The notes under the pieces: generated by a model
Told to the model about the DNA's origin: nothing
What the model saw: only the letters and a program-made list of their open reading frames with translations
Database searches by the model: none
Translations under genes and position numbers: made by a program
NCBI RefSeq assembly: GCF_032854445.1
Contig: NC_088295.1
Location: 52,249,249 to 52,313,248 of the forward strand
Length of the DNA: 64,000 bases
Direction: 5' to 3'
Origin: Liolophura sinensis
Taxonomy: Eukaryota > Mollusca > Polyplacophora > Chitonida > Chitonidae
Shown here: positions 1 to 64,000 of the stretch, in pieces
How positions within the stretch are numbered: the stretch's first letter is position 1
Layout of the letters: each line of letters starts with the position of its first letter

Positions 1-2115
1 CACCATCCCAATGCCAGTCTGCTTGTGACAGCTAACATGGGTTCTAGTGAGAGACAGCGGTTAAGTAAGGACCTGTACGAGCCTGAACCAGACTATGATG
101 CTGACAGTGATGATGGAGATGTTGTTGTTCCAAAACCAACGGCTCCAGAGAATAACACTAGCAGAAGGTCTAGTTCATCGTCTGCCTCATCAGTCTCTAA
201 CCGTAGTGACATCCCTGTGTCCATTCATACCCAGACCAGACCCCTGGGCTCTTCAGGGATGGATGCTAACACCTCTGTTACAGTCATATCTGTGGGCAAT
301 GAGTCACCTAAACTACAGCCAGCCTCACAGACCAAGTCAGACTCAATTCCACACTACTCTGTGAATTCTAACATTCCGAAACATGCTTCAGATTCCAAGG
401 AGAACATTTCATCAAGACAGGTGAAAGACAATGCAGACACTTCTGACACACCCAGCTTGTTGACCAACCAGATCCGCTTGGCTGCCCTGGCCAGAGACAA
501 AAGGCGAGAGGAACAAAACAATCGGCCCACATCAGCCGCTATGCCACCCCCTCCTCCAGCTCCAGCCATACCCCCTGCCCCATCCCCGCCCGCCCCTGCA
601 GTCCCTTCACAGGAGACTGTCAGCAGATCCTGTCCTTCCACGATGCCCTCAAGACCCTCAGCAGAGGAAATACAGATAGCTGCTGCCGAGAGGCAGACCC
701 GCCTGCAGAACGGAGGAGCAGAACATCTCCTCAACAGACCAGTTGCTGTGGATAGCACTCGCAAAAAACCACTGGACCAAACGCAAGCAGCCATCTTAGC
801 CGCTGTAGCCAAACGACGATCTGTTTTAGAACAAAGTCCAGAGAAAGACATTGTGAATCAAATTGAGTCAAAGTTGAACAAAACAAAGAAGCTACAATCT
901 GTAAAATATTATGGTTCTGGTAGTCAACCACAAACACAGGCAGAGAAAAAACCAATAACAGCTACTCCCAAAACGGCAGAAAAACCTACAGGAAAGGCAT
1001 CGCCCAAACCATCCACTGTTAAGGAAACTCCAGTCACCAAAAACAGTCCCAGGACTGTACAGACGGCAACAGACAGCCAAAAACCACAGGCCACGTCTGC
1101 AAACAGCGGTTCTAATTTCCTGGCCCTGGCTGAAAAGGCGCGCCAGGAGTATCTTCAGAAGAAAAACAATGAATCTGGCAAAAAAGACATTGCCTCACAC
1201 CCGTTGAGCAAGACACCACCCCCTCCTCCTGTTAAATCTGTCTTCAGTAAAGGACAGTCATCAGCGAAAACAAACTCAAGTTTGAAGGCTTCAGGTGAAG
1301 TGAACTCGAGGCCTGGTCAAGGCAGTGTTGAGAATACCAGTGATACAAACAGTGATGAGAACAAATCAATACAAGATAAAATCAAAAGTTTTGAAAAGAA
1401 GCTAGACTTCAGCTCAATAATAAGAAACAACAACAGTGGTTACGAGGTGCGAGGTGTTACAGAGGATGATTCCCATACTGAAGCGGACAATAGATCTGCT
1501 GGCCAGCTGCCTTCGGCAATGGTTGCTCCCCCACCTGCCTTCAGTGACCATGGCAACGTTGTGTCAGAGGATGTGGTGGAGATAGAAATCATTCCTCCCC
1601 CTTCCACTTTTGCCGGGGAGGATCATGCTGGATCACCTGATCAGACTGGCAATTCAGCCTTTGGACACGATGATTCAGTTAGTCTGCACTCTTCTGTATC
1701 CACATTGTCCACACTGTCCAGCGAGCATGGGGAAGGGGCAGCTAGAGGTCAGCCCATTTCAGCATTAGAAGAAGTGATTGCGCCTCCCCCGCCAGGCTTT
1801 GGTGACAGTCAGGATCATTATATCCCACCCCCACCAGAGTTTCAGGAAAGCAACAGTTCATCGAAGGTTCAGAGCAAACCTTTCAGTTCCAAAGCAGTGG
1901 ACCTTTGGAATTGTGTGGATGTGTTGGACTGGTTAGAAAGTTTAAATATGTTACAATACAGATCAAGCTTTGCTAGTCATTCTATTGATGGCAAGAGACT
2001 AGTTGAACTGAGCAGAAATGACTATATTGAGTTAGGTGTTACACAGGTGGGTCACAGGATGAACATAGAAAGATCAATCAAAAAACTGGCTCTCCAGAAG
2101 TCAGCAGTTTACTGA
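1..2115 (+). CDS. SHANK: SHANK scaffold protein, last coding exon (5' partial)
   Basis: The frame is open from base 1 to the TGA at 2113-2115 (704 codons visible) and has no start of its own, so this is the 3' coding exon of a larger gene; a GTG at 25 and an ATG at 37 are internal codons. The C-terminus (about residues 634-698, nt 1900-2094) is a SAM domain whose IELGVTQVGHRMNIER stretch is diagnostic of SHANK proteins; family SAM domains polymerise the scaffold. Upstream are a Ser/Thr patch (SSVSTLSTLSSEHGE, nt 1690-1734) like the one in vertebrate SHANKs, poly-proline stretches (nt 541-600 and 1216-1230), and four PPxxF motifs at about nt 1528-1542, 1597-1614, 1786-1800 and 1834-1848 that could bind Homer EVH1 domains. 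Three Ala/Arg/Lys-rich helical stretches (about nt 460-515, 778-835 and 1117-1170) resemble conserved SHANK segments. Ankyrin, SH3 and PDZ exons must lie upstream of the window. Confidence 0.95.
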   Translation, partial: HHPNASLLVTANMGSSERQRLSKDLYEPEPDYDADSDDGDVVVPKPTAPENNTSRRSSSSSASSVSNRSDIPVSIHTQTRPLGSSGMDANTSVTVISVGNESPKLQPASQTKSDSIPHYSVNSNIPKHASDSKENISSRQVKDNADTSDTPSLLTNQIRLAALARDKRREEQNNRPTSAAMPPPPPAPAIPPAPSPPAPAVPSQETVSRSCPSTMPSRPSAEEIQIAAAERQTRLQNGGAEHLLNRPVAVDSTRKKPLDQTQAAILAAVAKRRSVLEQSPEKDIVNQIESKLNKTKKLQSVKYYGSGSQPQTQAEKKPITATPKTAEKPTGKASPKPSTVKETPVTKNSPRTVQTATDSQKPQATSANSGSNFLALAEKARQEYLQKKNNESGKKDIASHPLSKTPPPPPVKSVFSKGQSSAKTNSSLKASGEVNSRPGQGSVENTSDTNSDENKSIQDKIKSFEKKLDFSSIIRNNNSGYEVRGVTEDDSHTEADNRSAGQLPSAMVAPPPAFSDHGNVVSEDVVEIEIIPPPSTFAGEDHAGSPDQTGNSAFGHDDSVSLHSSVSTLSTLSSEHGEGAARGQPISALEEVIAPPPPGFGDSQDHYIPPPPEFQESNSSSKVQSKPFSSKAVDLWNCVDVLDWLESLNMLQYRSSFASHSIDGKRLVELSRNDYIELGVTQVGHRMNIERSIKKLALQKSAVY

Positions 2116-2674
2116 AACATCCACTTGCAGATCTTTTCCCATTCGTCTTTTGTGCTGGGATGAGTGTCTTGCTGTTGTGGTTAAAGCTGAGCAGTTTTGG
2201 ATTTGGACCAATTGGCAATGCATGTTGTGTGTGTCTCTGTGTGGCCTGAGAGCTCACTGTATGTACTGATGCAGAATGATTGTGATATTCTCTTGTGATT
2301 CTTGTGCTACCACTACAACCTTGTCTAACTATGCAGCTGTATGAACTGATGGACATGTGTAGGAGCTTTCATTAACCACAGATCAACTTTTCAAATTAAA
2401 GAGTGATCTCCTCGAGGTGGTTGTGCGAGACTGCATTGTAAGAGACATGCCTTATGACACGGTGTTGTTCCGAGGCACATTGGTCTGTAGTGATAGAGGA
2501 GACTCTCTACACTCATACCTGTGGATGCCTTCCAGTGAGGGTGAACAAAGTTAGCTGGTCTGTACTGGGTTCTGTGTTTGGCATCACTATATTATCAACT
2601 TTGACCAGTCATTTCGTGTTAGAGTTAAATTGGCCAAAAACCTACGTATCACTGTGACTTTTGTCACGACCTCG

Positions 2675-2890
2675 CAGTTGTGGTTTATGTGATTTAAGTT
2701 AAATGATAGGTGTCAGTTGATGGTATTTACTGTCAACCTTACAGTTGTGGTTTATGTGATTTAAGTTAAATGACAGGTGTCAGTTGATGGTATTTACTGT
2801 AAACCTTGCAGGTTGTGGTATATGTGATTTAAGTAAAATGATAGGTGTCAGTTGATGGTATTTACTGTCAGCCTTGCAGGTTGTGAAAGA
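2675..2890. repeat. 67-bp tandem repeat, about 3 copies
   Basis: Units start at 2675, 2742 and 2809 with the core TTGTGGTTTATGTGATTTAA, followed by a partial copy near 2870. They are nearly identical and lie in the presumptive SHANK 3' UTR. Confidence 0.85.
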
Positions 2891-4490
2891 TGGAGACATT
2901 AGAATGACAAAACTCACCAGTTTATAATGCAATGTATCTGTGCAGCACAGGCTATATACAAAACATATACATTTAGCTTAAGTATTTATGTTGAATGGGG
3001 TTGCTGAAACATTCCTGGAGCTGAGATCGAGGCATTGATATCCAGCAAGTTATTTACATATCAAAGAGAGGAAATTAAGGTATCCGCCTAGTGGAAATTG
3101 TGGTGCTTTTGTCTTGTAAGCTGCTGTGACAGTTGATTGTATCATTATATTTGGTTGTTGGGTAGAGACGTTCTGCTTGAAGTTTGCAATTCGGGCATAT
3201 TTAAGTCTTATAAGCGTTACTTCTTAGCCAGTTTAACTCATTACTTCAAACGAAACAACTGAAATTGGCAACTCTCAAGCAATATTTTCCTCTTGTAATG
3301 ACTCGTGATAGCCATGTGTACAATTACTTTGAGAAAGTAACACCACCTTGAGAAAGGTTTGAGCTACATGTAGACTGCTACATGCTACCTGCTGCACAAA
3401 GTTTTCATCTTAGCAATAGCAGATCAAGTAAAGTGGTTAGCATTAACAGAATGTGCGACAAACTGATTTCTTTATCCCTAATATTGAGGGAGTTCAGACT
3501 ATTCCAAAACTTTACAGCCTTCCCCCTCCCCAATTAATTTGTTGATGCCTGTTGTTTGATCATATAACTTTATAAGATGGACTTGGTTAGACCTGTAAAC
3601 TTATGTACATGAAAACTTAGGTACAAATAGTCGTTTTCAGATTTTCTTTTGTTTTGTAAGAATTTTCTGCTTTCGGTCAGATGTACCTGTATGTGTGTGA
3701 ATTTCCTGCATCTACGTGTATCTCGCATGAATGTAAAAAAATTACCTGCTCTTGATCAACAAATGAATAAGCAGTGAAACACTTAAATTGTCTACCTCCT
3801 TCTAGTCAACTCAAAGTTCTTAAAGAGTTTGCTACAAGTATAAATATCTCGCTCTTTCATATTTAATGGTTACATGACGTGGAATGTATTCCTTACTGAA
3901 AAGCATTTTTAACTTTGTCTTTTGGCCTTGTTACTTTCACGGATGTTAGTAGTAACATATTCATCATACTCAAGGTTCCAGTTATTTATGGGCTAAGTTT
4001 ATTTATTTTTATAGCATCATATAAGGGCAAAAATTGCATATACTAGTCATTACCTTAACCAAGCACCGTAGTGTCTTTTTTATCTTTCCTTTCTGCTTAT
4101 TATTTATTTATTATGGCACTGTTAATTTATATCAGTATGCATATTGATAGTGCTTTGTTGGATAACCCACTCCTGTTCCACATTTAAAAAAGTTCATCAT
4201 TTAACGGTGTACTATCCAAGCTAGCACATATCTAGTAGCACATATGTATGGGTATACTTTTATTGTCAGAAATGTTAGCTTATTTTTCCTTTCCTAGAAT
4301 AATTTAAGCAATGATTCCATGATGGTTTTTTTTTTCTTTTTTTTTTAGAACACCCAGCAGGTGTACTGTACAGGCAAAACAAATGACAAGATGAAATAAT
4401 GTCATTGAAAATTAACTGACATCTGGTTTGATTTCTCTCGATTTATCAATGACATTTGCAAATACATGTAGGTGTGTGTTTGGTGAGGTA

Positions 4491-4880
4491 CTGGATACTG
4501 TCATTGTCAATAACTCTGTACAGGATACTGTCATTGTCAATAACTCTGTACAGGATACTGTCATTGTCAGTAACTCTGTACAGGATACTGTCATTGTCAA
4601 TAACTCTGTACAGGATACTGTCATTGTCAATAACTCTGTACAGGATACTGTCATTGTTAGTAACTCTGTACAGGATACTGTCATTGTCAGTAACTCTGTA
4701 CAGGATACTGTCATTGTCAGTAACTCTGTACAGGATACTGTCATTGTCAATAACTCTGTACAGGATACTGTCATTGTCGATAACTCTGTACTGGATACTG
4801 TCATTGTCAATAACTCTGTACAGGATACTGTCATTATCAATAACTCTGCACAGGATACTGCCATTGTCAATAACTCTGTA
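4491..4880. repeat. 30-bp minisatellite, 13 units
   Basis: Thirteen consecutive 30-bp units share the core CAGGATACTGTCATTGTCA with a few substitutions. The unit length is a multiple of three and lacks stops in two forward frames and one reverse frame, which creates long open frames of decapeptide repeats (DTVIVNNSVQ in one frame). No splice or start context supports coding. Confidence 0.95.
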
Positions 4881-4990
4881 TAAACAAGCCCTTTGTGAGC
4901 TCTGCAGATTTGTTAGGCACGAGTAAAGTGATTATATTATATAAATATGTGTATCTTCACCAGCAAATACATGTTCTGGTGGTATTCTGT

Positions 4991-6584
4991 TGATTAGTGT
5001 CCAGATTTATTATTTATTCATAATTAGCTACCCCTGTATATATATTGTTGAGTTTAAGAAAAATATGATCTTAAGAAGGTACGTTGATCTGAATAATTTG
5101 ACACTTAAAATCACTAGGCTGGTTTTTTGCGTTTTTTTCCACCAACACACAATAGTCTGCACCGAATTATGTGATATAAGTCCAACCTTTACAAGCTGTC
5201 AGAGCATCACCAATTAGTCATGTTAAAAAAGGTATAAGAGTGGCAAAAAGCATATACAAATTTCTCCATGAAATGTATTCTGCATAGGCTTGTAAAAACA
5301 GGTCGTCAGAGAACCCCTAGAGCAAATTTAGCAAGTTTCCGGACGATTTGATCCTCAGGAATGCATGGTTTTACAGTACAAGATGGACGGATCTGCTCTT
5401 GCCACTTTACAGCAGAAAGCTATTAGAGGAAGACAGCTGAACCAGAAAGATTTGGCTATTATACAGTAAATTTCTGTACACTAACGCCGATGTCCTCATT
5501 TATATTTATGTTGTACATGACGATATACATGTAGGCCTAGGCTAATACAGACAATAACATGTTGTTGTCATCGCATATATGTATATAGGTATAGCATATC
5601 TTGAGGAATATAATGATATATTTATTATAAAGCGGCCAAAGGAAAATGATAGTAAATAAATATTAAACTTTAACACAAACACTCAAAATGTACAGTATGA
5701 CACAGGATAAAGCTCATTATGTATGGTATAGTTTAATTGCCAATGCCTAGACACAGATCCAATTCAATGGCAGAAAAAATCTGAAATCTGTCCAGAGATG
5801 TCAGTGTCATATTAAAATCAGAACTTAAACATCGTCTACTATGAGTTCAAATTGATATGTCCGTATGTTTGCCTCTGTGTAAAATGACATCTTGAAAATG
5901 ACATAGTTTTGAATTTGCAGGTTATATACCCAGGTTATTTAAAAAGGGCAAGCTGTAGACTGCTGTCTACCGCCGTCCCCGTAGCCGCATGCTTTAAATC
6001 CAGTCATTGTGACATAATTACTTTCAATTCAGGCGCCTACTTTTGAACTCTGACCTCCTCCTCCAATTCTAAACGAATACCCTGTATACCCCAGCCAGCC
6101 TTAGTGTTGGCCAGCTTAGTATGACGTCACCCGCAGTGCCGAACCAGCATGGCCGGCTAGAGATCCGCTAGGGTTCTAAATCTAATGTTTTTTGGTGGAT
6201 TCAAGTCATTATATGTTTCTCGAAGCCCTCTTGGTTATGTACTCTTCATTATGTCTTATTGAAACAGGTTATAACCGTTATCATTAGGCAAGTCTCCTTG
6301 CCGAGGGAGTTAGCATGCCAGCTCGGCACAATGACCCAGAAGCCTGTTTGTGAGTTCAAGTCCCGCTCCTGCTGGCTTCCATTCCGGTTGTGCTTGGGAA
6401 GGTCTGGCCAGTAACCTTGCGGATGGTTGTGGATTTCCCCGGGTCTCTGCCCGGTTTCCTCCCAACATAATGCTAGCCGCCATCGTATAAGTGAAATATT
6501 CTTGAGTATGGTGTAAAACAGCAATCAAATAAATATTTGGTCCACAGGTTATAATCTTTATTAATAAAATCTGGACACTAATCA
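4991..6584 (+). mobile_element. TIR DNA transposon relic (family A, copy 1) with decayed THAP-type domain
   Basis: Perfect 18-bp terminal inverted repeats bound the element: TGATTAGTGTCCAGATTT at 4991-5008 and its reverse complement at 6567-6584. Inside, near 5270-5365, is a decayed Cys-rich start (an ACKNR-like motif with a stop just before it) followed by SKFPDDL, which resembles the N-terminal half of a THAP zinc finger as in P-element-type transposases. Stops and Cys loss mean it is dead. Related copies lie at 24.7-25.2 kb and 55.6-57.06 kb. A SINE is inserted at 6275-6543. I see no clear target duplication for the element itself. Confidence 0.7.
6275..6543 (+). mobile_element. tRNA-derived SINE nested in family A transposon
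   Basis: A diverged SINE is flanked by an 11-bp target duplication, ACAGGTTATAA, at 6264-6274 and 6544-6554. The uninterrupted version of this site is seen in the related element near 25195. The body has the tRNA-like B-box region (GTGAGTTCAAGTCC), the central domain and the tail (AAGTGAAATATTCTTGAGTA then ATCAAATAAAT) shared with the other copies in the window. Confidence 0.85.
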
Positions 6585-6658
6585 GGTTCATATACTTTGT
6601 TATATTAGGCTGGTGAATAAATTAAACTGTCATTTATGTCTGTCCCATTCCACTATTT

Positions 6659-6684
6659 TCGGGGCGGGGGGGGGAGGGGGGGAA
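6659..6684 (+). repeat. G-rich tract
   Basis: This is a near-homopolymeric G run with single interruptions. It could form a G-quadruplex and is prone to indel error in assemblies. Confidence 0.7.
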
Positions 6685-7124
6685 ATCATTAATATTATTA
6701 TTGGCTAATAATATATATATTATAAATGTGATGATTCAGCTGATCAGTTCAAATCATTGATAACCAACACAGGACTGAACTTTCAATTTTGTTAAGCTGG
6801 AATTTATGTATCACTTGACTGTATACATGCAACACACTATTTTTGTATCAAATCTCAAACTTGCCAGTACACATTTATTTCAATATTTTATATATTATGC
6901 ACAAATGTATGCACTGTAATCGTATTTCAAAACTAAACGGATTAGTCAGACCGAGGTTTTACTATGGGTGGACCAAGCTCTGTGCAAGAATGTATACATT
7001 TTTACCTTTACATGTACAAACTGTTTCGTATTTTGTTTTTGTTTTCTATATTTAGTATACATATTATATTCACATGCTCCGATTTATATATGTACAGCCC
7101 TAATGAAATGTGTTATGCCAAGTT

Positions 7125-7130
7125 AATAAA
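7125..7130 (+). terminator. Candidate polyadenylation signal for SHANK
   Basis: AATAAA is followed 25-50 bases later by T/G-rich sequence, about 5 kb after the SHANK stop and before the first reverse-strand AATAAA at 7347-7352. This is inference from motif and position only. Confidence 0.35.
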
Positions 7131-7206
7131 CTTTAAGCAAACTTATATTGGAGTTTAAGTTATTGTTGATCTGCATGTCCGGGAAGCAGTCTATTTCACA
7201 CGGAGA

Positions 7207-7231
7207 TTTTTTTTTTTTTTTTTTTTTTTTT
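7207..7231. repeat. Poly(T) tract
   Basis: A run of about 25 T residues lies between the candidate ends of SHANK and RABL2. It could be the A-tail of a reverse-strand retroposed sequence or simple slippage. Confidence 0.7.
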
Positions 7232-7346
7232 CTCACAAGGTCGGAAGGGTGTGGTAAAATGACCAGATTTTGAGTGTCAGGAAGAGTCACTCGCAGAACT
7301 AAAACAAGCAATAAATCACTCACAGCTATGCCATACTTACAAACAC

Positions 7347-7352
7347 TTTATT
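7347..7352 (-). terminator. Possible distal poly(A) signal for RABL2
   Basis: TTTATT on + reads AATAAA on the minus strand. Use of this site would give RABL2 a 3' UTR of about 5.1 kb; a nearer minus-strand AATAAA at 11998-12003 gives about 0.5 kb and is at least as likely. Confidence 0.2.
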
Positions 7353-8300
7353 GATTTTCAGTTGAAATAAATATACACCTTTATGTTAACAACAATATGT
7401 ACATATAAACTTGACACTTTCAGTACTGAAAGCCACTGCCTTATAATTCCGTACAATCCTGAATCCAAAGGTCACTACAAGATCAAATCAACAGCATTTG
7501 ACTAAATTCTAACATGCATTAGAAGCTTCAACTAGCACTGACACAGTGCATCATCTAACCACTGAGACAGCTTGTGTTGGCACACAAAAGTTATCCTTCA
7601 GTAGATATATAGGCAATGCATTATTTCCTGTCTGAGGCTAATTAATGGTGGCAAGCTGTACAAAAACTTTCGGTGAGGACAATTTCTGACCAGGAGTGCT
7701 CTTTCATTTTACCACCCATAGCCGAGGCCGTGAACTTACTTACATGGGTTAAAGTCTCGTGAACCACATGGTGGACAATGGACTGCCCATGCCTAAACGT
7801 GTTTATTGGAAACCTGCTGTACGTCAAGCTGAAATATTAAGTTTGTTTCTTTCTATAAACTGTACATGTTTGTTATGTTACTTTCACTTGGGCAATGAAA
7901 CCAAAAGTAGTAAATGATTTACCTATCAGTGTTTGGCAAGAGTAATTCATTTATGAAATCACTGTTAGCGTTAAATGTTAAAAGTTTCCTGAATATTAAA
8001 ACATAGCTTAATGAATACAATTTCAATACTTCATGCATGTAGACTTATAGAACTACTTCTATGTTAATACGGCCTGCCATCCTAAAGAAACTATTTCACC
8101 AAGTAGCTTATGTCGTACCCTGAGCATCAGTGCCGAATAACAGGGAAATCAATATGTTAAACAAAATGGTAGGGGTGGTATCTTAGAAAGTTCTGCACAT
8201 ATGTAGAGCACAGTAGCATGACAAGGATAATTTATTGTTGACTCCACAAGTGTATATTGAATACCATACATTTAAAATTTCATGACACTGTATTGTGTAT

Positions 8301-8390
8301 TATTTATTTTATTGGTGTATTACGCCATACTGAAGAATATTTCACTGACGTGACGGTGGCCAGCATTAGGGTGGAAGGAAACCGGGCATA
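8301..8390 (-). mobile_element. SINE 3'-end fragment
   Basis: The tail and distal body of the common SINE on the minus strand: TATTTATTTTATTGGTGT, a tail-domain match (TACTGAAGAATATTTCAC), then the GGAAACCGGGC segment. It is 5'-truncated and diverged. Confidence 0.75.
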
Positions 8391-9186
8391 TTAATTCCCA
8401 TAAATTACCAAATTCATGATTTCATTACTTTACTGTCACTATTTATCAATACTTGTATTAAGCTAAAGTTTTGCTTTCATGTCTCTCCTACAAGAGAGCT
8501 CTTATTAAGCCAAAGAATTCTTACGAAGCAATGTGATAAATTGAAATTATTTGGAGAAAATACATGTGTGTACTTCCTTGAAACAGTCAAAATGACCTCT
8601 GTCTATTTGTGATATTGATGTGGTTTTATATGAAGGGGAGTAGTTTTCTAGCGCTCCTACCATCAGAGGCCATGGGGAACTCCCCAATGCCTCAGGACAT
8701 GGAGGTGGATTTCGGACAAAGAGATCAAATCTGGTGAATGCATGAAGCAGCCAGTTTTTGAATGGAATCGGCAATATGCATGTGTCACTTAACACCTGCA
8801 AGATGTAGGTCCTAATACCTGAAGGCATGGGCACCCTCCAGTCCACCAAGTGGTTCACGTCAAACAAAGAGCTGTGGCGTATTTACCAGCAACACAGCTC
8901 ACATCAGTTAAGAGAAGTGCCTGAAACATGTCTGGTTCAATGTGCCCCCACCCACTAGACGATGCCCGTAGTTGGTGGCTTTTCCAAAGAGATGAGTTAA
9001 CTATTAAATCACACGAGTCCGTACAAAAAAAAAGAGAGCAGGATTCAATTTCATCTGTTTAGTTCTCTGAAATACCATAATTTCATTATATAAAATTTAC
9101 AACCTCTTGCATGTTTCAGCCAACTTCTGTAATCAATACATTTTCACTTTTTCCAAAAAGAAGTTTTAGTTCATAATTAAGAGGTT

Positions 9187-9275
9187 GAGGCATCACCACG
9201 TATATATGTCAAAAGTTCCACAACGTTTCAACCCTCTTGCCGTACCCTTTTACAAAAATTTCGTGGTGATGCCTC
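9187..9275. repeat. Inverted repeat, 14-bp perfect arms
   Basis: GAGGCATCACCACG at 9187-9200 pairs perfectly with CGTGGTGATGCCTC at 9262-9275 across a 61-bp loop. No coding sequence is attached. Confidence 0.8.
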
Positions 9276-9299
9276 GACGTTTCATATCCTTGAAACTCA

Positions 9300-11920
9300 C
9301 ACACAACTATCAGCAACTATCTGTCTAAAGCAGTATATAATGCTGTAGTTGGAATTGGAATTGGTCGTTCATGCATTACCATACAAGATAAGTACTCTGT
9401 AACGGGAACTCCTGGTCATGTGGTATGTAGGATAGGTTGTAATAATACAACATGGAAAACACTACTGCTACGTCAAACTGAGTTTTGCACTTTCTCAACA
9501 AATAAATGTACTCACCCTGCTTATTTGAGACTGCTTATACAGCAACTTTTGAGATCAAATAATATTTTCACTGATGTGTTGTTTCTACCACAAGAAACAT
9601 CTGATGACAAAAAACACATCAAATACGCACGAGAAAATAATGCGTAAGACTAGAGTTACATGCAACTTGACAACATTCTAGCAATTTTGGCCCATGTACA
9701 TTTTCTCATCTCTTGGATACACATGAAAACATTTCTCTACAGTGCTATGACAGAACATAGTACAGTGTATAGAGGGCAGTGATGCCTGATAATGCTTTTA
9801 ACCTGAAACAATTCAGTTCCAAAAAAATACAGTTAACCTGCTAATCCAGCTTAATATTTCTGTTACTACTTTTATGCAGCTGCCATTTAAAAACGAGTGA
9901 GTTTTACATACAGGATAAAGTTCACTCTGCCGCTTAAAAATCAGATGTGTAATAAACTTTAGCTGGCTAAGACGACTGATTTGCTCTTACAGATAATACT
10001 ACGCCCTTTTACTCTCGCGCGTTACTGTTATAATCTGCCAAGGAATGCCACAATGATTCATTTACACATTTAGAGGTCTTTCAGGTGTTTGATTGTGTTC
10101 ATTTCATTCTGATATTTCCTGTGTGAGACTTGTCGGACTTGTCAATCAGTGTATTCAACAGTTTGATTGGTCCTGCCCAGCAGGTCTTCATGTGAAGATC
10201 TTTTCTAGAGGAATGAGTACTTGGAATTTAAAGACAGTGACTGGCCACCCAGAGCCAATCTGTCATCTAAATGTATATGTATGCTATGTCTTACAAACCC
10301 CGACCACAAAAAACATAATCAGAACTCTTGAAAAATTGCCTTTTTTTCTCTCGCACCAAACACTACTCTCTGTCCCAATACGTATGTCATGAAGGTAATT
10401 ATAAACTGACTGTTTCTTGCTGTATCTTACTTAGTCGTGCACTACAGCTCCCCAGAAACTAGACATAACATGAACAACCAGCAAAACTGATTTACAAAAG
10501 GTCTTCAAAGATGTTCACTCATTTTAATACAAGTACATATCAAATTGCTTATCAATTTACTGAGTCACAGGTCCGAGGAAGATAACACTAGTTTCCAAAG
10601 AAACATGGGCAGAATGTATTCTCACAATATAAATAATTAGAAGACAGTACTTCCCTATGGAATCTACCAACATTTCAAGATGAGAAATTTTTTCAACACT
10701 GAAATATGGGTACACAGTAGTGGACAGTGAATATCTCCTAAAGTTCAGTCAAGTGAAGTACTAAAGTTTATAAAAAACTTCAAATCACAATTTTTTGCCA
10801 GTATTGACTTACTGTACATAAATACTGACAACCTGATTCTCTCTATTAATGACTTAAAAATGGCACCATGTACCAACAAGGAATCATCTTCCATTTACAC
10901 ACTAAGACGTCATTACATTGCATTACTTGTCTGGTGTTAAACACCATTCTCAAGAAGGTTCTTGTGTGTTATTTGTGGGTAAATGACAGAAGGCCAACTG
11001 GTAGGCGACCTGTACAAGTTACTGAAAGTGAAATCATTATATACTATCGTTATTATCGCTATGAACAATTAAATAACACATTCACAAATGCACCTGTAAT
11101 GGTGTATGATCAATGCCATGAATTTCGTGTACGAATTATATCGCAGTGTTTAACTGATTATGTCCTTGCTGGAGTTGTATGACAGACAGGTCTCTAAGGA
11201 TGACAAGAGTGTCATTTTAGGACTTGCCTCTTGAATTAAGAAATACAGCCCTGTTGTCAATGACAGTAATATTAGCATGTAACATAAAGTTTGTGATGAA
11301 ATATTAATGATGTATATGGAATTACTAGTAGCCTACAGTGGGGCTTTGGTATCTGCACAAATCACAGATGAAGAAGAATTAATTTGGATAAGGAAGTAAT
11401 TTATGCAACAATGATGCGTCCCCCTTCTGATTTTGTGAATGGCATAACATTTCTTTTTTTTTTTCTCACCATAAGCACACTTTTGCACAATTATGGGCTT
11501 TTATACAAGGTATTCCAGGGATCAAGATCCATTTAATCTAGAAACTGACTCAACAGACTGAAAAAACATTGCACAAATGCCTCATGAATTTAGCAATGTG
11601 TTGGAATAAAAGCTGTCTGCTGTGGAAAACTATGTTCATGGTAGGGACTAGACAAAGAATCAACCTGTCAATATCTAAGTAACCTGGTTTTATCTTGGTC
11701 AAAACAGGAGATACATTTTAACACATCATATATGTGTTAAGGTAGAGTCCAATGCCAGGCCTGATAATGAGAATATCCTCAAGCCAAAGTTGACGGAGAC
11801 AAAAGAAAACATGGACGAACAATGAAAAATGATCTTTTCTGGAGACCTATCTCAAAATCTACTAACATGGATAATAGTGAATTGCTAGCATCAATTTGTC
11901 TTGACAGTGGGATTCGTCAG
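9300..11920. other. No recognisable gene
   Basis: Between the 9.2 kb inverted repeat and the 11.9 kb hairpin element I see only AT-rich non-coding sequence. Short open frames (for example 10093-10392 and 10868-11182, both +) have no recognisable domain or splice context. Part of this stretch could be distal RABL2 3' UTR on the minus strand. Confidence 0.5.
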
Positions 11921-11924
11921 CCTT

Positions 11925-12105
11925 CTACAAAGGCAAGCAAATCTTGTAACTGATAAAACAGCAGTGCCCTCTATCTATTTGAAAAACAATGTCAGCTTTA
12001 TTATTCATGATTACTGGTGTTGGTATTGAGGTCAGTGGTATTGTTATTTAAGTAGGTAGAGGGCACGGCTGTTTTATCAGTTACAAGATTTGCTTCCCTT
12101 TGTAC
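11925..12105. mobile_element. MITE-like long hairpin
   Basis: Two 54-bp arms (11925-11978 and 12052-12105) are inverted copies with about five mismatches around a 73-bp spacer. The arms include AGCAAATCTTGTAACTGATA. There is no coding capacity. The spacer contains a minus-strand AATAAA (11998-12003), about 0.5 kb after the RABL2 stop. Target duplication is not obvious. Confidence 0.65.
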
Positions 12106-12353
12106 AGTGCTGGCGGAGCCCAATAAGAGAAATCTGTTTATGACACAAACGTGTAATTCTTCAGACATTCACTCTGTGTGCATGTATGCCTTATCCAAAC
12201 AAGAATATCTTTTGCATCACAGTTTGAAATGCTAATTATATGTGTTGGGTCAATTAAACTGTGAATAAAAACGAAAAAGTCACTACATCCATATCACAAA
12301 ACTGATTTAAATGTCGATAAGACGAGATCAACCTGATTTCTATCCTGATAAGC

Positions 12354-12416
12354 GGTTACACCCCTCACAGGAGCTGTTACACCCCTCACAGGACCGGTTA
12401 CACCCCTGACAGGTGC
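12354..12416. repeat. About 22-bp tandem repeat, 3 copies, in RABL2 3' UTR
   Basis: Three units share GTTACACCCCTCACAGGA (the last reads CCCTGACAGG). They lie about 100 nt past the RABL2 stop codon on the minus strand. Confidence 0.85.
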
Positions 12417-12513
12417 TAGTTGTTGTCTTGCCTGTCAGCTATACAATAACGTCTCGACTGTAGTGCACCAGAGCTGGCGATGATGTTGTGAACTACTAGA
12501 AGTACTGTAAATC

Positions 12514-12606
12514 TCAGCTGGCCAGGCCTGCTGTGCCTTTAGTACTCTGTCCTTCTTGTTCCCCATCAGACAATCCATCTGCGTTACCCGTGTCAAGGTC
12601 AAAGTT
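12514..12606 (-). CDS. RABL2: RABL2 exon 8 (C-terminal tail, stop)
   Basis: An acceptor CAG precedes AACTTT at 12606. It encodes 30 acidic and polar residues starting NFDLDTGNADG, then TGA at 12516-12514. The human tail likewise begins NFSLEQ. Confidence 0.9.
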   Translation of the reverse strand, partial: NFDLDTGNADGLSDGEQEGQSTKGTAGLAS

Positions 12607-15600
12607 CTGTTCAACATAAAAGAACACAGAAATCATATTAATTCACCTGACAACACATGCCATTCATCTCTCCACAAATGTGGTATGTACTAAATTAAAT
12701 ACACAGTTTTGAACAGCTTTTTAAAAAAATATATATACAGCTGCTAAACCAGCGGTGCCAGGATTCAAGCCAGTATTTCAGCCTATGTGGTGTCACTTTC
12801 GGTTAATTGAATTGCGTCTTTATGCACTGGGATATAAACACTGTAATTAGAAAGCGTACATTCTTCCCAACCATCAATACATTGTATGTACACTACACCA
12901 TGTACATAATGGAAATGTGACAAATGCAGTAAACTACCCTTTGGACAATTTTTGAAGAACTGCAAGCCCTGTGTTTTTTAACACAATTCAACAACTTTCA
13001 ACATTACATACATACATAGCCCCTCTTTACACAATGATTTTCAGCTTTCAGGCTGTAACAGTTTTTTGTCACATGACTGGCAAATATGGCGGAATTGCGC
13101 TTTGATCGCAATTTGCAACAGAAGTATAAAATTCGCTTGAAAAACGTAAGGCCATATTTGTGATCACAATGTCAAACTACTAGTATCTCATGTAACATGT
13201 TCAGAATCTTCAAATTCAAATTTTTAGATTTCATGCAACATTAGTTCTGCTGTGTGAGATAAAATCTAATTTGCACATATGTGAACTTCATGTCACTAAA
13301 TTTCATGTCACTGGACATGGATTTCTGGAGAAAATGACACTCAAATATTTTCATGTCAACTCAAAATGGCCATCAGGTCATTTGACTGAAGACACCCAAA
13401 TTCTTACTGGCCAAAATTCACCCCAAGGTCTACTATCTACTGTAAGTTTCACACATTTCTGCCTTGCTGTTTTAGTTTTCTAATTTTGAAAAATGCACAC
13501 AAATGTGATTTTTTTGGACATATCCCACTTTCAGTTTACAGATGTCACTTCCCTTTATGTAAAATTTGTCCCCTTGCCTTGAGATGATGTTAGGCCTTAA
13601 GACTGTGTCTATAGCTTCTTTTCTTAAGGAGAAATACATGTACCAAACTCAACTTTTGTAGATATCATTCTGGTTTAGCAAAAATTGCATATTCCAAATC
13701 AGCATCCAATACTGCATCAGAAAACATGCCTCGAGAAAAGAACATGCCACGGCCTTGTTCAACTACAGTTTTAGTTCCAGCTCTACCGCCTCAGCTGTTC
13801 TGGAGAAGATTTTATTCTTTTCAGACAAAATCCAACATGGCCATCAAGTCACAAGATCAAAAGTTTCCAAAAGTTAACTCGAAGGTGCACAACTTCAAGA
13901 CCTTACCTCAAACATACCGAAGCTTCCTAAATGTCAAATTTCTCAAAAAAAATAAACAATTCTGGTGACAATAACAATAAAAATTAGCAACTTATATCAC
14001 TTGTTATTGGCCCCATATTTGAGTGTTACACCCGGGGATAATACCTCCAAATGTATGAGCTAGGCTTTAAATTCACCTTAAATCTGAAAGAAATTAAATT
14101 CCAAAACTACTGCAACTTTCTATAGATATAATTTTGCTTTAATGCCAACATGTAACAAATAAAATCCCTTTTAAGTCAAACCTCTGATTACCACTGTCCA
14201 GTCTGAAAATAACATTTTCATTTTCTTTAAATGATGACTACACTCTGTGTAAAATGGCTGGTGTTCTGGAGTTGCATGTCTAGTGTTCTGATTGGCTGTC
14301 CTTAGTTCTATCAGACACAATGATTGGCACATCACTGAGTTTTACTGGTCATTCTGCATAACAGGCCATTACTACTTATACAGACTTACTCACATAAACA
14401 CAGCTAATACTGATTAGCTAAATTTTTACACGATAGTTCAAGTAAGGATCGAAGGGCATAAATGCAGCCAACGTGAATCACAAATTCTGTTTGGGAATAA
14501 AGCATATAAATTTTTACAAAACATGTGCTATCAGCACCTACCTGTGCCCATGTTATTGAGTTTACATATCTTTCAGTCACTTAACTAAACCTACTTGTCA
14601 GTGACTGCCTTGTTAAAGTCATGATCATATAACCCAATGTAGCAGTTCTCCCCTTACCTCCAGCTCTCTCATAATCTCATCCATGAAATCTGTTGGGTTT
14701 TCTTTGTATATCACCGCAGCCTTGATGGCATCCCGAAATAGCTGTCAATCACAAACAGCATCCATCAGCAAATGTCAAGAATGACACGTTACTAAATAGT
14801 AAATATATTACTGTATTTCACATACAAGTTGGTCCAAAAAAAAAAAAACAGGTCATAAAACTAAATTACTTTTGGTACTAAGGAAAGACCAACAGAGTTC
14901 TCAGAACTGTGAAATAACAATCCAGTGAAGTACAGTGAGCATTCACTTACTCATTCTGATCAGTCATGCAGGTTTATTCATTTATTTATTTGATTGGTGT
15001 TTTACGCTGTACTCAAGAATATTTCGCTTTTACGACGGCAGCCAGCGTTATGGTGGGTGAAAACCAGGCACAGCCCGGGGGAAACCCACGACCATCTGCA
15101 CGTTGCTGTAGGACCCAGTCATGCACGTGCGAAAGTCTTAATCACACAGATGTTAAAATAACACACTTGTTTTCTGTTGTGTATATCAATGTATTGAACA
15201 ATTGTTGTTATAATGAACATGGGGGTGGGGGGGGGGGGGAATAAATGGATTGGCGACCCATGAATCAGAGCAGTTGGTGCTCACTGGATGAAAATGGGGC
15301 TGAACCAGGTAAAACAATTTAAGAATAAGAAGTGAGTCTGACACACACAATTTCATTGATTTTAACAGCTTTATATAAGCAAAACTTGGGAGTTTTAACT
15401 TGTTACTTTCAGTCAGTTTCTATAGACACCAGAAATCTGGGATTCCAAAACTGTCAGGCCCTGTGTGAAACAGTATGATTACAACAGCTAAGTTCAGCTC
15501 AATATGAACCTGCAATCGAACACAAAATCCATACCAGAAAGCCTTTGACCTAAATACAAATCACATCGGTGTGACTTGCTATTTCCATTCCTCTGCTATA

Positions 15601-18600
15601 GAAATCCAAAATTTGATTACAGCAATACAAACTTGAAATACCAAATCTGAAAGCTTTATCTGAAGGGCTTAGACTTTTGAAGGGATGAACACTGTACAAC
15701 AACATAATCTCTTTGGCACAATATGTAAGAATCAGAGGCAATTGGCCTTCAATGTAATGAAATATCAAATTCTATCATGGTATTTATTTTTGTCATGTTC
15801 AAAGCCAGTTATGGGATGTCAAAACACACTATTTGACCCTAGTGGAGGAGTTGGAAAGGTCAGACTGATATAATGCACTTCACACAACACTTAGCAGGTG
15901 ATGGGTTGATAAACCCCGGTGACTGTGTTACTGTGTGGTATTGCACTAATCCCATACCATTAACAGCGGTCAGTTTTGACCATGCCACAGACTGCACAGT
16001 ATTATGCATTTAGATGTGTTTTCCATTCCAAACTATTTTATTACTCACCCTATATCATTTCACTCACCTTGACTACATTTGTTCCATCTGATGCAGACAC
16101 AAAGTAAAATGGCATATTGTATTTTTTAGCGAAATGGAAACTTTTCTTAGTAACACTGTAATCAACTGAAAATAGAAAAACAGATGAAGGAATGATTGGG
16201 GTTTACACCCTCATTGTTGTAAAACTGAACATGCACAATTATTTACTGGTAAAAACAAACTGAATTCACTCACAATATCTGCCAATTTCACCACCAGAAA
16301 CAAATTAAGACAGTCCAAACTGCCTTTGGCATGTAACTGGCAGACCTTCCCGCCCAGAAAATGTCCAGATTTTCACTCGCCAACGAGTGTCTTTAACAGC
16401 CACAACCTTCTCCCAGAAAATAGTTTAAGTCATGGTCAAAACAATAGAGATATCACTTTCTCCTGTAACAATTTGATTGCCAAAACCAAAGTAATTCAAC
16501 ATCCCATAAAAATCAAATAAATTGTGCCAAAACTTTTAAACATGTTTACATTACTTTACATTTGCAGATTAATTAACCTCCACACTAAAGGTTAACCTAC
16601 CCATGTATTTCGGTTGACAACACACACAAACAGTACTCATGCTCACCTTCTATTTCTTTGGCAGCAGACACAGTACTCGTGTTTTAACAGTAACTTATTA
16701 TCTACATGCATTTCTTTGGCAGCAGACATAATACCATGCTTATTTTCACCACTCGAACAAAGTACTTATAGTCACCATCTATTTTGTTGATAGCACACAC
16801 ACACAGTACTCATGATTATAGTCACCGTCTATTTTGTTGACAGCACACAGTACTCATGCTTATACTCACCATCTCTTTTGTTGACAGCACACAGTACTCA
16901 TGCTTATTGTCACTATTTTGTTGACAGCACACAGTACTCAGGCTTATAGTCACCATCTATTTTGTTGACAGCACACAGTAATCATCCTTACAGTCACCAT
17001 CTCTCTTCTTGACAGCACACAGTACTCATGCTTATAGTCACCATCTATACTCATCATCTATTTTGTTGACAGCACACACACACACAGTACTCGTGCTTAT
17101 ACTCATCATTTATTTTGTTGACAGCACACACACACACAGTACTCATGCTTACAGTCACCATCTATTTTGTTGACAGCACGCACACACACAGTACTCATGC
17201 TTACAGTCACCATCTATTTTGTTGACGGCACACACACACAGAGTACTCATGCTTATACTCACCATGTATTTTGTTGACAGCACACAAGCAGACACCATAC
17301 TCTTATGCTTTGAATACTCACCATCTATTTTGTTGGCAGCACACAGACATGGTATTTCAGGACGGTATTCTCTTAACTCCTTCAACCAATTTGGTAGATT
17401 TTTATATGTAACTTTTCGACTACTATCAAAAACCTGTAAACCAGAAACAAATAGAAATTTATCCACTGTTTAATTCACCATAAACACCTTACATGAGGTG
17501 AACACATATGCTAGCTAATTCATGAGAATGGACATACCGTGTGCATGTACATACAAAGAACATTGTCTTCGTTTTATATCTTCCAAGGTGTCTTCACATG
17601 CAGTTAGCAGCATCTACCTCAGCATAGGGCTGTGTCTGTACATTGCAATATTTCTAACTGACAATTTTAAGCAAGGTCCCATACATGAAGCATATCAAAG
17701 ACTGAAAAAGCTTTGTAGGTAAATAAGAGAGTGTAAATAGCCTGGGGTTGCACAGAAGTCAAAGCTGATGTGTCACATAAGTGACAAATATACAAAATAG
17801 CGAGCTTCTACAGTTTTTCAAACATACTGCCCGAAGTGTGCTCTATCTGCATATTAAATTACTGCCCGAAGTGTGCTCTATCTGCATATTAAATTACTGC
17901 CCGAAGTGTGCTCTATCTGATATTAAATTTCTGCCCGAAGTGTGCTCTATCTGCATATTAAATTTCTGCCCGAAGTGTGCTCTATCTGCATATTAAATTT
18001 CTGCCCGAAGTGTGCTCTATCTGCATATTAAATTTCTGCCCGAAGTGTGCTCTATCTGCATATTAAATTTCAGCTCAAGCAAATCAGCCATTCTGGAGAA
18101 GAAATTCAAGCGATTCAACTCTGTGGCATTTACAGTTTTTATTCAGTTACACTAAAAAATGAGGCATAATAAAAACAGTCACACGTTTTTTAACATCTGT
18201 TTCAGAACAAATCTGTTTAACACTTTCTCCATGACACACCATTCTAATCAATCAATTCTTTGCTCTCTGAAAAGACCCCAGGCTTTTCTGATAGGAGTGA
18301 ATAAAAGATGTAAGCCATACATGACAATGACCTCTCTGCACATTGAGATCACCTTGGCAAACGTGTACAAATTTTCACTGGTCAAAGTGGATGCATGTTT
18401 TTATTAGTATTCACATAACTTGCATACACCCAGAGTGTCCTCAACGAAATCTCAAATATTCCAACGAAAAAAAAAACCCAACTTCTTCCATACCAGGCAT
18501 AATGACCGCCCAAAAGTGAACCATAGTCTCCATGCTTACAACCAATCTGTACTATTTGGTATCAATTTGGTGAAATTTTACCCATATTTACCTTCCCATT

Positions 18601-21600
18601 TTGTTTAGTCAGAGTAAGTTTCACAACAGCAACAACACGGGAATTTTGCCACATGTCAAAATGCTTAATTCAGCACTTGCACGATTGGTTTATATTTTAC
18701 GTAGCCTCTCCTTGTGTCATTTGAAAGTGTTTTGTCATGATCTATACATTGATAGTTTCGCTTTAGTGACAATCATTTTCATTATAGCTAATCCAGTCAT
18801 TTTTTCCATTCATATCTAAGTATCCATAACAACTGCATTTTGGCTGATTGCAAACTGTTTATATGCTGCACCAGGGCCTTTACCATGGTGAGTAACGCTG
18901 GAGCGAGACTCAATCACATGGTCCAGAATACCTCAGCATCCTCTTTTAATGGTCTTGTAAGGTTTAAAAGCCGCTATTTTGACCATCTGAGGCATTTAAC
19001 AACAAAACTTCTACTCTGGCATAGCTCAAGCCAGTCAGACTGTTATTTTCTTCTTCTTGTCTCGTTTTGTTTGGTCCATGTGGTCATAATGTGTGATGTC
19101 TCAGCAGCCATCAACAGTTCCCCGCCCTGGTGTTAGGGCTTTTTCAGCAAGCCTTGGGGGCACCATTCAGCAAGCCTTGGGGGTCAATGCAGCTTAATCT
19201 GTTGGACTGAAAAACTTCTCCTGGTACCAGTGGCGAAGCACACCTTTCTTGAGGTGCTATGGATGCGGACATGGTGGACCAAATACTCTTTCTCCAATGC
19301 CAGCCTGAAAGTTTATCCAGACACGTTGCCGCTTCTAAGAAACAAGGCAAACTCCAAACTTCATTGTAAGATTCTGCCCTGCCAGAGGAGTTGCACGCCT
19401 GTCTGCGCCTGCATCTGCTCCATCCTCTGTTCCTATCTTGCCTTCGGGTTTAGCATGTTTCTATGCCAAATGATGAAAATTATGCCCAAAAATTTTTGTT
19501 TCAAAATTTTCATGTTTAACGTATTTTTATACCTGTTAGTTACCCCTCTACATTATGTGTATTTTCCATAATTGGTCTGACTTTCTCAGAAATTACGTTA
19601 TCGTTGATCCTGCTCAGAACTCGGTGAATTGTGGTCGCTACAGTGACAAGCCCAAGCATATTTGACTAATCATTCGGCATCATTTTGTTTTAGCACTGAG
19701 ATTTCCTCAAGCAAACTACTCACTCATTCATAAATATCTCCCTACATTCACAGATGGTTTCTTGCACCAGTGTTAATTGTTCCAAACGGGCTGGGATGAT
19801 TTACAGCATCATCTTGTTTCGATTTCCATGTGATGTGACAATTGGACAAGAATGGACTTCGGAAAACAAAGCGATCCAAGTTTTCCCCAAATTACCAGAT
19901 CCAAATGTGCTCAGCTGTCACTGTCAAATTCCTCCATTAAATGGTCATAGATTTTTAGTTCCAACTGATACCATGGTATGTTGAATGACATGTCTTCCTT
20001 GGTGTGTAAATTTAGGTTGGTCTCTGTCAACTGCTTGTTAGCCCGCTATACACGTATACACAGTGTGGGCAAGTTGACATGTACTCAGACACTGCGATGG
20101 TTCTTCGGGCCAGCTTAGCGTCCCCTCCGCGCTCCTACATCTACACCCATTCAGCCCGTCCCCCAAAGATTTCTTTTTAAACAGGGACCCTCGCTGATGA
20201 CACCCCTGCAAACTACTTAATTTCTGGACTGACTGCTGGAGCCTTTAGAAAACTATGCTTTGAAGCCATTTTTACTTCCAAAATTTTTGGTACTGTTATA
20301 TGTTATTGGACATTCTAATCTGCACATTAAGAAATAAAACCAAACCATATCTTTTAACATTACAAAATCAATCTGAAAACTTCATATGATCTTGATCTTG
20401 GTGTGGTGGGGGGGCGGGGGGGGGGGAGCATTGTTCATTTAGTTTCACACATGAACCTGGCAACAGAAACCAGAAAGAGGTAACTTTCTTCTAAACAAAC
20501 AAACGCATGGACAGCGTATGCCATCAAATGTGTTGTTGATTTGGCATATACAAGTAGCTATACTTACTAATATACAAGCATGAGCTTGATGGTAGTATGA
20601 TGGATGCATATTACTGAACCTTTCCTGACCAGCTGTGTCCCAGAAATCTGAAATGATCATCATGGTGACCAATTAAAGCTGGATGAGATCAGGATTACAC
20701 ATCCAGGAACACCAACATGAAATTACCAAAATTGTTATAAACAGGGCAGAGAAAACCTTCTTAGCTTTAAAGCTTGATACTTTCAGATTCAAAGCTTGTG
20801 TGACTGAGCTTGCTTTGAACATTATAAAGCTTGCATTATTCTGTTCACCTTCACTGGCTTACCCATGGACGGGTACATATGCACCTTCCTGAGGCCCTTG
20901 ACTTAATGAATAAACCAGTCACAGTGTAAAATACAAGTTGTGTTTTCAGTTTTTGTTCACAGAGAGGATTTGAGATTTACAGAATCATAATACTGCCCCA
21001 TTTACCTTAACATTGCTTTTCTAGTAGTATTTGGATTCAGACATTAACGACATAAGTATGTATGAGGTATGAACTAGTAAATTCCAATACCTCACAAAAT
21101 ATTTGTTTAAAGGAGAAGACAGCACCTGGCTAAAACATATTTCATGAAAAAAACAGGATGCTCAAGCTTTCTAAAAAGTATCATACATCACTTTTCCGAC
21201 GAGATTTCACCGAATAAAAGACAAAACAAAATGACAAAACTGAACTAACAGCTGGTGTGAATCGAGACATATTCAAAAGATATTGAGAAATCGATAATTA
21301 CCATTTAGTTATGTGAACACTATCGCGTATATCGAGCTATTCACACAGTGTTGTGGTACAGATTTATGCCATTTACTGACCACCACAAATGTAAATCCAG
21401 TTGATTTAAACAACAGTTTATAAAATGATATCGGACAGTGTATCCCAAAGCGCATGCATTTCCCCATTAGGCCTCACTTGTATAGTTACACTGTTCAAAC
21501 TATACAAATAAATGTGTTGTGTACATTGTTCATTTTAGTGTTTAACAAGCAGTTTGTAAATTGTAAATATTAAAGTTAGCGAAATATAAACCTTCAGGAT

Positions 21601-24600
21601 GTCAAACTAGAAAACAACATCTCATCCGACAATGGCTAAAAGTAAATCTTTTGAAGTAATCATTTTTTTCTCCGCATTTATCACAAACTGACATGACTGA
21701 AGAATTTTAATGTGGCTCATTTGTGTTTCTCGCAGACCAGCGAGATTTTTTTCTATTTAATTTTTTTCTTAAATAGTAAAAGCAGTAAAATTATTCAAGC
21801 ACAGTTTTGGAGCTGATGTGCATTCTCTGAAAGCTGATCTTAATAATTCAGCACCACTGCACTATGGATATAATGGGAGGGGTTGACACACTTGTTGACC
21901 CAGGAAAAGTAACCATGCAGTTGAATCTCTCTAACACTCATTTACTAGTAATTGAGCATGGCTACGTGTACACTGCAAAGTTTTGATGAGAATGTCAAAC
22001 TGATCAAACTGATCAAACTGAATGCATGACTTCCAACCTGCCTTTTGATGTACATGCTCCTTACCATATGACTAATAGATGTATATATTTATTTATGTGA
22101 TTGGTGTCTTACGCTGTACTGAAGACTATTTCACTTATATGATAGCAGCCAATATTATGGTAGAAGGAAACCAGCCAGAGCCCAGGGAAACTCACATTCA
22201 TTCTCAGGTTACAGCTGGAGAGGAAGCCAGCGTGAGCTGGGCTTGAATTCAGAGAGACCGCATTGGTCGGAGGCTCCTAGGTGCCGGTGTGCTAACTCAG
22301 CAGTGGTTGTACATTCTACTGTACATTGCAACCTAGGTCCCTGCGAAGAATCCACAGATACTGACCTGGAAAGCCTTACAAATAGTAGTCCTCCTACGGT
22401 ACCAACAGTTATTTTGTTTGTTTATTTTACGCAATAGGGGCTACTTGAGCTTTCATCGCCAATACCCACACCTTTTTCCAGCCGTATGCTTCCCAGCCGA
22501 CAATTCCGAAAATACCTCCAACGTTAAACAGAGTAAAGGTGACATCACACTTCCCTCAACAATGTTGATAAGTGTGCTCTCAAAATCAAGTTTCACTGAA
22601 CTTTTTCTTGGGTTCAAAAAAAATCCAAAAGAACTGTTTAATGTCGGTTTAAAACACTTTCATTGAAAATAGACAATAACCAGGTGCTGTCTTCTTCTTT
22701 AATTGGTAACATGTATTTCCAATACTCAAGATTATTCCCCTGCTCTATGTGAGTGGAGCAGCCGCAAAATCTGCCAAAAGAAAATTTGCCTCAATCGGGT
22801 AATCATATCAGGTAAATAATTTTTCCCCAGACTTTGTTTATACTTCAATAAATTTGCCAACTGTTCATTTTTTATTGCTTTGAGCAGGGCTCTCAAGTGA
22901 GACCTAAGTGACAGCATTGGTGAGTTGAAACATACATATACTTGTACTGAACTGTTTAAACACACACTGGCTGATTCAACATACCTACTGAAACTTTCTT
23001 CTCATTCACCTCTGTTTTGTAGTTGAATAATGTCAGTGCAAATGTGGACAACTGTTGTGGCTGACTGGTTAGTTAAGGTAAGTCAGCTCAGCTATATACA
23101 TATAGCAGCCTTTATTGTTCATAAACAATGAAATAGCACATGTAGAACAGATTAAAAACACGATTTACAGTGTTACAGCTATATACATTTCAGATTTACA
23201 TTTTTATAGTTACACAGGTATGGACCTGGATTGATAAATGTAACCTGTAGAAATTCATAGGTAAACATAGTAAAGACGTCAGCATTGCTAATCAATACAA
23301 AGGCAGGTAAAGTTCATTTAAAAAAAACCTTGCAACTAGTAACTGTAAACCACCAACATGTCGGCAAGCTACGGACAGAATTTCCCACATGAATATCAAA
23401 AGGTTACATGGCCTAGGTTTGACAGGAAAAACCATATTTAACAACAAATTCTTATATCGTTTAAAAATAATGATTTCCACCTCTTACAGAAATAACATGA
23501 CAATAAAACCTTCAAAGATTGTGCAATATCCTTTATTATATATGTAATGGTACCTCTAACATTTCAAACACTATCACCACAATGTAGCTGTAATGTGGAC
23601 AAAATAGCGCTAAGCCATAGTCATTCACTGTAATTTCATACAAGAATGATCAATTCATGGTCAGTGCAACATAATGCATGGCTGTGTGACCTAATATGCA
23701 ATAAATTACATGTAACTGGGGGGTTTTTTACACATTCTTCTTTCAAACATGTTTATTTGGCTAGAACAGTTCAAGAGAGGAACCAATGCCAAGTAACAAA
23801 AAGGAATGCCATATTTTAAATCCATCTCTTTGGTCAGCTCAGCACGGCAACTGTCCAAGTGACACTGCTTGCCTGGTTAGCTGGATTACAGCAGCTAATT
23901 GATGACAAGCAGCTGTAGATACCAGATCTACAGCTGTTTATTCCAACTGAGTAGCAAATTGTGAGGTGAACTGGAATTTAGATAGGCTCACTATTCAATA
24001 CAAACAATAAAAACCTCCTTCTCAGAAATGTTTTTACCTAAAATTAAGCTCCCTTGCATGGTTTCCTGCACATGTATACTTATCCAGCATGTAACCGTCT
24101 CACTATCTCAATATCTTTGTAAAGGATACTATCCATCCATGAGGAATCGTTCCACAAGCCTGTAATGAAAATTTGAAAAACAACTTGTCAAATGATCATA
24201 ATAACTTACAAATCTTAATTTTCATGAGGAAGTTATTTCATAAGTTATCTCCAGAAGTTTTAGAAAACCAGCTACTCTCTGGTGCCAACATTAAACTCTG
24301 ATTCGAATGCCATAACCATTAGAGGTACATTGCTAAACAAGATCAAATGTGTCGTTTAATATTTTGCATCATCTATTCACAGTAGGGTGTCTTGTACCTT
24401 GCTTGCCAACAGCTGGATTGCTTCATCTAGGAGCTGCAATACCAGACTAAAACTCCTTTACACCATCTTTAGCTCAATGCATAAAGAACTGAAATTGTGA
24501 ACTTCGTAATTTATGGTACAGGGTAAGTAATATGCCCACAGAGCATCAGCGATGGTACATCCCCCTCCTATCATAGTGCTTTATATGCAAATAAACCCTT

Positions 24601-27593
24601 AGGCCATTACATTACACATGCAATACTTTTTAAGAAACCAACCCTAACATTTTGTTTATCAGTGATTCTAAGAACACACTCAGTCAGGAAGTCGGTAATT
24701 TACGGTTCTTAAACGATTAGTGTCCAAATTGGTTATTGATTATGAATATACAATTCACTCACCCGGTATATATTGTTAAATTGAGTATAAACAAAATATT
24801 GCAAAAAAACACAGTAATCTGAGTAATATGGCATTAAAATCACTATAATGAATGAGGCTGGGTTCATGCATTTTTTCCAACACTCAGTAGTCTCTGCCAA
24901 ATGACATCATAAAGTCCAACGTTTTCAAACTGTCAGAGCTTCACCATTTAGTTCAGTGTTAAAAAGGCCACACAAGTCACAACATTTCTCCACGAAATGG
25001 TTTGCTGTTCTGCATATGGTTGTAAAAACAGGCTGTCGAAGAACACTGGAGATTTTTCAAGTTTCCAGATGATCTGCATGAAAGCATCGATTTTGTCATA
25101 AGGAGATTATTTAGGGCAGTAAATCTATTGTTTTTGGTGGATTTGAAGTCATAATTACATTTCTCAGAGGTCCTCCTGATAACATACTGTTAAACAGGTT
25201 ATAATCTTTACACTTAAGGCAAGTAGCTAAATCAGGACAACCATGTAACATCGTTCTCGTGCTATTCTGCTCTACTTGTGTGCAAACCCTGAGCTCAATA
25301 CATACGGGAGAAACCACCCCTAACACTTTGTTTGACACTGATTCTTATACACAATACACTAAGTCAGGAATTCAGTAATTTACAATACTTTATATGTACA
25401 CTCCCAATCAATGATTGGGACTGTTTGAGAAATCACCCCTGACCCTTTGTTTAACATTGATTCTTATACACAATACACTAAGTCAGGAATTCAGTAACTT
25501 ATGATACTTAGTATGCACACATTCAATCAACGATGGAATAGCATGCTTTTGTGCTCTACATATGTGCAAACTCTGAGCTCAACCCTGCAGTACTTTTTAA
25601 GACACCACCCCTAACATTTTGTTTAAGATTACTTTCTCTATTACTGAACGTCGATGCCAGCGACATAAGCTTGGCCTGTACTTTATACAGGCGAGCTAAA
25701 CAATGAGAAGGCAGAAGTGCAAGCTTTTGGGCGGGAATTTTCGTAGCAGTAAGTACTCTAATATAATGCTGTCACTTTTATTTGAAGAAATCCCACATAT
25801 GCAATTCTCCATCTTGAGGGACTATAACACAATAAAGCTATAACACTATAACACAACAATTGCATCGTAACACTTTACAGAAGTGAAGAGTTATCACTAA
25901 ATTGATATACATCAGACGCAGAAATGGAGAGGGATAGTGGCAGCCACATGATACAGTGAACATCATCCTCATGTTGATAGCTGCACACTGTGAACCCACC
26001 CTGCAACTTGATGTCACCCACAACATGCCAGGGAGCATCAAATTGCAGCACCAGTCCACAGCCAGCTCATCAAAATGTAATTGGAATAGCACAATCTTTA
26101 CCCGCTATTTCAAGGCTGTTAAATACAGGAAAACAGAATGTTGTACATAAACTGATGCTCCTGGAAAATGGCCTGAAAGGCAGGATGTAGTTTGCATCAG
26201 GAACAAATTACATATTCTATAACCGTAAACCGTTTTTGGTATTACATTAAGAGAACACCATCAAAGACTATAAATCTCATGTTAGACTCCCTTTACTGCA
26301 CGAGCAAAACACTTGTTCGAATGATGCAACAACCTCTCGTGACATCATTAATTTCATTTAATCCTCGGCAAATTTTTCACCGTTCAAAACACTTCACTGA
26401 TTATTTTCAACAGCTGCAGTTGCCATCAGTTTAATATTCGTTGGAACTGAAGTCAGTGACTGGTACCCCTTTTTTTTAGTGGCAATGGTCTTCCCACTAC
26501 TTCACATGGGTGTGAAAATGTTGATATGACTCAATTAAGTTCTTTTCTTTTTGTTGTTATTTAATTACTTATTACCCACATTAAACATTTTGGGGAGTGG
26601 AAGAACAGAAATAATGTTCCTGTTATGAGCATCTAACAGCAGGTTCTTTATCAATAAGGTGGACGAGGTTAAAAAATTTCCTGAAATTAAACAATTTCAT
26701 GTCATGGCACATCAACTCACTGTCAAGGCATCAATACCGGTAGCTTGTCATTTTAAAAGCTTTTGACACTTTATACATTTACTTCTTTCCAGAATAAGCT
26801 TTCAAAACAACACCATTGTCCACATTTGCCTGTCAAGTTGTTAGTTCTATAGATAGGAATGCTCAAATAAGGTTGTGACATAGGTCAATTGAGTGAACAT
26901 GGCATCATGCAGTGAGTAGCTTAAGCCAGATTACTTTCGATTTCGACTGAAATTATCTGAGGAAACATCCAATAAAGGTCTGTGCCAACGGTTACAACAG
27001 AAAAGTTGCATAAATGTCTTAGCTTGTGGACAGACCATGTATTAAGTTGTTTTGGATATCGCATATGCAGCAAGCTTTGTCGGTGAGATAGCTAACTACA
27101 GATGCAAAGTGACAATTCGGTCCACACTACATAACTACTACCCATAACTAATGACACTAGCATTTAGTAAATTTTGTACATCTTGTTCAATCTATGCTTT
27201 AACTGTGTGAGAAATGTTTGTATTCATCAATGTTGATTATGGGTTCCCTACATGTAATTACTGGTGAGACTGATCCTAAACAGCAATGGAAGTACAGAGG
27301 TATTCAAGGTAAGGGATGTGATAGTATACGTAATCACAGTCCGATAGTATACGTAATCACGGTCCTACAGAGCTAAAGTTATCCTAGCTTAGACAGGATT
27401 TCCCGGCTTCGGAGTGGAGGGATGTCTGACACGGGTGTTATTCTCGAGAAATACCTTTCCATTAATTGTAAACAAATTGACAGTATACTAACTTTGATTT
27501 GCCAACTGCACTGTCTCCGAGGCATATCACTTTCACCTTAATTTCACCGTCTTCGCCCGTTTTATCATAGTCGGGCTGATGTTGGTCGGCCAT
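12514..27593 (-). CDS. RABL2: RABL2 Rab-like small GTPase, complete 8-exon coding region
   Basis: The spliced coding sequence, read from 27593 down to 12514, joins 27593-27493, 24159-24130, 23064-22985, 20647-20568, 17433-17322, 16165-16068, 14741-14658 and 12606-12514. It gives 225 aa, close to human RABL2 (about 228). GTPase motifs are in order: P-loop GDSAVGKSKL (26-35), G3 DFWDTAGQE (71-79), G4 NKID (131-134), G5 SAS (158-160). There is no C-terminal prenylation cysteine, as is normal for RABL2. In known systems RABL2 is recruited by CEP19 to the ciliary base and acts with the IFT-B complex. All introns are GT-AG with phases that match across junctions. The start chosen is the ATG at 27593; an in-frame upstream ATG at 27701 would add 36 residues not expected in the family. 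The gene converges on SHANK. Confidence 0.95.
14658..14741 (-). CDS. RABL2: RABL2 exon 7
   Basis: 84 nt in phase 0 encoding LFRDAIKAAVIYKENPTDFM and DEIMRELE. The acceptor is GACAG and the donor GTAAGG. It is the C-terminal helix of the G domain, similar to human LFNDAIRLAVSYKQ. Confidence 0.93.
14971..15116 (-). mobile_element. 5'-truncated SINE with target duplication
   Basis: A minus-strand SINE tail and body lies in RABL2 intron 6. It is flanked by a perfect 10-bp direct repeat, CAGTCATGCA, at 14961-14970 and 15117-15126, so it inserted already truncated. Confidence 0.85.
15220..15240 (+). repeat. G-rich tract in RABL2 intron 6
   Basis: A near-pure G run follows AACATGG. It is likely unstable in sequencing and has G-quadruplex potential. 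Confidence 0.6.
16068..16165 (-). CDS. RABL2: RABL2 exon 6 (G5 region)
   Basis: 98 nt, entering in phase 1 and ending in phase 0 at a GTGAGT donor. It encodes DYSVTKKSFHFAKKY, then FYFVSASDGTNVVK, with the SAS guanine-binding (G5) motif. Confidence 0.93.
16611..17321 (-). repeat. Intronic minisatellite derived from RABL2 exon 5 end plus splice donor
   Basis: About 14 units of 42-60 bp lie in intron 5 and end flush with exon 5. Read on the minus strand, most contain TCAACAAAATAGATGGTGA: the exon 5 coding end (A)NKIDG with its GT donor, followed by about 20 intronic bases and a (TG)n stretch. Donor forms include GGTGAGT and GGTGACT. Units near 16860 and 17260 keep the full GTGAGT. The true exon 5 end is the array's last unit. 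Confidence 0.9.
17322..17433 (-). CDS. RABL2: RABL2 exon 5 (G4 region)
   Basis: 112 nt, phase 0 in and phase 1 out. It encodes VFDSSRKVTYKNLPNWLKEL, then REYRPEIPC and NKID. The donor is GGTGAGT. The last ~20 nt are also the seed of the adjacent intronic array. Confidence 0.95.
17825..18070. repeat. 35-bp minisatellite, 7 copies, RABL2 intron 4
   Basis: The unit core is CTGCCCGAAGTGTGCTCTAT, followed by CTGCATATTAAAT. Copies are almost identical; one lacks a C and so differs in length by 1 bp. Confidence 0.95.
18071..19449. other. RABL2 intron 4 sequence without a recognised gene
   Basis: Open frames at 18159-18407 and 18840-19136 (+) show no family resemblance or convincing splice context. 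Confidence 0.5.
19450..20350 (+). mobile_element. THAP-bearing transposon relic (family B, copy 1)
   Basis: The ends match the minus-strand element at 29655-30190: shared segments include TGTTTCTATGCCAAATGA, GTGGGCAAGTTGACATGT-like sequence, GAAGCCATTTTTAC and the end near AAATAAAACCAAACC. Copy 1 carries an extra 420 bp (19646-20065) flanked by CAGTG repeats that includes a THAP-like reading frame. It sits in RABL2 intron 4. Confidence 0.65.
19754..19984 (+). pseudogene. THAP-type zinc-finger fragment
   Basis: The frame starts MVSCTSVNCSKRAG with FRFPCDV about 10 residues on, followed by QEW. This matches the THAP order Cys-x(2-4)-Cys, F-x-F-P, then a conserved Trp. The second metal pair is poorly preserved (a CHC cluster) and the frame ends after 76 aa. 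CAG directly precedes the ATG, so it may once have been an exon start. It is probably a remnant of a P-element-like transposase. Confidence 0.55.
20403..20429 (+). repeat. G-rich tract in RABL2 intron 4
   Basis: A long G run with single T and C interruptions lies about 140 bases past exon 4 in the RABL2 direction. On the RABL2 RNA it is a C tract. Confidence 0.65.
20568..20647 (-). CDS. RABL2: RABL2 exon 4 (G3 / switch II)
   Basis: 80 nt from the acceptor TTTCAG to the donor GTAAGT. It encodes FWDTAGQERFSNMHPSYYHQ and AHACIL, including the WDTAGQE GTP-binding motif; nearly identical to human RABL2. Confidence 0.96.
20900..22080. other. RABL2 intron 3 sequence without recognised features
   Basis: AT-rich sequence in which I see no gene, named repeat or strong structure. 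Confidence 0.5.
22083..22305 (-). mobile_element. Diverged near full-length SINE, RABL2 intron 3
   Basis: Minus-strand copy: tail ATTTATTTATGTGATTGGTG, body, then CAGCGTGAGCTGGGCTTGAA and the tRNA-like head ending near TGTGCTAAC. Many substitutions mark it as old. Confidence 0.8.
22985..23064 (-). CDS. RABL2: RABL2 exon 3 (switch I region)
   Basis: 80 nt from the acceptor AACCAG to the donor GTATGT. With split codons at both ends it encodes Y-QPQQLSTFALTLFNYKTEV and NEKKVSV-D; human has FQPQQLSTYALTLYKHTATV at this point. It was too short to stand out as an open frame. Confidence 0.93.
24130..24159 (-). CDS. RABL2: RABL2 exon 2 (30-nt microexon)
   Basis: Acceptor CATTACAG, then 30 nt encoding (K)LVERFLMDG(Y), then donor GTATCC. 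It enters in phase 2 and leaves in phase 2, fitting exon 1 (ending AA of the Lys codon) and exon 3 (starting with T of the Tyr codon). Human has KLMERFLMDGF. Confidence 0.9.
24500..25640. repeat. About 200-bp tandem repeat in RABL2 intron 1, split by a transposon
   Basis: Several copies of one unit, recognised by CCCCTAACATTTTGTTTA-like sequence (about 24645, 25315, 25435 and 25610) and by CACTAAGTCAGGAATTCAGT (about 25355 and 25480). A family A transposon copy lies between the first and later units. Confidence 0.75.
24715..25244 (+). mobile_element. Family A TIR transposon relic, copy 2 (internally deleted)
   Basis: Starts GATTAGTGTCCAAATT, one change from the copy 1 terminus; the 3' terminus is degraded (AAATCAGGACAACC). 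Near 24995-25080 it has the best preserved THAP-like start: CSAYGCKNR, then after a one-base shift FFKFPDDLHES. It then jumps to the distal segment containing CTATTGTTTTTGGTGGATTT, so about 1 kb is missing relative to the other copies. It lies in RABL2 intron 1. Confidence 0.7.
25650..27460. other. RABL2 intron 1 sequence without recognised gene
   Basis: Short open frames around 25838-26434 on both strands have no recognisable domain. No strong repeat was noted apart from a short duplicated GATAGTATACGTAATCAC at about 27319-27360. Confidence 0.5.
27493..27593 (-). CDS. RABL2: RABL2 exon 1 (start, P-loop)
   Basis: 101 nt from ATG (27593-27591) encoding MADQHQPDYDKTGEDGE, IKVKVICLGD and SAVGKSK. 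The donor is GTTAGT, leaving AA of the Lys codon. An alternative GT three codons on (GTATAC) breaks the frame into exon 2, so it is not used. Confidence 0.93.
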
Positions 27594-27860
27594 TTCGGAA
27601 ATATGTAATGGAAGGATCATGGGATATGATGCACGCACTTGGAAACGACCGAGAACGAGGCTGACGAGGAAAATCCGCGAACACAGCAAGAGCTTTCCCA
27701 TGCTATTTTTAGCGCCAGCAGGCTTTACGGTAACAACGGTGCATGGGAGCTATATGCTCTTGGAAGCATCTTACAGCGATGTAAGTAGGCGATCACTGTT
27801 GTCCCATCTGACGTTGATGCCATATTCACGTTTTTATATTTGCTTGTTTTATTGCTAAAG
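27594..27860 (-). promoter_or_regulatory. RABL2 5' UTR / promoter region
   Basis: Position directly upstream of the RABL2 start codon. This stretch is less AT-rich than its surroundings and contains several CG dinucleotides. No TATA box stands out. A good plus-strand donor (GATGTAAGT, GT at 27781-27782) suggests divergent transcription may start here. Inference from position and composition. Confidence 0.4.
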
Positions 27861-27907
27861 AATGTAGGCTAATGCCCCTCTTAAAATTAACTCAGTCATT
27901 TACTCTC

Positions 27908-28175
27908 ATGGGGCCTCGTGTGGCCTCCGTTGGTTAGCGCGCTAGAGCAGCGTAATGACCCAATAGCCTCTCACCAAAGTGGTCGCTGTGAGTTCAAGTC
28001 CAGGACATGCTGGCTTCCTCTCCGGCCGTACGTGGGAACGTCTGGCAGCAACCTGCGGATGGTCGTGGGGTTTCCGCCGGGCTCTGCCCGATTTCCCCCC
28101 ACCATAATGCCGTTGTATAAGTGAAATATTCTTGAGTACGTGCGTAAAACACAAATCAAATAAATAAATTAAAAT
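27908..28175 (+). mobile_element. Full-length tRNA-derived SINE
   Basis: Head GTTGGTTAGCGCGCTAGAGC, then GTCGCTGTGAGTTCAAGTCC (B-box-like), body with CTTCCTCTCCGGCCGTACGT, and tail AAGTGAAATATTCTTGAGTA with CAAATAAATAAATT. The head has a small rearrangement compared with the 33.5 kb copy. Confidence 0.92.
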
Positions 28176-28199
28176 AAAAAAGAATGTGTACAAATTTGC

Positions 28200-29650
28200 A
28201 CATCCGCAATGACAAATGTATTAGCGGCACACACATTATATACACAAGTCACTGTGGATGTTTTACATTAATTACACAATTTGTGCACTGCTGGTACACA
28301 CAAAATTATGTGGATATGCATTTTTGCCACAACAGTGTGTACCACTTTATAGTACACGGTAGTTTTTAAAGAGCATTGCAACACCCATAATTATACAGGT
28401 GCAGCGGCATGTCTAATTGACTTGGGAACAGGGGTTACCATGCAAGACCTTCAGGCGGGGGTCCGGGGGCAGACGAGTGTACGGGGGACATTTTATCAAA
28501 CCAGCCATGTCCGACATCATCTGTATGCCTACATTGGTTTACTTAGCCATGTTCATAGTTTCGAGCATCCGGGTTCCTCACAAGGAGGGGGAGAGGGTAA
28601 ATAGTTAAGGAGCCAAATAGACGAAAAGCTGATTTTTGCCGATTCATAAAGCTTAAAGTCTACATTGGAACTCTCATATCTGCAGGCTAGATACATTCCG
28701 ATTACTTTTCAGAGAATTTCTTACCTAACAGCTATGTTTTTAGGCTAAAATCGTCTCCATTGCTTATCTCTCCTGGGTTAAATTAGCTTTAATTTCACCG
28801 CCAGTCCTTTAGTCACATGACCAGAGCCCGGTGATGATTGGCTAAGAGCAGCCATAACATCACCATAAAGCATGAATTAGCTGTTCAAATCCTCAATCCC
28901 TTCATAAACATGTATGATTTATGGTCCAATCAGATTCCAATTAGCTATTGACACTGACGGGAGTTCATAACAACATTAGTCGTAATAAGAAGATGCGATG
29001 TGTGGGATCAATTTATTTATTCACACTAAACGTAGTGCTAGCGCAAAAGATAACACACTGCACATCGAGTTATCGGGGGACGGTCATTTTGAGGCAAAAT
29101 AAGCTTGATATATATCACCGGTATTGCCAGATAACACAGTGAATATCCTCTGCCCGTTCGCTTCAATAAAAGCACATCGATTACCGTTCAGAGCATTGTT
29201 CAACGTTCATTGTTGTTGTACAATGTTCTGTAAAGGATTAAAACTGGACCGCAACGTACATGCATTTGCTTTGAAACAAGGAAACATGCACTTATATTAT
29301 CAGGGACGATCAACGATTGGCTAAAAATGTCCTGTCGGAAGTCCACGGGCCGCAATGCCATTGGCCGTCGAAAAAGTAGGTTTGTGAAGACGTTTATATG
29401 CAGATGGTCGACGCATAAATCCAGAACCTCAACCTGAAGTCATTTCTCTCCAACTCGCTCACGCGGGTATAAAAATCATGTATTGTAATTAGCAGAGGCA
29501 ACAGATAACTGCTTATGCGAAGAAACAACTCAAAAGTTCGGAGTTGAGGGAGTAGCTATACTAGTTTATTTAGCCTACATTCTCTTTTTCGAAATGTACA
29601 CCTATGTTTACACTAGGCCTCTATGTGTCAGAAACTACTAGTGACATTCA
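28200..29650. other. No recognisable gene
   Basis: Only short, unrelated open frames (for example 28417-28608 and 28948-29142). No repeats or structures were identified. Confidence 0.5.
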
Positions 29651-29654
29651 AGGG

Positions 29655-30190
29655 TACATGAAACGGTTTCGTTTTATTTCCTAATATGCAGATTATGATG
29701 TGTAATAACATACAAACAAATTTTTCAGCTTTCGCATTGGGGTGTAAAAATGGCTTCAAAGTAGTTTTCTTAAGGCCCCAGCGGTCAGTCCGCAAATTAA
29801 GTAGCTTGCAGCGGTGACGTCAACGATAATGCCTCTTCAAAAATAACTCTAGGAGACAGACTGAATGGGTCGTGCCGAATTGGGGCGGGAGTGTGGTGAA
29901 CAGACCGAATTTGGGCGTGTGTAGGGGTGCGGAGAAGGCGCTTAGCTGATCCAAAGAAGTCATGCACTATCTGTGTACATGTCACCTTGCCCACACTGTA
30001 GCGACACGGTTCATCGGGCTCAGGGCACTTCGGGGGTGTTTACTGAGTTCCGAGCAAGATCAACGATTTGCGAAAAATCCTACCGTTGACGGAAAATATG
30101 CATAATATACAGGGGTATTTCATAGGTATAAAAATACCCCGAAACAAAATTTCCGGGCCATAATTTTCTTCATTTGGCATAGAAACATAA
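29655..30190 (-). mobile_element. Family B transposon relic, copy 2 (lacks the THAP segment)
   Basis: The minus strand aligns with 19450-20350 on plus: TTTCTATGCCAAATGAAGAA, then TCGCTACAGTGTGGGCAAGG, then GAAGCCATTTTTACACC. Where copy 1 has 420 extra bases containing the THAP frame, copy 2 passes straight through one CAGTG (29994-29998). Confidence 0.65.
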
Positions 30191-30726
30191 TCTTTGTTCC
30201 AGAGTTCGTTTTCATGTATCCTTTACCATCCTTGCTTTGATGGTGGTCACAAAAGATTTTTCTGAAATTGTGAAAATTAATTTTCATAACCCATACAACA
30301 CTGTAAGTCAAGCTTTTCATAAAGATACTGAAGTAAATTGTCATATTTTGTCATTTTATTGTGAGATAAATTAGATATCTTTTAATATATGCTTTGACAC
30401 TTTTGGCCTTTAGCTTTTGTTTCTAATTCACCAAAATCTGTAAAATTTTACTGTGCGTTCAGCTTTCACAGCATCCTAACAATTTTTGGGGGGGTATGTC
30501 AGGGATGTGGTTTGCATTGATTTCCATTTTAAAGGTTCCTCAGTTTATTTATTTTCTCTAAATATCCCTTTTGTCTGAATTCTGGTACAACGCTGTACAG
30601 TGTAGGGTAGCATCTGTATAGGCAGTCTGTCGTCAACTTAGTCCCAAAGTTACTTGCTCCCACACGTCATAAAACACTCTGTGTAAATGTACATTTGTAC
30701 ATGAACCATGAACGTTTTTTTTTCAG

Positions 30727-31417
30727 ATGAAATAGATATTTCACTCTCAAACCATAGCTGTGGGACAATGAACAAAGAAAGTGCCATTAAGAACAAAGAG
30801 GAAACTTTTCCCACAGTGCCTAACAGTATGTGTGACATTAAGAACAAAGAGGAAACTCTTCCCACAGTGCCTAGCAGTATCTGTGCCATTAAAAACAAAG
30901 ATGAAACTCCTCCCACAGTGGCTAGCAGTATGTGTGACATTAAGAACAAAGAGGAAACTCTTCCCACAGTGCCTAGCAGTATCTGTGCCATTAAAAACAA
31001 AGAGGAAACTCCTCCCACAGTGGCTAGCAGTATGTGTGACATTAAGAACAAAGAGGAAACTCTTCCCACAGTGCCTAACAGTATCTGTGCCATTAAAAAC
31101 AAAGAGGAAACTCTTCCCACAGTGCCTAACAGTATGTGTGACATTAAGAACAAAGAGGAAACTCTTCCCACAGTGCCTAGCAGTATCTGTGCCATTAAAA
31201 ACAAAGAGGAAACTCTTCCCACAGTGCCTAGCAGTATGTGTGACATTAAGAATAAAAGAGGAAACTCTTCCCACAGTGCCTAACAGTATCTGTGCCATTA
31301 AAAACAAAGAGGAAACTCTTCCCACAGTGGCTAGCAGTATGTGTGCCATTAAAAACAAAGAGGAAGTCTCTCCCGTTATTGATGTATTTTCAGAAAGTGA
31401 AATCTTGAATGTTTGAC
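30727..31417 (+). other. Possible repeat-protein exon (uncertain)
   Basis: A strong acceptor-like tract (TTTTTTTTTCAG, AG at 30725-30726) precedes an open frame that enters the 51-bp repeat array and would end in a non-repeat tail EEVSPVIDVFSESEILNV and stop at 31415-31417. A single extra A near 31253 breaks the frame in the tenth repeat. Repeat units read IKNKEETLPTVPSSMCD. No upstream exon, known domain or start is convincing, so this may be only a minisatellite. Confidence 0.3.
30780..31370. repeat. 51-bp minisatellite, about 12 units
   Basis: Unit core AAGAGGAAACTCTTCCCACA. For most of the array two unit types alternate (ending ATGTGTGACATTAAG or ATCTGTGCCATTAAA), so the recent duplication unit was about 102 bp. 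There are no stops in two plus and two minus frames apart from the one-base insertion. Confidence 0.93.
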
Positions 31418-31798
31418 AAAGGATTTTCGGGCAAAGCTGTACAGTGCACGTGGCGTATATGACTCAATTGACCCTCTTATCTAAAGCCTCTTCCTGAAAA
31501 CAACACATTTTTACTATGAAAGTCTGTCATATTAATGTTATTGAAAGATGGTTATCTACTAGAATGAACAGTTCAGTTGCCCACACATATTGCAGCTAAG
31601 TGATCCTAGTTTGAGTTCAATGTTAATACAAGCTTCAGCCAAAAAGCTCGTGGATCAGCTCTTGGTAAACAAAATACAAGCAAGTGGTTAAAAAACATGC
31701 AGAGAAGATGTGTAGGCAACGTGGCTCTTTTAACGTGGCGTTTGCGGCTCTAGTCAAATGGGACTAGTCTTCGTAAGACACGGCTAGAAAGTCAGCTC

Positions 31799-31984
31799 AT
31801 TGACGATGGCAAATAGCAGAAACAGATTAGAGTTAAAATAATATAGATATATTAAATAAGTTGAAATAAATCTTTCTTAATGGTTGTTTAATGGTTGTTC
31901 TTTTAACTCTAATCTGTTTCTGCTGTTTGCCATCGTCAATTAAATCAACTTATTTAATTTTGAAACAACCATTAAGAAAGATTT
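31799..31984. repeat. Three crossing inverted-repeat pairs
   Basis: Arm A 31799-31838 pairs with A' 31901-31940 (39 of 40). Arm B TTAAATAAGTTGA 31852-31864 pairs with B' 31945-31957 (13 of 13). Arm C 31868-31889 pairs with C' 31963-31984 (22 of 22). The order is A-B-C then A'-B'-C', so the pairs cross rather than nest. Confidence 0.9.
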
Positions 31985-31999
31985 AGTTGTTTCCTTGAA

Positions 32000-33470
32000 T
32001 AAGAAAGTACGTGAATTATTTGCCAAAAGTCAACGGTTTATTGTGGGCACTTCGTTTACCAGAAATTTTTCGACAGCAACGGTAAAACCTAATCAGGTTA
32101 GTAAATACATACCAAAAACACAGCATACAATGACAACGAACTACAGTTTTAGCTTTGCCCTGGTTTGGGATTAAGGTCCCGTTTTTTAGTTTAAGAGACG
32201 GATACTCCAAACAGTCGGCTATCTTTTTGAAATTGCGTGGAGAATAAACAAAGTGCAATTATGGGAATTCTCGAATCCAGCGGGCAGTTGTATACTTGGG
32301 TAATACCGTCATCCCAATGACTGGTACATAGAAAATGTGATTATTGTATATCGTAATTCAGATGTCTTCTAACGACGGAGTCCCTGACAAAGAGCAGCCT
32401 GATGCGTTATTGAATTAAGAGAGTAGCCTTTCGAAGAACACAAATCCCTGATGGTCGGTTCAGGCATCTTGTAGGGCAAATCCAGAACTTAGGGATACTG
32501 TTAACATTTTTTGGTTAATGTCAGCTTTTTGGTTAATGCATTAAATACACAGACTTAATATACAAATGGCTTTATGTGAGAAGGGGAAGGTCAGTGTACA
32601 TTCTGTCAATGTTGTCAAGGTTAAAGCCAAAGGAATCTGCTGCCTTCGTTGCAATACACCAATATGAACAGTAAATATAGTTCTACCACTCAATGAACGT
32701 GTGCTTAAACGTTGGTAGATGCAATTATATTATTCCTCAAACCATTCAATAGTTGGCTGGTTCATGTAAGTGTGCTATACTTCTTCGATTAACTCAACCA
32801 ATCCCTGACTGACAGTAACAATAGTTGGAGGAACTCTCAAAAACCAGACCATTATGAATAGCACAGTAACATTTCCTTTTTTTGTGGTCTCTGTGTGTAC
32901 AATGGATCTTACGATCGTATACACGGGGGCAGACGCACAAACAAATCGTGCTTATAAATAATCATTGTTCCAGCAGCTTCTATCAGCTGGTATCCGCCTT
33001 AACTGCTTGTTCTTTGCATTGTTTTGTATTATGTATGATGTACGACTTTACCAACATCTCCAGGTAAATAACCGCATCACAGATCTACTCGCATGTACAG
33101 CATTTTGTTCCAGTCATATTATTCACGGTGAGCGGCCTAATTCACGAGTCACCATGCATTAGCCTACAATAATAGTCTATATAACCAGTACAAATTCGCG
33201 AAGTACAAACATATTTTACCTCTCGTCGTGACGCTCACCCTGGGAGTATGCACAGTTCTTGTCAAAGCCTTCAGTGTATACAGCCCACGGCTGATCGATA
33301 TATTTATAAGACACAAAACACAGACAGTATCTGTCTACAGCACGTGCTGTTGTTTACACAGAGCGAGAAATCAAATTTTGTACAGCCGTTTGCACTGGAA
33401 GGAAAATGGATTCAAACAGATTTCACACATTAGACAAACTGACTTGCCATTATCGGATTTCTGGTTTTCC
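32000..33470. other. No recognisable gene
   Basis: Short open frames only (for example 32016-32258 on - and 33228-33515 on +). No family resemblance. Confidence 0.5.
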
Positions 33471-33491
33471 TGGTCTTCATACAATGCATGG

Positions 33492-33721
33492 GGCCTCCGT
33501 GGCTCAGTTGGTTAGCGCGCCAGTGCAGCGTAATGACCCAGGAGAGGTCGCTGTGAGTTCAAGTCCATCTCATGCTAGCTTTCTCTCCGGTCGTACGTGG
33601 GAAGGCCTGCCAGCGACCTGTTTCCCCCGGGCTGTCCCGATTTTCGCCCATCATAATGCTGGCCGCCGTCGTACAAGTGAAATATTGTTGAGTACCGCGG
33701 AAAACACCAATCAAATAAAAA
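33492..33721 (+). mobile_element. SINE with 15-bp target duplication
   Basis: Flanked by TCATACAATGCATGG at 33477-33491 and 33722-33736. The head has an A-box-like TGGCTCAGTTGGTTAGC and a B-box-like GAGTTCAAGTCC, as expected for a tRNA-derived Pol III promoter; the tail ends ACCAATCAAATAAAA. It is somewhat shortened in the middle (loss near CAGCGACCTG/TTTCCCCCGG). Confidence 0.95.
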
Positions 33722-33890
33722 TCATACAATGCATGGCACTATACAACCGGCATTCCCTGTTCGTGGTGTTTCATGAGCTTGAAAGCCTCAGTCAAGTTTT
33801 CATAGCAGACAAAATTTAATATACACGTAGCTTGTATTTTTAAAAATAGTCAGTATTTGTCCGATATCCTCAAGCTCTTATTTGGGGCCT

Positions 33891-34134
33891 CGGTGGCTCA
33901 GTTGGTTAGCGCGCTAGCGCTCACCAATGCGGTCGCTATGAGTTCAAGTCCAGCTCATGCTGGCTTCCTCTCCGGCCGTACGTGAGAAGGTCTGCCAGCA
34001 ACCTGCGGATGGTCGTGGGTTTCCCCCGGGCTGTGCCCGGTTTCCACCCACCATAATGCTGGCCGCCGACGAATAAGTGAAATATTCTTGAATACGGCGT
34101 AAAACACCAATCAAATAAATAAATAAATCAATCA
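33891..34134 (+). mobile_element. SINE, head deletion variant
   Basis: Starts GGGGCCTCGGTGGCTCAGTT and ends ATCAAATAAATAAATAAATC. It lacks about 22 bases between the GCGCTAGCGC and CTCACCAATGCGG segments that are present in the copy at 27.9 kb. The A- and B-box-like parts are both kept. Confidence 0.92.
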
Positions 34135-35087
34135 ATGTTTTTTTTGCTGTATTTTCTCTCGGTCCCTATCAATTTTAGATGATCATTTTATGTTTATATC
34201 TTCTCAGATTAATTGTGAACGCCAATAAGAGAAAAAAGTGGTTGGAGATGGCCGCGTACTGCCGTTGGTAAATTACACCTAGCTGGAAAATAACTGGTTT
34301 CTAAATCTTTATACCGTATGCATTATAGGATATTATTAAACCATAATTTCATAAATTTGACAAACACATACGAATGGAGTTATATACATGCCATAGCTTT
34401 ATTACAGCATTACTGTAAGAATGAGTGATTATGACTTAGCGCCACATTGTAGAAATTATAGAAAGAAGGTAGGTAACTAAATTATTGCGAGAAACTCGTG
34501 AGAAACATATGGGCGATTCAGATTCAAATGCATGGAAATTTACATGCACTTTGGGAAATACATTTCAGGGCTATTCCTTTGGGCTACGAAGCGAATGTAT
34601 TTCGTTCTAGAATTGAATGATGAACCTTGGCAAATACCCTCTGGAGGTATTTATTGGGAATTCATGTACTAAGTGAATAAATTTCGTAGTTAAATTCAAC
34701 AGTATAACTTGAGAAATACCAAACCGGACCTACACCTTGGGGTTACCAAGCGAATGAAATGAGTTATGAAATTCAACTATTTGTATGCTGTTTGGCGTGA
34801 GTATACAGACAGACAGTAAACACTTATCCAATAAATAAATCTGCATGACGCATATTAATTAGGTAATGCTTTTAATAGGAGATATACCCTACCAGCAATG
34901 CTGTTGGTTATGCACTCTTGCGTCAGAACCTGGTCAGGTCTGTTCAAATAACGCGCAAAACCCAGCCCCGGGAGTCTGTCCACAACAGAGTGTAAAGCTA
35001 GGACCGTTAAGCCTTAATACCACTTTGGCAATATTGCCACCATGTTATGGCTATGTATACATTACAGATGTCATAAAAGCTCATATG

Positions 35088-35252
35088 GTCAAGTCCGTAC
35101 ATGGGAAGGTCTGACAGCAACCTGCGGATGGTCGTGGGTTTCCCCCGGGCTCTGCCCGGTTTCCACCCACCATAATGCTGGCCACCGTCGTATAAGTGAA
35201 ATATTCTTGAGTACGGCGTAAAACACCAATCAAATATATAAATAAATCAAAT
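35088..35252 (+). mobile_element. 5'-truncated SINE
   Basis: Begins inside the body (GTCCGTACATGGGAAGGTCT) and runs to CAAATATATAAATAAATC. The body is close to consensus, so it is relatively young. Flanking CATATGGTCAAGT and CAAATGGTTAAGT may be an imperfect target duplication. Confidence 0.85.
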
Positions 35253-36445
35253 GGTTAAGTGAAATAAATTTTAAAATATTTCACATCCTATAGTGAAGTG
35301 GGGTTCATAGTTTGTATGCAGTCCTAAATTTTTGCGGATTATGAGAGGATCCGTGATAATGATGTTACCCGCCACTTTTCTGATGATGACAGCTCCATCA
35401 TGCTTTATTGTTAAGGACTCGTCAGCCTTAGCCGCTCGATTGCCTTGATGTCACGTGCTCCTTGCCAGTAGGAACGTGGTTAAATAACCTTCCCTGTAGG
35501 CCCTACGGCCACTCTCACTGATTTTACTTAGTCTATGAGATTATTAATAACATAGAGTGATTGTGTGAGAGGTTAAAAGTGAACACCATTTATCCACAAA
35601 CCTTGATGCGAACCGTTGCTACTTTACTGCTGTTCACCATCGGGAAAAGACAGTAAGGCTGTGTGAAATTTGTATAAAATGTCTAGCGATGTGGGAAACC
35701 TGGTATGTTTGCAACCTTTTACACCTTTCTCATTCCTTTGATGGTTTCTAAACAACAAATATTCGAGTTGGATACAAAACGAAATCTAACTGTGCGATGG
35801 TATGATAGAGATGTCAGTATTGAGAAAGTATAGCCTTGAACGGACTGGCAAGCTATGTAATAAAGCAAAGTGTCAACAGTGAAGCTGAAAGGATGTGCCA
35901 GTGGCAAAATGCAAAAACATTTCCGTGATTAAAAAACTGTATTATACAATACCTGCGTTTTTATTTGACAAGGCGGCTGGGAGACGTCGAATTCTCTCTG
36001 TCAGATTAACCATAGAATTGAAGGTGTGGAGGCTTGACTGTCAGGGCCTGGTCGGCCTGGGGAGCCAAGTATTTGAATTGGGTCCACTGTGTTCGAAAAA
36101 AGAATTGATGACATTAGTATGACTCAGATTAATATCGTTTTTGTAAGTATGTTAAAATTCAAGGACTAACGTAAAAATATCGGGACAAGCTATATCAGTT
36201 TCTTTGCAGCTGTGTTTAGGACTTGAACTACGTTATATTGATAGTTAACCAGTAAACATGACCATTCCTTATAGGCCGATGTCCACTGAAGTTGCATTAC
36301 TAAGCCCACGACGAAAGGCTACACCTGTGGCAGTCCGACATGGGAAATGAAGGAGTGATTTTCACGGAACAATTTTAGATTTGTCTTATTCGTACCAATT
36401 AACTATTTATTTTTCTCACAAATCTCTTGGAATTTCGTGAATGCG

Positions 36446-36775
36446 TAAGTGAGTGTTTGGGGTTTAACGTCGTACTTAACAATTTTTCAGTCATATGACG
36501 ACAACGTAGTCGTTAGAGTGTATGTAATGTGCCTCCTTGTTGCAGGACGGATTTCCACCGCCCCTTTAACTAGTGCTGCTTCACTGAGACTACTTACCGA
36601 AGGCAAGTAAGCTGCACCACCCGAGCCATTATACTGATATGGGTCAACCAGTCGTTGCAGTATCCCCTTAATGCTGAACGCCAAGCGAGGATGTTACAAC
36701 TTCCTCTTTTTTAAGGTCTTAGGTGTGACCCGACCCAGGATTGACCCTGGATCTACCACTCCCGGCGCACCCTAA
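36446..36775 (-). mobile_element. Second tRNA-like SINE family, copy 1
   Basis: The minus-strand copy shares its 3' end (GGGGTTTAACGTCGTACTTA then CAGTCATATGACGAC on +) with copies at 45415-45795 (+) and 54044-54330 (-). It ends at CCAGGATTGACCCTGGATCT, the likely B-box region of the head. Confidence 0.7.
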
Positions 36776-36839
36776 CAACAATATCGTTTGAATTTTTTGG
36801 CAGTTTTCAACATATTCTGACTAGTAAGGCGGTTTATGA

Positions 36840-37510
36840 AGCTGTTTATCAGCATTTTCCCGTCAAGAAAGGTACTATGTAAGTATAGAGATACATTATA
36901 CGTTTCTTTTCCCAGCGGAATATTATGCCAAAGGCATAAGGTCGTCGCGAGGTCCATCCGTCCGACTGTCTGTCCATGTTCACGACGTGATCGCAATAAA
37001 AGTCAACGGGTTTTATATTTGGTATTCAGGTTCATAATGAGGGAAGCTAGGTCAGTGAAATTCCCACTCCCCGGTTTGACATTCAGATGTGAACCAAGCT
37101 GGGAGCTAACTTCAAATATTTATTGTAATATTCTGCTATTAATATTGCACCTTGAGGCACCAAGTGTGGTTCATGCCGCACCTGATTTTACCAGTGGGAG
37201 GGGGGGGGGGGGGCGGAGCTGTACAGCGCTTATTATTGCACCTGTAGGCACCAAACGTGGTGCATGCACACTTAACAATTTGCCGCAAATTGCCGCACCT
37301 GATGGTACCATTTTTTCCTAGTTACGACGCTAGGGGGTCCATATTCACCTGAACATCGAACCTGGAGCTGGGTCTGTACAGTTCTTATTATTGCACCTAG
37401 AGGTACCAAATGTGGTACATGCACGCTCTAAGACATGCCTCACCTGATGGTACCAGTAGTTCCAAGTTACGAATCTAAGGGGCCCATATGCAGGGGGACA
37501 TCGAACCGGG
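36840..37510 (+). repeat. Dispersed repeat family C, copy 1
   Basis: The segment with TATTTGGTATTCAGGTTCAT and AATGAGGGAAGCTAG is found inverted at 40488-40690. Its distal part has internally repeated modules of the form ATTGCACC...GGTACCA...TGGTNCATGC (37140, 37228 and 37393). Probably a transposable element of unknown class. Confidence 0.65.
37196..37218 (+). repeat. G-rich tract
   Basis: A long G run inside repeat family C, with G-quadruplex potential. Confidence 0.6.
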
Positions 37511-37529
37511 AACTGGGCCTGTACAACTC

Positions 37530-38340
37530 TTAGTTAGTTTAGACTTTTTTATTGCTCTAAGAAAAGCAAGGGATTGGGAGACAAGCTCAGAAAACTTATT
37601 TAAACTTCCTCTCCAGTTTAAGCACATGCATGACAGACAGTGTAGCACAATCAACATAATTTCACATGAAATATAAGACACGATGACTTTAATGTAAACA
37701 TTAAAAATAGTACATAGCATTAGTGAATATGACAAAAACAAGTGTACATACAGTAAGAAACGAGTATTTCACAGATATTGTATTTTAAGGTGGAACGACG
37801 AAAGAAAAAAACACCTGGTACATGTAAATGAACATTAGGTATAGAAAGGCTTAGACGCCTTACTAAATTTTTGAATATTGGTTAACATTGCCTGTTTTGT
37901 GTTTCTGTTCGCCCTAATGTCACCAAAAAGTATTTTATTTAATGTTATTTGAGTAGGTAGTTTGTGCAATAGTCCTGCCTTGAGGGCGGTATTGTTTGGG
38001 CGGATAAAAAAGAAATGATAGGCATCTTCTTCTAAAAGAGCATCATAGTTATACGACTGGGGCTATGAACTAAGTGAAACCGAAACAGGTCTGCTTTTAA
38101 TTGATTACAACGACGCCTTAGCTTAGTGTGAATGATGCTCAATCGCCTGGGTCCCTCCTTATAAAACCCCCGTACTTTTCTGATTTTTCGTAATTGAGAC
38201 TGGAGAATATTCACCGTAGGGCATTGTCGAACTTCAGTGCTTAATGGTTCCAGTCGCATAATCTTGCTTGTAAAAATGAGTTTTTTTGTTAGTTCCAAGG
38301 GGCATGCTGGGGTGGTATAATTTGATGTGTTTCTCATGTT
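37530..38340 (-). pseudogene. LINE retrotransposon 3' end (broken ORF C-terminus and 3' UTR)
   Basis: The minus-strand frame from 38337 reads CPLELTKKLIFTSKIMRLEP, then RRCNQLKADLFRFHLVHSP. After a frame break near 38040 it continues EEDAYHFFFI, then LFGDIRANRN. This matches the C-terminal region after the reverse transcriptase in animal non-LTR elements, where N-DLF-hHL..SP..C..EDa.HFff.CP is typical. The probable element 3' end is near 37540 (AATAAAAAAGTC on the minus strand). Confidence 0.7.
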
Positions 38341-38774
38341 ATGTGGATGACCAAAGGCGGCGGTTTATCGATGAGGAAATCAGGAACGTTGCCTTGGCGG
38401 ATCTTCAACATTATTTATAACGTAGTTATTTTCATTCTATTAACTAATATGGGAATCCCATTTGCAATTTGCTTGCAGAAAAACTCTTAGGTGATGTGCT
38501 GTGATTCATTAAATGTGGTATCATAAAGAAATAAACGGTAAACGGTATAAATACTTATTTTAATGCATTAAATTGCATCCTCCATTGCCTAGACCAAGTC
38601 AAGATTGTCCTCACATCAGGATTCAATATAATTTCGAGTTCAAGAACGTTTGGGAGGAGTTCTGGACTGAGGTGTCATCGGCAAATAGACCAAACATAAT
38701 TATTATATTATCAGCAATATCTCTAGGTGCTACAATAAGTGCTGTACACACCCAGTTCCCGTTTCGATCTTCAC

Positions 38775-38990
38775 CTGCATAAGCGCCCCCTAGCGTAGTA
38801 ACTTGGAACTACTGGTACCATCAGGTGCGGCAGGCCTTGAAGTGGGCATGTACCACGTTTGATACGCCCATGTGGAATGGGAGATGAATTCACATCTGAA
38901 TGCCGGAACTGAGAACTGGGAGCTAACATCACTGACACAGGGAAGCTAGGGTTCCTCTTAAACTGAGAAATTCCTATCAATTTTCTTCTT
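38775..38990 (-). repeat. Repeat family C fragment, inverted
   Basis: TGGTACCATCAGGTGCGGCA and TTCACATCTGAATG match the reverse complement of parts of 37070-37460. Together with 36840-37510 it brackets the LINE relic in opposite orientation. Confidence 0.55.
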
Positions 38991-39084
38991 TCCATGGTAA
39001 GAGAGTGAAAAGAGCCAGCTGTAATCACGTGAACACAATAAACTTCATGCGGTTTCACGCATGCAGAGATTCCATATTTGGTAG

Positions 39085-39133
39085 GACGTTAAACCCCAAG
39101 GACACATACATACATACATACATGCATACATAC
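39085..39133 (+). mobile_element. Tail fragment of second SINE family
   Basis: GACGTTAAACCCCAAGGACA followed by (CATA)n is the 3' end of the family seen at 45415-45795. Confidence 0.6.
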
Positions 39134-39506
39134 CAAGCTGTTAAGTCCGCCCCTGGGATTTTCCATGTCAAACACTCCTCTTCAGCTGGTATGCAAGCTT
39201 GTGTTTGCATTATACTACGTACCACAATAATACGTGAAGACGAATCAGAGTGATTAGCTACTGTTTCACTATTTCACTATTTCGCGCATTTTATTCATTC
39301 GCTGGTCTGCACCATAAAGTGCTAAAGTTTTATTAAAACTTTTCGCTAAGCTGTCATATAAAATTATACAGACCTCTTCTGCTTGTGTGAGAAATGTTAT
39401 TCAGGCAGTTAATCGAGCAAATTTATCATCAAACCAGTTAAAATATATAGAACTGTATGAGTTTGGTCAGTGTTTTTTTCTTCTTCTTTAAAATGTACCT
39501 TTAGGT

Positions 39507-39541
<35 letters not shown>

Positions 39542-39690
39542 TTGGGTTGGCGTTTTACGCGGTATTCAAGAATATTACACAGCCCGGGGGAAACCCACGA
39601 CCATCCGCAGGCTGCTGACAGACCTTCCCATGTGCGGCCGGAGAAGAAGCCAGCATGAGCTGGATTTGAACACACAGCGACCGTAGTTTG
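39507..39690 (-). mobile_element. SINE with (TTTA)n tail and internal deletion
   Basis: On + it begins with about nine TTTA units (the A-rich tail), then GGCGTTTTACGCGGTATTCA. The body jumps from the tail domain to ACAGCCCGGGGGAAACCCAC, and the head ends near CAGCGACCG. Confidence 0.85.
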
Positions 39691-39807
39691 TTTGATGCTT
39701 CTCATGACATGTCATTCAGATTAAATATCGTCGATCAATTTATGCAAGGTTTTGGCTTTACTGCATGATAGACTGAAACTCGCTAATCATAATTGTGCAT
39801 TCTGTCC

Positions 39808-39905
39808 AGTTTCCTCCCACAATAATGCTAGTCTACATCGAATAAGTGATAAATGCCTGACCACTGCATTAAAAGCCCATCAAATAATAACTAAATAAAT
39901 CACAC
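39808..39905 (+). mobile_element. Old SINE tail fragment
   Basis: CCAGTTTCCTCCCACAATAA, then GAATAAGTGATAAATGCCTG and ATCAAATAATAACTAAATAA: a diverged copy of the SINE 3' half. Confidence 0.65.
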
Positions 39906-40177
39906 ATGTAAATTTTAAAATAAAAATATTAGGACAAACTAGATGTTCTCTACACTTTAACTGGGCGAGAACATTTGCCAGATCGGCTGGTTCATTAAGA
40001 TTTCTTACATAAACAAATTAGATTGGTATGATGCACAACGAACTGCATAACGATTTTTATGTGACAGCTTGACTGAAAGTGTTACTAAAATCATAGGATC
40101 GCAGCTTGAATTAAGGCACCCACACATGGTGTTGATTACCGGTCGAGCGATTAACACGTTCATCAACCATATTAATT

Positions 40178-40256
40178 TATTTTATTTATTTTTTGAATAT
40201 TTCTCTTATACGACTGGGGATACCCACGACCATCCACAGGTTGCTGGAAAACCTCA
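40178..40256 (-). mobile_element. SINE fragment with internal deletion
   Basis: TATTTTTTGAATATTTCTCT, then CCCACGACCATCCACAGGTT: tail domain joined to central body on the minus strand. Confidence 0.65.
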
Positions 40257-40299
40257 ACCATATTAATACCAATACAGGAATGAGTAACTAATCCTTGTG

Positions 40300-40690
40300 A
40301 TTTATCCTCAGGCATCGTGACGCACAGGAATGCAAATACATGCTACCAGAAATGAAATCCCTGTGTGAAACCGCCCGAAGTTTATTGTGTTCAACTTGAC
40401 TAAACCTGGCTATTTGCACTCTTTTGCTACGGAAAGCAGAAATTTGATCGAAATTTCCCATTTTAAAATGACGCCTAGCTTTCCTCATTATGAACCTGAA
40501 TACCAAATATAATATCTTATGACTTGTATTACGATCACGTCGTACACACGGACAGACGGTCGGACGGATGCACGTCGTGATGACCTTGTGCCTTTGGTAT
40601 AATATGCCAATGACATAAAAAACGTACAATCTATCTGTATGCTTATATAGAGCCTTTCTTGACAGAAATATGGGGATAGAGAACAAATAA
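40300..40690 (-). repeat. Repeat family C, copy 2
   Basis: The reverse complement of the 36840-37060 segment, including AACCTGAATACCAAATATAA and ATAATATGCCAATGACATAA (+ sequence). A (CGGA/CGGT)-rich stretch near 40545 is shared. Confidence 0.65.
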
Positions 40691-40699
40691 TGACTCCAA

Positions 40700-41035
40700 A
40701 CAGGTGAATTTCCACTACAGTGTAAATTTTTCAAGCGCGGGGTAAATATTTGCACCAGGGAGAAAATAATTTCCACTGCGGTGCAAAGAATTTCCCTGGC
40801 TGTGAAAATAATTTCAACCTCGGTGCAAATATTTCAACCCCGGAGAAAATTATATTCTCCGTGAGGAAAATATTTCAACTACGCGGAAATATTTTTTGCC
40901 GTGAATAAAATGTCTTTATCCTTGAAAAAAATAATTTTTTCGTAAAAAAATCATTTCATCGTAAAAGATTAATTTCCCATCAGAAAAAAATGACTTGTGA
41001 AAGACAATTTTCTTTGCTGAAAAGTTATTTTCTGT
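40700..41035. repeat. Degenerate quasi-periodic AT/GC alternating tract
   Basis: A loose period of roughly 20-30 bases alternates A/T-rich AAATATTTCAA or AAAATAATTT blocks with short G/C blocks (CTCGGTGC, CCCGGAG, TACGCGG). The G/C blocks fade toward the right end. No open frame or named repeat was recognised. Confidence 0.55.
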
Positions 41036-41049
41036 GTAAGCCGATCAAC

Positions 41050-42290
41050 TAAGTTCTCTGATAAATCGCCTGATAAGCCTTTAGTCCATATATAAATACA
41101 GTCGGTCAAAAAAGTCAAACGAAATTGCAGGCACGAATGCCACTGTACCAGAGGCTTCCCCGATTTAGTAACTCTTTGAATTTTATTGGCAACGCTTGAA
41201 GTTTTAAGGTTTACTCAGTTCAGACAAGGAAAACTTTAATCTAAATTGCAGTTTTATTTCAAGTTACCATAAATTTGCTTGGATTGGGATAAAAATTTTG
41301 CGAATGCTGTTGTTGAGAGGCTGGAGATATTCTATAGAATCTAGAGATATTCTATTATGTACATAATTGTTCCAAACAGGATACTCAACACCACATTTGG
41401 AGTATAGATGTCTATGCCTACTTACACGGATTTCTCACGGCATGTGCCATTAAACTTCCGGAAGACGTGGACAGATCCCTTAGTATACTAATTAATCCCA
41501 ACATTTGGCTACAGTTTGCAACGACTGGCGAAGTATTAATTAAATAAATCAGCAATTTCACTGCTTCTCAGCTTCTGTTGAATGCGGAACTGGTCTGTTG
41601 TCATAGAAACACCACACAGTCTAGCCCACCAAACCTTTCAGCTGAAGATTAAATAGATGGGCTTTAGAAATGCTAAATCTAGCTGAATATATTGTCTAAA
41701 AATTACGCTTTCGAAAATCAAGAAAGCTGATGTTCATCCTTCGACTGAATTAAAGCCGACAAAAGCTGGTTTCCTTTCACCTCAAGTTATTCCAAAGGAA
41801 AAGGTTAAATGGAGCAGAAAGCAGTGTTTTCAGTTAACCCATTCTTCCCTTTTAACATTAATCCTAGCTCGATGAATTCACGTCTCGCCATTTTTGTTAC
41901 ATTTTTTTTAAAGGATTGGGGAATGCTTGTGTCCAAAGTATCAAACAAGGCTAATAATTAGAGTAGGCGTGTAGTTGAATGTCGTGGTGGTTTGGGTCTT
42001 GCTTAATAGGTTCAAAATTTATCCGGGCACACAAACATGATGTTGGAATGTTACAGCCAGATTGCCGATGTATTAAGGCGGCGGAATGACAGACAATCTT
42101 TACACAAAGCCGTGAGCGTCACACGTCGTTGCTGTATTCCATGCTGGCAATGATCAAACCAAACTCAAGGAAAGAGCCAAGCGCAATTTTTTTATAATGG
42201 ATAATGTAATATTTAATTGTTATTCATAAAACGCCATTGCCAGTTTCTGAACTTGGTTGTACATGCAAACCGTCTACATCTCATATAATC
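41050..42290. other. No recognisable gene
   Basis: AT-rich sequence without supported coding or repeats. Confidence 0.5.
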
Positions 42291-42329
42291 GGTGGGTTAC
42301 AAATAAACAGAGACAGTAATCGCTACCAT

Positions 42330-42460
42330 TTATCGATATATCGATAAATGAATTAGCGATATCGATAAATGATCAACGATATCGATAAATGATTAACGAT
42401 ATCGATAAATATTTGATTGATTTATTGATGATTTATTTATCAATATCGATAATTTTCGAT
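42330..42460. repeat. ATCGAT-rich short tandem repeats
   Basis: About four units of 20-24 bp built on GATATCGATAAATGA contain several exact TATCGATA palindromes, followed by inverted-sense TTTATTTATCAATATCGATA. The tract is strongly self-complementary. Confidence 0.85.
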
Positions 42461-42599
42461 TAAATGTCAAAATGTAAATGTACGTATGTATAGACATGCA
42501 GAAAACGGCATACTTTTTGTATTTTTTGATGCATCGATCGCAGTTCAAGGTAAGAAAAAGCATGCACACTAAGAAAATTGAAAGCGCCATCAGGTTATT

Positions 42600-44050
42600 T
42601 TCACCAATGAGAGGCGAGTTATTTTAAAAAGGCAACTGCTTCCCCTGACTTCACCCTGGGCCTGTTTGGCCTTTTAGCCATCATACTCCTTACAGCTCAT
42701 GTGTCATTCTCTGTGCTCGATTCAAATTACTGAAATCACTGGACAAGCTTTACCTTTGAAGCCAGTGAGACGGACGTTGGCTTGTACTGGCTTAACCTCA
42801 CCACTGGGGTCCTCCCGCGGAGCTATTTAACCACTATTCATCAATACAATTGTTTCAGATGTTGGTTAGAATCATACCGATCCATACTTTCGATAAAGAG
42901 AATGCAGGTGTATTAAGTATCATTAGAAATAAAGGTTGAGACAGAGTTTTGTGCTTTCTGACATCACATCCTGCCTCACCACCGTGACCCCAGTGACTTT
43001 GGCGTTGTACAAGGTTCCTGCACACTATTTGCTAGTTTTGGCAGTGATGTAAAGCGAATGTAGAGAGCGACGTATGCTTAGGCGTATGTTTAGCCATATG
43101 ATCGTTGGGTACGAGCAAAACGACGGTGTGTTTCCGGTTTTTCCAATATACCGCATAGGTCCTCTCGTAAGAATTCCAAATTAAAAGGTGATTTATAGAA
43201 TTATCAATCAAGTCAGAACAAAATGGCGGTGGCCGTTTAGGTCTGTTTTAACTCCTCTTGGCATAACCAGTAAAAGAAAGATTACTGAGAGATTGATTTG
43301 CTTTATAGTAAACATTATTTTGACGAGATTACAAATGTGATGCTCAAAATATCTTTGTTAAATTTTAGAAGATGTAAATAAAGAAATAGAGGTACAAGTC
43401 TTATTGTTAAACAACGTTAGCAGAATATTGTATGATCTATTTTTATCTTAGGGTTGACGTTTAAAAATTTACCATCAAAAATAGCAAGGAAAATCAATGG
43501 CCGGTCAAGCCTAAAGCTATAATATTCTAGAAGACCGCTTGGAAAATGGCCCGAGAATAACCCGATGTGGAATTAACATATGAGGTGTGTAATTGGAGGA
43601 AAGCCGAGCTTGCTCGAAGAGAAGGCTTAGGCATTAAAGAAAAGGTAGAGAAACATCCACAGGGGAGTATTGTTTCGTTTCTCAGCCACATGGAGCGGTC
43701 TAGTCATTACTGACAGAACGAGGCTGTAAGGATCAATAGTGATTTGTCTATTTACCCGAGGCGGAAAACCGGCCGTTGGACAACGAGTGATCAATTATCT
43801 ATCTCTTAACCTACTAGGTGCCAACCAGTCAGCGGCTTCGGGTTTCTCAAACTTCTCATACGCGAAGAAGGTTTCCTTTTATAACTCAAATAATGCGCTT
43901 AATATCTATTAGCGCTCTTATGTCAAGTTTTGCTGTTCACTTTTAACAGTACGGAATGGCACAATGTTGAGAAAATGTCTCGAAATAATACAAAAACCAC
44001 CATAGGAGCATAAAAGCACATTGTTACCATTACGGCCTAACGAAGAGCTA
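42600..44050. other. No recognisable gene
   Basis: No supported coding sequence or repeats were seen in this stretch. Confidence 0.5.
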
Positions 44051-44059
44051 CGGCATAAT

Positions 44060-44200
44060 TTAAACTCAAAACAACTTCTAAAAAATAAAAATAAAATATT
44101 GTTGAACTGACCATTCACTGACCATTCATTTAAACTCAAAACAACTTCTAAAAAATAAAAATAAAATATTGTTGAACTGACCATTCACTGACCATTCATT
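44060..44200. repeat. 70-bp exact tandem duplication
   Basis: TTTAAACTCAAAACAACTTC begins at about 44060 and again 70 bp later. The two copies are identical through CACTGACCATTCATTT, so the duplication is recent or an assembly artefact. Confidence 0.9.
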
Positions 44201-45410
44201 TGGTTTACTTTATAGGCATCACATATTAATATTTAACTTCGTTAAAAACATATTTTGAAAGACGCTTTTATCGTCTTATGTAACGTATATATGTGGTGTA
44301 TCCAGGAGAATATCTGAAGCTAGAGAAGTAAATAAATATAACAACGCTTAAATTGTGGGAATAGACACATGCAAGGCATGGAGAAAAAATAATATACACA
44401 TACCGCTATAAAAAACAATTTTGTAACTGGTAACAAAGTCGCAACAGGTAAGAACTTTTTTACCTCAAAATCAGCAATCAGCACGTAAAACTTCTTAACT
44501 CTCACGCACCGGACAATATACGATTTATCAAACTTTTTCTCTTTCGTTTGGTGTTTCTCCAAGCTTCCAAGTCCATTACAAAACCCAGTACCCTGATAAC
44601 CCAAATCAAGAACTGAAGAATACAAATTAACATGTACATGAGCAATACAATGGCAGTCAATTGCGTGGTGTAAGTGGACGCAAATTAGGAGAAAGTGGGT
44701 CAACATGTAGACGAGGTAGTATGTCGGCTTGCAAACAATTGTGGTATCATCACAAAGGCAGACAAATATGGCGACCTCCCTCCGTTGATGAAAATCAGCA
44801 CCAAACATCACCTAAAGTTTCTGGTCTACACAAAAAGAGCAAAAAAGTTTTTGAGGCTTTGAAAGAGATTAAAAGATTCAACAACGATGTTTTACCAGGG
44901 ATACCAGGGATCTAACCAATAAGAACTCTATGCTCAATCCAGCATTGTGACCTTTGCAGTGCTATGATTAAGTCTGGGTTCCAATCTCTGGCGTGTTCTG
45001 ATGAAGTCGGGGATCTAACCTGTTAGCCAGGAATGCGATCTTTACAGTTTCACGACGAAGGCAGGGATCTTATCTTTGGATTCCTGTTTCATTTCAGTTA
45101 ATTCACCTGATCTCTGGTGTCTTATCATCATATCACGACTCAGCTGAGCGTGCTACGATAAATTCATGGATTTATCTAACAGACATCATTGGATGCTTTG
45201 GACCATGTTTATAATTCCATCAACATATATACTACACGCCATAATGCACCCTTTCACTAATTACTTACGTCCCACTCACATAAACAAACTAGAAAAGCAA
45301 GAGGTGAGTTCACTAGACCATTAGTGGTCTTGATACAGGAACAATGATATTTCACGCCGTTTTAGCCATGGGATCATGACCTATGAGTTTGTTCAGCTTA
45401 TTTGTACTAT
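44200..45410. other. No supported gene; one long unassigned minus frame
   Basis: A 163-codon minus-strand open frame (44320-44811) is longer than most in the window, but I recognise no domain and see no splice context. Plus-strand 44661-44915 is likewise unassigned. Confidence 0.4.
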
Positions 45411-45414
45411 TTGA

Positions 45415-45795
45415 TGACCGCTTCGATGGCCTTATGGTTACAGCGTTCGCCCCCAGGTCAGGAAACACCGGAATCAAACCTGGGTCAGATTATACCAACG
45501 ACTTTTAAAATGCTACTTGCTGCTGCCTTGCTTGGCTGTCAGCACTCTGAGGTCAGAGCAATGAAACAGGATTGGTTGGCCCGATATCAGTTTAATGTGA
45601 CTGGGTGGTGTGTCATGTCTGGTGTCTTTGGCATGGTACTTCCGTGACGACAGCACTTTGGCGTCATGGGCGGGCCTTGCTACAAGAAGGCCCTACATAT
45701 GTATTGACATCTAATCACTCCTCGTCGTCATATGATTGAAAAGTTGCTAAGTATGAAGTTAAACCCCAATAATACATACATACGCACATACAGTT
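45415..45795 (+). mobile_element. Second tRNA-like SINE family, fullest copy
   Basis: Head GCTTCGATGGCCTTATGGTT and CCGGAATCAAACCTGGGTC look like tRNA A- and B-box regions. The body includes TGGTTGGCCCGATATCAG, and the 3' end is CGTCGTCATATGATTGAAAA, then GAAGTTAAACCCCAATAATA with (CATA)n. About 380 bp. Confidence 0.75.
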
Positions 45796-45833
45796 TCACC
45801 CAGTGCAGCTCATCAACTAGCTTTGTCTTGTTC

Positions 45834-46400
45834 ACGACAGAGGATGAGACCTGTCCTGGGGCGTAACGACAGAGGATGAGATGTGTCCTGGGGCATCACG
45901 ACCGAGGATGAGATGTCTCCTGTGGCGTCACGACAGAGGATGTGACGTGTCCTGGGCAACATGACCGAGGATGAAACCTGTCCTGGAGCGTGACGAGAGA
46001 AGAGACCTGTTTTAGGATGAGACGTGTCCTAAGGCGTCACGACAGAAGATGAGATGTGTCTTAGGGCATCACGACAGAGGATGAGGCATCTCCTGTGGCG
46101 TCACAACAGAGGATTAGACGTGTCCTGGGGCGTCACGACAGAGGATTAGACGTGTCCTGGGGCATCACGACCGAGAACGAGACGTGTCCCAGGACGTCAC
46201 GACATAGGATGAGACGCCTCCCAGGGCGTCACGACAGAGGATGAGACCTGTCCTGGGGCGTCACGACAGAGGTAGAGGCATGTCCTGTGGCGTCACGACA
46301 GAGGATTAGACGTGTCCTGAGGCAGCACGACAGAGGCTGAGACGTGTCCAGGGGCATCTCGACAGGGTTTGACCTCTGGTAGACATCTGGTGCATCTCGA
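45834..46400. repeat. 32-33-bp minisatellite, about 17 units
   Basis: Unit core CGTCACGACAGAGGATGAGA followed by CGTGTCCTGGGG. Units vary by substitution and small indels. CG-rich compared with the neighbouring sequence. Confidence 0.93.
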
Positions 46401-46409
46401 CAGAGGCAG

Positions 46410-47953
46410 GCGACTGCTAGGCCACTGTGGTATCCATCCCTTGATGGGCAATGGTGAATAACACAGTGGGTGTCACATACGATTGACTGTTCTAAATTCT
46501 TTATGCCAAGCTTTTTGAATGACCTGAGATTTAAATTCATTGTTTACCTTCAAAGATGATCCAAGAAACTATGTAAAATAAAAAAGGCACAAAAACACGG
46601 GAATAAACTGCATAGGCACGCACTCGCCTTTCAATTTCTTGTATTTCTTTAAAGGTCCATGTCTAGAGTTTGTACAACATTTTTCAACGCCCTTATCGGT
46701 GGACAAACATGCACGAGCCTTTGTTTGTTTTGTACAGCAACAACGAGGACAATGTGACAAGTGTCTGACAACTAATTATACAAATGACATTAAAGTCGAT
46801 ATTTTGTCTTGCAGGAAAAAAATGTACTTATTCCGCCAAGCTGATAGCCCGATGTCAATATCTCCCGCGTGACTCCTGTCCCACAAAGCCTAATGATCCC
46901 ATTAATGTCGCTCATTACTGCCCCTCCACCCATATCGCTCTCGTCATCCTTTCGATGTATCTATCCTTGAGTCGCTGGCTTGACCCACAGGGTATCCAGA
47001 CTGAGACAACTCAACTTACGGCAGCTTGCGGGGATAGATTCGAGCCACTCTCCGGCTAATGATTTGATTAAGTTTTAAATTGCTTACAAATGGTGATTTG
47101 TTGTTAGCAGGGAATTGCCGAGCCAGGAAGCTGAAGTATTCCCCAAGGAACCGGTGTGTTATACCTTGTCCTTTTCCATTACTGCGAGGGCTCTGCGAGA
47201 AGCTTTTAGCATTTCTAATCATGTATCATCAGCCAAGCTGAAATCAATGCTATTTATGGTTATACGACATGTTCGCTCAGCCTATTCGCTTTCCCAAGGA
47301 ACGGTTTACTGTTTCACGCTTCACGGGTGTACGACAGCGTTTGTTTTTCTCTTCAGTCTTTCTAGATTCTGTCCATTCAGGTTGCGGATTCGGTGTCTCC
47401 AAACACGCGTGTATTTACTATAGAGGTTAGTGCTTTTGTCGAGCTAAACATTGGAATGATGGGATAACAAATGACTGTTTTTAGATAGTTGGATATATTA
47501 CTGATGCAACATTGCCAATATTGACCTGCGGCGCTCTGATGGCAAAATTACACACAGGAGGGCGTCCTTGGTGGACTAGAGACAATAGGCAGGCGCGACA
47601 GTTATCTGCGGAGGACATCTTGAAGAGGCAGCATATATACTTGCTTGGAAATATCAAAATCTTTTTCTTTGATGTAACATCAAGGTGATTATAAAAGGCG
47701 GATACATGCATAAGTTCCCTTTTCGACTGATTAATCTGGATGTACGGTATATTACAATCTGACATCGTGCGGCAAGCAGGGTATCATACTATTTTGGACT
47801 AACAAAGGACGAGAGCTGAATAACGATGTAGGACCAGGCATTCAGTGCGGAAATTCTAGGTGCCTTTGGAACAGACTTCTTGTGAATCGGCCTGTGTTTG
47901 CGCAGCGGATGACAGCACTGTGTACCCCGAAATAGGACTTCGGCAAATTTACA
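46410..47953. other. Upstream flank / 5' UTR of receptor gene
   Basis: No supported coding exon. Open frames such as 47115-47423 (+) and 47481-47765 (-) are not recognisable. The receptor 5' UTR and promoter probably lie here, but no specific element can be fixed. Confidence 0.4.
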
Positions 47954-48893
47954 ATGAACTCAAATTCAACAGGAGAGGAAGTGCAACAGGGTCGCAATGA
48001 GAAGCTGGCGCAGCTCGAGGTGGCGGTTCAAGGTGTAATTCTAGCCTTCGCTTTAGTAGGTAACGGCCTGGTGTTATTTGCATTAACGCAACACGGTCGT
48101 AAAATCACCCGGCTGAGATTCTGCATTTTGCATCTGGCCATCGCTGACATCCTGGTAGCATTGTTTAACATCTTGCCGCAAATGATATGGGACATAACGT
48201 ACAGATTCCAGGGAAATGACCTGCTCTGTAGGCTGGTGAAATTCGCACAGGTGTTCGTGATGTATTTATCTACCTACATACTCGTGATTACGGCCATTGA
48301 CAGATATATAGCCATTTGTCACCCCTTTTACTTTGAAGGGGCCAGCAAGAGGCGCGTTAAAATAATGGTGATAATAGCCTGGTTTCTAGCAATTGCATTC
48401 AGCGCCCCCCAGACCATTATCTTCAAATATCAGCTAATCGACCCAGACCCAATGACGTTTGACTGCTGGGCTACATTCCAACCTCCTTGGACCATGACTG
48501 CGTACATAACTTGCTTTACTTTTCTGATCTACATAATACCACTTGCTATTTTAGTGTACACTTATGGAAGGATAGGGCTTGCCGTGTGGGGAGGCTGTTG
48601 TAACCCCACCCACAGGTACACTCACGCCTTAGCACCGACCCACGTGTCACATGTGTTCTCCGCGGATACATCGGCCACTCCCTCTCCGCCGTCATCAAGA
48701 CCGAATCTTAACGAACAGACTTTTACCGACAGTAGAAAGTTCTTCAACAATGAATCTGGCAAATCGGTGCCTCAAAAAGTGATTAAAACCATTCGCTTGA
48801 CGTTTGTGGTTGTGATTGCATATATCATTTGCTGGAGTCCTTTCTTCGTCACTCAGCTGTGGTGGTCGTATGATACTTCAGCACCAACTGACA
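47954..48893 (+). CDS. Receptor exon 1 (N-terminus to TM6/ECL3)
   Basis: ATG at 47954 is the first in frame, followed by a short hydrophilic N-terminus. The exon runs to ACA|GTAAGT (GT at 48894). Reading past the donor gives only nine more residues before a stop, which fits an intron here. Confidence 0.93.
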
Positions 48894-51800
48894 GTAAGTA
48901 TTTTGTAAGGTTTTTAGGTTAGCTTTGCTCAAGTAAGATAATAAACAACAGAATACCCCTGTGTAGCTAACACTTTTGGTTACAGCAAAAATAAAAATGT
49001 ACATGCATATTAGAGAATCTATCGATGGGGTACGTACTGATGTCTGGTGAAAAAGTGTACTCAGGACTGAACATTAGGCATCTTTTTCCTTGAAACATGA
49101 CTGCTTTAGGTTTGAACCGTAGCAGCACGGAAAGGGGAATGCACAATTGACCACCTTTCTTTTCGTGCTATAAATGCACTGCAAGGTGGAACTTTCTGAA
49201 CCTGGTGCTGAATATTTATTAATTTATTTATTTGATTGGTGTTTTACGCCGTGCTCAACAATATTTCACATGTACTACGGCTGCCAACATTATGGTGGGA
49301 AGAAACCAGGCAGAGCCCGGTTGGAACCCACGACCATCCGCAGGTTTCTAGCAGATCTTCCCACTTACGGCCGGAGAGGAAGCCAGCATGAAGATGGACT
49401 GGAACTCACAGCGACCGCATTGGTGAGAGGCTCCTGGGCCATTACGCTGCGCTAGCGCGCTAATCAACTGAGCCACGGAGGATTCCTTGCTCTGAATAAG
49501 ACATTGGCGTATTATATTGAGTATGTGATTAATACAGGTAATTTTCCAAGTATTGAACGAGAGTTGTCTGTTACCGGCTAAATGTTCATTATTCACTCAG
49601 TCTCACATCTTTAACGACCAGACACATCATTGCTCATTTTTTAAAGTGCCTCACACCAGCGATTGTCAGATAGTAAATTAGTCTAAGTACTGCCCAGTCA
49701 ATCTAGAACAGTGGAAAACACGTTCCCAACGATTCCAGTTAACTGCTTGGCACAGTTTTGTTTGTTTATCTTAGGCTTATATGAATGCGCTACAGCTTTG
49801 TGTTAGGCAAAACTATGATTTCTGTGTGTGGTTTTAGTCCCCGGCGGAAAATACTCCAAATAAAGTATTCTCTCCATTCTTCCGTCCCTTAACCGCTACC
49901 CGACGATCCTACTCTTCATTTCCAAAAAGACCATAAGGAATGTTATGTAATGTATCACTACCCGCCCATGTGGTATCGCGGCTTGGATGTCCTTTGAGTG
50001 ACAGATGACCCCATTTGTCCTTTGTTCGCCAATCGTTTTCTGGCGCGAAATTGAGCTTGAACACAGAACGTCTTTGTTACGGTACTTCTGTCTCCAGTCA
50101 GCCTTTACCTTATTTCTCAGCTTTCTACATCATCACATGCAAAGACAACAGGTGAGTTATATCATCAATGATGTAAAACTGCTCTTAAACTGTACATACG
50201 GGAAATATGACATGGTAAATCGCCTTTATGTTTCCAGCCTAAAAGCACTTATTTTATTGTTGTAATCCACGGGTCAGTTCAACGTTGTCCTTGAAGTAGA
50301 TAATTTTTAGTACCGACCTGTCGCCTTTCAGAATTTGGCTGCTTAATTGTGGTCTGTGAAATGTGGGGTGGGGGGTGGGTGTGGGGGGCATATAGGCAAC
50401 GGTGCAAAAGAAACTTAATTGACCTTCTTTTTGAATCTGATCACATTGGCGCAAAAAGTGAAGTGTTGTGTGTATGTTTTTAACTAACATAATGGTTTGA
50501 CATGTGCCCGTAGTATTATGTAATATAAACATATGGGACTATTTATATGTGTCAATTTATGGACAGTTCTAAATAAATATTATGGCATCCAGCAGAGTGA
50601 ATGGCGTATTAGTGTTTTCTTGGTAGTTTTAACACACACTTTTGTTTGGGAGTATAACTAGAATGTCACTGTTTTGGTTGTTTCACGATCCTCACAGATA
50701 AACATTGTTTGCTGTGTCCTAGTGTTTTGCATTCTGAATCAAATTACTCTGACACATTAATATAAACAGTTGACTATTTAGATATTTACCATAAAGATTA
50801 CTGACCTTGACCATTACGCTTTGTTTCTAATACAGCTATGATACTGTAATATGAGCAAAGTGGAGCAGGCTGTAATATTCGCAACATAGGGGAGGCAGGA
50901 GCCAGAGCTGATGGTAGAAACAGATGTAGACATTGCTTTTATGTTAGTTTCATTATGAAACTTTCTCACCAACTCCCAGATTAGTGTAGCTGTTTTGTAA
51001 TGCTATTTTCCTTATATGTTTATGATTTGATATTCTCTTTTTTCTGTAAGACGAATATTAATTCGGGAAAATATGATAAGTAGTTTAAATATTTGTGTTT
51101 TACGTGCATTTACTCACTGGTTTATTTTGTACACCCAGGTGAGGAAAGCTGACTTGCAGAGCCGGAAAGAAAGACCACTTCATCTTACTATTTTAAAGGA
51201 CGCACATTATGTCAAAACTAGCTACACGACTGTGGACGGGATAGGTCTTACAACCCATAAAGGAAGTGACCTAAACTTTTCCTTATTCATTCGAATGTAT
51301 TACTTGTTTGAGCTTTATCATTCCCAAAATGCTACCAACTTTTTGGATTTTTGCACATGGCTGTCCTCTTTTCACAAAGGCTCATTGTTTTAATTGTGCA
51401 TAAAAATTTACAGTAAACAGGGAAATTGATACACATATAGTTATTATAAATAAATATAGCTTTTCATGGTAATTTCAAAATTGACTTGTACTAAACGCTG
51501 TAAATTTTTAATTGGATCTAGCATCAGTACGCAGAATTTCTAACAACTGTCCTTTTTCTTTCCGTGATGCTATGTGTACTGGGCCATCACCCACTACACT
51601 GCCTTCTGTGTGAACTGGATTTTTTTGTTTAGATTTTGTACTTTCCCCTTTCTGTTTGTATATCTGAAAAATACATACTCTTTTTTCTATCTTAATTATA
51701 TGCTGCTTTTTTATGGTTTACGTGAACATTAACTCTTCCTTGCCTTTGGCGAATCTGTTCTGATAAGTGGATTGGAAGGTACCTATTTTTGTTGGTTTCC

Positions 51801-54800
51801 CATGTTTTGATGCATGCCTTCTGTAAGGCACGTTCGACTACATTCTTGTAAATGCATTAGGTCAGAATTATGCATGTACAACGCAGTGGATATATTAAGT
51901 ATTTTTTGTTACTTTAAAATCTGTTTTTATTGTACCTTAAACTTGTCTTATATAGCAGGTTTCGCATTTTGTTAAGCATGAAAAATAAATCCGGCTTTTG
52001 CTGTATTGCACAGTATGAGTCATCATCAATATTAGCCCACGTGCCAGACCTGATATTGGTACAACCTTGGGTGGCCAAATATAATTGGTACTAACATGTT
52101 TATAGGCTCAGCAGAAGGAAATTAAGATAATAATAACCTTTCAACAATGGTAACTTTTTCACGTATTCTGAAAAAGTGAATAATCATCATGTTCGGTATT
52201 GTGTAAATTACGAAAAGTAAGAGAAACGCCAGTATATCTCACATTCTCAGTCAATAAAAAAAACTAAGGCCATGTCAAAAAAACTGGTTTGTATTGTTTA
52301 TGACATACAGTAAATTCAGCAATACATTTTTCCCTAAACAGTGAATTTAATATGAGCTGTTAGCAGAATTTTCCTTGTGATGATATCTTTACATTCCAAA
52401 TTTGTAAGTTTTTCAGATGGTCTGATGCAATTTGATTCACAAAGCTATGTAGCAGAATTTTCCTTGGAGTGATACCATTACATTCAAAATTTGTAAGTTT
52501 TTCAGATGGTCTGGTGCAATTTGATTCACAAAGCTATGTAGCAGAATTTTCCTCGGAGTGATACCTTTACATTTAAAATTTGTAAGTTTTTCAGATGGTC
52601 TGGTGCAATTTGATTCACAGAGCTATGTAGCAGAATTTTCCTCGGAGTGATACCTTTACATTTAAAATTTGTAAGTTTTTCAGATGGTCTGGTGCAATTT
52701 GATTCACAAAGCTATGTAGCAGAATTTTCCTCGGAGTGATACCTTTACATTCAAAATTTGTAAGTTTTCAGATGGTTTGATGCAATTTGATTCACAGAGC
52801 TATGTAGCAGAATTTTCCTTGTAATGATACCTTTACATTCAAAATTTGTAAGTTTTTCAGATGGTTTGATGCAATTTGATTCACAGAGCTATGTAGCAGA
52901 ATTTTCCTTGTAATGATACCGTTACTTTCAAAATTTGTAAGTTTTTCAGATGGTTTCATGCAGTTTGATACACAAAGCTATGTACTTCTTTCCTTCACAA
53001 CTATACTTATTTAAGTTTAGATGACGTAAATTCAAAACTGTGGTGTCACATCAGGTTTTTGCACTGCTTTACTTCTGTATTCAAAATGTATAGAAACATA
53101 CATCTGTGCATGAGTTCTTAAAATGGACCTTAAAATGAAATATTTCAAGCAAAACATATGGATGTGACGTCACTGATGTAAATTTGGTCCCAACAAAATT
53201 TTACTGGGTGGAGAAAAGTATAGCAAGAAAAAATCTAACTATTTTTGTACCCTATGTTGCCCTTTATCGGGCAAATAAGTCTGTTTAATGTAAAATCTTG
53301 TGGTGTTCTGACTCCTGGGTGGCGATAAGTGTTAGTATGTCGAACGCCCTATAACAGCGTTGATGATTACACAACACATGCCCTGCTTCTAGATGTAGCC
53401 AAGATATTTTAAGATGAACAAATTACAAAGTACATTTTCTTCTTTCAAAGGTGCCTTTGATGAGCCTACCACCCAAACTTTGCCTAATATGTCTAAAAAA
53501 TCTGCTCCATCTCGTGCAGACGAGAGCATACATAGAGCAATAAGTTGATTCTTCACAATTTTTGCCCCTCTCCAACCCTTTTCAGTGAAACATGTTGCGA
53601 TCAAATCCTTGTCCGCCGCAGAGAAAACCATCTTGATTCAGCAAAACTTGTGCCTATCTGGCAGAAGGGTTCCTCCGACACTAGAGCCAGACAATTTTTC
53701 CAGACGACCCTTGATTGACGCGTCACACAGGTGCAGCGCGCGTTCTACTCATGACACCTGACATGTGATGCAATGTGGGTCACCGGAACGTGCGTTTTTG
53801 AGGCTAAAATTGGAAATTGGTCATTATATTAACAAAATCATGCCATTTGAATGTCTAAAGTTTGAAAGGGTTGAATAAAGGATAATGGAGGAAAGCAGCA
53901 TCAAAATACGGCCCATTTTTATGTCTACTCTATATAAACATGAACTGAAGGGATGTACCAAGTTTAAAACAGCAAGGACCTTGCACCTTGGGTGTAACCA
54001 ATATGTGAAATTTTGGGACTTGGCACATGAAATATATATATGTATACATGTAAGTATGTTGGGGTTTAACGTAATACTTAGCAATTTTTTCAGTCATATG
54101 ACGACGAGAATCCAATAGGTGTTTATACATATATCGTTTCTTCTTGTGGAAGGGCGAGTCCATGCTACCAAAGTGCTGCCGTCACTTAAAAATCATGCCG
54201 AAGACACCACACATGATACCCCACCCATTCACATCATACTGACATCGGGCCAACCAGTCCTGTTTCCTTGCTCCAACCTCTTACTGCTGAGTGCCAAGCA
54301 ATTAGTATATATGTTTTGTCCTGTAAAAGATCAAGGAAACTAAGGCTTATTTTTTTTTGTATTATATGCAAAGCTATAAGTCTGTTTTTCTTTTTTCTAA
54401 ATGTTTATTTCAGAACGCATTATATTATTATAGACTGCAGTGAACCACAGAATGTAAATGTGAGATGAGTATAAATATATTTAATTTTTTCCTATGCTTG
54501 TCTTCGTTTGTCATTCTTAGTTAGTCTGGTTCTATTTGACATGTTTAGACGCTAAGCATGTCTTCGTTTAGAGAGATCCTAGACATATGTTTAAGAATAT
54601 GCTAAATGATTAAACATGTTGAGGAGTATACTGTATAGGGATCTAAACGTGTGAAAAGTAACGGACAAAATACGTGCTTAGAATGACGTCTAGGCTCTAA
54701 ACGCCGTTTTTGCAGTGTAAGTGTGTTTAGTGATTAAGATAAATGTGATATATCGCTGTCGCACGAAATGTAAGTTCATTACTATGTCCAGAGAATTTTG

Positions 54801-57716
54801 TACATTCCTCTAATTTCATGTTATTGTTGCCGTGATTGCAATAAGCGACTGTGCTTCCTTCTGTAGCCGGGCATGACGCTCACTCAAAATAAGCTGCCTT
54901 CTACCATTATGTGGTTAACAGTTACGTTCACAGTAGGACCGAAAACCTGTCCCTGAGTCGGGGATTTTCGGGGACCATAACTCGTTTTCAGTTGTATACA
55001 GTCAGATTTCGGGCAGGAATTCAGCATTACGTTTACCAAATTTAATTTCAACGAGAAATGTACCAGAAGATTTTATCTTTCAGCTATCATTAAGTAGCCA
55101 CTTTTCGGTACCAGCTGAAAGTAAGCTAACTTTGCGAAGACAAACATCAAGTTAGCGGTATCAAATGAGGTTGAGCAATTTTATTCCAAATATCGCCTTT
55201 TACATACAAGTCATATGTAGTTTGCTCATTTCAACTTCAGCGATCAGCTCTTCAACCCACATGTTGCCCGATGCCATATCTTGGATGAAGATATTATAGG
55301 TTAACATTGTCGATGCTGACAATTGCAAAAACCCTTCACGATTTTTCCCCGAACCGAAAAGTGGGTCTAGGAGCCATCTGTCCGAATTCGTTATCGGTCA
55401 CGAAATCGGCCACGTTGCAACGGCTATGCGTTTTAACTCTATTTTCCTAAGTTATTCGGACGAAATTCGCCGATCTCCGGATTGGATAAGAATTATACCA
55501 GGGCCATTCTCCTTTGTCTCCTGGCACACCGCTTCCTTCAACTGTAAACTAGCCGTCATCGGATAAAAGAGAACTTTTCTAGAGTATAGGGTTACACATC
55601 AATGAAACAAATAGAAAACAAACTTTTTGAACGGTAACAAAACACGCCATATTATTGGACAAAAATATTGAAAAAGTATACATTAATCTGAGTAATGTGG
55701 CTGGTTTTATACATTTTTCTCCCCAACAATCGGTAGTATCGGCCGAATTTCGTCATACACCTTTCTCGAGATGTCAGAGCTTCGCTATTTGACTGAGTGT
55801 CAGTGTCAAAAGAGTGACAAAAAGCATATTTAATTTCTCGAAAATGTTAGATGTTCCTCCAAATGGGATTTAAAACAGGTCTTCGAAGAACCCCTGGAGT
55901 TAATTTTTTCCAGTTTCGAGACTATTTGAGGAAAGCGTGCAAGATGTGTCTGCTCCCGCCATCTTATACAGCTGAAGCCGCATAAGAAATAAGAGTTGAA
56001 TTTTAACAAGGCCACCTGCAAACAGTAGTTGTACAATACTATTAACTGAACTGAAAACTGATAGCAAATGCCTGTACCCTAACGCCGACGTCCACATCGT
56101 ACTTGTAGATGAATTTATACGTACACGCATATATTATAGGTATGAATTTAGAATCCCCTTTGGAATAGAAAAATGCTCTATGTCTTAATAATTTTTGTAT
56201 TCTTGCATAAACCAGAGTTCTACTGTTAGACTAAGTATTCCCGTGGCCTGGTTCCTTTGCATTGTTTCTGTGTTTTTTTTTTATGTTAAATATAATGGCA
56301 ACACAGCAGTTTTGAATAACTCTAGACCAGTGACGTCTAATAAATTGCATTTAACATCACTGCATTTTTTAAAACCTAATTCTACTTAACTCATGGTGCT
56401 AGGTGGGCATGTAAATTGCTACTATTTATGCATTTACACCGAACAGTTGACATGAAACCCTGACTGAGGTAAATTGACAAGAGGCCGGTTACGAGTGGCC
56501 ATTTGCCAGCTATCACATTGTCGTCGCTGCTCTGGTGTTTCTGTCTATGCTGTACGTCTTAATTAAATGATATTTATTGTGAAGTGGACAGTAGTGAAAT
56601 CTTAAGATAAACACACGAAATGTACAGTGTAACAAAGGATAAACCTGCAGCTTACCAGACGGTATTGAGGGTGCGGTTGGAAATGTATGGGCAAAGATCA
56701 AATTCAGCGTCTGAAAACTCGGAATCTAAAGTCTCGCCAGATATGTCAGTGTCATAAATAGGAACTTCAACGTCATACACTACGGGTTCAGATTGATACA
56801 GCAGTATATTTGCTTCTGTGTGGCAAGAATGAATCTCGAAAATGACTTCAACGAATTGCGAGGTTATTTAGACCATCTACACTTGAATCAGTCATTTAGA
56901 ACGCCACTTTGCGCACCGGGCGGTTCGTTGGAGATTGGCAAGGGCAGTAAATCTATTGTTTTTGGTGGATTTAAGATCAGTATTAGGTTCCTTAAAAGCC
57001 CTTCCGGTAACACACTGTTTAAGAAGCCTCTTTATAAGTAGCTAAATCTGGATACTAATCATTTCACAGAAGCCTGATGGTTTGACAAAATAATAATAAT
57101 AAGGTCTATTCTTAACAAAAGATCGTTGACTTGAGAAAAATGCTTAAGTCCTTGTTAAATCATGGGTTTGGTTCTTTCAGGTGGAGTATTTGTGATAATG
57201 TTACTCCTGGCTAGCCTCAACAGCTGTTGTAACCCATGGATATATCTCGTCTTCAGCGGTGGCCTCCTTAAGTCATCTCTGCCGTGCTTCAGTCAGCACG
57301 CTGTACATTATAATGGAGCAAAGCGACCAAAAGTCAAAGTAAGATTTCCCTTGAAGGAAATTCCCATACAGACTGTCTACTTCCGTTCTATGCGCAAGTC
57401 ACCATGGGAGCGGAAGTGCCCACAGGACAGAGGGTACATGTGTGCAGGAACCTGTGCCCTCACGTACGACACGCAGTTCTCAGACATTCTCACTCCATGG
57501 GGTACCCGGACACGATGCGTTCCAAAGAAGCACTATCTGAATCACGCAGACCACAGGCCACTAGCAGAAACAGACAAAAGGCGAGCTTGTGGGAACATGG
57601 AAACGTGGCTGTATCAAACCAAGATATGGTGTGCTCATTTGATCAAGGAGAGGAATGTCGGACTGGTCCTGCGGAGAGACAGACCGTGTAAAATATATCT
57701 GAAAATTTCGTGTTGA
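47954..57716 (+). CDS. Vasopressin/oxytocin-type (conopressin-like) G protein-coupled receptor
   Basis: Two coding exons, 47954-48893 and 57181-57716, join in phase 1 (A|GT gives Ser314) to give 491 aa. Features in order: N-glycosylation site N4-S-T, TM1 with GNGLV, DITYRF after TM2, Cys92 and Cys171 as the usual disulphide, DRY at 116-118, CWSP in TM6 (293-296), and NPWIY in TM7 (331-335) within SLNSCCNPWIY, a hallmark of this family. Residues that line the hormone pocket in vertebrate V1/OT receptors are present: Gln76, Lys96, Gln99, Gln153 and Gln301. Expected role: plasma-membrane neuropeptide receptor, probably Gq-coupled. The intron falls in ECL3 before TM7, as in vertebrate AVPR/OXTR genes. 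The C-tail (about 155 aa) is long; a GTAAGA at 57339 could be a donor, so the last part is less certain. Which paralogue it is cannot be decided here. Confidence 0.92.
49213..49486 (-). mobile_element. Full-length SINE in receptor intron
   Basis: On +, tail ATTTATTTGATTGGTGTTTT, then the body, then GCGCTAGCGCGCTAATCAAC and TGAGCCACGGAGG (head, minus strand). Short CTGAATA repeats flank it (about 49202 and 49491), possibly a decayed target duplication. Confidence 0.92.
49600..52350. other. Receptor intron sequence without recognised gene
   Basis: Apart from a G-rich run near 50361-50390, I see no coding region or defined repeat. Open frames (for example 51073-51393) are unassigned. Confidence 0.5.
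50361..50390 (+). repeat. G-rich tract (GGGGTGGGGGGTGGG)
   Basis: Four or more G runs with short spacers fit a G-quadruplex pattern on the sense strand of the receptor intron. Confidence 0.65.
52364..52985. repeat. 88-89-bp tandem repeat, about 7 copies, receptor intron
   Basis: Unit markers GCAGAATTTTCCT(T/C)GGAGTG, TTTGTAAGTTTTTCAGATGG and CAATTTGATTCACAAAGCTA repeat with period 88-89. Each unit carries a TTTTTCAG acceptor-like tract and a TTGTAAGTT donor-like site. Confidence 0.95.
53389..53634 (-). pseudogene. Possible transposase helix-turn-helix fragment
   Basis: The minus frame starts MVFSAADKDLIATCFTEKGW and continues RGAKIVKNQ, resembling the N-terminal helix-turn-helix found before some mariner-like transposases (F..EDK.LI....EKGW.A.K..K). 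The rest is not recognisable. Weak assignment. Confidence 0.3.
54044..54330 (-). mobile_element. Second tRNA-like SINE family, copy in receptor intron
   Basis: GTATGTTGGGGTTTAACGTA and CAGTCATATGACGACGAGAA mark the 3' end (minus strand). GGGCCAACCAGTCCTGTTTC and CTGCTGAGTGCCAAGCAATT match the body of the 36.4 kb copy. The head is lost. Confidence 0.7.
54400..55590. other. Receptor intron sequence without recognised features
   Basis: No gene or clear repeat seen. Confidence 0.5.
55600..57061 (+). mobile_element. Family A TIR transposon relic, copy 3
   Basis: Aligns through AATCTGAGTAATGTGGC, CCCTAACGCCGACGTCCACA, AGATATGTCAGTGTCAT and CTATTGTTTTTGGTGGATTT with copies 1 and 2. It ends at 57061 with AAATCTGGATACTAATCA, one mismatch from the copy 1 terminus. 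The 5' terminus is degraded. The THAP region (about 55850-55930) is heavily mutated. It stops 119 bases before receptor exon 2. Confidence 0.7.
57181..57716 (+). CDS. Receptor exon 2 (TM7 and C-tail)
   Basis: Acceptor GGTTCTTTCAG, then GVFVIMLLLASLNSCCNPWI, YLVFSGGLL and a basic, Cys-containing tail to TGA at 57714-57716. The first 35 residues are firmly homologous; the tail is not recognisable. Confidence 0.92.
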
Positions 57717-58144
57717 AAACCGGACCATTACTACGTTGTTCCTCTTATGACTTCGACAAGAGGCCCAGTTCTGCCATTCTGCACGTAACAACAGTATGGT
57801 GAACACTGCTTCACCAGCCACTTTACTGTTCAGGGCAGAATTTTTATAAAATTGTACCATACCGAACAAAAACAGCTGCTAAAATTGGCGAATAGAAACA
57901 TCAGAGTCATCCATCGCTCCAGTCAGATAATGACAGATAAAATTGAAAACTCGCTGCTGGAGTAAAAATGTGCACCGTTTCTTAACACTTATTTTTCCTA
58001 GTATCCATCAGCGTCAAGTTTCTCAGTAACATATTGATGTATACCTAAAATGAAACTTTCAAGCCTTTCCTACAGATCAATACATGTTAAGTACCCAACA
58101 TGCCGAACTACATTCCAGATCCTCACCCTGATTGTCAAGTCACT
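57717..58144 (+). other. Receptor 3' flank
   Basis: No AATAAA or ATTAAA is visible before the satellite starts; only a TATAAA variant near 57845. No other feature. Confidence 0.45.
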
Positions 58145-61100
58145 ATGGCCACTTAACCATCACTTTCATTCTGCTCGGCACATGACTTCGGCAACAAGAC
58201 CATTACTTTCATTCTGCTCGTGACATCACTTTGGCAATCAGGGCGTTTACTCTCATTTTGCTGGGCTCATCACTTTGGCAATCAGGACTTTTACTCTCAT
58301 TCTGCTCGGCACATCGGTTTGGTAATCAAGGCCTTTACCCTCATTTTGCTCATCCTATCACTTTGGCAATCAGGGAGTTTACTCTCATTGTGCTCATCCT
58401 ATCACTTTGGCAATCAGGGAGTTTACTCTCATTGTGGTCATCCTATCACTTTGGCAATCAGGGAGTTTACCCTCATTGTGCTCATCCTATCACTTTGGCA
58501 ATCAGTGAGTTTACTCTCATTGTGCTCATCCTATCACTTTGGCAATCAGGGAGTTTACTCTCATTGTACTCGGCACATCACTGTCAATCAGAACTCTTAT
58601 TTTGCTCGGCTCATCACGCTGGTAATAATAGCCGTTACTTTCATTCCGCTCGCCACATCACTTTGACCAGGGCATTTACTCTCATTTTGCTCGGCTAATC
58701 ACTTTAGCAATCAGGGCCTTTACTCTCATTCTGCTCGGCACATCAGTTTGGTAATCAGGGCCTTTACTCTCATTCTCCTGGACACATCACTTTGGGAAGC
58801 AAGGCGTCTACTCTCATTCTGCTCGCCTCATCAATTTGTTAATCAGGGCCTTTCCTTTCATTTTGCTCGGCACATCACATTGAGAAACACATCGTCACTC
58901 TTATTCTGCTCGTCACATCACTTTGGCAACCAGACCATCACTCTCATTCTGCTCGTCACATCACTTTTTCAACTAGGACTCTTACTCTCATTCTGCTCGT
59001 CACATCCCTTTTGCAACTAGGACTCTTACTCTCATTCTGTTCGTCACATCCCTTTTGCAACTAGGACTCGTACTTTCATTCTGCTCGTCACATCACTTTT
59101 GCAACTAGGACTCTTACTTTCATTCTGCTCGTCACATCACTTTTGCAACTAGGCCCCTTACTCTCATTCTGCTCGTCACATCCCTTTTGCAACTAGGACT
59201 CTTACTTTCATTCTGCTCGTCACATCCCTTTTGCAACTAGGACTCTTACTTTCATTCTGCTCGTCACATCCCTTTTGCAACTAGGACTCTTACTTTCATT
59301 CTGTTCGTCACATCCCTTTTGCAACTGGGACTCTTACTTTCATTCTGCTCGTCACATCCCTTTTGCAACTAGGACCCTTAATCTCATTCTGCTCGTCACA
59401 TCACTTTTGCAACTAGGACCCTTAATCTCATTCTGCTCGTCATATCACTTTTGCAACTAGGACTCTTACTTTCATTCTGCTCGCCACATCACTTACTTTT
59501 GCAACTGGGACTTTTACTTCTAGTCTGCTCGTCACATCACTTTTGCAACTCGTACCCTTAATCTCATTCTCCTCGTCACATCACTTTTCCAACTATGGCC
59601 CTTACTCTCATTCTGCTCGTCACATCCCTTGTGCAACTGGGACCCTTACTCTTATTCTGCTCGGCACATCACTTTGGCAATCTGGGCCTTCTCATTTTGT
59701 TCGGCACATCACTTTTGCAACTAGGACTCTTACTCTCATTCTGCTAGCCACATCACTTTTGCAACTAGGACTCTTACTTTCATTCTGCTCGTCACATCAC
59801 TTTTGCAACTGGGACTTTTACTTCTAGTCTGCTCGTCACATCACTTTTGCAACTCGTACCCTTAATCTCATTCTCCTCGTCACATCACTTTTCCAACTAT
59901 GGCCCTTACTCTCATTCTGCTCGTCACATCCCTTGTGCAACTGGGACCCTTACTCTTATTCTGCTCGGCACATCACTTTGGCAATCTGGGCCTTCTCATT
60001 TTGTTCGGCACATCACTTTTGCAACTAGGACTCTTACTCTCATTCTGCTAGCCACATCACTTTTGCAACTAGGACTCTTACTTTCATTCTGCTCGTCACA
60101 TCACTTTTGCAACTGGGACTTTTACTTCTAGTCTGCTCGTCACATCACTTTTGCAACTCGTACCCTTAATCTCATTCTCCTCGTCACATCACTTTTCCAA
60201 CTATGGCCCTTACTCTCATTCTGCTCGTCACATCCCTTGTGCAACTGGGACCCTTACTTTTATTCTGCTCGGCACATCACTTTGGCAATCTGGGCCTTCT
60301 CATTTTGTTCGGCACATCACTTTTGCAACTAGGACTCGTACTTTCATTCTGCTCGTCACATCACTTTTGCAACTGGGACTTTTACTTCTAGTCTGCTCGT
60401 CACATCACTTTTGCAACTCGTACCCTTAATCTCATTCTCCTCGTCACATCACTTTTCCAACTATGGCCCTTACTCTCATTCTGCTCGTCACATCCCTTGT
60501 GCAACTGGGACCCTTACTCTTATTCTGCTCGGCACATCACTTTGGCAATCTGGGCCTTCTCATTTTGTTCGGCACATCACTTTGTGAATCAGGGCCCTTA
60601 CTCTCATTCTGCTCGTCACATCCCTTTTGCAAATAGGACCCTTACTATTATTCTGCTCGGCACATCACTTTGGCAATCAGGGCCTTTACTCTCATTCTGC
60701 TCGGTACATCACTTTGGTAATCAGGGCCTTTACTCTCATTCTGCTCGGTACATCACTTTGGTAATCAGGGCCTTTACTCTCATTCTGCTCGGTACATCAC
60801 TTTGGTAATCAGGGCCTTTACTCTCATTCTGCTCGGTACATCACTTTGGTAATCAGGGCCTTTACTCTCATTCTGCTCGGTACATCACTTTGGTAATCAG
60901 GGCCTTTTCTCTCATTTTCCTCGGCACATCAGTTTAGTATTCAGGGTCTTTACTCTCATTCTGCTCGGCACATCACTTTGGTAATCAGGGCCTATACTCT
61001 CCTTCTGTTCGGCATCACATGAACAGTCAAGGCGTTTACTCTCATACTGCTCGGCATTTCACTTTGGTTATAAGGGCCAGGCCCTTACTTTCATTCTGCT

Positions 61101-62145
61101 CGCCGAATCACTTTCGCAATGAAGGCCTTTACTTTCATTTTGCTCGGCACATCATTTTGGCAATCAGGGCCTTTCCTCTTATTCTGTTCGGAACATCACA
61201 ATAACAGGTCCTTTTCTCTCATTCTGCTTGGAACATCACTTTGGTAATTAGGGCGTTTACCTTCATTGTGCTGGGCACGTCACTTTGGTAACCAGGGCCT
61301 TTACTTTCATTCTGCTCGGTACATCACTTTAGTAATCAGGACCTTTTCTCTCATTTTCCTCGGCACATCACTTTAGTATTCAGGGTCTTTACTCTCATTC
61401 TGCTCTGCACATCACTTTGGCAATCAGGGCCTATACTCTCCTTCTATTCGGCATCACATGAACAGTCAAGGCGTTTACTCTCACACTGCTCGGCATTTCA
61501 CTTTGGTAATCAGGGCCTTTTCTCTCATTTTCCTCGGCACATCACTTTAGTATTCAGGGTCTTTACTCTCATTCTGCTCTGCACATCACTTTGGCAATCA
61601 GGGCCTATACTCTCCTTCTATTCGGCATCACATGAACAGTCAAGGCGTTTACTCTCACACTGCTCGGTACATCACTTTGGTAATCAGGGCCTTTTCTCTC
61701 ATTTTCCTCGGCACATCACTTCAGGGTCTTTACTCTTATTCTGCTCGGCTCATCACTTTTGCAACGAGGGCATTTAATCTCTTTCTGCTCGGTACATCAC
61801 TTTGGTAATGAGGGTCTTTAATCTTATTCTGCTCAGCACCTCACTTTGGTAATAAGTGCCTTTCCTTTCATTCTGCTCGGCACATCACTTTACCAACAAG
61901 ACCATTACTCTCATTCTACTTTTATTGTGCTCGGCATATCACTTTGATAAACCTTAACTCTCATTTTTTTTCGCACATTACATTAATAATTAGGGTCTTT
62001 ACTCTCATTCTGCTCGGCATATCACTTTGGCCTTTACTTTCATTCTGTCGGCACATCACTTTTGCGATCTTATTCCGCTATTCACATCCATTTTTCAACT
62101 ACGACCAGTACTCTTACTCTGATCGTCACATCACTCTGGCAACCA
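58145..62145. repeat. 44-bp satellite array, about 90 units
   Basis: Unit: TTTACTCTCATTCTGCTCGG, then TACATCACTTTGGTAATCAG and GGCC (44 bp). Roughly 4 kb of head-to-tail units diverge toward both edges. Sub-domains differ: GGCAATCAGGGAG-type at 58.35-58.56 kb, TTGCAACTAGGAC-type at 58.97-60.5 kb, GGTAATCAGGGCC-type at 60.6-60.9 kb. Long open frames here are a by-product of the repeat. Confidence 0.97.
59541..60540. repeat. 304-bp higher-order repeat inside the satellite
   Basis: The marker TTTTGCAACTCGTACCCTTA occurs at 59541, 59845, 60149 and 60409: two steps of exactly 304 bp and one of 260 bp, i.e. one 44-bp unit fewer. Copies are near identical. A second higher-order unit of about 174 bp is marked by CATGAACAGTCAAGGCG at 61457 and 61631, with an earlier copy near 61017. 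Confidence 0.93.
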
Positions 62146-62163
62146 GGAGTTGTGACTGGTGTA

Positions 62164-62224
62164 CTGACTGTGACAACATGTGACAACATGTGACAGCATG
62201 TGACAACATGTGACAACATGTGAC
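62164..62224. repeat. 11-bp tandem repeat, about 5 copies
   Basis: GTGACAACATG is repeated five times with one AGC variant, right after the satellite edge. Confidence 0.92.
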
Positions 62225-62229
62225 CCTTC

Positions 62230-64000
62230 GTCGTTACGCTTTACGTGTATTTAGGGAATTATGTACGTAAGTATTTTTTTATTCTTCCTTGTCTTATTTG
62301 GATAAACATCAACACGACTACTCTCCATAATTTGGGTAAAAAAAAAAACAGAACAAGTCAATATATAAGGAGCTGCAATTATGATCCCGTTTGACAAAGT
62401 ATTGTTCAAGAAATATGACTGTTGTAGAATCGATGTAATGAATCAAGTGTGAAAAGGTAAGAATTTACTCTTGAAATGTTCCATTAAACAACTTGATGTA
62501 GGCGTAAGAACAGTCTGCTTAGGTGAAGTGTTGTGATGGAAAGATTGAAGTACTTGTGATAATATCGTCTTGTGATTCAATAAAAGGTTGGTTGATATTC
62601 ATTTTGCCACAACGTCTGAACGACATTTCGTATACTACGAATGGCAACGGTGCCGTTGTGTCGATTTACAGACACAGCTATGTCGTTCAAATAATACTGG
62701 GATAACGAACAGCTCCTGTATATGGCGTCGCCATGATATATGTGCAACATTGCCACGGTGGTGTTAAGCGTTTCTGCTTCTGTTGAAGAGAATACGTACG
62801 TTGTGGAGGACATCATGCCTCTGTTGATTCCAGAAACACAGCAATCTGGGGCAGCAGCTGGTGGTGTCTTATGTATCAAACGGGCAATCTGTTCACGTTC
62901 GTGATGGGTGTCCAGTTGTTGACAGAAGACATTTCATCCATAAACACGGAACAAGTTGTTGTGGAATCTCTTAGTCATCGGTATCTGTCACTGGTTTTTG
63001 TGTGGGTCTTTGATTGAACACCAATATTTATGGAACCGTGTTCCTGGGCGACATACACGGAGTTAGTGACAGCTTGTCCACGCGTGATTCACTACATCCC
63101 GCCTTCCTAAACCTAGAAGACATTTGTTCTTTACAGTTGCCCAGTTATTCGTATGTTCACTGTTATTATATAAAGTTAAGGGTTTGTCAAGATTTTGCTC
63201 TTTCGCCGTGCTATATATCATCTGCGCCAAGTCGTTGGGCTTTATTATTATATATATATATTTCATCTCTTATGAAATGCGTTGAGTTTGGAGCAAACAA
63301 ATACTCACTGACAAATGACACTTTGTTGTCAGGTTGTGGCCAAAGCTAGTCTTCGGTTATCTGCAATAAATATACTGGGCATGATCTGGAGTGATTCCGT
63401 GTCACCGAGAGAACGCAATATACTTATTATCTAATGATAGTAGTTCAAATCTTGTTACTGGCCCCACAGTAAACAATCCGTAAAACAATCAGTAAACAAT
63501 AATTTGTATAAAATAATAACTCCATATATTCACAGTTCCTCCTAGAATGGCTAAACAAAATTATTTCAGCTTAGAAAAGTGTATTTTTTGTATTCAAGAA
63601 ATCCGAGTGGATAAGCTGTGACATGTGAACAGTAATTCCATTTGAGTCAAATGTTACAAGTCTACTGAAACAAAGCACGTTCATATTTCATTCAACCAGT
63701 CGCTTATATGATAAGAAGTTCCGACAAATTGTATCGCGTAAACGAGGACCAGAACGAAGATGTATGCGAGGCCATTAGTTTCTTAAGGTATTTAACCTTA
63801 CCCAACCATGCGGTTATCTACAAAGGTTTCATAGGAGAGTGAAAGGATCTCTTCTTTCCATGTTCAAAGGCATTCATTCTTTTCGGCAAATTCACATTCT
63901 AGTGGTCAAACGGTGGTCTCCAACCTTTAAGAAATAAGAGGTATTCGACTTTCGCGGAAATCTCGGGAGATTTTTGTCAGTAGGGAAAACGTGTCACTTA
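62230..64000. other. No recognisable gene
   Basis: Unassigned short open frames only (62577-62879 on -, 63014-63349 on +). Apart from the 62.6 kb palindrome and an (AT)n run near 63247, no structure is seen. Confidence 0.5.
62617..62689. repeat. Compact multi-hairpin (cloverleaf-like) palindrome
   Basis: The outer 10-bp stem TGAACGACAT (62617-62626) pairs perfectly with ATGTCGTTCA (62680-62689). Inside are TTCGTA-TAC-TACGAA (62627-62641), CAACG-GTGC-CGTTG (62645-62658) and TGTC...GACA (62659-62674). It lacks tRNA sequence signatures. Confidence 0.7.

Follow-up and report, generated by a model that had tools for sequence, protein, structure and literature searches.

The fifth intron of a RABL2-like gene in the chiton Liolophura sinensis contains a minisatellite grown from the exon 5/intron 5 junction itself. 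Its repeat unit, found on the minus strand of the 64,000-nucleotide stretch of DNA that we analysed (hereafter the window), consists of ~24 exonic nt, the donor and ~20 intronic nt of that junction, and 14 further units follow within intron 5. The derivation of the repeat from the junction is confirmed, and chance is excluded because matches to a junction 20-mer and to its 18-nt core concentrate in the array, while the 823-bp array stretch is otherwise unmatched. The array is a clear natural case of tandem copying of a splice junction, one molecule combining donors that are strong, weak and dead. Because the decoys lie at known distances from one authentic site, it can readily be used to test which of several near-identical donors the spliceosome prefers, and whether exon ends tolerate the growth of repeats.

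The RABL2 gene and its junction-derived array

An open join of eight exons (minus strand, 27593-12514) encodes a RABL2-like, cilia-related GTPase of 225 aa. The predicted protein contains a Ras-type G domain (PF00071, E = 2.2e-37) and shares 61.6% identity over 224 positions (306.7 phmmer bits) with human RABL2B. Among the best 60 of 169 solved-structure matches listed, Ran scored highest (102.5 bits) and no match was named RABL2. Judged by these bit scores, the chiton protein appears to resemble RABL2 more than it does other small GTPases. A protein search of the assembly (609,464,459 bases in 632 contigs, that of the window being 96,433,062 bp long) returned 29 matches, of which seven are exons at the RABL2 locus and the remaining 22, 25-44% identical, are read as other small GTPases. 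With only the locus of 17322-17433 being RABL2-like among the 29, a second copy or pseudogene was rejected within the reach of this search, and RABL2 is apparently single-copy in the genome.

Exon 5 terminates with the ANKID codons plus position 1 of the codon that follows them; the donor GTGAGT comes directly after, and joining it at 17322 to exon 6 at 16165 restores the frame. On the basis of homology and consensus, 17322/17321 is the presumed authentic exon 5 donor. Elsewhere in the gene, intron 2 (24129-23065, minus strand) looks U12-type, with the donor GTATCCTT and, shortly 5' of the acceptor, TTACCTTAAC. Because human RABL2B is counted among minor-intron genes (PMC13216214), intron 2 may be an ancient minor intron.

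Features of the RABL2 exon 5/intron 5 region (window positions; scores are profile score and U1 duplex energy)
Feature	Position	Strand	Description
Minisatellite, junction unit and 14 copies	16595..17349 (lower end approximate)	minus	TRF, unit layout, identity matrix
RABL2 exon 5	17322..17433	minus	112 nt; 3' end is G4 ANKID; array seed; acceptor TTTACAG, donor GTGAGT
RABL2 exon 6	16068..16165	minus	splice partner of exon 5
Presumed authentic intron 5 5' splice site	17316..17321	minus	GTGAGT; profile 6.21; U1 duplex -11.1 kcal/mol
Decoy donor U2	17257..17262	minus	identical to authentic from -3 to +8; 6.21, -11.1 kcal/mol
Weak decoy donor U3	17205..17210	minus	GTGACT
Decoy donor U10	16864..16869	minus	GTGAGT; 6.21, -11.1 kcal/mol
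Decoy donor U14	16641..16646	minus	AAG/GTGAGC; profile 7.24, U1 -9.6 kcal/mol

TRF divides the array into two adjoining parts, of period 44 (16765-17048, 84% matches) and period 52 (17046-17349, 87% matches), both within the head-to-tail tandem units of ~10-100 bp that define a minisatellite; the 52-nt form is the 44-nt form with a longer (TG)n run. In our unit layout, which was anchored on motif hits with two anchors placed by hand, the units are spaced by 40-71 nt. Copies U2-U11 are 72-96% identical to one another, and the degenerate U13-U15, which fall beyond the TRF rows, are only 57-74% identical to other units. At the GCTGCC position, 12 of the 14 copies have a T, and U13 and U14 keep the exon's C. 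Because it is the far units that keep the C, these data fit an older small duplication that would have been followed by amplification of a changed unit.

With up to four mismatches, the junction 20-mer CAACAAAATAGATGGTGAGT has 12 matches in the window, all on the minus strand within the array, and is absent elsewhere on either strand of these 64 kb. Over the whole assembly, all five exact matches to the 18-nt core lie in the array, as do four of the five with one mismatch and one of the 63 with two mismatches. In total, 73 matches were found (10 in the array and 63 scattered), against 45 for the backward control. The 63 outside matches being scattered, the closest two ~10 kb apart, we rejected the idea that the array is part of a dispersed repeat; for the 823-bp array stretch, no second match was found in the assembly. 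The layout bears out the original prediction that about 14 units in intron 5 repeat the exon 5 end with the NKID of G4, the donor and roughly 20 bases of intron, and that the real donor, here assigned by homology and consensus, is the array's first unit in the direction of transcription. The predicted span of 16611-17433 does contain a real array, but its upper end is the start of exon 5, and the repeat begins near 17349.

Donor strength and computed splice products

Donors were scored with a generic profile and by pairing with the 5' end of U1. By profile, three of the 14 copies offer near-authentic donors (17262, 16869 and 16646). Seven carry a C at +5 (U3, U4, U7, U8, U9, U11 and U12), which roughly halves the computed U1 pairing: except for U9, which falls under the score cut of 2, they have profile scores of 2.2-2.5 and U1 energies of -5.1 to -5.3 kcal/mol, versus -11.1 for the authentic site. 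GTGA is lost in three (U5 and U6, A at +1; U13, no GTGA), U6 having a second donor, with +5C, 13 nt further on. U15 contains a shifted GTAGGT at 16600 (profile 2.79, U1 -10.0), which the profile rates as weak although it pairs well with U1. The ladder of decoy donors that had been proposed to confront the spliceosome was overstated.

Strong decoys are concentrated in the array, which has three in 729 nt. The remaining introns of RABL2 (13,670 nt) average 0.21 over the same length, and 93 overlapping 729-nt segments of them contain at most two strong donors each. Shuffled arrays (500) had a mean of 0.208 strong donors and a maximum of three. Sites scoring at least 2.2 number 11 in the 729 nt of the array versus 1.87 in the other RABL2 introns; because dinucleotide shuffles of the array average 4.8 such sites and reach 12, the weak sites alone are unremarkable for the base composition, and their abundance was rejected as a signal. 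No donor at 6.2 was found on the 56 strands of 28 other arrays (seven from the window and 21 from a 160-kb sample, over their TRF spans), versus three within the TRF span of the RABL2 array, counting the authentic one. At the lower cut of 5, one of these other strands has four donors and another has one.

Splice products were computed for the 11 decoys with scores above 2, each joined to exon 6. Splicing from 17262 adds 59 nt and shifts the frame; translation then ends at codon 185, within exon 6 and before two further exon junctions. The 111 nt added from 17210 keep the frame and contain no stop, giving 37 aa that end in a second NKID (CLCAANKIDGEYSKHKSMVSACVLSTKYMVSISMSTLCVCAVNKID-VDYSV). 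With 17158, the stop falls at codon 190, just inside exon 6, and the eight decoys beyond it meet an intronic stop, likewise at codon 190; among them, 16869 adds 452 nt and 16646 adds 675 nt, both running into the intronic stop. Because 17262 frameshifts and the nine later candidates stop at codon 190, the weak 17210 is predicted to be the only decoy from which an extended full-length protein is possible. In-frame or frameshifting insertions had both been expected directly after the guanine-specificity motif; the in-frame outcome is confined to 17210, the nearest strong decoy frameshifts and the later ones truncate the product. The observation behind the original prediction is real and well described, and its functional reading is weaker than it stated.

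A minor RABL2 isoform made through 17210 would have the form CLCAANKID-(28 aa)-CVCAVNKID, with a spare beta5 end and G4 built by the minisatellite, the insertion leaving a G4 loop joined directly to the native VDYSV. We consider its existence very improbable; if real, it would be a GTPase whose guanine-specificity motif was duplicated through repeat expansion.

Comparable arrays in other genes and in the chiton genome

By its layout, in which the array includes the presumed authentic 5' splice site and donor-like repeats downstream of it, the RABL2 minisatellite is predicted to be a further donor-site minisatellite of the ABCA7 and IFI6 type, the phenomenon itself being already known. The VNTR of human ABCA7 intron 18, with its 25-bp unit, is described as having the GT at the exon 18 donor for its first bases, and a cryptic donor within it leads to retention of one 25-bp unit, which breaks the reading frame and is reported to be an NMD target; transcripts bearing a PTC increase with cycloheximide (PMC5954066). 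VNTR length correlates with exon 19 skipping and not with the 25-bp retention, and the alternative transcripts combined, chiefly those skipping exon 19, often exceed the canonical one in brain (PMC5954066). In both genes, the array abuts the exon and includes the donor, the first unit holding the canonical donor (presumed in RABL2), and a donor one unit downstream adds one out-of-frame unit, as reported for ABCA7 (PMC5954066) and predicted for RABL2. The two arrays differ in that the ABCA7 unit starts at the GT, with no sign of copied exon sequence in its description, whereas the RABL2 unit has ~24 exonic nt including G4, and in that VNTR length is highly polymorphic in ABCA7 whereas the RABL2 array is known from one assembly.

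Turri et al. (1995) name in their title a minisatellite of human IFI6 (6-16) that provides multiple splice donors (as cited by PMC2572611 and PMC4526556), and its downstream repeat units are said to serve as donors for isoforms (PMC4526556). The RABL2 array likewise offers multiple donor sites by layout, but unit, gene and organism are different, and decoy use is reported in IFI6 whereas the RABL2 decoys are predicted from sequence. Tandem genomic duplication has also been described as a source of introns, a duplicated segment with a splice site yielding alternative splice sites (PMC3443670); a segment of this kind is duplicated in RABL2 as well, but the duplicates sit within an existing intron and imply no new one. 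What distinguishes the RABL2 array is a unit that carries the coding sequence of the G4 motif, and a chiton as host. Our literature search found no paper linking Liolophura japonica with a minisatellite, and none on an intron 5 array among the matches listed for RABL2 and splice. The view that expansion of a splice junction is unusual holds in that none of the 56 other array strands has a donor at 6.2, but not with regard to the similar ABCA7 and IFI6 cases.

Arrays of period 10-100 with at least five copies are frequent in this genome. Sampling the window's contig at even intervals in 20 pieces of 8 kb (160 kb), we counted 21 arrays covering 10,570 bases (6.6%), or about one per 7.6 kb, five of which are cut off at a piece's end (five of the 20 pieces end inside an array); by the same measure, the 64-kb window contains eight. 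A single junction-overlapping array is not surprising in itself, because with arrays this dense and ~28,000 genes, the number reported for the Liolophura japonica assembly (PMC11068029), some exon ends should be affected unless selection removes them. The same publication describes RNA-seq from five tissues of that species (digestive gland, foot, gill, gonad and heart). Junction-overlapping arrays may recur in such a minisatellite-dense genome, and a genome-wide count would show the strength of their selective removal.

Origin and consequences of the array

The analysis shows how the repeat is built, that the gene is open and apparently single-copy, what strengths the donors have by computation and what each would do to the frame. 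From this we infer as the probable history a neutral expansion of the junction, which splicing removes by way of the first donor while a few transcripts leak to NMD. The RABL2 exon 5/intron 5 junction would have undergone a short duplication that was amplified into intron 5 by replication slippage or unequal exchange, probably aided by the TG-rich tract from which (TG)n later grew, and the copies would then have drifted free of constraint. The authentic upstream donor 17321 would be chosen in the great majority of transcripts, so that the array is removed as intron. Some transcripts would instead use 17262, the identical donor of the next unit, and their frameshifted message would be cleared by NMD. 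This history is favored because the repeat contains only the junction, on one strand, with copies solely downstream, because the exon is open and the gene apparently single-copy, because the genome is dense in arrays (21 per 160 kb sampled), and because the ABCA7 VNTR at a donor leaks one out-of-frame unit (PMC5954066). An internally amplifying array with old edges is also expected to show the identities found (72-96% in U2-U11 and 57-74% in U13-U15). Against it counts that a preference between two equal donors 59 nt apart is not settled by strength alone, and arrays placed at donors are not necessarily without effect, because the ABCA7 alternative transcripts often outnumber the canonical one in brain (PMC5954066).

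Neutrality was addressed by an ungapped comparison of nine of the 14 copies, with U9, U12, U13, U14 and U15 dropped for indels or degeneracy and U6 represented by the exonic half at its first donor place and the intronic half at its second. In the exonic half, 8/189 cells depart from the column majority, versus 12/189 for the intronic one (p = 0.49); donor-critical columns have 4/36 such cells versus 16/342 elsewhere (p = 0.11, not significant). These p-values are guides only, as the cells are not independent. The copied coding part shows no sign of constraint, because the two halves vary equally, and we find no firm sign of selection against decoys. An apparently better conservation of the exonic half in raw MAFFT columns (93% vs 77%, U2-U12) was gone in the ungapped recount, and we put it down to misaligned indels in U6 and U12.

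We also considered that RNA structure conceals the decoys. The 844-nt exon-plus-array fold has a z of -1.69 and is more stable than each of 20 shuffles, so that a structural effect of the array RNA is possible. Six local 49-nt folds do not stand out, with z between -1.37, the value of the authentic junction, which 20 of 200 shuffles equalled or bettered, and 0.46, and support for concealment is weak at best.

In an alternative that we regard as unlikely, the array is a regulated splice switch, in which decoy use would route RABL2 mRNA into NMD and so adjust how much GTPase is made, according to the length of the array. The nearest decoy's sequence identity with the real donor (-3 to +8), its frameshift and its stop before two further exon junctions speak for a switch, and the excess of strong decoys over the other RABL2 introns and the 56 other array strands points the same way, as does the correlation of exon 19 skipping with ABCA7 VNTR length (PMC5954066). 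However, 11 of the 14 copies have donors that are weak or lost by profile, variation appears neutral half by half, and one-unit retention in ABCA7 is unchanged by VNTR size (PMC5954066).

Slightly less likely still is that the +5C and +1A changes were favored for disarming the copies. The +5G-to-C change and the loss of GT in many copies could mean such selection rather than drift (p = 0.11): +5 departs from the exon state in eight of the 14 aligned copies, a count exceeded by just one exonic column (12/14) among the 32 unit columns numbered 2-34, and GT was lost by separate routes. Most of this is, however, explained by a shared ancestral +5C amplified once, the critical columns are not significantly more variable, and a strong decoy persists beside the exon. 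That the array was created or mis-sized during assembly is the least credible reading, since, error-prone as tandem arrays are and modest as the published HiFi coverage is (14X; PMC11068029), the copies are mutually diverged (57-96% identity) and the ~750-bp array is far below the 8.3-kb mean HiFi read (PMC11068029).

The window also contains other arrays. One in RABL2 intron 4 (17827-18071, 35 nt x 7), ~0.4 kb upstream of exon 5, is probably young because its matches reach 98%. At 30781-31365, a 51-nt x 11.5 array alternates two unit types; its unit length is a multiple of three with several frames open, and it might be coding. Several frames are also open in a 30-nt x 13 array at 4488-4880 (95% matches). 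A very long 44-nt x 86 array at 58162-61917 has a strong strand skew; the 2-kb bins that make up 58001-62000 have GC skews of -0.36 and -0.29.
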